DNA of 64,000 nt from Cladochytrium replicatum (lineage: Eukaryota > Chytridiomycota > Chytridiomycetes > Cladochytriales > Cladochytriaceae), in contig JAHLKD010000082.1 of NCBI GenBank assembly GCA_025526935.1, forward strand, positions 62,001 to 126,000, written 5' to 3'. Positions 1 to 64,000 of this stretch are shown piece after piece. The notes below the pieces were generated by a model. It was given only the letters and a program-made list of their open reading frames with translations. It was not told the DNA's origin and ran no database searches. The translations under genes and the position numbers were made by a program. The number at the start of each line of letters is the position of its first letter. The stretch's first letter is position 1.

Positions 1-1130
1 CCAATGCGCCTTGTCGTGCCACGGGATGGTCTTGCGCAGGGGATCGAATTTGCGATCGATGAAGACACCGAGAACCACCTGAAGAAGCATGAGGATCATC
101 ACGATCATTCCAAGGATCTGAATTTATTGAACGGTTTAGCACATGGCAAAGCGAAACAACATTCTTGAAACATACCCTATGAGATCCACCAATGGCATCT
201 GAGACGCTGAAATGGCGTGTGCTTGGAGTGGCATACACGCCCAACACAAACGCAACGATCGAGAGGACCCCGACTCCGGCACCTGTAAGACCGACGTGCA
301 GTTTGAACCACCAGTGTCCCATGGACGCCTTTTGATACCGCGAAATGAAGACTCCAGCAGGGGCAAAGATTCCCCACGCCGCGAACATCAACGCACCATG
401 CGCGATTCGGAGCCGGTCCGCCGTCGTGGTGGCACTGTTAGCAGCACCGTCGTCGATCGAAATTCCGCTATCGGTGGTGTTTGATGGTGTTGAGGTTCCG
501 CTGAAGGCGTTCGAGGATGAGAGCACCGTCGCTCTGGAGCCGAGGTAATTGCTCCCGTGGTCGGAGAAGGACCCGGGACCCCAAGCGAAAATGACGCCCG
601 CGGAAGAAGAGGACGAGAGCGAAACGAGCTGGGAAGATGAAGAGGTCTTTGGACGGTCGAATGTAGCTACAAACTTGGAGTCCACGTTCCCTCCTGTGGA
701 GTTTGAGACAACTGTGATTGCCTGGAAAGTCGTTATCAATTAGAAACAGCTGGAAACACCGCAAAATGTGAGCATACCGATCCGGAAATCGTTTGTGGAG
801 TGACAGTTGACGACGAAAAGCGATGGGACAGTGTTACCGAGCCATCCGAGCTTTTCTCAGCAACGAATATTTCAGCACCACTCATCCCGCTTCCGCCGGC
901 TGTGTTGACGCCGAAGCCCATCCAACCCCGCGTGGTTGCGGTCTCCATTCTGAATCGTACTGTATCCGTATTTTCATTGACGTACACACAGATTCCTGAA
1001 CAAAATTTGTCACTCAAAGTGTGCTGCATTGTCATAAACTGGTCCTACCGATTCCACATATCTGTGCAGAGACAGCCGAAAAGGCCGAAGAAAGGAGAGC
1101 GCTGACTGGTAAGATTCTTTGGATTCGCAT
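1..1130 (-). CDS. Secreted DOMON + cytochrome b561 protein (3' end outside window)
   Basis: Predicted extracellular haem/redox-sensing DOMON domain joined to a cytochrome b561 membrane domain, a layout used for transmembrane electron transfer. The ATG at 1130 opens a short signal peptide (MRIQRILPVSALLSS, ending near VSAQ). A 53 nt GT-AG intron (about 1028-1080) joins it in frame to a DOMON-like stretch (VRFRMETATTRGWMGFGV). A Ser/Thr-rich linker follows, then b561 features: RIAHGALMFAAWGIFAPAG, a GHWWFKLHVGL segment, and QILGMIVMILMLL followed by IPWHDKAHW at the window edge. The His residues in HGALM, KLHVG and WHDKAH fit haem ligands of the family. At least two more introns lie near 740-790 and 120-200. 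Specific substrate or partner unknown. The intron model is inferred by eye. Confidence 0.72.
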
Positions 1131-1643
1131 GCTTTGGATTGTGTAGTGATTGTGCGATTATGGAGTGCGTTTTATAATTTCGGACAGAGATGTTTCTTAA
1201 TTGGTCTGTGCCCTTTCTGGAAAGTCCAAATAGGGTGGAGGGTCCATGGGGCATAAACTGCGATATCGATCTAAATCAGGCGATTCCGAGTGCATAGGCA
1301 ATGCTTAATTGGCAAAATTAAGCCCATGTCGGTGGAGTAAGCAACCAAGCGACCGTGCCTGTTGAAATTATATCCGGAACAAAAGCTTGATGCTGTCATA
1401 GAAAACTTTCCGTGTCCCGGCTGGGTCGGCTAAACAATCAATTTGGCCCTATTTGGAAAGTATTGTTTACATATTGGAGGTTTGAATTTATAACCCTAAC
1501 TAACCCGATAAGAGCCACTAATTTTCTGCATCTGGGGTATGGGGTTTTTTTTAAAAAGAAATGAAAAATGAACGAACTCGTGGTGCAAACATAACCAGTC
1601 CAGACGAAACCCTCCCCGAACTAAGCCATACCTAATTTTCAAA
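1131..1643. other. Intergenic, nothing recognised
   Basis: Divergent intergenic stretch between the leftward DOMON-b561 gene and the rightward TPR gene. It presumably holds both promoters. No RNA gene, repeat or conserved reading frame was recognised. Confidence 0.5.
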
Positions 1644-2620
1644 ATGCACAGGTTTGGAAAATTGATTCGCCAGAGAGCATGGCTGTTCGTTCGACCACTT
1701 CCGTCGCAGTCAGCCGTTGTCCTATCCAACACCAGATTATCTGCTCTGCTTTCTGTCTCACGGAGAAATCTTCATGCATGCCCACCCCGATGGGCCAATC
1801 ATCTCGAGTCATCGCACATGGACCTTTCGCTGGACCCTATAACAGAAAAAGCGACCGAGTGGTTCGAGGTAGAAATTCTTCAAACGAACCTCAAAATGTT
1901 TTAGTAATGCTTTGAACCCAGGACGGCGTGAACAAGTGGAACGAAGGGGTAGAATCTATTGGGGGGGTTGGGAATGGACTCTTGCTGATTTCGTGGGCGT
2001 TGCTTCAGGATATTCACGCGGCGGTCGACAGTTTTCAGAAATCTGTTCTCACGAAACCAACGGTACGTCACGACTCTCAACATACTTCGAGGTGATTGAC
2101 GCAACATTCTTAAGGCGGATGCTCATTTCAACCTCGGACTATGTTGGGCCAGCTTAACCAAATACGGGAAAGCAGAGAAAAGCTGGTTTGGAAATAGTTT
2201 CGCTCCACCATCGATCCGATTAACCATAACTTTCAGGCTATCGTCACTCAACCTCGACCCAACACGATACGATGTGCACGTTAACCTCGCAAACATTTAC
2301 GCGCACTCTCCCGACCTTCGCAATCTCGATAAATCCGTTTCGCATTTCGAAGCCGCGCTGAGGCTCGCACCTGAAGACGGGGAGATCCGATTTGACTTCG
2401 GAGTTATTTTGGATTCGATGGGAAAGCTTGAAGAGGCAATTGAGCAGTACAAGCTCGCGCAACAATACGGAGGTGAGTTGATTTTGGAATTTTCAGAATG
2501 CAGTGGATCTGATTGTGTACTCTTGGTGCAGTTGATAGAGCTTCGGTAAACTTGCGTAATGCGCAGGCAAGGCTTTTGGGGAAGAAGCTGAAAGAGATGG
2601 ACGATCAGAAAACAAAGTGA
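1644..2620 (+). CDS. Mitochondrial-type TPR repeat protein
   Basis: Six exons joined by five GT-AG introns: 1644-1868, 1922-1948, 2009-2062, 2115-2185, 2237-2472 and 2532-2620. Together they give 702 nt with no stop, i.e. 233 residues. The N-terminus is Arg-rich and hydroxylated without acidic residues (MHRFGKLIRQRAWLF...SRRNLHACPP), typical of a mitochondrial presequence. The rest is tetratricopeptide repeats: DAHFNLGLCWASLTKYGKAE, DVHVNLANIYA, AALRLAPEDGEIRFDFGVIL and GKLEEAIEQYKLAQQYG. TPR proteins are protein-binding scaffolds; the partner cannot be read from sequence. The clean frame through all junctions makes the splice model strong, while the function remains general. Confidence 0.75.
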
Positions 2621-2752
2621 AAGAGTTCAAAATCGAAGTGGTGTATTTTGAGTTAGTTGCAAGGGACTACATTCTATTCATCAAAATGCCAATATAAACA
2701 GACAATCACCTCCACAAGCTAGAGAAATAAAATATGTATATTCTGGGTTGAC

Positions 2753-4922
2753 CTAATCATCGGAAGTGGATTCCCTATCATCAATGTCCATGTCTTCAGC
2801 GGATGTCCCACGACCATTTCCTTCCGCTTCCTCCTCCCCCTCTTCCCGTTGCTCCGGCTCCACGCGCGCTCTTTTCGGTCTCCAGGGTCTGGCCGCCTTG
2901 TAAGTACTCACTTGCTTTCGAGCCTTTTGGTACTGATACTCGTCCAAAGCCGCTGTGTGATCTCTCACCATATCCAAGCTGCTGATCCACACGCTCTTTT
3001 CCGCCCCAACTAATAGCACCGCATACTCCCTCCACCCGGTCTCGCGGTTAAGCCTATCCTTCAGCACCTTGGGTTGAGCGGGTAATTGCACATTTGTGCC
3101 GTCTGGCCAGAGCGCTGCGAGGGACCGCTCACATTTTGAAACCTCTTTTTGGAGTTTGAAGACGTCCATGAGGAGCTGACATGCGAGGTGGTGGAGGAAG
3201 TAGGCGTAGAGAGGGTGGTAGCCGGACGGGACGTCGTTGGGATTATACGAGACCCAGTATGCGGAAGTGAGGCCGGGGTGTACTCGAGAAAACGAAGGCG
3301 TGGATTGATCGTCTGGTGTAGATGCGTTACTCTCGATTAATTGTGCAGATTCTGCAGTCGATTCCTGGTTTCCGATAAAGTGTTGGAAAATCTCAACTCC
3401 TAGATACGCAAGAAGGTTGACGGGTAAAAATGAGTGACTGTTGCATTACGGACGTACTGTGACGGTGTTCCTTTCCAGCAAGAGCACTGTTCGCAATTGC
3501 CAACTTGAGATAGTTTTTGAGTGCTTCGAAATCGTTCTTGGACATAGTCCTGCAGAGGAGTTTCAAAAGTCATCAACTGACAGACAATGATGGCATACCT
3601 TGGCTTCATCGAACTGGCGAGATGCGCCAGCGATTCCGAAATACATGGAACATCAAGAAACTCTTTATCGCTGAATTAAATAAATGATGAGCAATTTACC
3701 AAGAAACAGCCCCAGCGTCGTACGTCTCCTTTGCCTCGTCCGATGCAACATTATTGTACCCCAATCCATACATGAGCTTCACGCCCATGGCCATCGCAAC
3801 AGCCATGCCCACGTCAGATTCCGTGATCGAGTCGCTGTAGAATGCAAACATCACGTCACGCATCACGTCACACATTGCAAACAACTCCGGTGCTGCAGAG
3901 AGAGTCGTTAGATGATGGGGATTTAGTACAAAGTGCTTACACATGAGATGGAGCGATTCAAGCGTTTGAAACAAAAACTGAGGCCAGTTGATGTTTGGAA
4001 GTTTGTAGCCCACAAAGTCGACAAGAAAGTCTTTCACGATGGTTATGTTTGCAGCAAGGTCCCACAACGTTGGAGGTGCCTGAAATCAAAATGAGAAGCC
4101 AAAAACTGAGATCAGTCGAGCTTTTTGGTACCTTACAGATGCGCATCAGCGATGTTGGTGCGATCTGCGACGTGAAGTACGGTGGTAATTCATCTTGTTT
4201 CAACCAGGTTGGGATTTCATAATCAGAGGCCCATCTACGAATTTCGCAAATAAGCCAAGCTGATGTGACAAAAGCAATCTCGCACTTGTGAAGTTGGTTG
4301 AGGCACGGGGGAAGTTGAACAACTCTTGCTCCGAGATAGCTGAAGATGAGTGTGTTTCCCGTGTTTCTAACAAGCTTAAACGCTTCTCCGAGGGACTTGA
4401 ACTTCTCAGCGCTGGATATATAGATTAGCCAGACTTCCAGAACAGCTTCCTAATATATGATTTGTGACGCCCTTCAGAAGTACGACCCCTTTCTCACCCT
4501 AAACTGGACAGGAAATGCTTTCTTTGAGATGAGCACATTGATCTGTCTTTTGAGAACTTCTTGAAAAAGCTCGCATTGCACTCCAAATGACAGCTCCTTG
4601 ACAACAACTGCAAACGTAAATCAAAGTTCAAGTCCAAATAACAGGCAGAATAGTGGATTTTTTTCCCTACCCACCGACTGACTTTGCCTTTTTCCCCTTC
4701 TTTCTCTTCCTTATGTATTCGGCTGGAGCACCAATGTAACTGTTTTGGTCGGCAACTTCTTCAACGTAGTCTTGTCGCTGATGACCGAACTGGCAGACCA
4801 ATGCGCCTGCATGCAGGTTGATATTACATTTGTGATGTCTTCCCAATGTATTTCATAGAAAGATTACCGGTATCGTCTTTCCTCCAGACTCTCGACGGAC
4901 AGAAAGCACATTTGGGTGCCAT
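2753..4922 (-). CDS. RRN7: RNA polymerase I initiation factor Rrn7/TAF1B-like
   Basis: The start codon at 4922 opens MAPKCAFCPSRVWRKDD followed, across an intron, by LVCQFGHQRQDYVEE. This is the N-terminal Rrn7-type zinc ribbon (C-x2-C ... C-x2-GH), followed by a basic stretch (IRKRKKGKKAKS). Several short-intron exons follow, including one around 3700-4067 with a conserved helical core (DFVGYKLPNINWPQFLFQTL; MCDVMRDVMFAFYSD). The last exon ends in an acidic tail (DMDIDDRESTSDD) with stop at 2753-2755. In yeast, Rrn7 with Rrn6 and Rrn11 recruits Pol I to the rDNA promoter, and the zinc ribbon plus cyclin folds resemble TFIIB. Identification rests mainly on the zinc ribbon and general size. 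Exact exon borders between 3170 and 4850 are not fixed. Confidence 0.65.
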
Positions 4923-4994
4923 CACGTGACCATAGGTTCGCCTTGATGGATACAAATCTACTATACGGAAATCTACTCCATTAAGTGCAGCTGC

Positions 4995-5975
4995 TCAGTG
5001 TGCAATGATCCGCTTCCTCCAACCCTTTAAACTCTCGTAAATGGTCATGCTGATCGCAACGCTCGGAACAACCCACACCACTCGTGCAACCATTCCTTTG
5101 GTGAATGCACGCAAACCGCCTTCGTTTTGCCACATGTGTTGCATTACCCCCAGCGCTGATACAGTCCCCTGAGTAGAAGAAGAGGTATTGATCTGCACTC
5201 GCGTCTTAACGACGTCAAGCGCATTTGATATTGCTCCGGCGACGGCACCAGAGCAAGCGGAACTGAGAAGGAATGCATAAAACGGAAGCTCTTGTTGTGA
5301 TCTCGAGGGCGTTCGAGCGATCGCCATCATCTTCAATTGTTCGTAGGTAAGGAAAAATGTCACCTGGTCCATATGATTTCAATATGAAGGTTCAATAGAA
5401 CAAGAGGGCATGCTCACAGTGTACGGTACGAAGACTCCCAGGCTTAAGAGATAGCCCTTATAAAAACCTCTCAAGCCTTCAGCGCGATACACGCTCGCGG
5501 CCAGGTTTGCGGTTTTCTTGATGTCGCTCAATCCTCTATCCATCCCTTGTGACCGGTTTGTTTGGAGTCGGTTCTTAAGCACTTCCATCGGAGTCCAGAA
5601 CAAACCGCTAAGACCCTCCGCTACAACGGCCGACGCTCCGTGTACAAGTGCTGATTCTTCACCCCCGGGTAGCCAGTGTCCCAAAGTCGCTTTCATCACA
5701 TCGTAACTCGTTAAATATGTACTCATTGCTGGCACACTGAATGCAACCGATACTGATATTCCTCGGTAAAGGGCACGAATTCCTTCTGTTCTAAGAATTG
5801 AAGAGGCGGTTTGAATGAGGGAGGGTCGGTGTCGGCAATGTGTTGATGCGGAGGAGGATGCATCGGCTTGAAGAATGGTTTTGAGAGTGTCGAGGGGGTG
5901 TGTGATACAGCGGGTCACCAAGGCGGCAGATGCCGAGAACGCGATGCTATAGGAGTATTCGTTGAGACTATCCAT
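4995..5975 (-). CDS. Mitochondrial carrier (SLC25) family protein
   Basis: Two exons (5975-5418 and 5363-4995) around a 54 nt intron give 308 residues, the standard size for this inner-membrane transporter family. Three repeats are visible. Signature 1 is HPLDTLKT near residue 26. Signature 2 is TPMEVLKNRLQ near residue 130. Signature 3 is NALDVVKTRVQ near residue 230, where the usual Pro of Px[D/E]xx[K/R] is Ala. Repeat ends show the GLRGFYKGYL and ALYRGISVS type motif. Substrate cannot be assigned by eye. The loss of one signature Pro occurs in some characterised carriers and does not by itself imply inactivity. It lies 72 bp from the Rrn7 start, on the same strand. Confidence 0.85.
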
Positions 5976-6809
5976 CTGTTGTTGGTGCAGGTGTGGTATC
6001 GGCCAGTTTTTGAAGTAGTTTCGAACATTTCTCCACCATCCCCACGCGTTCGAATCGTTCGATCCGCAGAAAGTATTCTTTGTATATTTACAATCATCAA
6101 AGAGGTGCCACTTACAAGTTTCGGTTGTAGAGAAAGACTGAAAGCAACGGGCTCAACGTTGAAAAAAGGAACATCAATGTCACAGTGTAAACTGGCAAAC
6201 TTTCGGCGAACTTTCGATTACGCATTCGTTCATGAGTAAACAACTTGAAATTGCTTCTCCATCTGCTTGAAGAGAATCGATCCTTTTTATCAACACGTTA
6301 TTGTCGATGAGGATTTCGAATCGACTACCACAGTGAACTCGAACATGGAATTCCTTGTTGCATTTGGAATTGTGCACGTGTCGAAGGGTGACAGTGGCTC
6401 ATGAGAACGTCACAGAGTTCCTGATATGTCAACAAAGAACACGATCCACATCACCATCCAATTTTTCATACAATGAGCAGCGTTGACTTAATGGCATCTC
6501 AATCTGATCGAGATAACCTCATACCATTACTGAATGGATCGCCATTATACGTTGTTCATCAAGGTCAACGTGTCTCACATTATCAGGCTATCCATTTTTA
6601 TGAAGAGAGCTTTCCAAAATGCTTGCTGGAACTCCGCCAAATGTGCGAGAATCTGGTTCTTCTCGACATCAAAGATGAGATACGAGGCTCAAGGCTCTTC
6701 CTGTGCTCAACTGCGATCTCGCAACTCTCTTTAAGCTCAGAAGTCTGTCGTGCATTTTCAAACTGAACGGTGATGACAAGGTGGGCCTGCTCTGACGATT
6801 CATCTTATT
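5976..6809. other. Unassigned stretch
   Basis: No gene recognised. A 97-codon plus-strand frame begins at 6473, but its product has no recognisable motif and it overlaps antisense sequence with weak coiled-coil character, so it is not annotated as a gene. Confidence 0.4.
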
Positions 6810-7100
6810 TCAAGGCAAGTTGCTCCAAATATTCTGCGCATTGCTGTTCCAGCTTCCCGATCTCCGAGCACTAGTCGATTTTCGGTGCACAAGCTCTTTG
6901 TTCTCCCCTCGGAGTTTGGTGGCAGTCTCAATCTGCCTGTGAGACTCTTCTTGGTTGAATTCAAGTTGATTTAACAGCGCTAAGCTCTGTGTTTCAGTGT
7001 CGCAAGTTCCACCTCGCCTTCTCGGACTCGAGAAGAAATTTTCGGAACTCGACGAGGAGCTCGAACCCATGGCGGCTGCGGGGGGTTTAAAGGGGTCCAT
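6810..7100 (-). CDS. Small hypothetical protein, possibly broken
   Basis: The ATG at 7100 opens a Ser-rich N-terminus (MDPFKPPAAAMGSSSSSSSE) and then a helical, charged segment (SLALLNQLEFNQEESHRQIE). The open frame ends at 6810. A shifted frame just before that point gives a better amphipathic helix (EIGKLEQQCAEYLEQLALK, stop). This suggests either an unseen intron or a 1-2 nt frameshift near 6880. It is divergent from ATX1 with 116 bp between start codons. Family not recognised. Confidence 0.35.
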   Translation of the reverse strand: MDPFKPPAAAMGSSSSSSSENFFSSPRRRGGTCDTETQSLALLNQLEFNQEESHRQIETATKLRGENKELVHRKSTSARRSGSWNSNAQNIWSNLP

Positions 7101-7216
7101 TCGATCGGGAAATCGTGCAGATTCCCGAATTTGTTTTGGTTCGAGTGAGATTGTGGGGTGTTCGTGGTTACTCGTGCATGAGATTCTTGTTCAGCTGAAG
7201 AACGCAACATGCAATC

Positions 7217-7539
7217 ATGGTGGTAGGGGCAGGCAAGATGCAGCTGGGCTCAGTGCTAAATCCTCTTCCACTCAAGAAGACTCTTACTTACAAGGTGGCG
7301 ATGAGCTGCACCGGCTGCTCTGGAGCTGTTGACCGCATCCTCAAGAAGGTAAAGTCAAACCCTCTACAAACATTGCTGCATCTGCTGACTCCCTATTGGT
7401 AAAGAACGAAGGTGTCGATTCTTACGAGATCAAGCTCGACGAGAAGCTCGTCATTGTGAACACCGCACTTTCGGAGGAGCAAGTCACGGCCGCAATTACG
7501 GAGTCCGGAAAGGAGACTACTTTCCTCTCCTCCGCTTAA
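7217..7539 (+). CDS. ATX1: Copper metallochaperone Atx1
   Basis: Cytosolic copper chaperone that in yeast hands Cu(I) to the Golgi P-type ATPase Ccc2. The heavy-metal-associated fold is complete: beta-1 KTLTYKVAMSC, the Cu site M-S-C-T-G-C, then SGAVDRILKK, VDSYEIKLDEKLVIV and a final helix ending TFLSSA. Proposed exons are 7217-7222, 7277-7348 and 7405-7539, giving 70 residues, the usual length. Reading straight through from 7217 without the first intron would add 18 residues before the domain. A truncated second copy of the 3' end lies at 12816-13009. Confidence 0.88.
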
Positions 7540-7744
7540 ACGCAACAACAAACTCGTGCTGTCTGGAATGTATGTCTCCGTAGCTTTTGGCATTTGTGAA
7601 GTTCTGTAGTTTAAATGTTCAGTTTTGACAATAAAATAGTTTCGTCTTCCTCCTGTCGAACAATCAATCAGAATAGCTGGTCAAAGTGGTGTCTCAGCTC
7701 TTGGCTACTCTTTTCGCGAAGCTTGGCTTCTTTGGTCATAACAA

Positions 7745-8484
7745 TCTGTATGAAGAATCGTGTCACCCATGTTTTCGGACAGAGAGAAGCAGCATACCTT
7801 CTTCTTTATCTTCTTTCCTGTAATGCCGCACCCAATAATATCTTCATCCGCGACCCCGAGTCAGAAGAGGCCTTTACAGACAGTCTCTTTCCTTCGCTTC
7901 TTGCTGGACGGTTTGCATTTCTTTTTCTTAGAGCTCTTCTTACTCTCCCGTTTGCGACTCTTTGATCTCTCTTTAGCGCGCGACGTTTTCAGCCAACCAG
8001 ATCAGGAATTGTGCCCTCAAACAAGAGCACGGAGAGTCAAATCGGCTGAAATTTAGATCCAGGTTCGAGTATTGCGAAGGGTAATGGGACCCGCTTTAGA
8101 GGCAGATTCAATTGGTCCAGTCATGAACTGGTCCAAGATCGAATGGTACCAATTAATTGAGATCCATCCCGGAGTCGGTCAAAGGCAGAGCGCAAATTTG
8201 TGAACAAGATGAGTTTAATCGACTGGGCCCCAGAGATGACGCAAACCTCTCGAGTCGCTGAAGTCGTCACCCGACCTCAAGCTCTTTTTTTTCTTTGCAG
8301 AGGATTCGCGGCCTCTTTCTGGTTCGTCTTCGTCACGACTGCGTTTTTTTGATAGCGATGCAGTATCCGCCCCATTGTCGCGGTTCAGTTTCGATGAAGA
8401 GCCTTCATCAGCTCCAAAGTACAAGCCATTGAGAAAGAGCCCATTCTGAAAGGGATACTTCGCCACGTGGACAGATGGGTGCAC
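7745..8484 (-). pseudogene. Lys/Ser-rich gene, copy 1 (decayed)
   Basis: Reading leftward, the region encodes acidic and basic low-complexity sequence (DEGSSSKLNRDNGADTAS; ESSAKKKKSLRSGDDFSDSR) and then a Lys/Arg/Ser tail (KSRKRESKKSSKKKK) like nucleolar or splicing-associated proteins. Compared with its second copy at 13310-14190 it lacks about 220 bp in the middle and has a 2 nt deletion in the terminal SDSGSSDEDI segment, so the C-terminal frame is lost. It lies tail-to-tail with the intact ATX1. Function unknown. Confidence 0.45.
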
Positions 8485-8796
8485 TCGCGTTTGGGTCGAG
8501 ATTGTTCAAGAAGGTAAGTTGTGAAGAAATATCACATAAACTATTGAGATAACAGAAACTAAACAGAATAAGAGGAAACATTCAAACTTAACGAACAAGT
8601 GGAAAAATTCGGAAGAAAAGAAGCGGTAAGTAATCAAGTAAAACATTCTTAAAACGTTTCTCAAAACAAATATTTCCAAATAAGAAATCATGGCAAGAAG
8701 TAAAACAAGATGTTTCGAATGCTGAAACATTATCCAAAAAAGGTAATAATCAATTTTGTCAGGCGACACGTGTGGACCAAACTCTTACCCATTCGT
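8485..8796. other. A-rich spacer, nothing recognised
   Basis: A-rich plus strand with no credible coding frame or RNA gene. It separates the decayed Lys/Ser-rich gene from the left edge of duplicated block A. Confidence 0.4.
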
Positions 8797-9158
8797 GGGG
8801 GGAGCCAAGCCCCAATAAGGGAAAGAATGAGTTGCAAAACGAAAGGGAGATCACAGAGAGAAGGGCAGTCTGCAGACTGGCGGGAAGAACGGAACACAGC
8901 ATGCGTGGTGTAGATCTGCGCAGGAACTCGCGAAGATTTAAAGATCTATTGCCGGCGAAACAAGAAAAGAAGCGAACCTTGTCAAAGAGAAGGAATTTGT
9001 GGACACCGAACATATCACTATTGCATGATAATACAAATTGATTCATTGAACCATGTTCCCGTCAATTGTAACTGCTGATTCCCGTTTCAGCGTTGCTTGC
9101 CCTTATGATAGTAATGAAGAGCTGAAGGTTATTCTTAGGGTAACTATCCAGCTTGTTA

Positions 9159-11033
9159 TTACCTCCGGGTCTCTGTAAGAACTTTATTCCGCTGAATTGC
9201 TTCGGCACTGCAGATATCAGATCCATAAGATATTGAAACACAGCATTTTGAGATTCGCTTACAATGTCTTGACCATTTTTGCAAAAGTCTCTTGCAGTAT
9301 CCGAAGCTCAATGAAAATGCTCGGACGTGTAAGCTTGAGACTTTCTTCCAGTGAGCTGAACTCAAACTTGGTCGCCTGTCTCAGAAAATCATTGTAAGAA
9401 AAGACTACGTGCAATTTTTGCTGTGCTACCTTTGCCATGTTTTGAACCATTCGTCTAATGGGAGTGATGATCAGAACTACCACTACTAACGCAAGAAACA
9501 GTCCGAGCACGCTTGCGACGATTGTGATGACGATCCCACGCTGTATGCTCGACTCGACCCTCTCGAAAAAGTCCTTGCGAGGAATGGCAACGGAAAGTGT
9601 AAAGTCTGACTCTCCGTGCTTCAGGATGAGCGCTCGAGTCGCCAATTTCCACTGTGTACCATCGTGACTCGTGTAGCTCTGGATTTCCTGTGACGGTGCG
9701 TAAAAAATGCTCCCCATCTCGGATATGTACTTGTCAGCCGCTTGGGGAATTGGAACTGTAGACATGAACTCTGGATTAATGACCTTTTTTTCCATCATTT
9801 GGTTTCTGCATTACGGAAAGTATACCCGTCTTCGGCGACGGTGCTGATGTTCTTGTTTGTTGCAATCAATAGCATGGCTGCATTCGTCATATAGAGCCTC
9901 GTGTTAGGAGTCGGTGTCAAGCTGTTGAGCAGAGCCTCCGCTTCAGATATCAACATCGTCGCAGCGCATCCAAAGGGCACAGTCGTCTGAGTCTCCCCGA
10001 AAATGTTGGTGACGTTCATGGGTCTGGAGACGCCTGCGAAAGTTAAACGCGGCGCATCAACAATCTCGGCAAGCCAGTATGGGCCGTACAGCTTCTTTTT
10101 CAGCATCCAGAATATTGAGGCGTTCTCGATTACGATCTCTGCAGGAATTTCCTTGTCTATCAGGGATCCTATTACTTCGCCTGTTGCTAGTTGATTAACA
10201 CAAAGGTGCGTCATTTAAGAAGCAAAAAAGACGCCATGAAGGTCCTCACCGGAATCGATCGGCAGCTGGACAACTGAGTTAGGGTGAGTGTAGTCAAAAT
10301 AAACAACATATTTCGTTTCCTATCATATATCATCAATCAAATGTAGTAAATTATAAGAACAGGGTTCCATACCACTCCGTACATAGTTGAGTTTTGGTAT
10401 GTTTGATTCCATGTTGATGGAACTTCGCCGGTTAGGTTAGTCGCTTGTGCACAGACTTTCCCATGTTGAGTATGTCTCGCATATCGATGTTGTCCAACTT
10501 TTCTCACCAATAGAAACCAGTCCTGGAGTCGAGTTGAGAAGCTGCACGCCAAGGTAGTTGAAGTCGACGTTGCGACCGTACCCTCGAGCGTGTGAGGTAA
10601 GGAATGCACGAGCAGGTTTGGAATTTGCAAAGAGAAGCGTACTCGCAGATATGCCGTTGAGAATGTGCGATAATTCACTGTTTGCCCGATCTACCACATC
10701 CTGTTGCAGTCCATATAAAATTTTGTTTGCTTTTTGTGTGGGAAAGTTGAGACATACTGTTATGATTGTTTCGGCCAGGGTATCGACTGAGCTGAGCGAG
10801 GTAGTGAACACAATGACGGCTGTCTGATTATATTGAGAGCAATATCAGTTGTTTGCACCTCTACAAGTTGTAGATTGATCGTGCCATACCGGAACGGTTG
10901 CGATGATCAGCACGGCAAGGAGGAAGGTCCCGACGAATGCCATGAGGGACACTCTCGGCATCTTGGAATTGTTGGACGCTGACACAGATTGTTTCTCTTT
11001 ACCCTCAATCCAAAGCGTCGTTTTCTCGGCCAT
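9159..11033 (-). CDS. Membrane sensor without output domain, copy A
   Basis: Receptor-like protein. The ATG at 11033 opens a short cytoplasmic leader, then membrane helix 1 (VSLMAFVGTFLLAVLIIATVP). A large extracellular part of Cache-like character follows (TGEVIGSLIDKEIP; YGPYWLAEIVDAPRLTFAGV; RLYMTNAAMLLIATN; GYTF). Membrane helix 2 is GIVITIVASVLGLFLALVVV, continuing into a HAMP-like linker (ITPIRRMVQNMAKVAQ) and a last segment ending FAEAIQRNKVLTETRR-stop. Several 44-90 nt introns are needed, one with GTATGT at 10756. A micro-exon of about 16 nt near 10240 is inferred. No cyclase, kinase or other catalytic domain follows before the stop. A junction near 9800 needs a 44 nt intron and is the weakest part of the model. 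Confidence 0.6.
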
Positions 11034-11254
11034 TGCCTCGAGTGTCCAACAAGATACTTGCTGTGTGGATCTGATTCGATTACAGTCCGAATCAACAAGA
11101 ATTCAAATTCCCAGCTCTGATTAAAATAGATCAGCTCGATCAACAGACAGCCAACAAGCGATTCGTGCATCTTTGGTGTCGTTCGTGGCTTGCCTGATCA
11201 GGGTCCATAATGTACTCACTTGCAATGTCCACTTCATGCCATGAATGCCTGATT

Positions 11255-12221
11255 GACTGTCTCCGCGCAAAAAGGTCGTGTTCATTACCGGCGCCTCGAG
11301 CGGAATTGGTGAAGCTACCGCAAGAGCATTCGCGCAGAGCGGTTCAAACCGCATTATCGCCGCTCGACGGTATGCCACCGATGGTTTGACTCATGAACTC
11401 ATAATCCCACTCATATCTCAATTTCCTTTCTCGTTTTGTATTCAGACTGGAGCTCCTCGAGGCTCTCAAAGCAGATCTCACGTCCAAATTCGGGATCAAA
11501 GTCCACACCGTGCAGCTCGACGTCCGTGACTCCAAAGCCGTGCGCGAAGCTGTCGCGTCCCTCCCCAAATAATTCAAGAGCATTGATGTCCTCGTCAACC
11601 GCAGCGGGCTCGCCATCGGCGTCGGCAAGGTCGCTGATGTTTCCGAGGACGCGATCAACGCGATGCTCGATACGAGCGTTAAAAGCGGTCTATACTGCAT
11701 CAGGCCGTCTTACCCGGGATTAAAGAACGTGGACGTGGACATATTGTGAATATTTCGAGTGTTAGCGGGAAGGAGGTGTACCCTGGAGGAGTGGTGTATT
11801 GCGGTTCCAAGCATGCTTTGGATGCCATACGTGGGCATTGAGGATCGAGTTGGTCGATACTGCAATGTGAGGACGGTATGAAAATGGAGTTGCTGCGCGA
11901 AAGTTCTCACACCTTTATCTCTCACAGCAACGTGACCAGTATCGACGCCCGGAAGGTGAAAACCGATTTCAGCAAAGTTCGTTTCAGCGGTGATGAAAAG
12001 GCTAGTCTCACCAGTACACTAGCTAATCAGACTCTCATCACCCATTTCTGGTACAGAAAGCAGATGCGGTATACGCAGGGGTCGACTACTTGACTGCTGA
12101 GGACATTGCCGATAACGTCGTATACTGTGCATCGAGACCTCCGCGCGTTCAGATTGCGTCGATGACTGTTTTCCCGACGCAACAGGGTTCCGTCATTCAC
12201 GTCCACCGCTACCAGGCTTGA
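11255..12221 (+). pseudogene. Short-chain dehydrogenase/reductase pseudogene, copy A
   Basis: Similar to the NADP-dependent serine/3-hydroxy acid dehydrogenase type of SDR. The nucleotide-binding motif VVFITGASSGIG, the segment GHIVNISSVSG, the catalytic Y-x3-K (YCGSK) and the C-terminal LTAEDIADNVVYCASRPPRV are all readable. The frame is broken by a TAA in place of a sense codon in LPK-stop-FKSIDVLV, by a frameshift near 11726, and further on near 11840. The NNAG motif has decayed to NRSG. A 3' intron donor that reads GT in copy B reads GC here. The first two lesions are identical in copy B. Confidence 0.8.
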
Positions 12222-12369
12222 GTTCCCACCAAGGGAGAACACAGAACATTGATTGGAAACAATACATACTTTGATGATTCTATGCTCGATGAATTTGACT
12301 CAACAACTTACGTCAACTAAATAACAAAAGAAGCAACAATAACGGGAATAAGTTACATCAAAACAGATG

Positions 12370-12812
12370 GATGGATACGGCACTATACTACTTCCTGGTG
12401 CTTCCACATTCGTACCAACCAGTTGCTGCACTGATCTGGCTGCTTATAATTCTTGGATGTTCGGTCTGTCAAAAGCAACAAGCAATAGTTAGAGAGCCAA
12501 TGAAAACAATACCAGCGCTAATTTGAACAAATATTCGGAGCATCCGCACGTTTGACAATTACGTCCACCAAGCGCTTCGCAAATGCAACAGGTGTGGTTG
12601 GAGCAGGTGCTGGTTTGCGCAATGTAGGCAGCTGGCTTGACTTTGCTTGAGCTGGAATTGGAGGTTGCACGTGAGTACGACCAGAGTGATGGCGAGCTTT
12701 TGCTGCACTGTCGGAGCTGTGGCGGCCCGATCAGGGTTTTGCCTACTGGAATTGCTTTGAGTATGGTATCCCGTTGCTCACTGCTTTAGGATCGACACCT
12801 TCAGTTTCAGAG
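12370..12812 (-). pseudogene. Truncated tail of the CxxCxCxxC gene
   Basis: Copy of the 3' part of the gene at 22289-23676, carried in by block A. It lacks the first exon, has a short deletion before the Cys cluster that shifts the frame, has lost about 60 bp in the last exon, and has a one-base change in a T run. It ends abruptly at 12812, where the truncated ATX1 copy begins. Confidence 0.7.
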
Positions 12813-12815
12813 ACC

Positions 12816-13009
12816 ACAAACATTGCTGCATCTGCTGACTCCCTATTGGTAAAGACCACTCCCTATTGGTAAAGACCGAAGGTGTCGATTCTTACGAGAT
12901 CAAGCTCGACGAGAAGCTGGTCATTGTGAACACTGCACTTTCAGAGGAGCAAGTCATGGCCGCAATTAGGAAGTCCGGAGAGGAGACTATTTTCCTCTCC
13001 TCCGCTTAA
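12816..13009 (+). pseudogene. Truncated ATX1 copy (last exon only)
   Basis: Matches 7364-7539: the 3' part of ATX1 intron 2 plus the whole last exon (EGVDSYEIKLDEKLVIVNTA...FLSSA, stop). The first exons with the MSCTGC copper site are absent, and 12812 joins straight into block A, so no chaperone can be made. The intron end carries a direct duplication of about 20 bp (ACTCCCTATTGGTAAAG twice). Exonic changes relative to ATX1 include Thr to Met and Thr to Arg replacements, consistent with relaxed constraint. Confidence 0.85.
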
Positions 13010-13309
13010 GCGCAACAACAAACTCGTGCTGTCTGGAATGTATGTCTCCGTAGCTTTTGGCATTAGTGAAGTTCTGTAGTTTAAATATTCAGTTTTGACA
13101 GTAAAATAGTTTCTTCTTCCTTCAGTCCAACAATCAATAAGAATAGCTGGTTGAAGTAGTGTCTCAGCTCTTGGCTTCTCTTTCGCGAAGCTTGGCTTCT
13201 TTGGTCATAACAATCTGTATGAAGAATCGTGTCAACCATGTTTTCGGACAGAGAGAAGCAGCACACCTTCTTCTTTATCTTCTTTCATGTAATGCCGCAC
13301 CGAATAATA

Positions 13310-14190
13310 TCTTCATCCGACGACCCCGAGTCAGAAGAAGCCTTTACAGACGTTGACACAACTATTTTGACCGCTAAAACCCACTTCGCCTACCTTCTTC
13401 TTCTTCTTTTTGCTTTTCTTCTTGCTTTTCCGCTTCTTCTTGATTTCAACTGAGGATCATATCAGCTATTGCAGTTGTTCACTCACTGACGTGTCAAACC
13501 TGGAGAATCAGACGAGCTCGACGAGTCGGATCGTTCATTTTCGGAGGTTCCCGCTGATTCATCTTCACTATCAGAGTCTCCTTTCCTTCGTTTCTTGCTG
13601 GACGGTTTGCTTTTCTTTTTCTTGGAGCTCTTCTTACTCTCCCGTTTGCGACTCTTTGATCTCTCTTTAGCGCGCGATGTTTTCAGACATCCATTTCAGG
13701 AATTGTGCCCTCAAACATGAGCACGGAGAATCAAATCGATTCAAATTTAAATCCAGGTTCGAGTATTGCGAAGACCCGCTTTAGAGTCGGTCAAAGGCCA
13801 AGAGATGAGTTTAATCGACAGGATCGCAGAGATGACGCAACCTCTCGAGTCGCTGAAGTCGTCAGAATCTTCCGACCTCAAGCTCTTTTTTCTTTGCAGA
13901 GGATTCGCGGCCCTCTTTCTGGTTCGTCTCGTCACTACTGCGTTTTTTTGATTTCGATGCAGTATCCGGCCCATTGTCGCGGTTCAGTGTCAATGAAGAG
14001 CCTTCATCAGCTTCATCTTGATAGTCATAATCTACAAATTCTAATTGAGCAGGGCTCGATTCAGCAATTTGCCCACCCGCACCACGTCGAACACCTTCAC
14101 AAGCCACGTCACGTTTGAAAAAAGTACATGTCTGGTAAACACTGGATGCTGTGCATGATTGTCGTCTGCGTCTGATAAGAAAATTGAGAT
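13310..14190 (-). pseudogene. Lys/Ser-rich gene, copy 2 (more complete, probably decayed)
   Basis: Longer relative of 7745-8484. Readable segments, reading leftward: EFVDYDYQDEADEGSSLTLN, SKKRSSDETNQKEGRESSAK, SRAKERSKSRKRESKKSSKK, KGDSDSEDESAGTSENERSD, then a poly-Lys stretch and ASSDSGSSDEDIIRCGIT-stop near 13312. An A-run after ESSAKKK is 2 nt shorter than in copy 1, putting the next segment out of frame, so either a splice site compensates or the gene is broken. Low-complexity, highly charged composition suggests a nucleolar or RNA-associated protein, but no domain is recognised. It abuts URA3 head to head with almost no promoter space. Confidence 0.4.
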
Positions 14191-15148
14191 ATGCTGAAGA
14201 GATCGTACTTGGAGAGGGTGGCGTTTCATCAGAACCCAACAGCCCGTAGGCTTCTTGAAATCATGGATCGCAAGAAGACAAACTTGGCGGTGAGCGCAGA
14301 CGTGCGCACCAAACAGGAGCTGCTGGACATTGCGGACGGAACTGGACACTACATTTGTGTACTCAAGGTTATTATGGAGATTCATTTGTGAAAGTGAAGA
14401 TTCTGATATGTAAATCTTCCCATGAAACAGACGCACATCGATACCATCAATGACTTTGATCAGGATCTCGTCAAGAAACTCTCAGAGCTTGCTGAGCGAC
14501 ACGATTTCTTGATCTTTGAAGATCGCAAGTTTGCCGACATTGGCAAGTTCAATTCTTTTCTCACAGTTAGGCTCTCTCATCGCTTACACCATCTTTTCAA
14601 TAGGGAACACCGTGAAGCACCAATATGCCGACGGTATTTACAAGATCTCATCTTGGGCTCACATCACAAATGCCCACCCCGTCCCGGGCTCCGGCATCGT
14701 CTCAGGCCTAAAAGAAATCGGCCTCCCGCTCTCCCGTGGCCTCCTCATTCTCGCTGAGATGTCGGCGTCCGGAAACCTCGCGCGCGGTTCATACACTATA
14801 GACGCTGTCCGGATTGCACGGAAGCACCGCGACTTTGTATTTGGGTATATTGGTATGCGGCGGATGCCTTTGTATTCTGGAGACGTTGGAGAAAGTGATG
14901 CGGCTGTGGTGGAGGAGAAAGATGAAGATTATATTACTTTGACTCCTGGTGTGAGTCTCGAGGCATCGGGCGATGCTTTGGGCCAGGTGTATAGGACCCC
15001 GAGGCAAGTGATCCTGGAGAGTGGCTGCGATGTGATCATTGTGGGTCGGGGAATCTATGGGAAGGGCGGAAAAGAAGAAATGAAGATCAAAGCGAAGGAG
15101 TACAGAGATGCTGGATGGGCTGCTTATCTTGAGCGCATTGGATCATGA
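14191..15148 (+). CDS. URA3: Orotidine-5'-phosphate decarboxylase
   Basis: Last step of de novo UMP synthesis, cytosolic. Exons 14191-14367, 14431-14542 and 14604-15148 give 277 residues, close to the yeast enzyme. Family landmarks are present: [15 protein letters not shown], the catalytic Asp-x-Lys-x-x-Asp region [62 protein letters not shown] and the phosphate-binding IIVGRGIYG. Intron 2 needs a GC donor (G|GCAAGT) to restore FADIG-NTVK, making it a GC-AG intron. The final ~80 bp are repeated downstream. Start chosen because [16 protein letters not shown] aligns with the family N-terminus. Confidence 0.93.
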
Positions 15149-15250
15149 TATTATCAACCATTGGTGACAAAAAGCGAAGGAATACAGAGATGCTGGACGG
15201 GCTGCTTATCTTGGGTGTATTGGATAATGATACGATCAACCATTGGTGCC
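15091..15250 (+). repeat. Tandem copy of the URA3 3' end
   Basis: The segment starting AGCGAAGGAGTACAGAGATG at 15091 recurs from 15173 with about 10% differences and a period of 82 bp. It covers the last codons and the first bases of the URA3 3' flank. The downstream copy is outside the reading frame of URA3 and is non-functional as protein. Confidence 0.85.
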
Positions 15251-15366
15251 AAACCTAGAAATGCAAGTTGGTCGTTGGTGTGACTTTATGAGAAGTGTAT
15301 TCAAAAGTCGCTGTGCTCTATCCCCCATACGCATACGCGGGTGTCGCTGTGTGGCCCATTAAATGC

Positions 15367-15545
15367 CCAGATTCCCGAATCAATGGCGGGAAGGTCCGAA
15401 GCAATTCTGTTATCATAACTCTACTAATCCTTGGGATTTCTGAAGCCCGATTGATTGCCCCCCTCAATCGATGCTGACCATCTGCGGTGCACGAACTTCT
15501 GCCCAGTTTGCGACCTTTGATCTTCCCTTTTTGTTTTGCAAGTTA
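15367..15545 (+). repeat. Diverged dispersed repeat, unit 1
   Basis: Shares blocks with 15764-15925: TTCCCGA(A/G)TCAATG, GGTCCGAAG, ATGCTGACCAT, TGCGGTGCAC, and a CCTTTG..CTTCCC.TTTG end, in the same order and spacing. No coding frame. Could be remnants of a short non-autonomous element. A weaker third match may lie at 16075-16160. Confidence 0.5.
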
Positions 15546-15763
15546 CGAAACATCGACCACCAAAAGTACCTCACAATTGTCCTTTTTGGAAAAATAGGGG
15601 CAGACTCCGAGTGCAAATTCGGAAGTGATGAAGTTCAGAGATTTTATGATTCATTATCTCGGATTCTTCAAAACGGCTGGGCTCTGCGTGTGAATCCATA
15701 ATATGTACAATGTCCTCTAAAATATGTTTTGTGTCACCCAACCTGCAACGACCCTTATCCGAT

Positions 15764-15925
15764 CTATATTCCCGAGTCAATGTCGGGGGTCCGAAGTAAT
15801 TCTGGTTATCAACTGAACCGAACTTTGGCAATTCTGATGCACCATTGAGCGCACTGTGATGCTGACCATTTGCGGTGCACAGACAACTATCCAGGTTGAA
15901 ACCTTTGCCCTTCCCATTTGTTGGA
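15764..15925 (+). repeat. Diverged dispersed repeat, unit 2
   Basis: Partner of 15367-15545, same orientation, roughly 400 bp downstream. Ends and target-site duplications could not be defined. Confidence 0.5.
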
Positions 15926-16084
15926 TCAAAAAGCCTCGAACTCGAAATGTTTTAAAAGCAAAGATCACAGACCAGTCATTGTCTACAATGTGGGAGGCGA
16001 GATAGTGCCTTCAGGGTGAAAATGTTGCCAACAACCGATCCTAATTTGCGATCAAAGAATGGGACTACAAACGGTACCATCAAA

Positions 16085-16570
16085 TCAACTGAACTTTGTC
16101 AAAATCTGGGTGATGTGCACCAGACTTTCCGGAATTGCGAAGTTTGACTTCATCTTTTCGGGATCATTCGAACATCGGCTGCAGGAATGTTTTCGATCAA
16201 ATTTCTTATTGGAACCACTAATTTTAGTGGCAGGGTCAAGGCTTGAAGGGATGCTGGCCATGCGAACGAGATCGTTCATTTCTTCCATGGTCTTAGAAAG
16301 GGTATCGTAATCGAAACGGGTGGATCTGGTGAGATCGATGTTATCCATCCAGGCGTTCTGAGCTATACCTCGCACGCTTCAAAGATATGCTTGCGACTCA
16401 GACCGGACTTTCTTGAGATGATGTAGATCTGAAAAAACTGACTGGCAAACTTTTTGCACGCGAACTTGTTGCTTACACTCCGTGAACAAGCATAACACCG
16501 AAGCTGTGCTTTGGTTTGGTCAGGCTACGGTGACCTCCTCTCAATATAAAGGCAATTGCTAACCACTGCC
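16085..16570 (-). CDS. Unrecognised gene or gene fragment
   Basis: Reading leftward, three conserved-looking coding segments can be joined through GT-AG introns: AIAFILRGGHRSLTKPKHSF with GVMLVHGV, then KSGLSRKHIFEACE, then AWMDNIDLTRSTRFDYDTLS and EMNDLVRMASIP ending at 16085. The splice frames agree, which argues that this was a real gene. No start codon or upstream exon was found before 16570, and I do not recognise the family. It may be a 3' fragment of a disrupted gene, given the repeats next to it. Confidence 0.35.
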
Positions 16571-16830
16571 GAAGTTAATTATGTATGCCGATTCTTGGTG
16601 ATGATTTGACTAGGGATGAAGTTGAAGTTTCCTCACTGCACGAACCCAGGCCGTAGAAACTCAAGCTGGAGGAAGAGACTTACATTAACTGAGATAGACC
16701 AAACGTAAAACCCATAGACGACATCCACAGCAGAAACAAAAGGAATGAAAGTGAAGCTCACAGTGAGCTGATATCAAGATCCCCTTATTTCATCCTACTA
16801 GCCAAAACTCCCAAAAATAAAAGCCTTCCA
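16571..16830. other. Intergenic, nothing recognised
   Basis: Spacer between the unrecognised fragment and the DUF1992 gene stop. No feature seen. Confidence 0.4.
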
Positions 16831-17451
16831 TCAATGCACATAAAGCATCTTCTGAATCGCCGCGGGCGCCTCCAAATTCCAATTCCGTATGCGGTGATTT
16901 ATCTCGTCCGCCATCTTTTCTCTCTCCTCTTCCGTAAAACTCCCATCCTTCACCCGATCATGGAACTTGTCCACCTCCTTCCTAATCTCCCCTTGCTCCT
17001 CGATCCAATGTGGGAGGTAGCCCTGCGCGCCGAGGATCTTGTTCAAGTTGAACTCGAGGTCGTCGACGCCGGGCGGAGCAAACACTGGTTCGGGGAGCGG
17101 TTTACCGTGGCCCGGGAGGTTCTTGAATGTGCCTTTGGCCTGCGCGAGTGCGATCTGGCGCTCGATCATGGCGTTCCAGCCGTCTGTAATGTTGGCGAGG
17201 GTGGGCTGGTTGGTGAACCAGTGGTCGATGTCCGAGAGGTCGTCTTCGACGTCAATGCCGTGGTGGAAGTGCCGCGATTGTGGGTCTCTTGTGGGTTGCG
17301 GTGGGGTGGTGTCGGAGGAGGAAGGGGAGCGGGTGGAGTGGGAGCGAGAGATAGCGGTGGTGATGGCGGATGGTAGTGATTGGTGTGACGGAGCGTGTGC
17401 TGCCAGCGGACGCAGGGAGCGTAAGGAGCGAATGGATCGTATTGAATGCAT
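16831..17451 (-). CDS. DUF1992 / DnaJC28-type conserved domain protein
   Basis: Intronless, 206 residues. Residues 1-45 are Arg/Ser-rich without acidic residues (MHSIRSIRSLRSLRPLAAHA), a likely mitochondrial presequence. The DUF1992 domain spans about residues 85-190, with the signature IERQIALAQAKGTFKNLPGH followed by GKPLPEP, then a segment with QGYLPHWIEEQGEI and a C-terminal helix with EINHRIRNWNLEAPAAIQK. In animals the domain occurs in DNAJC28 after a J domain; here no J domain is present, as in bacterial and many fungal members. Biochemical role of the family is poorly known. Confidence 0.85.
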   Translation of the reverse strand: MHSIRSIRSLRSLRPLAAHAPSHQSLPSAITTAISRSHSTRSPSSSDTTPPQPTRDPQSRHFHHGIDVEDDLSDIDHWFTNQPTLANITDGWNAMIERQIALAQAKGTFKNLPGHGKPLPEPVFAPPGVDDLEFNLNKILGAQGYLPHWIEEQGEIRKEVDKFHDRVKDGSFTEEEREKMADEINHRIRNWNLEAPAAIQKMLYVH

Positions 17452-17672
17452 GGAGATAAATGTGGAATTTGGGGATTTCGGACGGGCTAAAATAAGCAGA
17501 GTTCACCGAGATGTGACTCATGCGCGATGATCCACATTTTATACAGGTTTATTGATCTTTTTGGAACGATACTACGAAGCACATGGCATGGTCGGATCAG
17601 CGAAGACCGTTACTAGGAAAAGAGTCAGTCAGCTGGCGAGCTAACCAACCCCGTGTACAACCAACCCACCTC

Positions 17673-18668
17673 CTATTGCTGACCAAAGATCACTCCAAGC
17701 TCTTCACTGCGCTTTGTAGCAGCGACCACTGCACGCTTAAAAATGTCCACTGCATTCGCGGACTCCATCGCTGCAATTCCTGCTTCTGTAGTGCCTTTTG
17801 GTGATGTCACCTTTCTCCGAAGTTCACGGAAATCCTCGCCAGTTGAAACTGCCATTCTCCCCGCCCCAAGACAAGTTTGTGCAACGAGTGCCTTGGCAGT
17901 CGCTCGAGACATTCCAAGTTCCACAGCGGCTTCTTGGAGACCTTCCATAAGAAGGAAGAAGTATGCAGGTCCAGATCCTTAACGAAGGACAAGATTTTAA
18001 GAGGGATATTCCAGAGAGAATCCAGTCTCATTTGACCAACCAGAGACACCGGTGACCACGTCCAACAGCTCCTCACGCTGAACCCACTCCGTCTGCATAG
18101 ATACTGCCTTCATGATACCAAAAGCGATATCTTTCTGCTTCTGCGAAACACCCTCGAACGCAAACAAACCAGTCGCGCCCTCGTTCACGAGCGCGGGGGT
18201 GTTCGGCATTGTTCGGATGACGGCCGGAGATCCACCGAGCCACTGGATCAAGTCCACACCACGGATACCCGCCGCGATCGAAAGCATGAGCGGCTTATAT
18301 TGAGCCACGGCATCCTTAATCCCGTCGACAACCCCGCGCATGACCTGGGGCTTCACGGCCAGAATGACCACGTCCGCGCCAGAGGGGGATGCGCCAGAGA
18401 GAGCGAAGGCAACAGCGGCGGAGTTGTCCGCGGCAATGTGGACGTTGAAATCGGACTTGAGGCTTTCCGCGGCGGCAGGGAACGGCTCTGATACGATGAT
18501 GTTGGAGCTTGGGAATCCGCGGGAGAGGAGACCGCCGATGATGGCGCGACCCATGTTGCCTCCGCCTGGTTCAAAACGAGAAGCATTATTATACAGCGGA
18601 AGTAGGGTTGTGGATTGAACAAAACCAATGAAGGCCACCCGAGTCGCAGGGTCCAAAGTAGAAGCCAT
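17673..18668 (-). CDS. PRO3: Pyrroline-5-carboxylate reductase
   Basis: Final step of proline synthesis: NAD(P)H-dependent reduction of P5C. The start at 18668 gives MASTLDPATRVAFIG. Intron 1 restores the dinucleotide-binding VAFIGGGNMGRAIIGGL. Later landmarks are VVILAVKPQVM, SIAAGIRG, VIRTMPNTPALVNEGATG, and, after intron 2, VTGVSGSGPAYFFLLMEGLQ, ELGMSRATAKALVAQT, and VTSPKGTTEAGIAAME in the substrate-binding dimerisation domain. Both introns are GT-AG and short (about 60 nt). The frame stays open upstream of 18668, but that part is block B flank and is not conserved protein. A promoter-only copy of its upstream region sits at the left end of block A. Confidence 0.93.
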
Positions 18669-19050
18669 GGAGAAAGAGCAATCGTGGGAGGGGGAGCCAA
18701 GCCTCAATGAGGGAAGGAACGAGTTGCAAAACGAAAGGGAGATCACAGAGAGAAGGGCAGTCTGCAGACTGGCGGGAAGAACGGAACACAGCATGCGTGG
18801 TGTAGATCTGCGCAGGAACTCGCGAATATTTAAAGATCTATTGCCGGCGAAACAAGAAAAGAAGCGAACCTTGTCCAAGAGAAGGAATTTGTGGACACCG
18901 AACATATCACTATTGCATGACATTACAAATTGATTCATTGAACCATGTTCCCGTCAATTGTAACTGCTGATTCCCGTTTCAGTGTTGCTTGCCCTTATGA
19001 TAGTAATGAAGAGCTGAAGGTTATTCTTAGGGTAACTATCCATCTTGTTA

Positions 19051-20924
19051 TTACCTCCGGGTCTCTGTAAGAACTTTATTCCGCTGAATTGCTTCGGCAC
19101 TGCAAATATCAGATCCATAAGATATTGAAACACAGCATTTTGAGATTCGCTTACAATGTCTTGACCATTTTTGCAAACGTCTCTTGCAGTATCCGAAGCT
19201 CAATGAAAATGCTCGGACGTGTAAGCTTGAGACTTTCTTCCAGTGAGCTGAACTCAAACTTGGTCGCCTGTCTCAGAAAATCATTGTAAGAAAAGACTAC
19301 GTGCAAATTTTGCTGTGCTACCTTTGCCATGTTTTGAACCATTCGTCTAATGGGAGTGATGATCAGAACTACCACTACTAACGCAAGAAACAGTCCGAGC
19401 ACGCTTGCGACGATTGTGATGACGATCCCACGCTGTATGCTCGACTCGACCCTCTCGAAAAAGTCCTTGCGAGGAATGGCAACGGAAAGTGTAAAGTCTG
19501 ACTCTCCGTGCTTCAGGATGAGCGCTCGAGTCGCCAATTTCCACTGTGTACCATCGTGACTCGTGTAGCTCTGGATTTCCTGTGACGGTGCGTAAAAAAT
19601 GCTCCCCATCTCGGATATGTACTTGTCAGCCGCTTGGGGAATTGGAACTGTAGACATGAACTCTGGATTAATGACCTTTTTTTCCATCATTTGGTTTCTG
19701 CATTACGGAAAGTATACCCGTCTTCGGCGACGGTGCTGATGTTCTTGTTTGTTGCAATCAATAGCATGGCTGCATTCGTCATATAGAGCCTCGTGTTAGG
19801 AGTCGGTGTCAAGCTGTTGAGCAGAGCCTCCGCTTCAGATATCAACATCGTCGCAGCGCATCCAAAGGGCACAGTCGTCTGAGTCTCCCCGAAAATGTTG
19901 GTGACGTTCATGGGTCTGGAGACGCCTGCGAAAGTTAAACGCGGCGCATCAACAATCTCGGCAAGCCAGTATGGGCCGTACAGCTTCTTTTTCAGCATCC
20001 AGAATATTGAGGCGTTCTCGATTACGATCTCTGCAGGAATTTCCTTGTCTATCAGGGATCCTATTACTTCGCCTGTTGCTAGTTGATTAACACAAAGGTG
20101 CGTCATTTAAGAAGCAAAAAAGACGCCATGAAGGTCCTCACCGGAATCGATCGGCAACTGGACAACTGAGTTAGGGTGAGTGTAGTCAAAATAATAGGCA
20201 TGTTTCGATTCCTATCATATATCATCAATCAAATGCAGTATATTCTAAGAACAGGGTTCCATACCACTCCGTACATAGTTGAGTTTTGGTATGTTTGATT
20301 CCATGTTGATGGAACTTCGCCGCTTAGGTTAGTCGCTTGTGCACAGACTTTCCCATGTTGAGTATGTCTCGCATATCGATGTTGTCCAACTTTTCTCACC
20401 AATATAAACCAGTCCTGGAGTCGAGTTGAGAAGCTGCAGGCCAAGGTAGTTGTAGTCGACGTTGCGGCCGTACCCTCGAGCGTGTGAGGTAAGGAATGCA
20501 CGAGCAGGTTTGGAACTTGCAAAGAGAAGCGTACTCGCCGATATGCCGTTGAGAATGTGCGATAATTCACTGTTTGCCCGATCTACGACATCCTGTTGCA
20601 GTCCATATAAAATTTTGTTGGTTTTTGTGTGGGAAAGTTGAGACATACTGTTATGATTGTTTCGGCCAGGGTATCGACTGAGCTGAGCGAGGTAGTGAAC
20701 ACAATGACGGCTGTCTGATTGTATTGAGAGCAATATCAGTTGTTTGCACCTCTACAAGTTGTAGATTGATCGTGCCATACCGGAACGGTTGCGATGATCA
20801 GCACGGCAAGGAGGAAGGTCCCGACGAATGCCATGAGGGACACTCTCGGCATCTTGGAATTGTTGGATGCTGACACAGATTGTTTCTCTTTACCCTCAAT
20901 CCAAAGCGTCGTTTTCTCGGCCAT
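19051..20924 (-). CDS. Membrane sensor without output domain, copy B
   Basis: Same product as 9159-11033: two membrane helices around a Cache-like extracellular region, a HAMP-like linker (ITPIRRMVQNMAKVAQ) and a short tail ending KVLTETRR-stop. Differences from copy A include Lys to Asn in the linker (AQQNLHVV), Asn to Ser and Phe to Tyr in the ectodomain. A one-base deletion near 20624 would break the frame if that stretch were exonic. It falls inside the GTATGT...ACAG intron, so the coding frame is kept. The stop lies about 380 bp from the PRO3 start codon on the same strand. Confidence 0.6.
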
Positions 20925-21146
20925 TGCCTCGATTGTGTCCAACAAGATACTTGCGGTGTGGATCTGAATCGATTACAGTCCGAATCAACAAGAATTCAAA
21001 TTCCCAGCTCTGATTAAAATAGATCAGCTCGATCAACAGACAGCCAACAAGCGATTCGTGCATCTTTGGTGTCGTTCGTGGCTTGTTGATCGGGGTCCAT
21101 AATGTACTCACTTGCAATGTCCACTTCACACCATGAATGCCTGATT

Positions 21147-22113
21147 GACTGTCTCCGCGCAAAAAGGTCGTGTTCATTACCGGCGCCACGAGCGGAATTG
21201 GTGAAGCTACCGCAAGAGCATTCGCGAAGAGCGGTTCAAACCGCATTATCGCCGCTCGACGGTATGCCACCGATGGTTTGACTAATGAACTCATAATCCC
21301 ACTCATACCTCAATTTCCTTTCTCGTTTTGCATTCAGACTGGAGCTCCTCGAGGCTCTCAAAGCAGATCTCACGTCCAAATTCGGGATCAAAGTCCACAC
21401 CGTGCGGCTCGACGTCCGTGACTCCAAAGCCGTGCGCGAAGCTGTCGCGTCCCTCCCCAAATAATTCAAGAGCATTGATGTCCTCGTCAACCGCAGCGGG
21501 CTCGCCATCGGCGTCGGCAAGGTCGCTGATGTTTCCGAGGACGCGATCAACGCGATGCTCGATACGAGCGTTAAAAGCGGTCTATACTGCATCAGGCCGT
21601 CTTACCCGGGATTAAAGAACGTGGACGTGGACATATTGTGAATATTTCGAGTGTTAGCGGGAAGGAGGTGTACCCTGGAGGAGTGGTGTATTGCGGTTCC
21701 AAGCATGCTTTGGATGCCATACGTGGGCATTGAGGATCGAGTTGGTCGATACTCCAATGTGAGGACGGTATGAAAATGGAGTTGCTACGTGACAGTTCTC
21801 ACACCTTTATCTCTCACAGCAACGTGACCAGTATCGACGCCCGGAAGGTGAAAACCGATTTCAGCAAAGTTCGTTTCAGCGGTGATGAAACGGTTAGTCT
21901 CACCAGTACGCTAGCTAATCAGACTCTCATCACCCGTTTCTGGTACAGAAAGCAGATGCGGTATACGCAGGGGTCGACTACTTGACTGCTAAGGACATTG
22001 CCGATAACGTCGTATACTGTGCATCGAGACCTCCGCGCGTTCAGATTGCGTCGATGACTGTTTTCCCGACGCAACAGGGTTCCGTCATTCACGTCCACCG
22101 CTACCAGGCTTGA
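21147..22113 (+). pseudogene. Short-chain dehydrogenase/reductase pseudogene, copy B
   Basis: Same broken SDR as at 11255-12221, with the same premature TAA after LPK and the same frameshift after the PGLK position. The glycine motif reads VVFITGATSGIG, catalytic YCGSK is retained and the last intron keeps a GT donor (GTTAGT). Shared lesions show that the gene died before the block was duplicated. Confidence 0.8.
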
Positions 22114-22288
22114 GTTCCCACCAAGGGAGAACACAGAACATTGATTGGAAACAAAATACTATGATGATTCTATGCTCGATGAATTTGACTCAATAACTTA
22201 CGTCAACTAAATAACAAGAAAAGCAACAATAACGGGGAATAAGTTACATCAAAACACATAAATAACATAAGATGGATACGGCACTATA

Positions 22289-23676
22289 CTACGTCCTGGT
22301 GCTAGGGTTCTTGTGTTCATGGAGGCTAGGACAACGGAGGTTGAGAATGATTCCATTTGTTCCACATTCGTACCAACCAGTTGCTACACTGATCTGGCCG
22401 CTTATAATTCTTGGATGTTCGGTCTGTCAAAAGCAACAAGCAATAGTTAGAGAGCCAATGAAAACAATACCAGCGCTAATTTGAACAGACATTCGGAGCA
22501 TCCGCACGTTTGACAATTCCGCACATCCGATATGTCCACCAAGGGCTTCGCAAACGCAACAGGTTTGGTTGGAGCAGGTGCTGGTTTGCGCAATGTAGGC
22601 AGCTGGCTTGACTTTGCTTGAGCTGGAATTGGAGGTTGCACGTGAGTACGACCAGAGTGATGGCGAGCTTTTGCTGCACTGTCGGAGCTGTGGCGGCCCG
22701 ACCAGGGTTTTTGCCTACTGGAATTGCTTTGAGTATGGTGTCCCGTTGCTGGTGCACTGCTTTAGGATCGATACCTTCAGGTTCAGGAACTTTGCAAAAC
22801 GGCAAGAAAGTACCTTCTTTCGTGGGTACCACCCTCCCCACCACCTCGATAGGTGTCGCCGGTTCCCGGTTTCCGTCTCCTATCATCAAAATCGCCGTCT
22901 TCCTCGGACGATCCGCGACGGGTCCGACCCACAGACTTGAGAGTACTATCGATCGGATCTTCGTCGTCGGAATACTCGCGCGCAACAGGTCGACGGACAT
23001 CCTGCTTGACTGGTGCGCGTTTCCTCGGACGTTCGGATTCTGATTCTGTTCCAGAGCTTTGATGTTTGTGATCGTTTCTGCCCTGACGTTCAACCCTCCC
23101 AACCGCTCTCCCAAAAGCACTGCGAACACCACCAACGTATGCATCATCTTCATCATCCTCGTCACTGCGTTGGCTTCTCCGATTTTTCGTTTGATCTTCC
23201 TTCCGCCACGCCTTCAAATGACCTAAACTCTCATCGTCATCACCATCCTCGCTGTGGTGGGTCCTCCGATGTCCCATCTTCTCCACCTTCTGTGTAGCCC
23301 TCCAGGCTACTTTTCTCCCACTCCTATTCTTATCCTCGTCTTCATCATCATCGTCCTCATCGCTGCTACGGTTTCGAATCGACGCAGAATGAGCTTCTTT
23401 GGGTCTCCGACGACCAGGCAGCGCTTCTCGAAATCCAGAATCACTTCCCTGTGGGTTATTTCGGGAAAGAGATCCGTCTAGCTTGTGCTTGCCTTTGGCA
23501 GCTGCGTGGTGGGGGGACGAGTCAGAGTCAATTTCGGAGGGTTCTTCTGAGCCTGAAGATGAGTTCTTTCTGATCCGACTTGCTGAAATCTTTCTGGATG
23601 ATTGTTTTGAGGCTTTCTGTGATCGCAGGGATTGCTCCGTTTCTTCGAGATCTCGCAGCATGTCGTTGAAGTCCAT
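22289..23676 (-). CDS. Charged low-complexity protein with CxxCxCxxC motif
   Basis: The ATG at 23676 opens MDFNDMLRDLEETEQSLRSQ, then a long stretch rich in Ser, Asp, Glu, Arg and Lys (for example SSDEDDDDEDEDKNRSGRKV). A 54 nt intron (GTACTT...CTAAAG near 22770-22825) restores a frame that runs through SGRHSSDSAAKARHHSGR and PPIPAQAKSSQLPTL to DVRNCQTCGCSECLFKLAL. A second intron (GTATTG...GACAG) adds an exon with TEHPRIISGQISVATGWYEC and a stop at 22289. The four Cys of CQTCGCSEC plus later Cys residues could bind zinc. Family not recognised. The disordered acidic/basic part with a compact Cys-rich end suggests a scaffold or nucleic-acid-associated protein. Confidence 0.55.
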
Positions 23677-24029
23677 TGGGCGGACAGTGGCTTTGGGCAG
23701 GGCTTGCACGGCAAACAGGAGGTGAAAATGATGACCGAGCATGCAAGCGGGAGTGCTGTCTCAATCGAAAATCGAGTGCAACAACGGTGAATTCGCCGAT
23801 TGATCAGAAAGGATTCAACTGCTAGATAACAGTGTGCTTCTGAGAATCTTTTCACGTTCCCTTCTTTAATTAAAACCAACACACAAAGAGTGAACACTCT
23901 TGAATTTTAGGCATCGCTGGGTTGGTTGCTTTCAGCAAATGCGATCATGATATGGTATTGACAGTTTTTTGATTCCTGGAAAAATTAAATGGCATGGATT
24001 TGAGCCAGTACCATGAAATGGGAAGTGCC
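23677..24029. other. Upstream region, nothing recognised
   Basis: Non-coding sequence between the CxxCxCxxC gene and the WW-repeat remnants. No feature seen. Confidence 0.4.
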
Positions 24030-24427
24030 ATTGGATGCAAATCAAGACCCTTCAAAAGCTTGTTGCTCGTGATCGCAACCTGAGCATAATCCTAGCGGAC
24101 ATGCCCTGCATGTCGGTGATGCTGTGGCCACCATTCGAGCACTTAAACTTCGCCGCGAGCGCTGGCATTATCCATCGTGTGATTGGAATAATCAAGAGGT
24201 CGAGAGGGGTCCGAGATCCACCAGTTCAGAGCCTCTACCCCGGCATCGCTTGCGTGGTCGAAGCAGGTGACAAAGAGCGGTATGATTGCACGCTCGGCAA
24301 TTTTCCCGAGAGTTTTTGCGACATCGAACGCGAGCTGTCGTTCGTTTGCGAATGTTGCCAGTTGGATGAGGATTGCATCAATAATCTCGAACGGAAGGTT
24401 GATGGTTTGGTCGGTGTTGGGAGTCAT
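24030..24427 (-). pseudogene. WW-repeat ankyrin-like protein remnant (N-terminal part)
   Basis: The ATG at 24427 opens MTPNTDQTINLPFEIIDAIL, an F-box-like start, then IQLATFANERQLAFDVAKTL and one Trp-Trp repeat (GVEALNWWISDPSRPLDYSN, TMDNASARGEV). A TAA replaces the expected Lys codon just before VLEWWPQHH, and the frame is lost soon after. The pattern x-VLEWW-x(6)-LKY-x(5-7)-A-x2-G-x-V is a repeat that I associate with large families in chytrid genomes. Confidence 0.6.
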
Positions 24428-24489
24428 GAAGTCGATTCACTATGGGGATCGCGACAGACTGGCCCACCTGTGGGTAGCTGAAATGCTGC

Positions 24490-24840
24490 TTAATGTACAG
24501 TCGTGTTACCTAATAGAAGATATCATACTTTACTTCGCCACAATTCCGAATTTAACTCCACTAAAAGTATTCCTAATTTAGGATTTGTCTCACTAATTTT
24601 CATATATAAAGAAATAATAAAATATCCAAATAAGAGAGATTGCTTTATTTAGATAGGTGATGCTTATACTCCTAAATGCACTGATATTATTCCTATAGGC
24701 ACTTCATATTGCAATATTTTAAGTTATTGATCTTTATGTATAGTCGACAATTTATTAGGTAACGCCCAACTAAATCTTTAGAAACCAAATAGGGATGAAA
24801 ACGAATACGATCACTAGTACAAGCAATACCATCTGGCATG
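24490..24840 (-). other. Probable nuclear copy of mitochondrial cob sequence
   Basis: Strongly AT-rich compared with its surroundings. Read leftward from 24840 it gives MPDGIACTSDRIRFHPYLVS followed by KDLVG, resembling the cytochrome b segment that reads DKIxFHPYxxxKDLVG in fungal cob. The frame then collapses into stops over the next 250 bp. Base composition and the short coding match suggest a NUMT or a fragment of a mitochondrial intron/exon boundary. It lies exactly between two decayed WW-repeat genes. Confidence 0.5.
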
Positions 24841-25790
24841 ACAAAAATTTGTGTGTCGATGAAGGATAAGATGAAAACAAGTTACCTGAGCTGTGAGAAG
24901 GTATTGCGGACAAGCGGCTTCGAACTAAAATGGTTGAACGCGGTTGCTCTCGCTGCCCAGAATGGAAAGGAAAGTGCTGGAATGGTGGATGAACAGCGGG
25001 CTGGAACCCGTACTACCTGACCTCCTCATGAAAGCGACCTGGTTCGGACAAGTCGAGGTGAGAATTCTCGATTGGTGGAAATCAAAAAGGTTTCAGACGC
25101 CTTTGGACTGTTCCTACTACATGGACCACCATGAAAAAGAGATCACAGTCGATGTCCTGGACTGGTGGAAGTCATCGGGGGCGGTGTTCAAGTGCTCCGA
25201 GTCTACAATCCGAAAAGCATGCGAATGGGGATCCATCTAAGAGCTTGAATGATGGAGCACGAAATCGGGCGTCAAGTTTGAATACACAAAGAACCATCCG
25301 ATGGACTCTGCGTCACGGAAAGGGTACGTCAACGTTCTTGAATGCTGGAAACGAAGCACGCACCATTCGAATGGACAAACGATTCCATGGACCTTGCGCT
25401 CAACCCGGAAGTTTCTCGAATGGTGGAAGAACAGCGGTCAGAGGCTAAAGTACACTAACCACGCGATCCGCTTCGCAACTCAAACTGCGAATATTCCTAT
25501 CCTTGAATGGTGGAAAGCGAGTGGACTCACGTTGAAATACGACGAGTGTGGTATCGTCAACGATATTCTGGAGAGCAAACGGGTAGGACGAATCGACATT
25601 TTTGAGTGGTGAATGGGAAGCGGTCTTCGCATCCAGTGTGTTTTCACAAAGACGTCGGCGATTCACGCTCAGGTGTTACAGCGACCAATATTTTCGTGCG
25701 GCTATTGAATGGCTTGAGAACCATAAGGACATGCTCATCAATGAGGAAAATCGACGTGCAGAAACCCAGAGTGCAAAAGGAAGCGAATGA
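24841..25790 (+). pseudogene. WW-repeat ankyrin-like array remnant
   Basis: At least six degenerate ~30-residue repeats on the plus strand: FELKWLNAVALAAQNGK, VEVRILDWWKSKRFQTPLD, VDVLDWWKSSGAVFKCSES, FEYTKNHPMDSASRKGYVNV, KFLEWWKNSGQRLKYTNHAI and IPILEWWKASGLTLKYDECG. Stop codons and frame changes interrupt the series (for example TAA then TGA near 25240-25255). Together with the opposite-strand remnant at 24030-24427 this marks a small cluster of dead family members. Confidence 0.65.
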
Positions 25791-26037
25791 CCAAGAAAGC
25801 TGTCAGGAATTGGAATGTTGGGCTATGATTGTCCTGAACCTGCAGTTTAAATTCGCAAGTACTATTGTGGTTTCCAATTTGTAATGGATTTGATGGTTTT
25901 TATTGCTGTGACTGCTCAGAGTATACATGGATTTCGCTGTGCACGACCCTAAGGTTCTCTGTTGCGTTTCCCGTCCGACAGCTAGCATTATCAAGTCTCG
26001 AAACAGCCCGGACAATATGGGAACTAAAGAACGATTT
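25791..26037. other. Spacer, nothing recognised
   Basis: No feature seen between the WW-repeat remnants and the stop of the coiled-coil gene. Confidence 0.4.
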
Positions 26038-29000
26038 TCATACTATCTTAGTCGCTGAAAACACCCCCATCATCAGCTCATCCACCTCCTCTCCTTTAGC
26101 AGCAGCCTTGAACGAAAAAGCATGATGCTCGGTTAAGAACTTATTCATTAGTTCTGAATGTTATGGATTCTACCTTCTCAGGCTTCTTCGTCGTTCCAGG
26201 CTTGCTAAATGACTCTTCGTATAACTTAACATCCGACTTTGTCTGTGGCTAAACAGAAAAGAAGTGCTCAGACAATCATGACCGATCACAAAAAATCTTT
26301 CAAAACCATGCCTTTTCGTCTGTAGAATACAGGAGGGGCTTGATAGACGGCAACTGCTTTGCCAGTTCTGTCGACGGAACTTCCTTATAAAACCTTCCGA
26401 GAGCCAAGTTTGCTGCTTCCAGTTTCTGATACAAGTTAATCTGGATGGAAAAGGTTCATACAAATTTAGGTGAACGAGAAATTGTATGGCTATAAACCTT
26501 TTGCCATGGCCCTTGGACCACGTCGTGAGAGGGTTGCTGGGGTATAGTACGGAAGTCCCCGGACGCGAATGCCCGCGAGAGCGTTTTGAAGCGACGCAAG
26601 TATCTGATAAAACAAGACTCAGATATTTCTCTTTGGCAATGAATGATATGGTGCTCACGCGTAGCCTCGTTCCAGGTCTGCGCGCTCGCTTCCCTCCTTG
26701 GACGCAGTTGCAGCTGTTTGTGTTCGCGATGGAATCGAGCTCCGTGTGCTCTGTTCATTGTGCATAAAAAGGCTTGAAATAAAATTTGTTTTGAAAGGTG
26801 CAAACCTTGCTGGTAGTTGGAATCGTAGACTTTACGAGGACGTTTCCGTTGGTGCTTGTGTTGAGCACCGCTTTTGCCCTGTCGTTGGATCTGCTAAGCG
26901 CTTTCACTCCAGTGCACACATGAATTCATACCCTTCCATAAGCTTTTCGTCGACGATCTTTGCTTCTTCGGATACCCCTTCAAAAAATAGTTCTACGTCA
27001 ACGCATGCTTCCTGATTCAAATTGCTTTGCTCCTACCATAGAGCTTCAAGAATCGACGGGCACGGTCTTTGTGTGTTCTGCTTGCCCTTCGGTGCAGGAA
27101 ATCTTCAAACGTGGTCGTCTGTGGTGATTGTTTAAATACTAGAAAGTCTCCGTGCGTTTCGAGTCATATTACCATGCTTGAGTACTCATTGTTCCGCCGC
27201 TGTATTTCCTTCTCGAGATAATCGATCATGCGCTCTCGCTCCTTGACTTTTTTGAGCAGCGTCTGGTTCTCTTCGACGGTTCGGTCGTGCTGGATGGACA
27301 GATCGGCGAACTCTTTCGATAGATCTGCTGTTTCCTATTGTTTTAATCAAGTGGATTGATATGGGTGATAGTTTGCATGTTTCTTCATTAGAATGTACCC
27401 GCGAGATCCGCTTTATCATGTTCTCGATTGTATTGTCACCTTCGCCCCTTGCGTCAAGGTTGAGTCGAATCACTTTGTGACGTAGATGCTCCTTTTCTTG
27501 CGTCAGTGCGTTGATCCTTCCGCTCGCTTCGTCAAGGCGTTTCTATGGAACAAATCAGCTATAGAAATGCAGTTACCTGGACTGTATGCAATATTTTACC
27601 AAGTAGTCTGCCTCCATCTTTGCACGGGCTTCCTCCTTTTCAGATATCTGCTTGTTCTTTGCATCGATGGTACTCATGAGCTCCTTTGTGCGACCCTCGA
27701 GGGTTTTCAGATGAGCTTGTAGCTTATCGCATTTTGACTCAAGGGATACGTTCTGGCGTTGTAGGAGACTCATAAGATTCTTTTGTTCAGATTCTTGGTC
27801 CGATTTGATGCGCTCAATGTCGCGCGCATGGTCTTTCCTCAGATTCTCAATATCCTATCGATTAATGATTTAACAGAATATGCTTGGGAAGTAAAAATTT
27901 GCTACCATCTCGTGTTTCTGCATCAAGCTCTGTAGATCCGCGCCTTCAATCAAACTCATGATCTTTGCGTCTTTGGACACCATCATGTCAAGGTAAAACT
28001 TGTCCTTTGCCTGTATGATGTAAATGATCTCCTGCTCGTACCTCGTAGACTGCGACGCGAGCTCATCCTCGAGTTTCGCCAGGTCGACTCCAAACAAGTA
28101 CTCAGCCGTGGCTCTGTACTCGTCAAACTGTGCTTGCATGCTGTAGAGCAAGCCTTGCTGCTCGGCCATGAGCTTCTTTTTCTCTTCCGCTTGGTCGGCT
28201 TTGTATGTATCAAAATTGCTGCGCAGAGCTTCGTATTCGGCTTGCTGGGTTGCGCGGAAGGTTTCGTTTTCGAGGGTAGTGATTTGGATAAATTCTTCGT
28301 ATTCTCGACGGACGCCGCTGACCAACTACCTTTTCAGATGGAGATTAAGGGAAAGGGGATGGGTGCTAAGAAGGTACGCACGGCTTCGAGACCTTGGATC
28401 TGGTTTTGCTGGTCATTGAACTTCGCGCTGGAGTCCATGGCGACTTGGATGATCTGGTGCTTCTGCTGCTGGATGGTGGCATCGGCGGCTTTGAGCTGGG
28501 TTCGAAGCACCTCTGCTTCCTCGGATGCTTCCAGCGTTGGCTCTTAAAAGCATAAATTGTCAAATTAGGCAAAGTAGCAGTTCTGGAAAACTGACGATTA
28601 GTCGAAGCAGGCAATTCCGGCGGTGCACACGCGGCATGGATCGCTTTGAGTTCGGAAAGATCGCTGGAAACCTGCGCCAGATCTTTCTCTAGCTGTTCTG
28701 ACATTCATTTGGATTGTAAAGCGTGAGAAAGCCAATGATTTCGCACATTGTCTCACCGGTAATCAGCTTTTGCTGCTCCGCGCTTTGCTGAAGTTTGGCA
28801 AAATCATCGCGTGCTTGTCTCAACTCGTTCGACTTTCTTTCAATGGTAAAAGCCGCTTCTTCCAGCTCTTTGACAACGCTGCGTGGTGTCGAAGGAACCT
28901 GTGATAGGACTGGGATCTAAGTTCCCAAAGCCAAGGATGAATGAAACGATATATCTCTTACGGTGTCCGGCGTGAGAAGCTTTACGGTTGATTTCGCGGC

Positions 29001-29314
29001 AGTTTGTGTCTGGACAGATATTTTGTCAGCCGCCCTTTGTCGGACGATAGCAACGTGGGTACCAATGGACGAGAAGACAGGCCGTTCTTTTCAGCATTTT
29101 CTAGTTTCGCTTTGATTATCCTGATCTCCTCTTCTGCCGACTCCAGCTGCACTGCTTTGTTGTAAACCTGTGCAGTATAATACAATCAGAAACAATCCAA
29201 AATCAGATTGAGTGCCAGTGTTACTTCTCTCTCTAGAGCATGACATTTGTTTCTCAGTTCTATGTTGATTCCAAACAGCTCCTGCACAAACCCACTGTCC
29301 TCCGTGATCTCCAT
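26038..29314 (-). CDS. Long coiled-coil protein
   Basis: Start MEITEDSGFVQELFGINIEL at 29314, then about a dozen exons separated by 50-65 nt introns. Nearly the whole product is heptad-rich helix: VQLESAEEEIRIIKAKLENA, FIQITTLENETFRATQQAEY, DLAKLEDELASQSTRYEQEI, RQNVSLESKCDKLQAHLKTL, SEKEEARAKMEADYK, then EFADLSIQHDRTVEENQTLL. The C-terminus (LEAANLALGRFYKEVPSTEL, ending VDELMMGVFSATKIV) is less regular and may be a conserved tail. Such proteins in flagellated fungi are often basal-body, centrosome or axoneme parts, but that is inference and no specific family was recognised. Divergent from SIN3 with 163 bp between start codons. Confidence 0.7.
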
Positions 29315-29477
29315 ACTTCGCCACGTCCTCCACGCGTCTTTGCCACACCGTGTTTTGAGAATCACGAGAGAAGACCGGCACTTTTGGTGTGTTGTGTGCG
29401 CTGCATTGCGCTGTGAACTGTGACTTTCTCTCTCGGAACCCATCACTGCATCGCTGTCTAACTGTCCATCACAAACA

Positions 29478-32400
29478 TGTCTGGGGGATCGTCGGATATG
29501 CAGTGGCAACCTACCTCCACTCTACCCACTCAGCAGCCTGCTGCTCAACATCAAACTCCTGCTCCTGCTCCTGCTCCTGCTAGCGCTCCAGCTCCATCCA
29601 GTGCTGCTCCTTCTCCTGCCTTTCCTACCTTCTCACCGTAAGTGTGCGACAGAATGTGGTCGAATGATGCACTTGAAGTTGAATTTGAGCAACTGATCGC
29701 TATTTACCAGTGCGCCGAACACAGCTCAGCCGGTTGCACCTCCACCGGCTCCAGGAAACGTACCCGCAGCACGTCCACCGTCTCCGCAGCAGCAAGCAGG
29801 TGCGTTTCTACCGCCACTTTGTTCACAACCGATGTTTACAGATCTGTCCCCTTCAACCAGCTGTTCCGTTTGCCTCCAATTCATCAATATTATCGCCCAT
29901 CGAGTCGATCATACCCGGTGGGTCCAGTGCTCCAGGTGTTGCACAACTCGGGCACCAGGCTGGGCTACCTTCCGGAACGTCGACCTCAACTGCTGCAGCT
30001 GGAGCCGCCGCTGCGTCGTCTCATTCGTCGTTCCGTCCACTCAATGTGAAAGATGCGTTGACTTACTTGGATCAAGTCAAAGGCCAATTCGGTGATAATC
30101 CAGAAGTGTACAATCGATTCCTGGAGATTATGAAGGATTTTAAGGCTCAAAAGTAAGCGCTCAATCTCGAGTTAAAAATCCATTTTCATCGAGCAACACC
30201 TCACAGCATTGACACACCCGGGGTGATTCAACGCGTATCCACTTTGTTCAGGGGCTATCCGTCGTTAGTGATTGGATTCAATACTTTTCTACCCCCTGGA
30301 TACAAGATCGAACCCACCAACAACCCTCTTGAACCTGTTCGTGTTACTACACCTGCTGACGTGCCGCCAGTGAATCTGAACATGGGCCCACTACCGCCTG
30401 GAACCACTCCATCCAACTACTTCCACCAGCTTGGAAATACATTCAACACTGCAATGAACATCCAGTATAACAAGATGGCCGGCACGACAAGCGCGGTGAG
30501 CGGCAGTGCCACGGTTTACCCTCAGGGAGGAAATGCACCTGGATCTTCCACGATCTCACCCGTTGGAGGGAGTGGAGCTGTTGTCCCATCGTCTATCCCT
30601 CCACCGCCCCCTCCACCGCCTATGTCACAGACATACGAAATACCCGGACCGTTGGTAGGTTTCGGACAGCATCAGGGGGGTTCTGGCGCTGGGCCGCTGG
30701 GATCTGGTAGTCAGGGTAACCGTGATCGCCGCCAGCCAGTCGAATTCAACCATGCCATCAACTATGTCAACAAAATAAAGGCAAGCCCAGAAAGATAGTC
30801 GCACTATATACCACTCTAATCTATCGTGTAGAATCGATTTGTAAATGAACCAGACACGTACAAGCAGTTTCTTGAAATACTGCAGACATACCAGAGGGAG
30901 CAAAAACCAATACAGGAGGTATTCTAGGACTAAAGTTGCCTAGACCATTTTGACTTACCACGATGCTTGTTTCGAAAGGTTTACGCACAGGTCCAAGTAT
31001 TGTTTAACAATGCGACCGACCTTTTGGATGAGTTCAAACAGTTCTTGCCAGACAACAGTCACAAAACGAGCAGTGGAGTGTCTTTGCAGACTATGTCCAA
31101 TGGAATGGCCGGTAAGAGCCAGTAATACCTTTTTCGTGCATATCATTGATTGGCTTTGTTACGAATAGCTGCCGTTGGTCGGGCCAGCGATAAAAAAGGT
31201 GCCCATTCATCCAGCGCAGCTCGCAAAGCGCAAAAGCGAGGCAGTAGTGCGCTGGGTCCAAGCGGCACTGCAGGGAGTAGCAGCATCGGCCCCGGGGGTT
31301 CGTCCTCGAATGCCTACTCCAACAACAGCAACATGCCCCCGAAGAAGAAGGCAAAGACCATGGGCGGATTGAAAGGTGACAAGCCTGGTGTCATCGAGGA
31401 GCTGGAGTTCTTCGATCGTTGCAAGAGGACCATCAACAACAAGGCGACATACAACGAGTTCCTGAAGGTGTTGAATTTGTACTCTCAGGAGATTGTGGAT
31501 GCAAAGACATTGATACAGAGGATCGAGCCGTTTTTGGCGAAATCACCGGATTTGATTGAGTGGTTTAAAAGGTTTATCAAGTTTGAAGAGGAGATCGACA
31601 TTGGTAAGCAACCAACTCGAGACATTGACCTTTACTAAAGTGTTAACATCTCTTGTATGCAGTTAATGAGCCAGCAGAGCGACCGTCGTTCGAACTGGAG
31701 AAATGCAGACAGGTCGGGAAGAGTTATTATCTCCTTCCAAAAGACGTGAGCTTATAAGATTCCTTACACACGTCATCCAGAATACTCAATATTTTTCAGT
31801 GGGAGCGCCCAGTGTGCACAGGACGGGATGATATCGCGAAGGAAGTTTTGAATGACGACTGGGTGTCACACCCTAAGATTGAATCCGAGGGCGGTTTCAA
31901 TGCCCACCGCAAAACTGCACACGAGGAAGCACTTTTTAAATGCGAAGACGAACGCTACGAGTTTGACCTCAACATCGATGCCAACTTGCACACGATCCAA
32001 TTGTTGGAACCAATTGCAAAGAAGATCAGTACAATGACCCATGAGGAGAAGAACAAGTTTAAGCTGCCTACAAACTTGGGCGGTGAGCTATGATGGCAAA
32101 ATTTCTGGTTTAATGGAGTTTTCTCATGGTTTCTGGTGCACAGGAACGTCTTCGACTATTTACAAGACAATTATTAGGAAGATTTATGATAAGGAGAGAG
32201 GAGATGAGGTCATTGAAGCTCTGCAAAACAATCCTGCTGTAGCAGTGCCAGTGGTGCTTCGACGTCTCAAACAGAAAGACGAGGAGTGGAAAAGAGCCCA
32301 GGTATCATACGTTGATTGCCACACGCATGCTACAAAGACTCTAACAATTTAATCGAATTTAAGCGTGAGTGGAACAAAGTCTGGCGCGAAATCGATGCAC

Positions 32401-34581
32401 GCAACTACTACCGATCACTTGATCACCAAGGGGTCAACTTCAAAGCCGTCGACAAACGTGCGACCGCCCCGAAACAGCTCCTTCACGACATCGAAGCAGC
32501 TTACCTCGAGCAGCGCAAGAAGCAACCCTCCGGTCCTCGGCGCTACCAGATGGATTTCCTCTTCCGTGATCCCGATGTCCTCCGGGACGCCCGACGCATT
32601 ATCGCCTGGATGATGAAGAACCAAGGTCTCCTAGGGGACGACGACGAGGACAAAGCGACCAGCTTCCTCCGCGTTTTCATCCGTCGTTTCTTCTTTGTAG
32701 ACCACATGGAGGACGACGACGACCTTTACGACGATGATGATGACGATGAGGACGACGACGACGATACGGGGAGCTTGTCACCTAACGGTGTGCGCGGGGC
32801 GACGCACGGTGATTCGGACAGCGATGGGGAGGACGAGGTACGGAGTGAAGCGTCTAGTGCAAAAGGAGGCGGGAGTCGTCGTGGGGCGAATTTGAGGCGG
32901 AACGTATTGACGAGGAGTAAGGCTGTCGTGCAACCTGCCGCAGGAAAGAAGCAGCGGGGCGGGTCATCGACCGCGTCGTCGTCGACGAGACGGGGCGGGT
33001 CGACTGCCGGGCAGGGGCATTCGGTAGGGATTACTAGCGGGCCTGAGGCGATGGATATGGACGAGGCGAGTGGGAGTGGGGGATCGGGTGACGCTGGGGG
33101 TGCGAAAACTTCGGTGTCTACGGTGAGTGGAGCGACGCCCGCGACGACGATGTCGACGGTGAGCTATGCGCAGCTTGGGGAACAGGTTTTGCCAATGTCG
33201 AACGATATGTTGATGGCGAACGGAATGAACACTGGACTTGCGCCGAACCTGAAGAGAAGACAGACTTATGTGTTTTATGGGAACGCTGGGCTCTACGTGT
33301 TCTTCCGACAGTACCAGGTATGTTTATGTTTTAAGAGATTATCGAGATTAAGTTGTTTTGGTTAGATGCTGTACTCTCGTTTGTACAAGATGAAGGAGTT
33401 GTCAAAGCAGTTGGCGGACCGGCCGCCTCACCATGACAAAGCAAACCCAACAGCTGTTGAGCTGGGTCTTCAGCAACCAACACCATGTGAGCGAGAAGCG
33501 GTTTGCCCGGTTGATGATCATACTGATGTTATGAAATTGTGCAGTTGGGGAAGGTGGAAAGAACCGTGATCGTTATGGAGAGCTCCTTACGTACCTCCGT
33601 GACCTTATTTTCTCGCGCATGGACTACAACGAGTACGAAGAGAAGACGCGAATGCTGTTCGGGACATCGGCGTACTTGGTGTTCACGGCGGACAAGCTCG
33701 CAGGAAGCATCGTTAAGCAGATCCAAAGCGTCGCGACGGACGCGTTGTTTGGGGACTTTATGAGGTGGTATTACGAGGACAGGGAGAAGCCGACTACGAG
33801 TGCGCGGCAAGAGGCTGCGTATCGGTTGAAGGCTGAGATGATTATGGAAGGGGAGAACTTGTTCCGGCTCGAATATGTGAGTGATTTTGAGGAGATTTTG
33901 TTTGATGAATGAGCTTATGTATTTGCTTTCCTGGTGCAGTTGCCGCTTGAACGTGTGCTGACGATTCAGATGCTTGCTCAGGGAGACCAGATTGAGGACG
34001 ACTCTATCACGCCCGAGGAGAAATGGTCCGTGTATGTAGACAACTTTGCATCCCTCTCCTCTGTGATGGACGGGACGCGACTCAAACGCCGCGAGCCGTT
34101 CCTGAAGCGCACGCTCCCGTCTCCCTCCTCCGTCGCCGCACCAAGCGAAAAGGGCAAAGGCGTAGACGTGGGTGCCGACGAGATCCAAGTGGAGTCGAAG
34201 AGCGGGCTGGAGCTCAAGATCTGCCAGAACACATACAAGATCTTCTTCATCGAGCATTCGGAAGACTATTTCCGACGGGTGTGGCCGGCGCGAACGGTCG
34301 AGAGCCGAGCGGCGCAGGAACTTGTGCAGCGGAAGCGGAGGCATGAGAAGTGGAGGGCGTGGTTGGATGGTGCGAATGGGTGGAAGACGGGGTTAGAGAG
34401 GGCGGAGGAGGCGGAGGTGAGGGCGAGGGAGTGGATGGAGGGGACGAGGGTTGTGGTAAAGAGCGGGACGGGCGCGAGGAAGGTTGAGGGGGCGAGGGTG
34501 CAGAAAGAAGGGGTGGATTGTGTGGAGTATAGGTTTGTGGAGGGGAAGACTGGGAACGAGGCCACGCCGATGGAGCTATGA
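29478..34581 (+). CDS. SIN3: Sin3 transcriptional corepressor scaffold
   Basis: Scaffold of the Sin3-histone deacetylase complex, nuclear. A Pro/Ala/Gln-rich N-terminus precedes PAH1 ([20 protein letters not shown] ... [18 protein letters not shown]), PAH2 ([14 protein letters not shown] ... [20 protein letters not shown] ... [18 protein letters not shown]) and PAH3 ([13 protein letters not shown] ... LIEWFKRFI). The HDAC-interaction region follows ([41 protein letters not shown]). Next come [20 protein letters not shown] and a very acidic Asp run near 32710-32770. The Sin3 C-terminal domain includes [20 protein letters not shown] and [14 protein letters not shown]. About 13 introns. The stop at 34581 follows GNEATPMEL. 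Domain order and content are complete for the family. Confidence 0.93.
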
Positions 34582-35006
34582 AACACTTTAGGTGGTTGGC
34601 ATTGTGTTGGTACGTTTGTTTTGTTGATTTTGAACAATTTTTGAATATATGGAGGTTATTTACATCTTGGAAAGGTGGACCAACCACAGTCCACTCAAAG
34701 GATTAATCATGAAATGGATGGAACGCTGCTGGGTTGGTGTGACGAACGGGGCTCGCATGTTTTTGGATCAGACGGGGCTGTGAAGTGGTGAGACGGGACG
34801 GTTTGGCTCTGTTTCTGATCTTCTGCTGTGATTTTCTTTTCGTGTAGTTCCTTTGGCATTGCTCTCCAGCGTGGAGGGATGGTCCGGAGCTCTTTGCCTT
34901 ACAGCGGGGAGTTCTCGAGGGCTAGCCGATACTATGTTTTTCTTACTATTGTTACACAACTTGTTTAATAAACCTGTATAAGCGAAAGCTTTACAAAATC
35001 TATTAC
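34582..35006 (+). other. SIN3 3' flank, possibly with an ITS1 remnant
   Basis: Non-coding. The last 60-80 bases before the 5.8S rRNA are AT-rich and may be the 3' end of ITS1. No 18S sequence is recognised upstream, so the boundary of the rDNA fragment cannot be placed exactly. Confidence 0.4.
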
Positions 35007-35162
35007 AACTTCTGACAACGGATCTCTTGGCTCTCGCAACGATGAAGAACGCAGCGAAATGCGATACGTAATGTGAATTGCAGATCTCCGCGAATCATCG
35101 AATCTTTGAACGCATCTTGCACTTCTTGGTATCCCAGGAAGTATGCCTGTTTGAGTATCAAT
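35007..35162 (+). rRNA. 5.8S ribosomal RNA
   Basis: Contains the universal eukaryotic core ACGGATCTCTTGGCTCTCGC, GATGAAGAACGCAGCGAAAT, GTGAATTGCAGA, GAATCATCGAATCTTTGAAC and the 3' end GCCTGTTTGAGTATC. One unusual detail is GATCTCCGCGAATCATCG where most fungi have GAATTC(A/C)GTGAATCATCG. Length about 156 nt is normal. It is in an otherwise protein-coding region, with no 18S gene beside it. Confidence 0.95.
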
Positions 35163-35514
35163 GGAAACGTCCTGACCTCCTTGGTCTCAAGCTTCTCTAT
35201 GGAGTTTGTGGATGAGGGGGTGTTAGGGATATGAGACTTCTAGCTTCTTTTACTGGAGGCTAGTGTCTTTAAACATAGTATCTACGCTGCCTTGTCAAAG
35301 GAGCTTTGTGGCCTTGACGTTGTGCAGAGACTATCGTTTAGTGAGGGTTTGCCCTTCTATCTCTTAGTCTCACCAACGCACTCGTTCTAATGGGGCCATA
35401 GGCACATTTCCTATGCGGGGATTCAGATTGTAGACTTGTGAACCTTTGTGTTCTAGCGAAACTCGCTAGCGACCTTAGGACTCTATGCTTTGACCGTAAA
35501 ACGTTGGAGCACCC
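35163..35514 (+). other. Internal transcribed spacer 2
   Basis: About 350 bp between the 5.8S 3' end and the 28S 5' end, without coding potential. Position and flanks define it as ITS2. Confidence 0.9.
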
Positions 35515-35742
35515 TACTTGGTCTCAAATCAGGCAAGAAGACCCGCTGAACTTAAGCATATTAATAAGCGGAGGAAAAGAAACTAACAAGGATTCCCCTA
35601 GTAACGGCGAGTGAAGCGGGAAGAGCTCAAATTTGAAATATCCCTAACGGGCGAATTGTAGTTGATAGAAACGTTTTCGGGGGTAGGCTGGGCACAAGTT
35701 ACCTGGAAAGGTACATCATAGAGGGTGAGAATCCCGTCTGTG
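35515..35742 (+). rRNA. 28S ribosomal RNA, 5' fragment only
   Basis: Starts with the conserved GGTCTCAAATCAGGCAAGAA, then CCCGCTGAACTTAAGCATAT, TAATAAGCGGAGGAAAAGAA, CCCCTAGTAACGGCGAGTGA, and GAGGGTGAGAATCCCGTCTG. Similarity to 28S stops about 230 nt in. Unrelated sequence leading to BET1 follows, so the gene is truncated and cannot give a functional large-subunit rRNA. Confidence 0.93.
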
Positions 35743-35838
35743 GTCCAGCTCAAGTCGACCAAGCCACCAGTAAACTCCACATTTCAATTTCAACGGATTG
35801 GCAGTCTGAAGTAGCAGAGCAGTCAATCTGAACTGAAC

Positions 35839-36654
35839 ATGTCTGCTTACAGGTACGTTAATTGTCAAAAACAGTCCCGTTCCAAACACTGTACAATCTG
35901 AATAACATTACTTATAATGAACTTCGTTCCCCTTCTCGTTTCAGCGGGTCTACGTCGGGGAAATCGGTTTGGGGCTCTGGCTCAAACTCGTCGGTTCTCC
36001 CATTAACCAGCAGTGGAGGCGGCAGTTCATCGAGAGGCGTGGGGAAAGGGTACGAGGAGCAGTCCCTGAGACTGTTGGAGTCGCAGAACGATGATTCGGT
36101 GGAGAGGCTGCATTCCAAGATTGCGTCGCTCAAACATGTGTGTAAAATAGAAGAAGGGAGTTTTGGGTGGAGAAAAGTATCGGTTACAAACGGGATGGTG
36201 GATTGCTTTTCTTGCAGTGAGAATGGTACTTTCGTGAGATGTTGGATTACCATTTTGGTGAACGTGACAATAGTAAGCTAACTCGTTTCCGCAGATTTCT
36301 GTTCAAATTCACGACGACGTATCCAGTCAGAATCGGTAACACTGAGAATTGCGGACTTTTTTGAAGAGTTGTTCACCTAATTTATGCTCTTCTTTTTTTT
36401 TGGTCTATGTTAAAAGGCTCCTGGATGATATGGTGGGCTTCCAATTTCTCTTTTGTGCCGCACTCATCTCGTCCTGTTGGTAGAGTGCATCGATGGATTC
36501 ATTAGCAAATCGCGTGAAGGGCTCCCTGAACAGACTGAAAGTCGTGTTGGCGACACCACATAACCGGCACATGGTCTACATGATTGCCGGCGCGCTGTTG
36601 TTCTTTTTCATACTCATACTGTGGTCCAGATCAGGGCCATCACCAGATACATGA
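35839..36654 (+). CDS. BET1: Bet1-type v-SNARE
   Basis: Tail-anchored SNARE for ER-to-Golgi vesicle fusion. The start at 35839 (MSAY) is followed by short exons joined through GT-AG introns. Key segments are EEQSLRLLESQNDDSVERLH and SKIASLKH, then ISVQIHDDVQSQN, RLLDDM, and SASMDSLANRVKGSLNRLK, together a Qc-SNARE heptad helix of the Bet1 family. The C-terminal anchor is HMVYMIAGALLFFFILILWS followed by a short luminal tail. The start codon is only about 95 bp downstream of the truncated 28S fragment, so that fragment lies in its promoter region. Confidence 0.88.
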
Positions 36655-36825
36655 TATGCCTCTCCCAACACCCACCAGCCCATTTTATTATCTGCCTTCT
36701 TTGCAATTCGTTCCTTTTACTACTGTCTCATTGGACTTTTTTTCTCTAACAAATTGAACTTTTCAACTTACCGGTGTGTTCAACCGGATCGCAGGTGGCG
36801 TACCCCACCACCACAATAACTCGAC

Positions 36826-38420
36826 ATGTCCTCGATCAAAAGCTTGTTGCGACCAGTAGCCAAGATCCGCAATGCCGCTCTTGCGATAGCTTTGAAGCCG
36901 AGAATTCACTCCCGGGGGATGTCACTCGCTACCGTGTGCGAGCCTCTGGATGGTCTCGGAGATGAGGAAGCGGAGATATACTCCATGGCAAGGGCCTTTG
37001 CGGACAAGGAAATGGCTCCGCATGCGCAGGTACACTTAATTCGTGAAGGATTCCAAGATGGCAATGCTTGTGCTGATATTCCGAAACACAGGAGTGGGAT
37101 GAGAAGGAAGTGTTTCCGGTCGGGGTGATGCGGCAAGCTGCGTCGTTGGGGTTTGGCGCGATGTATTGCGACCCGACGTATGGTGGTACCGGGCTCTCTC
37201 GGCTTGCGGCTTCCGTCGTTTTTGAGGCGCTTTCTACAGCTGGTGGGTTTCAGGTGAAGTTGCAATGTTTATGTTTTGAGCTGATCTGAATCCCAAGATC
37301 CATCAACTGCTGCTTTTATTTCAATTCACAACATGGTAGAGTTTTGGTATCTGTAAATAGTGCTGTCAATTGACGAACATTTCTGCTTAGGTTGCCTGGA
37401 TGATTTCGGTCTATGGGACGGAAGAGCAAAAGACAAAGTACTTGCCATCACTCTCCACTATGGAGGTATCTAGTGGCATCTTCCCATCTCCAAGTTTTCT
37501 TCTCATCAGACCCCTCGATAGAAATTCGGATCCTATTGTCTAACTGAGCCGAACGCAGGATCAGACGCAGCATCGTTGCAGACAACCGCAAAGCGTGAAG
37601 GGAACGAGTACTACACTCTCAATGGCTCCAAAATGTTCATCAGGTTCGAAACTGCGAATAAGAAACACTCCATGTCTTACTGTGGGAGAATGATTAGTGG
37701 TGGGGGTGACTCGGATGTGTACCTTGTGATGTGCCGAACCGGCGGTCCAGGACCCAAAGGCATCTCCTGCGTCCTAGTCGAAAAAGGAACCCCCGGTCTT
37801 TCATTCGGGCAGAAGGAGAGGAAGCTGGGCTGGAACTCCCAGCCCACCCGGGCCATCATGTTTGACGACTGCCGTGTCCCAGTCTCCAACCTCATCGGCA
37901 CCGAAGGCCAAGGCTTCAACATCGCCATGCACGGTCTCAACGGGGGGCGCGTCAATATCGCAAGCTGCAGTCTCGGCGGCGCGAGCGCGGCCCTCGAGCA
38001 AACAGTCGACTACGTCAAAGTGCGCAAGCAATTCTCGACTCCCATCGCGTCGTTCCAGAACACGCAGTTTGAGCTCGCAGAGATGGCGATTAAGGTGAAT
38101 AGTTCGCGATTAATGGTCCGCACGGCAGCGAAGATGTTGGATGAGAAGCACCCTTTGGCGGCGGCTTGGTGTGCGCAGGCGAAAGTCCACGCTACGGATT
38201 CGTGCTATGAAGTGTGTGATAGAGCACTGCAGCTTCATGGCGGGTATGGGTACATCAAGAGCACCAAGGTGCAGCAGTATCTTAGGGATCTGAGGGTTCA
38301 CAAGGTAAGCAATGTAATGATCAAAGTTTGAGCCGATACTGAGGAGATATTTATCAGATTCTGGAGGGTACGAATGAAGTGATGAAGGTCATAATATCCA
38401 GAGAGATTCTGAAAGATTGA
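36826..38420 (+). CDS. Isobutyryl-CoA dehydrogenase (ACAD8-like acyl-CoA dehydrogenase)
   Basis: Mitochondrial FAD enzyme of valine breakdown. The Arg/Lys-rich start ([20 protein letters not shown]) fits a presequence. Landmarks across about seven exons: [167 protein letters not shown] and finally [20 protein letters not shown]. The Glu of LEGTNE is in the place of the catalytic base. A 54 nt in-frame intron at about 37640-37695 must be removed ([12 protein letters not shown]). The ACAD8 call over other short/branched-chain members is by motif feel. Confidence 0.82.
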
Positions 38421-38559
38421 GAACGAACTGAATGTCACTCGTGTTCATCAGCTGACCATGTGGCTGTTCAAAAGATACGCTTTCAAGCTTGATTGGAGGT
38501 GGGACTCATGATAGATAGTCTTTATCAGATAATACAGAATACTCTGTCTTAATTTTGAT

Positions 38560-40021
38560 AAACGGACAAACGTAGTCGGCAAGGGGAAAACAGCAACCCG
38601 GATCAGGCAAAGGCTCAGCGAAGCCGGGGGCCGTCAACGATGACAGTGCGGTAAATGTCGCTGGAGAGGATACAAAGACGAGGGTTGAATAATAGGCGGC
38701 TATCAAAAAGATCCAGGACGAGCTGCTGGCGGAGAGAGAGAGAGAGGAACTACTTTCAGTTGGAGCGGGATAAAATCATTACGTTCTGGGAAAAGACCAA
38801 GAATGAGATGGCCGAATCATGTTCGGGGCTTTTGAAAAGACAGAGAACTTGAAGAGCAAGAGCTGGAGGAAAAGCATCAGGTCGAGATCAAGGTAAACGA
38901 AACTTTGAATGGAGCTGCCTAACTGAGCAAAACAGCTAAACGTTAGAAAAAACCAGGGTGAACAAACAAAAAGTGAAGCATCTCCTGTGAGAGTACCAGA
39001 ACAACGTGGCCCACCTCCAAGCTGACAGCGAACAAAACCCGCGAGCAGCTCAAAAAGGAAAAGCGAGCTCTCAAACTCGTACTCAAAGAACTGGAACTAT
39101 CCCACGAGGACATTTTTAATGCCTGAAACAGTTGCACGACGTTGAGATCACGCGCAAGCGTAACGGTTTCGAAAGGAGGGCAAAGGAGCTCTTGCAAAGT
39201 GCGAGAAGAAGATGGAGATGATCCGGGACAAGCTGGAGCTCAAGAGGAAAAATAAAATCCGTGAGATTGAGGAACGGAGGAGTGGGCAGATCAATGCGCT
39301 GATGAAGAACCATTACAAGGCGTTCACGGATATCAAGAGCTATTACAACGACATCTCGTTGAAGGCACGGCTACTGCTAACAGTGTTTTTTCAAGAACTT
39401 GGGTTTGAATTTCGTGGAGGAACAAGTTGAGAAGACAGATGAAGAAGAAGGAAGAGCGAAATGAGCAGCTGATGACGGACATCACCTCTGAAAACAAGAG
39501 AATGTCCGAGCCACTACAAGCCGCGATTGCAGAGTGCGATTCGTTAAAGAAGTACCTTCAGCACTACGCGAAGGATAAAATGAGTTTGCAGAATGCGAAA
39601 GCGCGACTTAAAGTGCTTGAAGAGAAGCAAAAGCAGCTTTTGTGCACGAGGTGCTGGAGCAATGATTTGCACAGATCCAGAAGAAGCGGGACGACTCTTT
39701 GAAAGAAAACTTGGAAAAGAAGGATCTGCAGCTCAACGGGATTCTAAAAGCGACGAATATGGACCCACATTCAATGGCAATCTTCACGAGGAGGCTCGAC
39801 GAGTTCCTGGACACTAAGAATTTGCTCGTTAAGGAGCTTCAATACGAGCTTGCAAAGGTTACAAAGGTGAGAGACGTTTATTGATTGGAACGTTCCATGA
39901 AACAAATGCGTATAAAACGGATGAAACTTCTTCCTAGGCTCATAACGACATGATTCAAGTGTATGGGGCAAAACTGACTGAGTTCTCGATTCCAGTCGAG
40001 GAGCTTGGTTTCAGCCGCTGA
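38560..40021 (+). pseudogene. DRC4/GAS8 pseudogene (nexin-dynein regulatory complex)
   Basis: The nearly full length of DRC4 is recognisable but broken. Readable parts: RNYFQLERDKIITFWEKTKN, RELEEQELEEKHQVEIK, REQLKKEKRALKLVLKELEL, MEMIRDKLELKRKNKIREIE, RRSGQINALMKNHYKAFTDI and KSYYNDISL, then KKKEERNEQLMTDITSENKR, LQNAKARLKVLEEKQKQL, TNMDPHSMAIFTRRLDEFLD and AHNDMIQVYGAKLTEFSIPV. At least six lesions separate them: an extra AG pair in the GAGAGAGAG run near 38740, a frameshift near 38840, an in-frame TGA after HLL near 38990, stops near 39120, a frameshift near 39435 and a TGA after HEVLEQ near 39660. DRC4 anchors the nexin link in motile flagella. Confidence 0.8.
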
Positions 40022-40320
40022 TTGTCAGCATTTGCTGCTCAGCACTGAACAATCAAAGAACGTTTTAGATCTATGTATGATAACAAACACGACACACAGT
40101 TCCTTGATTAGAGGATCCTTCTAACCATCTACCATCGCTGCCCGGCTGTTGATTGCCCGTTTTACAAAATTTGTGCTTCCTTGTCCCAGTGATGAATCCG
40201 TGGCGCTGCCCGTAAATTTGGCTGATTTGGTGTGAGCCCCACTCTAGCGAGACGTGCAGGACTCTTTCCAAGTTTTAGTGAGCCCAGTTCCATCTCTCCA
40301 GCGCTCCGCGAATCAAGATA
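40022..40320. other. Intergenic, nothing recognised
   Basis: Spacer and presumed promoter of the SLC49-like gene. No other feature seen. Confidence 0.4.
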
Positions 40321-42040
40321 ATGGCACCAGCAGAGAAGACGCAACACCTCGAGCTTCAGTCCACATCACACCCCCACCGTGCGAGCGTGGTCTCGGTAAA
40401 GCAAAAGTCGGGCAAATTCTGGCGATACACGCAAGCGCTTCTGTGCTGTTTCCTCAACGTCGTGAACAACAGCCAATGGGTCTCCTACGCACCGGTGCCG
40501 CAACAAGCGGCCGACTTTTACAAAACCAACCTCACGATCGTCAACTTGCTTTCGGTTGTATATGCTCTCATGTACCTTTTCGGAAGTCCGATATCGGCAT
40601 CTGTGCTTGATGGACGAGGGCCACGCGCTGCGGTATGGCAAAGATGTGCTGGAATGTGTAGATTTATGGATTGATGTTGGTGTGTGGTTATCTCTAGCTT
40701 CTCATCGGGGCGCTTTCGTCGTTCATCGGAACCTTGCTTCGATGGGCTCCTTCGTACGCCGGCCCTGATATCGCTCTCGGACTGGCTTTCGTTGGCCAGG
40801 TCATCCTGGGATTGGGTCAGCCTTTTCTTCTGAACGCCCCAACTAAAATCTCGGCGGTGTGGTTTGACGATAAAGAGCGCGCGCTGTGGAACGCTATCAT
40901 GACGGTCGGAAACCCTGCTGGATCGCTGGTCGCTTACGCTATCAACCCGACGTTCGTGACTGCCGCTTCGGACATTCCAATGTTGGTAGGTGGAAATGGT
41001 TGAATGCTGAAAATGGTTATGTTGAGCGAACTGATGGATCTCTCGTTCTATATGTAGCTTCTTATATGGTTCATTGTGTCGGCAGTTTTCTTCGTCATCG
41101 CTTACTTCCTGGCGCGCGATCCTGTGGACCTCAAGACTCGCTTGGCAAACTGGGAGAAAGAAGAGAGTGGTTCGCAATCCACGGTTGCGGGAACTCTTTT
41201 CAAAATCAAGGTTCTCCTGTCAACCCCGCCATATGTGCTGATTCTGGTTTGTTGGACACCAATAAAGTCACATTTCTTGTTGCTTAATGTCTTTTTTGGT
41301 CAATTTGCAGGTCGGCTTTTCCATCGCTGTCTCGCTTTTCAATGCTTTTGCCACACTTCTCACTCAGTTCGTGCTTCCCTTCAAATACACCGTGGTAAGT
41401 AATGGTGGTTCTTTTTCAAACTCTCGACGGATATGTAACACCAGTTGCTTTTTAGGATGACGCATCTATCTTCGGTGCCGTCCTTGTCCTCTGCGGTATC
41501 ATCAGTGCAGGGGTTTTCGGTGCCATCGTCGACCGCACTCTCAAGCACACCCTGGTCATGAAAATCATGATGACTCTTACGTTCCTGTCCTTCCTCTTTG
41601 CATCGATCGTGACGCCCATCGAGGGATTGATGCCTGCACTCGCTGCAGCCTATGCATTGATCGGTTTCTGCTCCTTTGCAGCTCTGCCTGTGTCCCTCGA
41701 GCTAGCAGCGTGGTTTGCACGTGTAAACACAAAGGGTACGCTGGAGCGGATGAGACGGAACATCAACACCAGCAGCCCAGGCGTTGCGCTCGCTGTCGAG
41801 CAGATCGAACACGTCGGTATTCCCGAGGGTCTTGCTGTTGGGATCATGTGGATGACGGCTCAGGGCTTGGGTGTAGTTTTTACGCTGGCGTTCGACGCTG
41901 CACGAAGCTCCTTTGGGCCCAAGGGTGTCCAGGGGATTCTGTGGGCTTCGTCAGCGAGTGCGTTAGTGATTGCAATCACACTGTTCTTCTTGCCGAAAGA
42001 GGCGATCAAGCGCTCCAGTGAGGAAGTTGCTCTTCCGTAG
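40321..42040 (+). CDS. SLC49/FLVCR-like major facilitator transporter
   Basis: Twelve-helix MFS protein from about six exons. Start MAPAEKTQHLELQSTSHPHR. The first half has YTQALLCCFLNVVNNSQWVS, YAPVPQQAADFYKTNLTIVN and YLFGSPISASVLDGRGPRAA, then VGQVILGLGQPFLLNAPTKI with SAVWFDDKERALWNAIMTVG, closely following the FLVCR pattern (GQ...P..I...WF...ER). A central cytoplasmic loop has RDPVDLKTRLANWEKEESGS. The second half ends ITLFFLPKEAIKRSSEEVAL. SLC49 members export haem or move choline/ethanolamine or other small molecules; the substrate here is unknown. Confidence 0.75.
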
Positions 42041-42533
42041 AAATCCCAAAAATTGGACTGGATGGTTCGTTTATGTAGTTTATATATGGAGTGATTTGCC
42101 TTCTGGTTCTGATGTCGTTCTTTTTTTTCTTCTTCAAATTGCATACAACGCTGTTCTCCATACAAGCCCCAAACCTCATTCCCTTTCGTTCTATGGCAGT
42201 AGCAACGGTTAATAGAGATGTTGTTGTGCTTGAATCCACCACCATCAAAATTTACAATATTTTAATATTTTTGTATTGATTTATTGGTACGGCAGCCCAG
42301 CCGTCCAATCATTTCCCATAGACGCCACCTCGAACCCTCAACGAACAACAAACCCACACTCGAAAAATAGAGTCGCTGCTCTGCTGAGTGGTACCGCTCC
42401 GTGGCAGAACTACCACTCAACTTAATACTTAACCGGGTAATTTCATCGCTCGTTTCTGTTAGCTCTCACCGGCTCATTCTTTCAACCCGCACGAAAAACT
42501 AGCGGGACGCAATAGTGGGTGTATGTACCCAGG
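42041..42533. other. Intergenic, nothing recognised
   Basis: Contains a T-rich tract near 42120-42135 and otherwise plain sequence; presumed terminator and promoter region. Confidence 0.4.
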
Positions 42534-45251
42534 ATGATAGAGTTATCCAGCATTGAAATGATACTAAATACGAACGATGCCTTATTACCCGCCTCTGCAA
42601 CAACCATAACGAAGTCTGCTGCAACAATGAAGGACCTAACACTTCGAAACAACTCCAGAAGGAAGGTGCCGCCGGGTATGTTTCGAAGCGCGGCGGTTAT
42701 CACCGTTATCATCTCGGTGGCGTTGAGCGTAATAGGCGTAGAAGCGCAGAACTTGAATCCGTTCAACGGGGCTCTTTTCGGTGTCGGCCCCGTTGCGATC
42801 ACAAAGTCGAGCGATTCGAGCCGTCCGTTTGCGGTCGACGGGAACACGTTCGACCAATTCAGCGGTGCGTGTGACCGCGCCTGCGATAACCAAAAAAACA
42901 ACTGTGCGAACAAAGTCAACAGCACCCCGTCGCTGAAAGGACGGGTGCCGGAGTGCGACAATCAGAACAACCAGTGCAAATCTGCGTGTTCGTCTGGACC
43001 GAGGCAGGATAACCCTCCGCAGCAGAGCCCGGTGGCTCGGACGTCGGCGGTGGTTCGCACTTCCGCTGCGCGTAGATCGCCGTCACCTTCGCCATCGCCC
43101 AGTCCGTCGCCCAGTCCCTCGCCCAGTCCTGAACCGTCGCCTCCACCTGAAGAAGAGTCTCCTATTTTCAGAGCGTCACCCATTATCATTCGCACTTCTC
43201 CAGCACGGCAAATTATTCTCACGGAGAATAATCCTGTTCAGACTTCTGCGGCTGCTACTCAGGACAACAACAATGGTGGACAGACCGGCGAAGCCGGCAA
43301 CAGTCCAACTGAAACGACTACCAGCCAACCTGGTGCGACCACAGTCATTGGAGGAATTCCAGTTGATTCGCAGCCAACTGAAGCTGGATCGACGACTTCT
43401 CGAAAGTCTGCCGCAACGGGAGTAGTCCACAAGGACAAAAATGTGGATGGAAATTCTGCCGACACAACTTCAGCACCGAATGTCATAGGGGACGAAGGAG
43501 GCAACACCCAAATTGCCGGTGGACCCAATCTGTTGGTGATCGTCTTGCCAGTCCTTGGCGGCGTGGTTCTGTTGATCGTCATCGTAGTATCGATTTTCTG
43601 CGTGTTCCGCTGCCGCAGAAATTTGGAGAAGGAATCGCTTTCTTGGCCGAGCCGTGAGAGGAAGGAAGGAGGAGGTGGGTGGGTGTCTCTTGAGGACGAG
43701 TCTTCTATTCAGTCCTCCTGGCCCTCGGCCTCCAGACCAAGAGGGTTCTTCTCCATGGTGAGGAGTAAAGTACGCGGGGTGGCAAATATAGGCGGATCGG
43801 ATCGCAAAGGATACGAGGGACGCCAGCCTTTTCTAGCAAAGTTTGGAATATTTGGAAAGAAAGATGCACATGACGATACGTCATCGGAACGCGGCTCAGG
43901 GCTGCTAGGCCCGTTCTTTACGGCTGATGAAGAACGTGGACAGCAGGGATCGACGGTCTCGTCGACCCCATCGCCCCCGTCCGAGCCTGAAATGGCACAT
44001 GTGCATGATCGGTCGGCAATTCTTGGTTCGGAGCACCAGAAGAAGACAAAGGCACCTGCGCGACCGTCCGTCGTTTCTCAGCTAGACTCGTCGAACGTGA
44101 ACAGTGCAATCGTTCACGACCTTATCGTTCTGGACACCCCCGACCAAGCGGGTATTTTGAACCAGGAGGACATTGGATCTGTTCCAGTTGGGAGCTACAC
44201 TTTGGAGCCCTTCGATTCTCCTATCAGCAGGGCAGCAGGCGTTCCAAATCGGCAGTCAGTCAACACTGTACCTTCACGGATGCCGAGCCAGCTGATTACC
44301 AGTAAACCAAGTCCTGCGATCTCCAACAAATCCCCAAAGTTTGCACAGAACCAACACAGCTCACCCAAAACACCGACGCAACAGTACACACCGCAGCAGC
44401 TGCCGGCCCAGCCCGTTGTCAAATTGACGTCGACTAACTCTGTATACACCACCGCGCTTCTCCCCAACACATCTTCAGACGAGCAGGCTCGGCAGCAGTC
44501 CTTCCTGTCGCCGTACACCGCATCGACGGAAGACGAGATGGACATTGTGCGGGGCGTGGTCGACAAGATTGGCGGCGGCTTCCATCCGCCCAACATCCCA
44601 CTCTACCGGGACTCGATCCTGTCCTCGGACGAAAGCAGCGAATCCGACGGCTCGCGCTCCGCAGCGCTCCAGAGCTTGCTCCCGCCAACCCACTGGGCCG
44701 TGACGCTCCTCAAAACCGGTGAGCTTCAGCAACCGATGTCTCCAGCCAGCGCAAGGTCGTCGGGGATACCCATGGACCTAGTCCTATCACCCGGCGGCCC
44801 GCGCCCCACGCGCTCGACGTCAAAGAAGCTCAGCCGCGCGCTGTCGAGCTCCGACGACTCTTCTGACGGACGGCTGTCGACGCTCAGCCAGAGCACGACC
44901 GCATCGGCGATGTACAGGGTCCTGATCTCGCGCGAGGACTCGAGGAACAGGGCGTCGGTTCCGAACCCGCATAAGGGTGGGAGGGTCCCTGGGTCGGAGG
45001 AGGAGAGTGGATCGGGTGGGGGCTCGAGCGTGTCTGGGGAGGAGTTTGTAGTTGTGGCGGATTACAGTGCGCAACAGGAGGATGAGATTGATTTGGTGTT
45101 TGGGGAGGTGGTGTCTGTTGAGGTGGTGTTTGACGATGGGTTTGCGTGGGTGAGGACGACGGTGGATGCGGATGGCGGGGTGGAGAGGAGGGGGATGGTG
45201 CCGGTGGATTGCTTGGAACCTGCTAGAGGTTCTTCGTCTGGGTCGGGGTAA
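42534..45251 (+). CDS. Single-pass membrane protein with Cys-rich ectodomain and C-terminal SH3
   Basis: Intronless, up to 905 residues. The first ATG is 42534; the ATGs at 42627 and 42678 give a cleaner signal peptide (FRSAAVITVIISVALSVIGVEA), so the true start may be there. The secreted part has a small six-Cys region (ACDRACDNQKNNCANK; PECDNQNNQCKSAC) and a Ser-Pro repeat stalk (SPSPSPSPSPSP), then Ser/Thr-rich sequence. One membrane helix at about residues 330-355 (LLVIVLPVLGGVVLLIVIVV) is followed by Cys and Arg. The long cytoplasmic tail is Ser/Pro-rich and ends in an SH3 domain (VVADYSAQQEDEIDLVFGEV; GMVPVDCLEPA). The architecture recalls fungal wall-stress sensors coupled to SH3 signalling; the role is inferred. 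Confidence 0.8.
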   Translation: MIELSSIEMILNTNDALLPASATTITKSAATMKDLTLRNNSRRKVPPGMFRSAAVITVIISVALSVIGVEAQNLNPFNGALFGVGPVAITKSSDSSRPFAVDGNTFDQFSGACDRACDNQKNNCANKVNSTPSLKGRVPECDNQNNQCKSACSSGPRQDNPPQQSPVARTSAVVRTSAARRSPSPSPSPSPSPSPSPSPEPSPPPEEESPIFRASPIIIRTSPARQIILTENNPVQTSAAATQDNNNGGQTGEAGNSPTETTTSQPGATTVIGGIPVDSQPTEAGSTTSRKSAATGVVHKDKNVDGNSADTTSAPNVIGDEGGNTQIAGGPNLLVIVLPVLGGVVLLIVIVVSIFCVFRCRRNLEKESLSWPSRERKEGGGGWVSLEDESSIQSSWPSASRPRGFFSMVRSKVRGVANIGGSDRKGYEGRQPFLAKFGIFGKKDAHDDTSSERGSGLLGPFFTADEERGQQGSTVSSTPSPPSEPEMAHVHDRSAILGSEHQKKTKAPARPSVVSQLDSSNVNSAIVHDLIVLDTPDQAGILNQEDIGSVPVGSYTLEPFDSPISRAAGVPNRQSVNTVPSRMPSQLITSKPSPAISNKSPKFAQNQHSSPKTPTQQYTPQQLPAQPVVKLTSTNSVYTTALLPNTSSDEQARQQSFLSPYTASTEDEMDIVRGVVDKIGGGFHPPNIPLYRDSILSSDESSESDGSRSAALQSLLPPTHWAVTLLKTGELQQPMSPASARSSGIPMDLVLSPGGPRPTRSTSKKLSRALSSSDDSSDGRLSTLSQSTTASAMYRVLISREDSRNRASVPNPHKGGRVPGSEEESGSGGGSSVSGEEFVVVADYSAQQEDEIDLVFGEVVSVEVVFDDGFAWVRTTVDADGGVERRGMVPVDCLEPARGSSSGSG

Positions 45252-46755
45252 TGTGAGAGTGTAGACCCCGCGAGTGGGGTGTTGCCATGTGAGCGTGCTC
45301 TTTTTGCACTATCGGTTTTGTTTTTTGTACTCTGATGATTGTGTTCTTCGCTTCCTGATGCAATGTCCTCGCTTACCCATTTTGCTTTTGTGCTTTAGGA
45401 CACTCGCTGTTGTTCATTTGACTGCCCTTATTTCTGTTCATAAGTTTTCGCCTTCGCAGGCTTGTGCTCCTCCGATAAACGGAAGCCCCCCTTTTGTGTA
45501 TTGTTTTTCAAATCCTTTTTCTTCTTTGTGGTGATACTTTGTTGTTTACTTTGAGGATTTCAGCGTTGCTTCGTTGAAAGTTGTTGGCGTTTCACCGTGA
45601 CATCCACTTGTCGGTTGGTCAAGAGTTAATAGTTTTCGTTCATTATTTGATTCAACCAACAAAAACATATACAACTGCTTAGGTCTTTTCGTTTTGTCGT
45701 TTTGGAGTATTCACTTTTCAAGTTTTCAAAGCTTTCTGTTATCAGCTGGTAAACAAACCAGCAGCTACACACCCTCAGGTCGTTCAATCAAACTGCTGCA
45801 GTGTAGAGTTTCTAATGGGGTTCTATGGTGCATTCACTAGATGGTTCGATTTGATAAGGGATTATATGGTTAATCAGGCCAAAATTTGCGGAAGATTGCA
45901 GATTTTCACACGGTAAAAGTTAGTACAACAGTGATGTGACTTTCAGCTTCGAGGATAACAGCATGTTCACTTTCCGAGACACAGCAGAGCACTAAACATT
46001 TCTAGTGGTCCAATCACCCATGGTCTCGGTTCTGTCACGATTCTTTGTTTTGGATGTGACTGAATTTGGCCGTTCAAATCAAAATTAGCACTTTGCATTC
46101 CAGCCACAGGGATGCGGCTGAACACGGGGTGCAATCTCCGCTGCAGTCCGCTTTCTCAAAGCCAGCCAGCCACACCTGTGGCTCGTAGTCCATGCACTGT
46201 CCCGTCACGTGCCCTGGTGTTGCTCCTCAACCTCCACATCCAATCCCATTCGCAGCATTCGTAGCTGGAGTACCAACTGGTGGAGTCTGGCCATACCTGG
46301 TTGCTCGACAATCGGAACACCCCGTGCTGCCCATTTACTCATACTTAACAGCCTGTTCGTACTGTTGCTGGTCTAACCGTGGTGGTACGTTTGACCTTTC
46401 CATTTACTTATGCAAATGGGCCATCAGATGGCAGGAACAAACTGCGAGAGTGTTACGCCGTCACCGAGAGCGTTACTTGTACATGCATCGATTCTAATGC
46501 GATATGTAGCTGTGAGATGTGGGGGTGCAGAATAGGTGGAAATTTTGACGCAAACTCGTGGTGGGAACGCATACCAGCAAATCACACAAAACGTTGAATC
46601 GGGAACTCATTCTAAACGGACTTTATATCACTTTGGCTAGGTTGCATTCCATTTGATTTCTGCATCCGATTCATCGGAATAATCGAGGAGAGCTGTTCTC
46701 TTGGCATCGTATGCCACTGCTGCACGACACCTTCCAGAAAGTCTTGGCTTAAATC
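45252..46755. other. 1.5 kb without a recognised gene
   Basis: Non-coding as far as can be seen. Short open frames near 46192-46597 have no motif and no neighbours to splice to. No RNA gene or repeat recognised. It separates the SH3 membrane protein from the kinase gene. Confidence 0.4.
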
Positions 46756-48588
46756 ATGGGAGGAGTATGCTGCAAGGAGGAAGAAATCGACTTCAATGAA
46801 GAAGGTGCTTTTTATCGGATAATTTTGCTGGGTGGCACCCCATCCCTTTTCGATCTTCGCTGCTGATCCCTGTGATTTTTCTTTTTACAGTCGAGCTGAA
46901 TCACTTCAATCTGTTGAGATCGGTTGGGAAGGGTGCGTTTGGTAAAGTCCGAGTGGTGCAACATCGAGGCACAAACCAGATCTATGCCTTGAAATACATC
47001 AACAAAGCAAAATGCATAAAGATGCGGGCGGTCGAGAATATCATCCAGGAGAGAAGATTGCTTGAGGAGATCCATAGCCCATTTGTTTGGTGAGTTTTTG
47101 TGGTCACGTTTAGTCAAGACTGATTTTTGCTGTGGCTGTCACAAAGCAACTTGCGATACGCATTTCAAGATGACGAGAATCTGTTCATGGTGATCGATCT
47201 TATGCTGGGCGGTGATTTGCGATTCCACCTGGATAGGATGGGGATCATGACGGAGGACATGGTTCGATTCTATGCGGCTGAGATCTCGTGTGGTCTTGCC
47301 CATTTGCACAGCAAGAAGATCGTACACAGAGATTTGAAACCCGACAATGGTCTGTGGCGTTTGTTAGACACATTGAAATGCACTGTCTAAGCTCCCACAT
47401 AGTACTATTGGACGAAAAGGGACATGCGCACTTGACGGATTTCAACATCGCTGTACACTTCCGCGAGGAAAAGCCTCTTACAGCCGTAGCGGGAAGTATG
47501 GCGTACATGGGTATGTCGTCAAAGAAATGAACTAGCACGATATCTGATGGTCAACTCCTACAGCTCCAGAAATTCTTTCAAAGAAGGGCTACTTTGCCAG
47601 TGTCGACTGGTGGAGTTTGGGGGTCGTACTATACGAGCTTGCTTTCGGAAAGGTACAGTTAGTCCGTATTAGCAGGAAAACATCCCCTTGATGTATTTGC
47701 ACTTCAGCGGCCATTCCGGGCAAAGACTAATGAAGCATTGACCCACTCAATACTCCACGACGAACTGGTCTTCCCAGAACAAGCCTACACAGTAGTCTCG
47801 GCAGATTGCATCGACTGCATCCGCCAAGTGAGTGGTACTTTATATCCTTTCAATTTGTCTAATCTTTCACGAATCGGTTCAGCTCATCACGCGAGATCTT
47901 ACCAAGAGATTAGGTTGCAAAGATGCTGGCGGAATTGACCGATTCAGAGCGCACCCGTTTTTCAGGGGAGTCGATTGGAACGCAATCGAAAGTAAGGAGG
48001 CACAGCCTCCATTCACTCCTGATGTAAGTTTTACTTGTAAACGAGATGTGCAAGCTCTAACTTTCATGCTCAGTCCAAGCGAGCCAACTTTGATGCAACA
48101 CACGAACTCGAGGAGCTTCTTCTCGAAGACAACCCACTCAAAGTTAAGCCCCGTAAGAAGAAGAAGGAGGGCGAGGAAGACAAACGTGAGTGAACCAATG
48201 ATTCAGGCCCAATTGTTTCTAACTCGACCGTTCGGTTGCTGTTGACTCTTCCGCAGCCAAAGAAGGTGAAGACCCAGCTGTGACCAAAGAGATGCGAATC
48301 CTAGAGGAAAAGTTTACCGTCTTTGACTACACGAAACCTGCCAACGGAGGCGGTCGGCAGCCCTCGAGCACGACGCATATGGACCCGTCCACGGCTACGG
48401 GTGGACACATGCAGATGAGCATGGTGCCACAGGGTCGGTACAGGAGGGACGAGAGCAGTTTGCACCGGGATGTGATGGAGGGTAGGGACGACATGGTGAA
48501 CATGACGGGCATCCAGAGCGTGGATACCACGGCCGATTTCGGGATGAATCCGGGTCAGGGACGCCCAAGTGACTCGAGACGGATGTGA
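46756..48588 (+). CDS. STK32/YANK-type Ser/Thr protein kinase
   Basis: AGC-group kinase. The N-terminus [16 protein letters not shown] has Gly2 for myristoylation and two Cys for palmitoylation, so membrane attachment is likely. Kinase features: [14 protein letters not shown], the catalytic Lys in [23 protein letters not shown] (as in STK32), VHRDLKPDN, and TDFNIAVHF, where DFN replaces DFG exactly as in the STK32 family. Then [20 protein letters not shown] and the AGC-type tail ([31 protein letters not shown]). The C-terminal part is Gly/Ser/Met-rich and basic ([10 protein letters not shown]). About eight introns, one near 46804-46890. Substrates of this kinase family are poorly defined. Confidence 0.87.
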
Positions 48589-49736
48589 TCGGTTGTGTAG
48601 TTGTTCAAACGGTTCACCTCCTACCCACTTTTGTTGACTCCTACACTTTCTAACGGGCTCCTTTTTTTCAAAGTCGGTCGCACTGCTTCGGTGGGAATTT
48701 TTTGTTTTTGGGAAGGGGACGCTTTCGGGGATATCTTATGCTCTGAAGACATGTTTGTAATTTTGTTTTCTTTGTTCTTTCATTCGCTGGATTAAAGTTT
48801 TGTTGTTCCTTTCCTTTTTTTTCTTGAAAGTGAGTGTAACGTTCTCCCTTTGTTTTCTTGGTTGACGTTGCTGTTGGCTCGAAACGATTTTTGCGATGTC
48901 GGTAAGCGGCGATCTGCAACAGTTTTTGATCCCATTTCAGGGCAAATCGGTCTTTGGAAGACCTTGTGTTTACTCGTTTGTTCAAAAGGGTTACTATTTC
49001 ATCTTGGCTGTCCTTACCCGAACCAACCGTACCAAAGCTATCCAATGCTCAAGCCCCTTCCCCACCCCGACAAACCTTCCTCACGCCAGTCAACCATTTT
49101 TCGCCCCTCTTCATTCAATTGATTTTTGTGTTCATTTCGAAAACTAGATTTGTAGGCTTTTTGCCAACATAGGATTGAAACCTTCACTTTCCGCTCTCAT
49201 CAGTGTTTCTTCATGGTAGTCAAAAGTCGCAAGGAAACAAAGTGGTCCAACTTTTCTGAAGCTATTGTAAACAAAAATGGACCCATATCATTTAGTTGTT
49301 TTTTTCTCTGCCGTATTTGATCGAAAAGAGGGAAACCTTCGCTCTTTTATCCACCTCCGCTCTTTGGACACATGTCGGAAGGTTGATGCGGGTGGTTTGT
49401 CCTGATTGGTCCGCTCGGTAACTGTATCTCCCGAAGAACAAAACGTGCCGCAATTTTTGTGCGAATGAATTGCCCACTCAGCAACCATTTCATCGTTCCA
49501 TCTTGTAGTGCGATTGGAAGTTTAGATAATTGCAAATAAGCTGTCACAGGTCGAGAGCACAAAGTCATTCTCCTATGGATCGACAGGCCTCTATGTTTTG
49601 GAAAAGAATCTTGCGTCAAGTGAGGCGCGCGCAATTTTGTCCGAAAACTTGTGATGATGGACATCGTATCCGATGCGTGTTTCTCACACATAAAAAGGAC
49701 ATCATAGGCTGTCGACCACCACGGCCAAACAAAACG
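48589..49736. other. 1.1 kb without a recognised gene
   Basis: T-rich, with no coding frame showing a recognisable motif. It probably holds the kinase 3' UTR and the promoter of the two-pass membrane protein. Confidence 0.4.
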
Positions 49737-50312
49737 ATGCCGGAATTCCAAAACTTCTCCATTGTCTTAGACGACCAGCGAACCACGTGGAAGTTGGACG
49801 ATGAGTTCACGGCCGCCAACCTCGTTAAAGATCGCATGAATTTCGAAACCCTACGATCCCGCATTGCAGTCCTCAACGATGAAATCGCACAAATGTACGC
49901 CGGACGAAAGTCACACAGAAAGCACATCTACGTCGGTCTTGCCGCTATAGTCGTTGCGATCATCGTCTGTGCGACTCTCGCTGTTACCTTGCCGAAAACT
50001 AGCGAATATGTCTACATGGCCATCGTCGCCGTTGCTGTGGGAGTCTTTGTGTTCGTTGTATTTTGGTGGATTCGAGGAGTCAGCAGGATCGCCAACGCGT
50101 TCTTAGAACGGTCGGAAGAAATAGTCAGGAGCTTCTCGGACGAGGATCGGGCTGTTGGGGTCAACTGGGTGTTTAAGAGGGAAGATTTGCCTGCCCGCGG
50201 AGGCTCACACGGGACGAGACGAAGATTCCGGATTGAGGTTCAGGTTTGGAATGGCAGCATTCGCCCGGTTGAGCAGTTTGCGGTGTTCAAAAAAAGTTAT
50301 GGAGAAGTTTGA
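49737..50312 (+). CDS. Small two-pass membrane protein
   Basis: Start MPEFQNFSIVLDDQRTTWKL; 191 residues. The frame is open upstream to 49530, but the ATG at 49737 gives the more plausible N-terminus. Two adjacent membrane helices at about residues 62-84 (HIYVGLAAIVVAIIVCATLA) and 90-113 (YMAIVAVAVGVFVFVVFWWI) sit between soluble ends. The N-terminal helix before the first segment (LRSRIAVLNDEIAQMY) may be coiled coil. Family not recognised. Confidence 0.6.
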   Translation: MPEFQNFSIVLDDQRTTWKLDDEFTAANLVKDRMNFETLRSRIAVLNDEIAQMYAGRKSHRKHIYVGLAAIVVAIIVCATLAVTLPKTSEYVYMAIVAVAVGVFVFVVFWWIRGVSRIANAFLERSEEIVRSFSDEDRAVGVNWVFKREDLPARGGSHGTRRRFRIEVQVWNGSIRPVEQFAVFKKSYGEV

Positions 50313-50619
50313 AACAAACCCAGTGTTGAAATTTAAATGGACAACGGAATAATGGCAGAATATATTCTAAAAAACACGGTCTCACTGTCACGTGTCCAGT
50401 AGGGTGCCCCTGCGATTGCGCTGTGTTCACGGATCAGCGGAGATCAGGTCGCGACAGGCAAGAGATATCATCACATTAAGTGGATCAAGCTGACACTGTG
50501 TTCATGTTTCAATTACCGCAGCCCAGAAAGCTGATCCTCGTATCGCGAGGTATGTTCAACTGCATCCCCACCAATTCCATCAAGCAACTGGCAAATCTAT
50601 CTACAGCTACCAAGATTCT

Positions 50620-52871
50620 ATGTCGTTGATCAAAGGAGAGAGATCTGGTGCTGCACCATCTTTGATGAATCGCACATCCATCATTATGACAGAGTGTGTG
50701 CCGTACAAACAGATCGGGAAAGAAGACCCTGACACCACAAGTTCTGCCACCACCTCCATGGTTGTCAATGAGAGTGCAAAGTACACTCAGATCGATATGG
50801 AAGACCCTGATACAATCACCCCTGAAAATTTCCCGTCTATCTATTCTGAGGATGCAGGTTATCTTCCCTACTCTATTATATTATCGAACAAGAATCTGAT
50901 CTGATTTATGTTCATATTTCCCACACAGACACGCATGTGAACTGCCACGCGACTGAGTCTATGGGTGTCGCGTCGATCAAACCTCAGAACACCATGCATC
51001 AGAGCTCTTCGGTGACAATAGGGCGACAGAGCGCACCCCGTCTGCCACGAAGAGTCCGCAGGCCTTTCCTTCTGTTCAGGTTCCCAAGAATCCGTCTGCC
51101 GCAGCCTCGCTCGGATACGTGCCGCCAAAATGATGCAAAGCACGGATTCACCGACCTCGTCTTAGCATTCTGCATCTCGCGGTGCGCTATGATCCTCCGT
51201 CTCCGACGCGACGGTGTTGGGATCCGCGACTTTTGCCACTTCCTTCTCGTCTTTGCGCCGACGTGGATGACATGGTGCACCGCGTTTGTCGACCATGATC
51301 AGCACTTCGGTGGGATCTCGGGAATCTCGACCTCGCTATCCGATGGCAATGGTTCTATGGCCACGATGGCGGAAATTGATAAGCTGGCATCGGAGGACGA
51401 TTTGTTTGGATATGTGATGTATGGATTTCGTTTGTGCCTTGCGCTCGCGATGGGGTGGACCGCACCGCAGGCATTTAATACATCCGTTGCGACGCGGACG
51501 GGAACGGTTTTCGTGATCTTTCTTGTACTGATTCGGATCACGACCGTCGCATGTGGGCCAGCGGCCGCGGCGGTGGGAGTTATTGTTCGCAAGTCAAGGC
51601 GGAAGAGCAGCACTGAGACTGTTGCGGTTCATGATGTGGAGCTCGAGGAACAGTGGACGCGACATGTTCTGCTACGTTCATTCTTCGAGGTCGTGATCCC
51701 GACGGGGTTCTTTGTAGTGAGCTTGATCACTGGACGGCTGTACATGGAGCTATTGTGGGGGACAGGAGCGGCCCTGGAGCAGGTCATGCCGATTGTGTTT
51801 GTTGGGGCTCAGTACGGCGTGACTCGTTTCCGTGCGGAGAAAGATGCTCAGGCAGGACCGGTTGAAAGTTCAGGCGAGGTGCATTCTTGCGCTTTGCTTC
51901 CGTGGCAGACGTCGCAGATAGCGGAACGGTTACAGTCACTGAATTCGAATCTGCTGGTCGCAACACTTTTTGGATTTGCTGGGGTGTTCCCGATACACCC
52001 TGCGTATATCTATGGAGACGGACTCATGCCTTTTGATGTACTTAGCTTTTTGGTCGGAGCGGCTGGGCTTGTTTGTGCTCTTGCATTCCAGCGCATCTGT
52101 CGAAACTCGTCGCATAATTCTGGAAACGTTTGTCATGGGCAGAGAGTTCGGATGAAGTTGGATGCAGCGGAAAGGGGACTGGATGAGAAGGAGCTTCAAG
52201 AGTATCTGGAGATGACGAGAGAGACGACAGTTGATAGCAGACACACGGGGACAAGCTTGGATGTTGCAGCGATGAATCTGTCCTCATCCATCTGGCGGCA
52301 GCTCCATGTGCTCCTGCACGTTTTCATGTTGATAGCCATAGTGTCTCTCAATTCAACTGCTCAAGATTACTATACGTCGCAGTACTTCCCCACTATCCCA
52401 ACTGCACCTCAAGGACTTCCAGGTTCCACTGGCCCAAGCGGAGCAGGAACAAACACTCAACAAGATAGCGAGCTTCTATCATTCCTACTCATGGATTCAA
52501 AAACTTCTGGTCTCGGATTCAACAACCTGATCTCACCGCCGCACTTCATGATGGCATCTACAGCTGTGTTTCTACTTCTCTCGGGCTTTGTCGCTGTTCT
52601 CAACCCGGAGCTCTCTCGATCGATGAGTCCGATGTGTGCGTTTCATCGATCTGAGTCCCGCATTCGGCTTGGATCTCGTGCTGTGCTGGGACTCGGGGTT
52701 GTGGTTGCAGCACTTGTGATACGGATTAAGCTCGGCGTGGGAGAATTTGAGGGTGTTGCGGCGATTGGGGTAACGGTCGGCACAATGAGTTTGTTGTCAA
52801 TCTATGAAGAGGGACTGCGCATATGGTCAGGACAGACTCGTCTGCTCGAGGTGAATACTCGGCATGGCTAA
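50620..52871 (+). CDS. Polytopic membrane protein, possibly LtrA-like
   Basis: Two exons. The first (MSLIKGERSGAAPS...IYSEDAG) is soluble and joins through a 62 nt intron to DTHVNCHATESMG and then the long membrane part ending at 52871. About ten hydrophobic helices are visible, such as FCHFLLVFAPTWMTW, GTVFVIFLVLIRITTVACGP, SFFEVVIPTGFFVVSLITGR and MMASTAVFLLLSGFVAVLNP. The opening FTDLVLAFCISR followed by FLLVFAPTWMTWCTAFVDHD resembles the start of low-temperature-requirement A (LtrA) proteins (FFDLxFVxxI...W). The match is partial, so the family call is tentative. Function unknown. Confidence 0.55.
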
Positions 52872-53058
52872 AACCATAGACTTCCAGAATTCTCAAGCCA
52901 GGGTCGTGATTAATATAAATAATGCTGCGCAATTTAGATCTGATTGGGTTTGGATCTGTCCCAGCTACAATTGGTCGGAGTCACGTGTCAACCGCGGTTG
53001 GCACTTCATTGGTTCGCGACTTTAAGCCCTTTGTTGCGGTTTCGGCGGTTTTCATCTT

Positions 53059-55297
53059 ATGGCCGTTGAAATCGATGGGGTCACGTTTGAGGTGCTTGAC
53101 CTGTTTGCATTCGCTTGCGTCGGACTCGCGTTCGTGCTCACAGTCGGGAGGCTATTGCTGCACACTATTATGTCCACAATCGGAAAGGACAAAACGGTTT
53201 ACCACAATTCAATCACGATAGCGTTGAGGTCTGTTACGATGCTGCTCCAGCACCTTGATACTGATGTTTTGTCTCAACAATAAAGTGCTATCATCGTCTC
53301 CCAAGTGTCCGGTGTCATTTTCAGAGTGAACCAGCTGAGAACTGAGCAGGCTCTCAACTACAATGTCACTCCAGAAGACATCCCTCTTATCACAAAAGTT
53401 ACGGGGGGAATCTCGGTGGTTTCGAGTGTTGTTGCAGGACTTGCTTTCGGAATCACTACGTTGAACCGCTTCAAACCTTTCGCTGATGGATTCGGCTTTT
53501 ACCGTCACACCAACACTATTTTAATGGTGCTTCTCTTTTTACTCGGGGCAACTTCTTGTGTTGGAATGTGTTTGTTTGTCCTCGAGTACAGGAATCGTTT
53601 TGTTACCGTCACGAACTCTCTATTCTGGGTTGTGAGTGCTTAAGGGTATCGAATCTTTTGATTACAGCTAATCTTCTCGTCCTTTTCAGTACACTGTATT
53701 TTTCGATATGTTTGTAATGTTCGCGATGGTGTGGGCCACAGTCGCAAAGAAACGTGTCATCTTTCTCAGTAGCCATGGTCAACAGTCTGATCCGAACAGC
53801 AATGACTCTTCGAACACGAGAAGAAGAAAGCGGCCCAACCAGTGTCTGAAAGTGCTTCAGGTTCTATTGCCAACACTCAAGAGAAGCGATCGGTCATTGA
53901 TTTCCTTGCTGGTTTTGATAATCTTCCTCGATCTGCTCGCTCTCCTTTGTTACGTTGGGGCAGCATTCTTTCGCAAAGGCTTTGTTGCCATACAGATGTT
54001 CAACGCCAACGGCATTATTGCTTTCTACATGCTTGTAGCAATCGAGTTCCTTTCCCAGTTCCGCAATGTGTTGAAATTAGAAGGGAGGAGGAGACAGAAA
54101 GAGGAACGAAGTGGAACGAAGCTTGAAGACGGGACAGTGCAGCTTACCTCGTACTTCAACACGTTGGATCAACCTAACAGGTGCGAAATTGTGGTTGGGG
54201 AAGACGCACCTCGTGCTGGTTCAAGTGGAGCTCGATCTCAACCCTTTGATTATTCAAGAGGTGGGGGGTCAGGCTCGGGAGCTCATCTCAATAGAGCACC
54301 TATACATCGGCAAACCAGTTATGGATCGTTGGGTGCACAAACAAATCAGTTCGGATATGCAGAATCAGGATCTGGTCGTCCACTTCAATACCTCAGCAGA
54401 GCAGTGACCCAGCAAAACAGCAACGGGTCGTTACGCAGTGCGCAGGGAAACCAGTTCGGACAATCTGAGCCGGTAACTCATCCTGCACCGTTTACTCAGC
54501 CAGGTTCAGCGCCTGTGACGTGGCAATGGACAGGAGCGCGAGATGGGGGTGGATCGCACTGCATCATGTTCTCGGCATCGATTCAGTTCGTCGCTAGTCG
54601 TTCTGATGAGTTGGATTTACGACTGGGTGACACGATCCAATGCACCCGCACTTTTCCGGACGGATGGGCGCTTGGAGTGAATCTAAGGACCGGAAAGGCT
54701 GGGATGTTTCCCTTGAACTCAGTTGCAGTCGTTGAGAAGCCTCTGAATCCGTTTCCGCCAATGCAATCTTCCTCTTCGAGTTACTCCCAAGATACCACCG
54801 ATCAATCACAGCAGCACCTACCACCTCCACCAATATCACCGGAGATTTTTCCATCTCCCGCCAACTCTCAGCGCGATCGCAAGGAACCTATCCGGGTAGT
54901 CACAGCCGCCCCACCAGAGCGTCCATACGCCGCGCCCATAACTCCAGTCTCCACCTCCATCTCCGCGACGATTCCTACCAACATCGTTGCCGGAGCAGAG
55001 GTGCAGGTGAAGCAAATTATACCCCAACCCGCCGCTGTGGTTCCCGAAGTGCCAAGTGCTGGGCCTAGCGGCCGACCAATACGGATCTACGATTCGGCTG
55101 CTGCAACTGCCATTCGAGCGTTCGATCCTGCGTATCCAGACGAGTTGAAGCTGAGGCTTGGAGATCGATTGACTGTCGCTGCCGAGTACGATGATGGTTT
55201 TGCGTACGGTGCAAACTTATCGGCCGGAGGTACTCGAGGCATGTTCCCTCTCTCCTATTGTGAGTGGACAAAGGATCCGCGAATAGTTGGTGCATGA
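53059..55297 (+). CDS. 7TM-SH3 protein, paralog 1 (two SH3 domains)
   Basis: Exons 53059-53228 (170 nt), 53286-53631 (346 nt) and 53690-55297 give 707 residues. Seven hydrophobic helices: LDLFAFACVGLAFVLTVGRL, IIVSQVSGVIF, SVVSSVVAGLAFGITTL, LMVLLFLLGATSCVGMCLFV, FFDMFVMFAMVWATVA, LISLLVLIIFLDLLALLCYV and IIAFYMLVAIEFLSQF. The loop after helix 3 is NRFKPFADGFGFYRHT. A Ser/Gln-rich tail then carries SH3-1 (about 465-525; SDELDLRLGDTIQCTRTFPD, GWALG, GMFPLNSV) and SH3-2 (about 640-705; PDELKLRLGDRLTVAAEYDD, GFAYG, GMFPLSYC). With odd helix number and cytosolic SH3 domains, the N-terminus should face outside. First member of a five-gene array. Confidence 0.82.
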
Positions 55298-55504
55298 TTC
55301 TATGTCTTCGTTGTCCTCCGCAACTCAATTCCCCTGCCTTTCTTGAGAATGATAGGCTGGCTTTCTGAGCATTGTGTGCACATAGAATTTTGTTAATAGT
55401 TTGTTAGGCTTTTTGGATGGGAGATATAAAGCATGCTTGCTCATAACTCCATTGGCCCTAAAATTTTCATCAGTGGCTTTCGCTTTGGTTTCAATGCCAA
55501 CTCA

Positions 55505-57301
55505 ATGACTGTGGTGGTTATCAGCAATGCCAACTTGGAGGTCATCGACACCGTAGCTGTGGTGTTTGTCCTCGTCGCATTCGTACTTTGCTCTTTCCGT
55601 CTCATTCTTCACATATCCTCAAACGAGGGACGTGAAAAGAGTGTTTTCCATAATTCAATCACTGCTGCATTGGGGTAGGCTTGCCAGCGGAAAATCTCGA
55701 ATCGGTTTCTTACTGCTCTTGAATACAGCTTCGTAATAGCGTCACAATTCACTGGTGTTATCTTCATGATTAACCGACTGAGGACGGTGCAGATGTATAA
55801 CTTTAATGTTACTCCGGACGATGTTTTACCTGTCACAAAGATTTATGGTTGCCTTTCCAACCTTTTTGGAGTGCTCGCTGGTCTTTCGTTCTCAATCACG
55901 ACTTTGAATCGATTTCAGCCGTTCGCTGATGGGTTCGGGTTCCATCGTCATGTCACTACTGGGCTAATGGTGTCACTCGTCGCTCTCGCTATGGTCTCGA
56001 TTGTTGGAGGATCTCTCGCTGTCCAGGAAATCGGTTACCGTTACGTGACCATTCTGACTTCTCTATTTTGGGGTGTAAGTTGTCCCACTGTATTCCCAGC
56101 GTCGTCATTTTCTAATTCTGCTTGACAGGTTGCTGTTATTTTCGACCTCGTTGTAATGATTGCGATGGTCTGGGCAACGGTCGCCAAAAAGCGGGTCATC
56201 TTTGTCGGAGAGCAAATTGAGCAGCGATCCGGTAGAGAAACGCGATTAAGTAATCCCAAAGGAGTCCTCGATATCATGCGACTGTTTGTTCCGACTCTAC
56301 GACGAAGTAACCGCACTCTCGTCGGCCTTCTCCTTCTCATAATTCTCCTGGATTTGCTCGCTCTCGTTTGCTATATCTCTCAGGCGTTCTATCGCGAGGC
56401 AGTCGTGGCCATCTCGACATTCAGCTCGTATGCGCTGTTTGCGTTCTATCTTTTCGTTGCGATCGAGTTTGTTTCTCAGTTCCGGAACGTTCTGAAGCTG
56501 GAAGGGAAGCTGAAGAGGAAAGAGGCCGCTATAGGGACGAACATTGAGGATGGGACGCTGCAGTTATCAACGCAGTTCAAATCTTTTGATGTGTCGTACT
56601 CTGGTGACGATGAGCATGATGACGCAGCTGGGCCAAGCGGGATTCAACTTCGTAGTATGAGCAGACCAAGAGCGGCATCCGCCGATTCTGGAGCGTGTGT
56701 AAGCGACGGTTCTGCGTCTGATGCCCATACAAGCGATCCATCGAATCGAAATATTTCAACAATCCAGTTTGAAAGAGCTGAAGAGGAACAGGTTTCGCCT
56801 CTGCGTTCTTCAATTGCACGTGCAATCCCTGATAGTGAAGGTGATGATGGAAGATCGCACGTTCATCCCATCAATTTCGCTGTTTCTGTGCCCTTCCAAT
56901 CTACACGAGCGGATGAGTTGGATTTACGTATCGGGGACGGCATTAGATGCACACGAACTTTTGCCGATGGTTGGGGTTACGGAGAGAATGTGAACACCCG
57001 GCAAAAGGGGATGTTTCCTCTCAATTCGGTGTCAGTAGTGGAGAAGCAAGGGCTTCACGGTGATGTTGATGCAGTCTCAACCCAGCAAGTCATTGGTATC
57101 GGGGAACAAAGAGCGATTCAACCAACGCACACTTCATCACAACCAATACTTGATCCTCCAGACCCTCTCGACACAAGCGTAAAGGATGCGTCTCCACCAC
57201 CGGCTGATTACGCTGCTCCAATGTTACCGATCTATTCTATGCCGCTCACAACGGAATCGGACCAACTATCCCAGCCATCAAAAGCTGTACGTGATCAATA
57301 G
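55505..57301 (+). CDS. 7TM-SH3 protein, paralog 2 (one SH3 domain)
   Basis: Exons 55505-55674 (170 nt), 55729-56074 (346 nt) and 56129-57301 give 562 residues. Start MTVVVISNANLEVIDTVAVV chosen by match to paralogs 1 and 5; an upstream in-frame ATG at 55433 would add 24 residues. The seven helices and the NRFQPFADGFGFHRH loop match paralog 1, as do FDLVVMIAMVWATVAKKRVI and VPTLRRSNRTL. One SH3 near 420-480 (ADELDLRIGDGIRCTRTFAD, GWGYG, GMFPLNSV). The tail continues to the AAPMLPIYSMPL linker that leads to SH3-2 in paralogs 1 and 4, then stops, and no second SH3 is found downstream. Confidence 0.82.
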
Positions 57302-57531
57302 CCCCGATCCCGCTTGTGCCCGTTGGATGAAGTATATGTGGACTTTCTGGCTATTCTGGTGCGTAAGTTGAATAATTCTTCCTGACAGTAATCGGCTTGA
57401 AGACCCGGTCCCCGCTGAGGTCGAGATTCCACACATAGACATTGTAAATGGCACGGTTCTTGTTAAGCTGCACCTTGTATTTTATAAAGTGTGACAAATT
57501 TTTTGTTCCGTCATCCGTAACACGCAGGTGG

Positions 57532-59009
57532 ATGGCGACCGCCGCTGAGACCGACCGGCTGAACGCACTGGTCTTAGCGGCCTTAGTGAGCGTAGAGGCT
57601 GGATTCGTTCTATGCTTTGGACGCCTCATTCTACATGTCCCGTAGCCAAGACAACATTCGCGAAAAGAATCTGTTTCACAATTCAATCACTGCAGCTTTG
57701 AGGTGAGTCGGAGAAAGAACTTGCTGTTGCAAATTAACAACCGATAATTTAATAGTTTCGTAATTGCCTCTCAAGTAGCTGGCGTTGGATTCGCACTTAC
57801 TCAATTCAAGACAGAACTGCAGAGCAACTTCAATGTTAAACCTGCCGATGTTCAAGCGGTGACAAAGGTCTTCGGCTGCTTAAAAGCAATAGCAGAAATG
57901 TGCGCCGGGATCGCATTCGGGATAACGACTTTGAATCGGTTTCAACCGTTTGCCGATGGATTTGGTCTCTATAAGCATACCACAAGCTTTTTGATGGTGG
58001 TACTCCTCGTTCTTGCCGCAGTGTCAACCATGGGATCATGCTTGGCTGTTTTTGCTTACAGAAGTCCAGTGGTGATGATTGTGGGCTCCCTGTTTTGGGC
58101 AGTAAGGACAAAATAATCACAGCGTGCACATGTTATACTTACAATTACGCCAGTACTCAATAATTTTCGACCTCGTGGTGATGATTGCAATGGTGTGGGC
58201 GACGGTTGCAAATAAGCGTGTCATTGTTCAAAGCAGCCGACCCTCGGAGGTAAATAACTCAGATTCTGACGACCAAGGTGAACCCAGATCATCCAGCACG
58301 CTACTCCGAGGCATTCGTACTACGTTTAGACGCAGCAATCGTACACTCTTACTCCTACTTGCACTTATCGTTGCACTTGACTTGCTTGCACTTCTTTGTT
58401 TCGTCTGCGAAGCAGCCTTTCCTCGAGAATATTTGCCGATTTCGATGGTTAGCTCTCATACATTGGTGGCCTTCTACCTCATAGCGGCCATTGAGTTCCT
58501 ATCGCAGTTTCGCAACGTCCTCAGGCTGGATGCAAGGAAGAAAAGGATTCAGCTTGGAACAACCACCAACTCTAACGGCGGGACAGCCCAACTCACTACG
58601 CAGTTCAACTCTTTCGCGACGTCATCTACTGGAGAGAGGGGTCCACGGGAAACAGACATTTGAGAACAATCCGCGCGATTCTCTCGATTCGCCCGTAAAT
58701 TTGACACAATCACCAGTGGTATCGCTGAGGCATCCGCCGGAGAGCGAGGATAACATTGCTATCGAGAGTCTCCCGTACCTCCAACCCTTTGAAACAGCAG
58801 ACGAAGGAAGATTGCTTGCACATCCAATTACATTCGTTGCATCAGCTCCCTTTCTTGCCACAAGGCCAGAAGAAGTTGATGTTCGCACCGGAGACCGAGT
58901 TCAATGCTCCCGTACCTTGGAAACTGGTTGGGGTTATGGGGAAAACTTGACCGCTGGAAGAAGAGGACTGTTTCCACTCAATTCGATGTCGGTGGTGGAG
59001 AAATCATGA
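57532..59009 (+). pseudogene. 7TM-SH3 protein, paralog 3 (frameshifted, one SH3)
   Basis: All elements of the family are present: start MATAAETDRLNALVLAALVS, exon 2 at 57756-58101 of exactly 346 nt, NRFQPFADGFGLYKHTT, FDLVVMIAMVWATVANKRVI, RRSNRTLLLLLALIVALDLL, and one SH3 (PEEVDVRTGDRVQCSRTLET, GWGYG, GLFPLNSM, stop after VVEKS). Exon 1 is 171 nt rather than 170 + 3n, and its frame ends in a TAG at HVP-stop near 57643 while the family motif FHNSITAAL continues in another frame. A second shift occurs near 58640 after TSSTGERG. Either a young pseudogene or two sequence errors. Confidence 0.7.
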
Positions 59010-60132
59010 TCCTCAAATACGATCAGCCAATGGAGCACAATTATTCTTCGGGATATTGCCGTTAAGCAGCCGGATACAGAGACGCTAAACGCAAATCTTT
59101 GCGGGGCATTCTTTGTGAATCACCACCCAAAGCGCACCTTTGGATCCCAGGGTTTTATAGGGCGACAAAGTTCGTTGGAGCAGCCGAAGCTACAGTGACT
59201 AATCCGTCAATGCGAACTTGAGTTTACCCTTCTTCATCAAAGACAGATCCCACCTACATGGGATTGGCGATCAGCAGTTGACGATTGCAAGCATACGTGA
59301 TTAGTACTATGAAACCTCATTGTTTTCTGGGACAATGTGTTTCTCGTAGAGTTTGCTCTGAAAGCACTTCTGTCGTCGTGAAATTCAGACGAACAGTGTG
59401 ATCTGTTCGATGCATCTGTCAACCGCATCGAGGAATCTAGTCGGGCGGTTTGAGCACTATGTTCAACAAAGATATGATCAGATGGCCAGAAAGTTATGCC
59501 CGCAATCTCTTGATTTTACGTCCACAAATTAAATGCTCAGCTCTCGGTTTTACCTCGTGCAGCCTCAGACTTAGATCATCACGCTCGATCGCCAGACTTA
59601 AAGAAAGCACGAAAAAATTAGAACCATCAAGTTAAACAGTTACTCAGGTAGGCTTCAAAAAGTGGTGCAGCTGAACGATGAGTTGTTGATGCTAGATAGT
59701 CGCCTACCACTAAGCATAATATTCATCTGCCTTGATTGCAAAAATTTAATGGGGATTTAAAAAAGCCTTCTCTATTAGTATAGAGTGGCAGATGAGTTTC
59801 AACAGATGTTTACTTAGTTTCGTTGCTAATTTGTTTTTATTTGTTCACAAACTTTCCAGACAAAGGCAGTAAATGTGTCGATTGACAGTATTTCAACAAT
59901 TCCAACAATTCCGTGGAATAAAATATGTCTCTAACAGGATCAAAACTGGTGTTAAGCTGGGAGTGCATATTTCATATTTAACGTTCAGAAGAATTCGAAA
60001 CGGCTCTCATTAAATCGATTACATACAGCTAATATCCAGCTCCACCACCATGTTTTTAATTTGTGACATTTGGTGGCACGGTGAAATATATGGCCACAAA
60101 AAATTTGTTTGAGCCCTATTGAAGCCTTTGAC
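59010..60132. other. 1.1 kb spacer inside the array
   Basis: AT-rich, without recognisable coding sequence. Searched by eye for a second SH3 of paralog 3 and none found. The largest gap between members of the array. Confidence 0.45.
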
Positions 60133-62136
60133 ATGATCAACACCAAACAATCGCTGCTCCCCGCAGCACAGCTGAGTGTTCTTGATTTGCTTGCTTTAGC
60201 GAGCGTTGGGGTTGGATTCGTACTGTGCTGCGGCAGACTACTTACGCACATCTCCAGCAGAGATGATGCTCATAAAAGGAGTTTGTTCCACAATTCAATC
60301 ACGGCATCGCTGAGGTATGTTTCGACAAGAAAGAGCAAGCAAACAGCTTATTTCAACAAAAATTCTAGTTTCGTAATCATCTCCCAAATACTGGGGGTCA
60401 TCTTCGCACTCACCCAACTCAAGACGGAGCGACAACTCGGTGTCAATGTTACACCAGACGATGTTGAAACAGTTACAAAAGTATATGGTAGTCTCAAAGT
60501 CATGTTTGAGATGTTTGCCGGAATCGCATTCGGCATTACCACTTTGAATCGATTTCAACCGTTCGCCGACGGATTTGGCCTTTACAAGCATACCACAGCC
60601 ATTCTCATGGTGATCCTCGTCGTACTCGCAGTCATTTCTGCAATAGGAGCATTCTTTACCGTTCTTGCATACCGAAGTGTTGTCGTGACACTCACGAGCG
60701 CTCTATTTTGGGTTGTAAGTTGAATGCAACAAAAACTTTGTCAGAGCACACTCAAGACAACGTCTCAGTTTACAGTTTTTTTCGATCTCATCGTAATGAT
60801 TTTCATGCTTTATGTGACAGTTGCAAAGAAGAAAACCATAGTTCAAATCGATCAATCACCTGAGACACTCTCAACCGGGGGAAGGGGAAACCAGTCCATC
60901 TTTATTCTTCGAAGGTTTTGCTCACTGGCACCAACGCTAAGACGCAGCAATCGCACTCTCATCATGCTGCTAATCGTCATTGTTGCCCTTGATTTGCTCG
61001 CGCTCTTTTGTTTCCTCTGCGAATTGGTTTATCGTCAACTTTATTTAGCGATTTCGATGTTCAGCTCTAACGCACTGGTGGCATTCTACCTCGTAGTTGC
61101 CATTGAGTACCTTTCACAATTCCGCAACGTGTTGAGGATAGAGGCAAAGAAGAACCGGATAGGAACGAACACGAGTGGCGCGAATGACGGAACTGGACAA
61201 CCTACTACGCAGTTTAATTCTTTTGAGGAACCTTATGTTGAGGACGCGGAGGCTGGGGGTACGACTGGCGCTGGGGCCATTGGGGCGGACCCTCGTTCCA
61301 CGAGCGAAGTTGACGTCTCTTCGGAATCAAATTCAGGGGCGATTCAAAGCCAACAAGTTCGGCCGGGATTTGTGAGATACGGCCCTACCGGTCTTGCCGA
61401 GAATGCGGATAACAGTTCTGTTCTACCCCAGCCTGAAGCGCTTCAGGGAGAAGAGGAGGGGAGGTTGCTCGCGCAACCAATTATGTTCGCTGCGTCCACT
61501 CCCTTTGCTGCCACGCGGCAGGAAGAAGTAGATATACGAATCGGAGATAAAGTGAGGTGCTTTCGCACGTTTGAGACTGGTTGGGGTTACGGGGAGAACG
61601 TGAACTCTGGAAGAAGTGGAATGTTTCCTCTCGATTCGGTATCAGTTGTTGAGAAACAGTTGTCTCCTGTCGATCAACTTAACGATGATGGGGATGCTGC
61701 ACTAGCGCCACTCTACGAAACAGGACAAATTGTAGTCAACGACACCAAGACCAATCATAAAGAGCCCGTTTCTTCTTCTCCTCGTATCTACACCGCCCCG
61801 TTGTTCCCAGTGCAGCCAACATCGTACAATATTACGTTGGCTAGTTCAGATCAGGAGTCCGAGCTAATACCCAAATTTGTTGAATCGCGCGACCCCCCGA
61901 TTAATCGGACGAGTGGTACACCAATTCGGATGTTCGACACTGCCCCAGCAACCGTGATCAAGTCATACGAGCCCTCTCGCTCAGATGAAATTAGGTTACA
62001 GATTGGAGATCACTTAGCGGTTGCTGTGGAATATGACGACGGTTTTGCATTCGGTGCCAACTTATCGGATGGAAATTCACGAGGCATTTTCCCACTGTTT
62101 TGTTGCGAGTGGGATAGCCCCCAAGGAAATTCGTAA
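60133..62136 (+). CDS. 7TM-SH3 protein, paralog 4 (two SH3 domains)
   Basis: Exons 60133-60314 (182 nt), 60369-60714 (346 nt) and 60769-62136 give 631 residues. Start MINTKQSLLPAAQLSVLDLL. Helices include LDLLALASVGVGFVLCCGRL, VIISQILGVIFALTQL, FEMFAGIAFGITTL, LMVILVVLAVISAIGAFFTV, VFFDLIVMIFMLYVTVA, LIMLLIVIVALDLLALFCFL and LVAFYLVVAIEYLSQF. Loop NRFQPFADGFGLYKHTT is conserved. SH3-1 is at about 414-475 (QEEVDIRIGDKVRCFRTFET, GWGYG, GMFPLDSV) and SH3-2 at about 566-628 (SDEIRLQIGDHLAVAVEYDD, GFAFG, GIFPLFCC). The segment after helix 5 is KKKTIVQ rather than the KKRVI of the others. Confidence 0.84.
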
Positions 62137-62619
62137 ATTCAACATTATGGTTCTCCACTATGTAGAAGGCTTTCTCTGTTTTGCAATGTGCAAATGTACA
62201 AGCTCTCTATGATATTGTAACATTAATTCTTCATCTCTCAGCGTGGGCCTCACGCTTCGACTCGTGGATGGGCTGGTTGGTCAATATTAGCAGTCCTCGA
62301 AATCGCCAACTGTCCCATGGTTTGGTTGCTGTGAAATATATTTATGATGAAGCTACTGGATCGATTCAAGTTGTTTGGATCGAGATCGGGTAAGGCAAGA
62401 ATACACGTCCCTTAGCTGGCTGCCGTTGAGTGTGAGCAGAACAACGAACAAATGTTTGCTGTTTACGTCAGCGAGAAAAACCGCCGGTGCCACCCCAAAC
62501 GGCCTGCACCCGCCGTTCCGAGCAGCAGAAGAAAAATTTGGTGGGCAAATCAATTTTCATTGGTCGTTTCGAGTTGCTATTAAGAATGGGCGTAACTTTC
62601 CTCGGCCTTTGGAGAAAAG
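62137..62619. other. Spacer and presumed promoter of paralog 5
   Basis: No coding sequence recognised. Confidence 0.4.
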
Positions 62620-64000
62620 ATGGCTGTTCTCATTGTTGGAGATACCCCTCTTGAGCCTATTGACGTGGTCGCTTTCTTGACTGTTGTGGTTGCATTCATC
62701 CTGTGCGTTGCAAGGTTAATCCTTCATCTGCATTCATCGATAGCCAGCTCCAAATCGCCATATCATATTTCCGTCACCTTGTCCTTGAGGTATGCTGTAC
62801 GCAGAATTCTTCCCTTGGTAATGAAGTTGATTGGCTTGATAATTAGTGCGTGTATTGCTTCGCAGATCACCGGGACGATCTTCAGATACTACCAGCGAGG
62901 AACTCAAATTCGCTACGAATATCGTATCACTCCAGAAAACGTTCTTTTGGTCACCAAGATATGTGGGTGTCTATCAGTGATATTTGCGACTGTTTCCGGG
63001 ATGGCGTTCGGTTTCACGACACTGAATCGCTTTAAACCATTCGCGGATGGATTTGGATTTCATCCTCGCACCACATCCGTTTTGCTGGGAGTTCAATTGC
63101 TCCTCACATTTACATCCATCATCGGTGGGTGCGTTTTTGTTTTGGAGTATCGAAACATCGTTGTAACAGTTACAAATATTCTCTTCTGGGCAGTGAGTGT
63201 GTTCCAACTTTTCCTATCTCGTGGGGAAACTGATCTTCGTTTTGTTCCAGTACACTGCCATTTTCGATCTGGTTGTGATGGTAGCGATGGTTTGGGCCAC
63301 AGTTGCAAAGAAGCGGGTCATCTTTCAGTCGAATCAAGAAACACAATCACATGGCTCAAGGGAGATCCACAGGAACGATGCGAAACGAGAAGACCGCCCC
63401 TTAACTTTAATCAGAGTGCTTGGAATTCTTCTTCCAACAATCAAACGGAGTGATCGGTCTCTGGTAGCTTTGCTTGCGGTTATCTTGTTTCTTGATTTGG
63501 TCTCCGTCCTGGGCTATGTCGGAGCAGCGGTCTATCGTCCAGGGTTTATTGCGATTCTATATTTCAATACCAACGCACTCTTAGGGTTCTACATCCTCGT
63601 GGCTTTCGAATTCTTGGCACAATTTCGCAACGTTCTCGGTCTTGAAGGAAAGCGCAGAGATGGCGCGACACAGGAGGACGATGGAACTGTAGAACTGACA
63701 TCCCACTGGGGTGCTACAGTAGATACATTTCGTGAGACCACACACGGGAACGATGGTGTTAGCGAGAATGATCATCAGACAGAAGAAGAAGTGAACCCCC
63801 AATTGAGTCTCTCAATCACGACGGACTTGCCGGCACGAGCTACAGTCCGATCTGATCCTCGACATTTCACTCCGGTATTACGGCAGCAGTCTGTGGTCTC
63901 CAACGTGATCCATGGTCAACAGAGAATGCAAAGTCATTCTAGTCATGCTTCATTGCGAAGCGAAACACCGAAAATTTCTCAAATTTTACCAAATCCTGCC
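62620..64000 (+). CDS. 7TM-SH3 protein, paralog 5 (cut by window end)
   Basis: Exons 62620-62789 (170 nt), 62847-63192 (346 nt) and 63251 onward, open to the window edge. Start MAVLIVGDTPLEPIDVVAFL. Seven helices again, with ISACIASQITGTIF, IFATVSGMAFGFTTL, LLGVQLLLTFTSIIGGCVFV, IFDLVVMVAMVWATVAKKRV, LVALLAVILFLDLVSVLGYV and LLGFYILVAFEFLAQF. The loop is NRFKPFADGFGFHPRTT and PTIKRSDRSL precedes helix 6, both closer to paralog 1 than to paralogs 3 and 4. The tail begins EDDGTVELTSHW as in paralog 1. The SH3 region would lie beyond 64000 and is not seen. Confidence 0.8.

Follow-up and report, generated by a model that had tools for sequence, protein, structure and literature searches.

Within a 64,000-nt stretch of Cladochytrium replicatum (Chytridiomycota) DNA (contig JAHLKD010000082.1, positions 62,001–126,000, forward strand; hereafter the window) lies an array of five paralogous genes whose products combine a predicted seven-helix membrane part with a long tail. 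We tentatively propose, from comparison of the sequences, that they represent a new chytrid family of N-out/C-in seven-helix proteins, most likely surface receptors or sensors, with SH3 tails that would serve as non-canonical scaffold or self-association modules.

The gene array

Spliced gene models (Table 1) bear out an earlier note on this DNA, which described five same-strand paralogs at 53059–64000 with a shared gene structure: exon 2 measures 346 nt in every one of them, and exon 1 measures 170 nt in three (g1, g2 and g5; 171 nt in g3 and 182 nt in g4). Spliced g1, g4 and g5 are identical, letter for letter, to the NCBI models P0001, P0004 and P0003, respectively. The NCBI model for g2 (P0005, 493 aa) begins in exon 2 and corresponds to the last part of our 562-aa model, and P0007 spans 307 aa of g3. 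The reading frames of g1, g2, g4 and g5 are open throughout. The note's account of five seven-helix copies with SH3 tails in that interval needs correcting for two of them: g3 is not intact, its frame being broken in exon 1 (near 57645) and exon 3 (near 58663), and g5 overruns the window by 816 nt, with both of its SH3 domains beyond the window end. The breaks in g3 may be true lesions or sequencing errors; the second may also mark an unrecognised linker intron.

Table 1. Genes, domains and a motif of the array, in window numbering (contig coordinates, prefixed C82, minus 62000)
Feature	Position	Strand	Details
g1	53059..55297	+	707 aa, BJ742DRAFT_777937; exons 53059-53228, 53286-53631, 53690-55297; 7TM + SH3-A + SH3-B
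g1 SH3-A	54584..54724	+	PF14604 match C82:116584-116724 (single, below that model's cut-off); SH3_1 over cut-off
g1 linker motif YAAPITP	54926..54946	+	conserved
g1 SH3-B	55109..55258	+	PF14604 match C82:117109-117258, over cut-off
g2	55505..57301	+	562 aa; exons 55505-55674, 55729-56074, 56129-57301; 7TM + SH3-A only
g2 SH3-A	56888..57031	+	PF14604 match C82:118888-119031; SH3_1 over cut-off
g3 (broken)	57532..59009	+	exon 1 57532-57702, exon 2 57756-58101, exon 3 from 58154
g3 SH3-A	58845..58982	+	frame differs from g3 membrane part
g4	60133..62136	+	631 aa, BJ742DRAFT_531569; exons 60133-60314, 60369-60714, 60769-62136; 7TM + SH3-A + SH3-B
g4 SH3-A	61492..61629	+	PF14604 match C82:123492-123629; SH3_1 over cut-off
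g4 SH3-B	61954..62094	+	PF14604 match C82:123954-124094, over cut-off
g5	62620..64000, on to 64816 (C82:126816)	+	693 aa; exons 62620-62789, 62847-63192, 63251-64816

The membrane part and its cytosolic face

Hydropathy averaged over the alignment columns of ten family members has exactly seven peaks, in agreement with the seven helices originally described, and seven segments were found in five of the six proteins tested singly (g1, its homeolog, g2, g4 and g5); in the distant paralog P0006 a weak helix 3 lowers the number to six. In each of the five seven-segment proteins 20–27 Lys and Arg residues fall on one face versus 5–7 on the other, which by the positive-inside rule points to an external N-terminus and a cytosolic SH3 tail, as had been suggested; the membrane part of the family is predicted to share this seven-helix, N-out/C-in arrangement. 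D253 in helix 6 is the sole invariant charged position within a helix core.

No Pfam family matched the membrane part over cut-off, nor did any PDB chain, and no GPCR family was listed by Pfam for four proteins (to E 1) or six membrane parts (to E 10, where filters drop most matches above 0.1). The earlier note's remark that no described family has this layout is thus upheld within Pfam, PDB and the main text of two surveys of fungal GPCRs, from which the term SH3 is absent (PMC12842992, PMC3251606). The fungal GPCR classes covered there have the same seven helices and N-out/C-in topology, whereas the chytrid family lacks a Pfam GPCR match. The titles and abstract openings listed from the open-licence literature report no 7TM-SH3 family, and none of the six titles listed for Cladochytrium replicatum concerns these genes. 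Protein searches returned five, seven and one proteins, none from another organism, which is weak evidence given their insensitivity: a query with residues 84–200 of P0006 returned P0006 alone, missing its relatives P0001–P0005, and a search with C20 in the query returned no C20 protein (C20 may be unannotated). In scans of viral and prokaryote contigs, 0/68 and 0/108 pattern matches, respectively, were confirmed, in keeping with a family confined to fungi. When family profiles were compared with those of the genome's 7tm_3 (five frames) and Dicty_CAR (four frames, one looking wrongly framed) members, no match emerged, and neither did one for the control pair of 7tm_3 against Dicty_CAR.

Loop identities were computed on six tandem-type members, namely g1–g5 and the g3-like copy of a second cluster (C130, described below), g3 and that copy being broken. 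Identity is 0.82 in inner loop 2, 0.77 after helix 7, 0.71 at the end of helix 5 and 0.54 in the stretch before helix 6, which is exceeded by helices 5 and 2 themselves (0.65 and 0.59); outer segments lie at 0.29–0.45, and inner loop 1 (0.41) is not above outer loops 1 and 2 (0.45 and 0.42). Among the loops, conservation is highest where helices 3, 5 and 7 reach the cytosol and lower at helix 6. With the variable middle of loop 3 omitted, inside loops are more conserved than outside loops in the tandem-type members (0.63 v 0.38, p 1.3e-5) and in two sets of five divergent sequences (0.51 v 0.35, p 0.003; 0.50 v 0.33, p 0.001); with it included, the difference is not significant in any of them (0.48 v 0.38, p 0.09; 0.41 v 0.35, p 0.21; 0.39 v 0.33, p 0.15, respectively). 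The cytosolic half is the better conserved one in six of seven helices in the tandem-type members and in one of seven in the divergent set.

L[N/D]RF and FR[N/D]VL are present in all ten family members, the former, located where helix 3 meets the cytosol, reading LDRF in three distant paralogs and LNRF in seven tandem-type members. GPCRs meet their transducers at the cytosolic ends of helices 3, 5, 6 and 7, and three motifs mark the rhodopsin class: D/ERY where helix 3 ends on the inner side, CWxP within helix 6 and NPxxY within helix 7. The conserved ends of helices 3, 5 and 7 look like such a transducer face; a CWxP- or NPxxY-like motif was found in none of the ten members. With at least nine G-alpha loci in the genome, these ends leave the idea that the proteins bypass G proteins, put forward in the earlier note, without support.

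Two alternatives bear on this face. The proteins could be cortical membrane scaffolds or transport proteins, in which SH3 tails link actin or polarity proteins with the membrane and the seven helices are incidental. Several kinds of SH3-tailed membrane proteins recur in the genome, as would suit such a role, but the position of the best conserved loops at cytosolic helix ends argues against it, and we consider it somewhat unlikely. The seven-helix part may have a transporter, channel or enzyme fold, although D253, as the only invariant charged core position, offers little for a transport path. It is also unlikely, by a similar judgement, that this is a highly diverged GPCR family with G proteins as its main output and SH3 tails concerned only with placement, clustering or turnover. 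LDRF at the D/ERY site of the three distant paralogs, the conserved inner ends, FR[N/D]VL in the place of GPCR helix 8, a long and basic inner loop 3 and the G-alpha loci are all consistent with it; set against these are the missing Pfam GPCR and PDB matches and the missing CWxP and NPxxY.

The SH3 tails and comparable systems

Pfam SH3 models exceed their cut-offs in g1, g2, g4 and g5 (at least one model each), and only SH3 does so in the four tails scanned. One or two SH3 domains per copy, as first described, therefore holds for these four genes but not for g3, whose match is below the SH3_9 cut-off and in a different frame from its membrane part; distant P0006 has SH3 matches only below cut-offs. 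SH3 is also not always attached, a point marked for checking in the earlier note: the C2 paralog has no detectable SH3 in the 7 kb scanned at its locus.

The canonical SH3 groove is formed by Y/F8, Y/F10, W36, P51, N53 and Y/F54 (PMC5823434). All nine SH3-A sequences keep the aromatic at 10, W36 and P51, and five keep N53; position 8 is aromatic in one (the broken g3-like copy) and Y/F54 occurs in none. The five SH3-B sequences all keep the aromatic at 10 and P51, and three have Y/F54, while position 8 (Arg/Lys in 5/5), W36 and N53 have lost the canonical residue throughout. As read from these alignments, part of the canonical PxxP groove is lost in both types. The SH3-A changes are common to most other sampled membrane SH3s of the genome and so are not special to this family. 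The claimed recruitment of Pro-rich ligands is weakened, though not emptied, by these losses, since the groove proline and aromatic 10 persist in both types and Trp36 in SH3-A. The earlier note's model, in which the receptor works without G proteins and takes Pro-rich ligands through canonical SH3 domains, is very unlikely: the cytosolic SH3 tails are real, but SH3-A lacks aromatic 8 in 8/9 and aromatic 54 in 9/9, SH3-B lacks Trp36 and has a basic residue at 8, and G-alpha genes are plentiful.

A linker motif, YxAPxxP, is kept in g1, its homeolog, g2, g4 and g5. JIP1 and JIP2 are kinase scaffolds and not membrane receptors; among the PDB matches listed, their SH3 domains are the closest to SH3-B (JIP2, 1.6e-6), a modest likeness of 31.5 bits, and the tryptophan missing from SH3-B is retained in JIP2. 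Fus1 is a single-pass membrane protein, unlike the seven-helix chytrid family, and the peptide of its SH3 domain, R[ST][ST]SL, is absent from the seven tails scanned. By description, the Fus1 SH3, also fungal, resembles the chytrid domains in its deviating groove, with targets lacking PxxP (PMC5823434), and JIP1-SH3 is dimeric (PMC8866124). Yeast Sho1, with a cytosolic SH3 that binds Pbs2 (PMC4411306), is by description a further polytopic fungal membrane protein that uses such a domain in signalling; it has four helices as against seven hydrophobic peaks here, and is absent among the PDB matches listed for the family queries. Oomycete GPCR-bigrams, likewise from zoosporic organisms, couple an N-terminal 7TM part with an intracellular signalling domain at the C-terminus, but the added domain is an enzyme (PIPK, AC, PDE, INPP and TKL), whereas SH3 alone is over cut-off in the four chytrid tails scanned; the main text of the study describing them does not contain the term SH3 (PMC6033456).

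Under the preferred surface-receptor reading, a stimulus would alter the seven-helix bundle, and the conserved face on the cytosolic side would relay the change to a transducer, possibly a G protein. This face comprises L[N/D]RFxPF following helix 3, ATVxKKRV closing helix 5, FR[N/D]VL following helix 7 and, less strictly, RSNRTL ahead of helix 6. With its one or two non-canonical SH3 domains, the long tail would act as a scaffold through non-PxxP partners or self-association, keeping partners at the receptor, loosely as Sho1 does with Pbs2. We regard as doubtful a further proposal, that these are a separate class of seven-helix receptor, so far seen in one chytrid, which signals through its cytosolic helix ends together with SH3 domains that do not bind PxxP; SH3-B would self-associate (as JIP1-SH3 does) and cluster receptors, and SH3-A or YxAPxxP would dock a partner. 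If the fold is receptor-like, the family would place a seven-helix receptor with a fused adaptor domain in a lineage of flagellated fungi, with a logic akin to that of the GPCR-bigrams in which a binding module replaces the enzyme, and with SH3 domains under strong selection despite loss of the classical PxxP groove.

Genomic copies, selection and other SH3-tailed proteins

The genome also carries a homeologous cluster (C130), three distant loci, one of which is the copy lacking detectable SH3, and a g1 fragment on C114. Profiles of tandem-type and distant members matched with a probability of 100, the rows of both being drawn from one joint alignment. In open frames read by eye, the g2-like C130 copy is cut short and the g3-like one shifts frame in its linker. 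Between g1 and its homeolog dN/dS is 0.066 overall at a dS of 0.80, and by part it is 0.046 (membrane), 0.054 (SH3-A), 0.029 (SH3-B) and 0.178 (linker 2), which places both genes under strong purifying selection. C130 was considered as a recent allelic copy and rejected on this dS and on the flanking gene, of which only parts match (30–62% identity); an old duplication, of the segment or of the whole genome, is the better fit. Pseudogene status was rejected for g1 on its dN/dS and retained for g3 and the g2-like and g3-like C130 copies. That the cluster as a whole is decaying and non-functional, as these damaged copies and the C114 fragment might suggest, is highly improbable given the four open genes and the constraint on g1.

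Twelve SH3 loci were sampled elsewhere in the genome, mostly the best non-family matches. At ten of these SH3 and a hydrophobic segment share one open frame (L016 being doubtful), and at two, L017 and L024, SH3 adjoins frames with hydrophobic segments. The family hints that SH3 tails are used more broadly among the membrane proteins of this genome. A single-pass SH3-tailed frame also lies within the window, at 42516-45251.

Tandem genes and their relatives in the genome

The genome of Cladochytrium replicatum (Chytridiomycota, Cladochytriales; 50.5 Mb in 198 contigs) carries, in the window (C82:62001–126000), five same-strand paralogs (g1–g5) separated by gaps of 207, 230, 1123 and 483 nt; g5 ends 816 nt beyond the window edge. 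The array, as described in an earlier note, is confirmed by spliced models and database proteins: the g1 (707 aa) and g4 (631 aa) models are identical to NCBI proteins, the g5 model (693 aa) is identical to P0003, and P0005 is the terminal part of the g2 model (562 aa). The named C. replicatum proteins matched by the array in the protein search are annotated as hypothetical. The exon lengths reported in that note also hold, exon 2 being 346 nt in all five genes and exon 1 170 nt in g1, g2 and g5 (171 nt in g3; 182 nt in g4). Frame changes occur in g3 in exon 1 and then in exon 3, and its database model has 307 aa.

Features of the array, its surroundings and a dispersed fragment
Feature	Position	Strand	Description
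g1–g5	window 53059–64000	+	tandem paralogs
911-aa open frame	window 42516–45251	+	Pro/Ser-rich outer part, hydrophobic segment, C-terminal SH3
673-aa open frame	window 50850–52871	+	adjoins array; several hydrophobic stretches (by eye)
L009, 694-aa open frame	C82, downstream of g5		multi-helix (by eye)
g1 exon 3 piece	C114:27784–27888		35 residues, 91% identity

The 911-aa frame, some 8 kb upstream of g1, likely encodes a single-pass SH3-tailed protein, its SH3 being recognised by eye and by our own SH3 profile (36.8 bits). The 673-aa frame has a broken-up match on contig C130 and no Pfam family over the cut-off; the L009 frame (647 aa from its first Met) has no Pfam match.

On C130 lies a second cluster, made up of a homeolog of g1 (90% identical), a truncated g2-like copy and a g3-like one whose frame changes in the linker; C20, C28 and C2 each carry a distant member. 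The tree groups g1 with its homeolog, and g3 with the C130 copy and g4; the C2 branch is long and unsure. Because no SH3 was detected within the 7-kb locus of the C2 member, the domain has been gained or lost inside the family. C130 (locus L010) resembles a homeologous block of C82 that arose long ago, the g1 pair having dS 0.80, and paired SH3 loci on further contigs suggest a broader duplication or hybrid origin.

The gene g1 is under selection, with dN/dS against its homeolog of 0.066 overall, and 0.046 in the membrane part, 0.072 in linker 1, 0.054 in the first SH3 domain (SH3-A), 0.178 in linker 2 and 0.029 in the second (SH3-B). For g3 and its C130 copy, with dS near saturation, dN/dS is 0.09 in exon 2 (dS 2.3) and 0.16 in the exon 3 membrane part (dS 1.5).

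Topology of the membrane part

Hydropathy averaged over 10 members gives exactly seven peaks. Taken singly, five of six proteins have seven segments; the sixth, the distant paralog P0006, has six owing to a weak helix 3, so that no topology can be read from its loop charges. The other five carry 20–27 Lys+Arg on one face (the loops joining helices 1–2, 3–4 and 5–6 plus the first 40 tail residues) versus 5–7 on the other, a bias which would orient the membrane part N-out, C-in, in agreement with the seven hydrophobic segments and outer N-terminus proposed earlier. A candidate N-glycosylation sequon is present in outer loop 1 of 5/10 members (g1, g2, g4, the C130 g3-like copy and the C28 member).

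No Pfam family exceeded the cut-off for the membrane part (the best, chance-level match, FA_desaturase, E 0.017 in g4, lies far below it), nor did any PDB chain match it; the best 60 of 156 PDB matches of the searched protein all map to SH3 regions.

SH3 domains and motifs of the tails

SH3-A of g1 best matches vinexin (1.5e-9), and SH3-B matches JIP2 and JIP1 (1.6e-6). Scored at the canonical groove positions given in an excerpt of PMC5823434, the nine SH3-A domains all retain Trp36 and Pro51, with no aromatic at 54 in any and none at 8 in eight. In SH3-B (g1, homeolog, g4, g5 and C20) Phe/Tyr replaces Trp36 and Arg/Lys occupies position 8 in all five, whilst Pro51 is retained in five and Tyr54 in three. 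Of six further membrane SH3s in this genome, all have Trp36, one has an aromatic at 8 and none has Tyr/Phe at 54, a pattern which indicates that the SH3-A changes are general here and the SH3-B Trp loss is not. Judged from sequence, these losses make canonical PxxP binding by the tails doubtful, above all by SH3-B; the suggested recruitment of proline-rich ligands thus finds no support, several canonical groove residues being missing in both SH3 types.

Five of the seven tails scanned carry the motif YxAPxxP in linker 2 (those of g1, its homeolog, g2, g4 and g5); it is absent from C20 and C28. As g2 has the motif and no SH3-B, an SH3-B in cis cannot be the motif's sole partner. Juxtamembrane T-x-[QE]-L-[ST]-[ST]-x-F is strict in five of nine members (g1, homeolog, g2, g3, C28) and looser in the other four, C20 being outside this count.

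Conserved face and placement of the family

Identity across six tandem-type members, of which g3 and the C130 g3-like copy are broken, peaks in inner loop 2 (0.82), followed by the segment after helix 7 (0.77) and the inner end of helix 5 (0.71); the stretch before helix 6 has 0.54, outer segments 0.29–0.45, the helices 0.44–0.65, inner loop 1 0.41 and the middle of inner loop 3 0.16. Inside and outside loops differ when the loop 3 middle is excluded (p 1.3e-5; 0.003 and 0.001 in two divergent sets), and show no significant difference when it is included (p 0.09; 0.21 and 0.15). The inner helix half is better conserved in 6/7 helices of the tandem-type set versus 1/7 in the divergent set. Together, the loop and helix-half results point to a conserved face of short stretches adjoining helices 3, 5 and 7, not the entire inner side, and we infer that these may form a transducer face.

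The family is best filed with polytopic sensors bearing a cytosolic signalling tail, and we tentatively favour a seven-helix receptor or sensor with a non-canonical SH3 scaffold tail, although this falls short of an even chance. The pattern of helix halves seen in the divergent set lowers that chance slightly, and slightly raises the rather unlikely alternative of a membrane scaffold or transport protein at the cell cortex. For a receptor or sensor, the bypass of G proteins envisaged earlier is not borne out, given the conserved cytosolic ends of helices 3, 5 and 7 and at least nine G-alpha loci (two each on C62 and C99; C55, C59, C35, C27, C12). Across the genome, matches to 7tm_3 (glutamate-type receptors) number 24 exon-wise, 23 over the cut-off; Dicty_CAR (6) and Git3 (3) are all over it, and the single 7tm_1 match is below.

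The array observation is real and, among the sources searched, undescribed: no report of a published 7TM–SH3 family was found in the literature searched, so the earlier statement to that effect stands within these sources. The combination is new among them; the protein search, which overlooked known relatives, does not show the family to be confined to this species.

A genome search gave 118 SH3_9 matches. In 12 SH3 loci, drawn from these and other SH3 matches by likeness to the family's SH3 domains and not at random, SH3 and a hydrophobic segment share one frame in ten (L016 doubtful) and SH3 lies beside membrane frames in two; from this recurrence, an SH3 tail on a membrane protein is a theme of this genome. 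Special to the array family is the joining of such a tail to a seven-helix part that matches no Pfam family over the cut-off. Within these loci (L015–L026) the neighbours of SH3 are surface-type proteins with a single pass, cytochrome b561-like frames in L017 and L024 (by eye), and in L018 and L019 multi-helix frames. Near-copies lie on separate contigs (L017/L024, L018/L019, L020/L022 and L021/L023).
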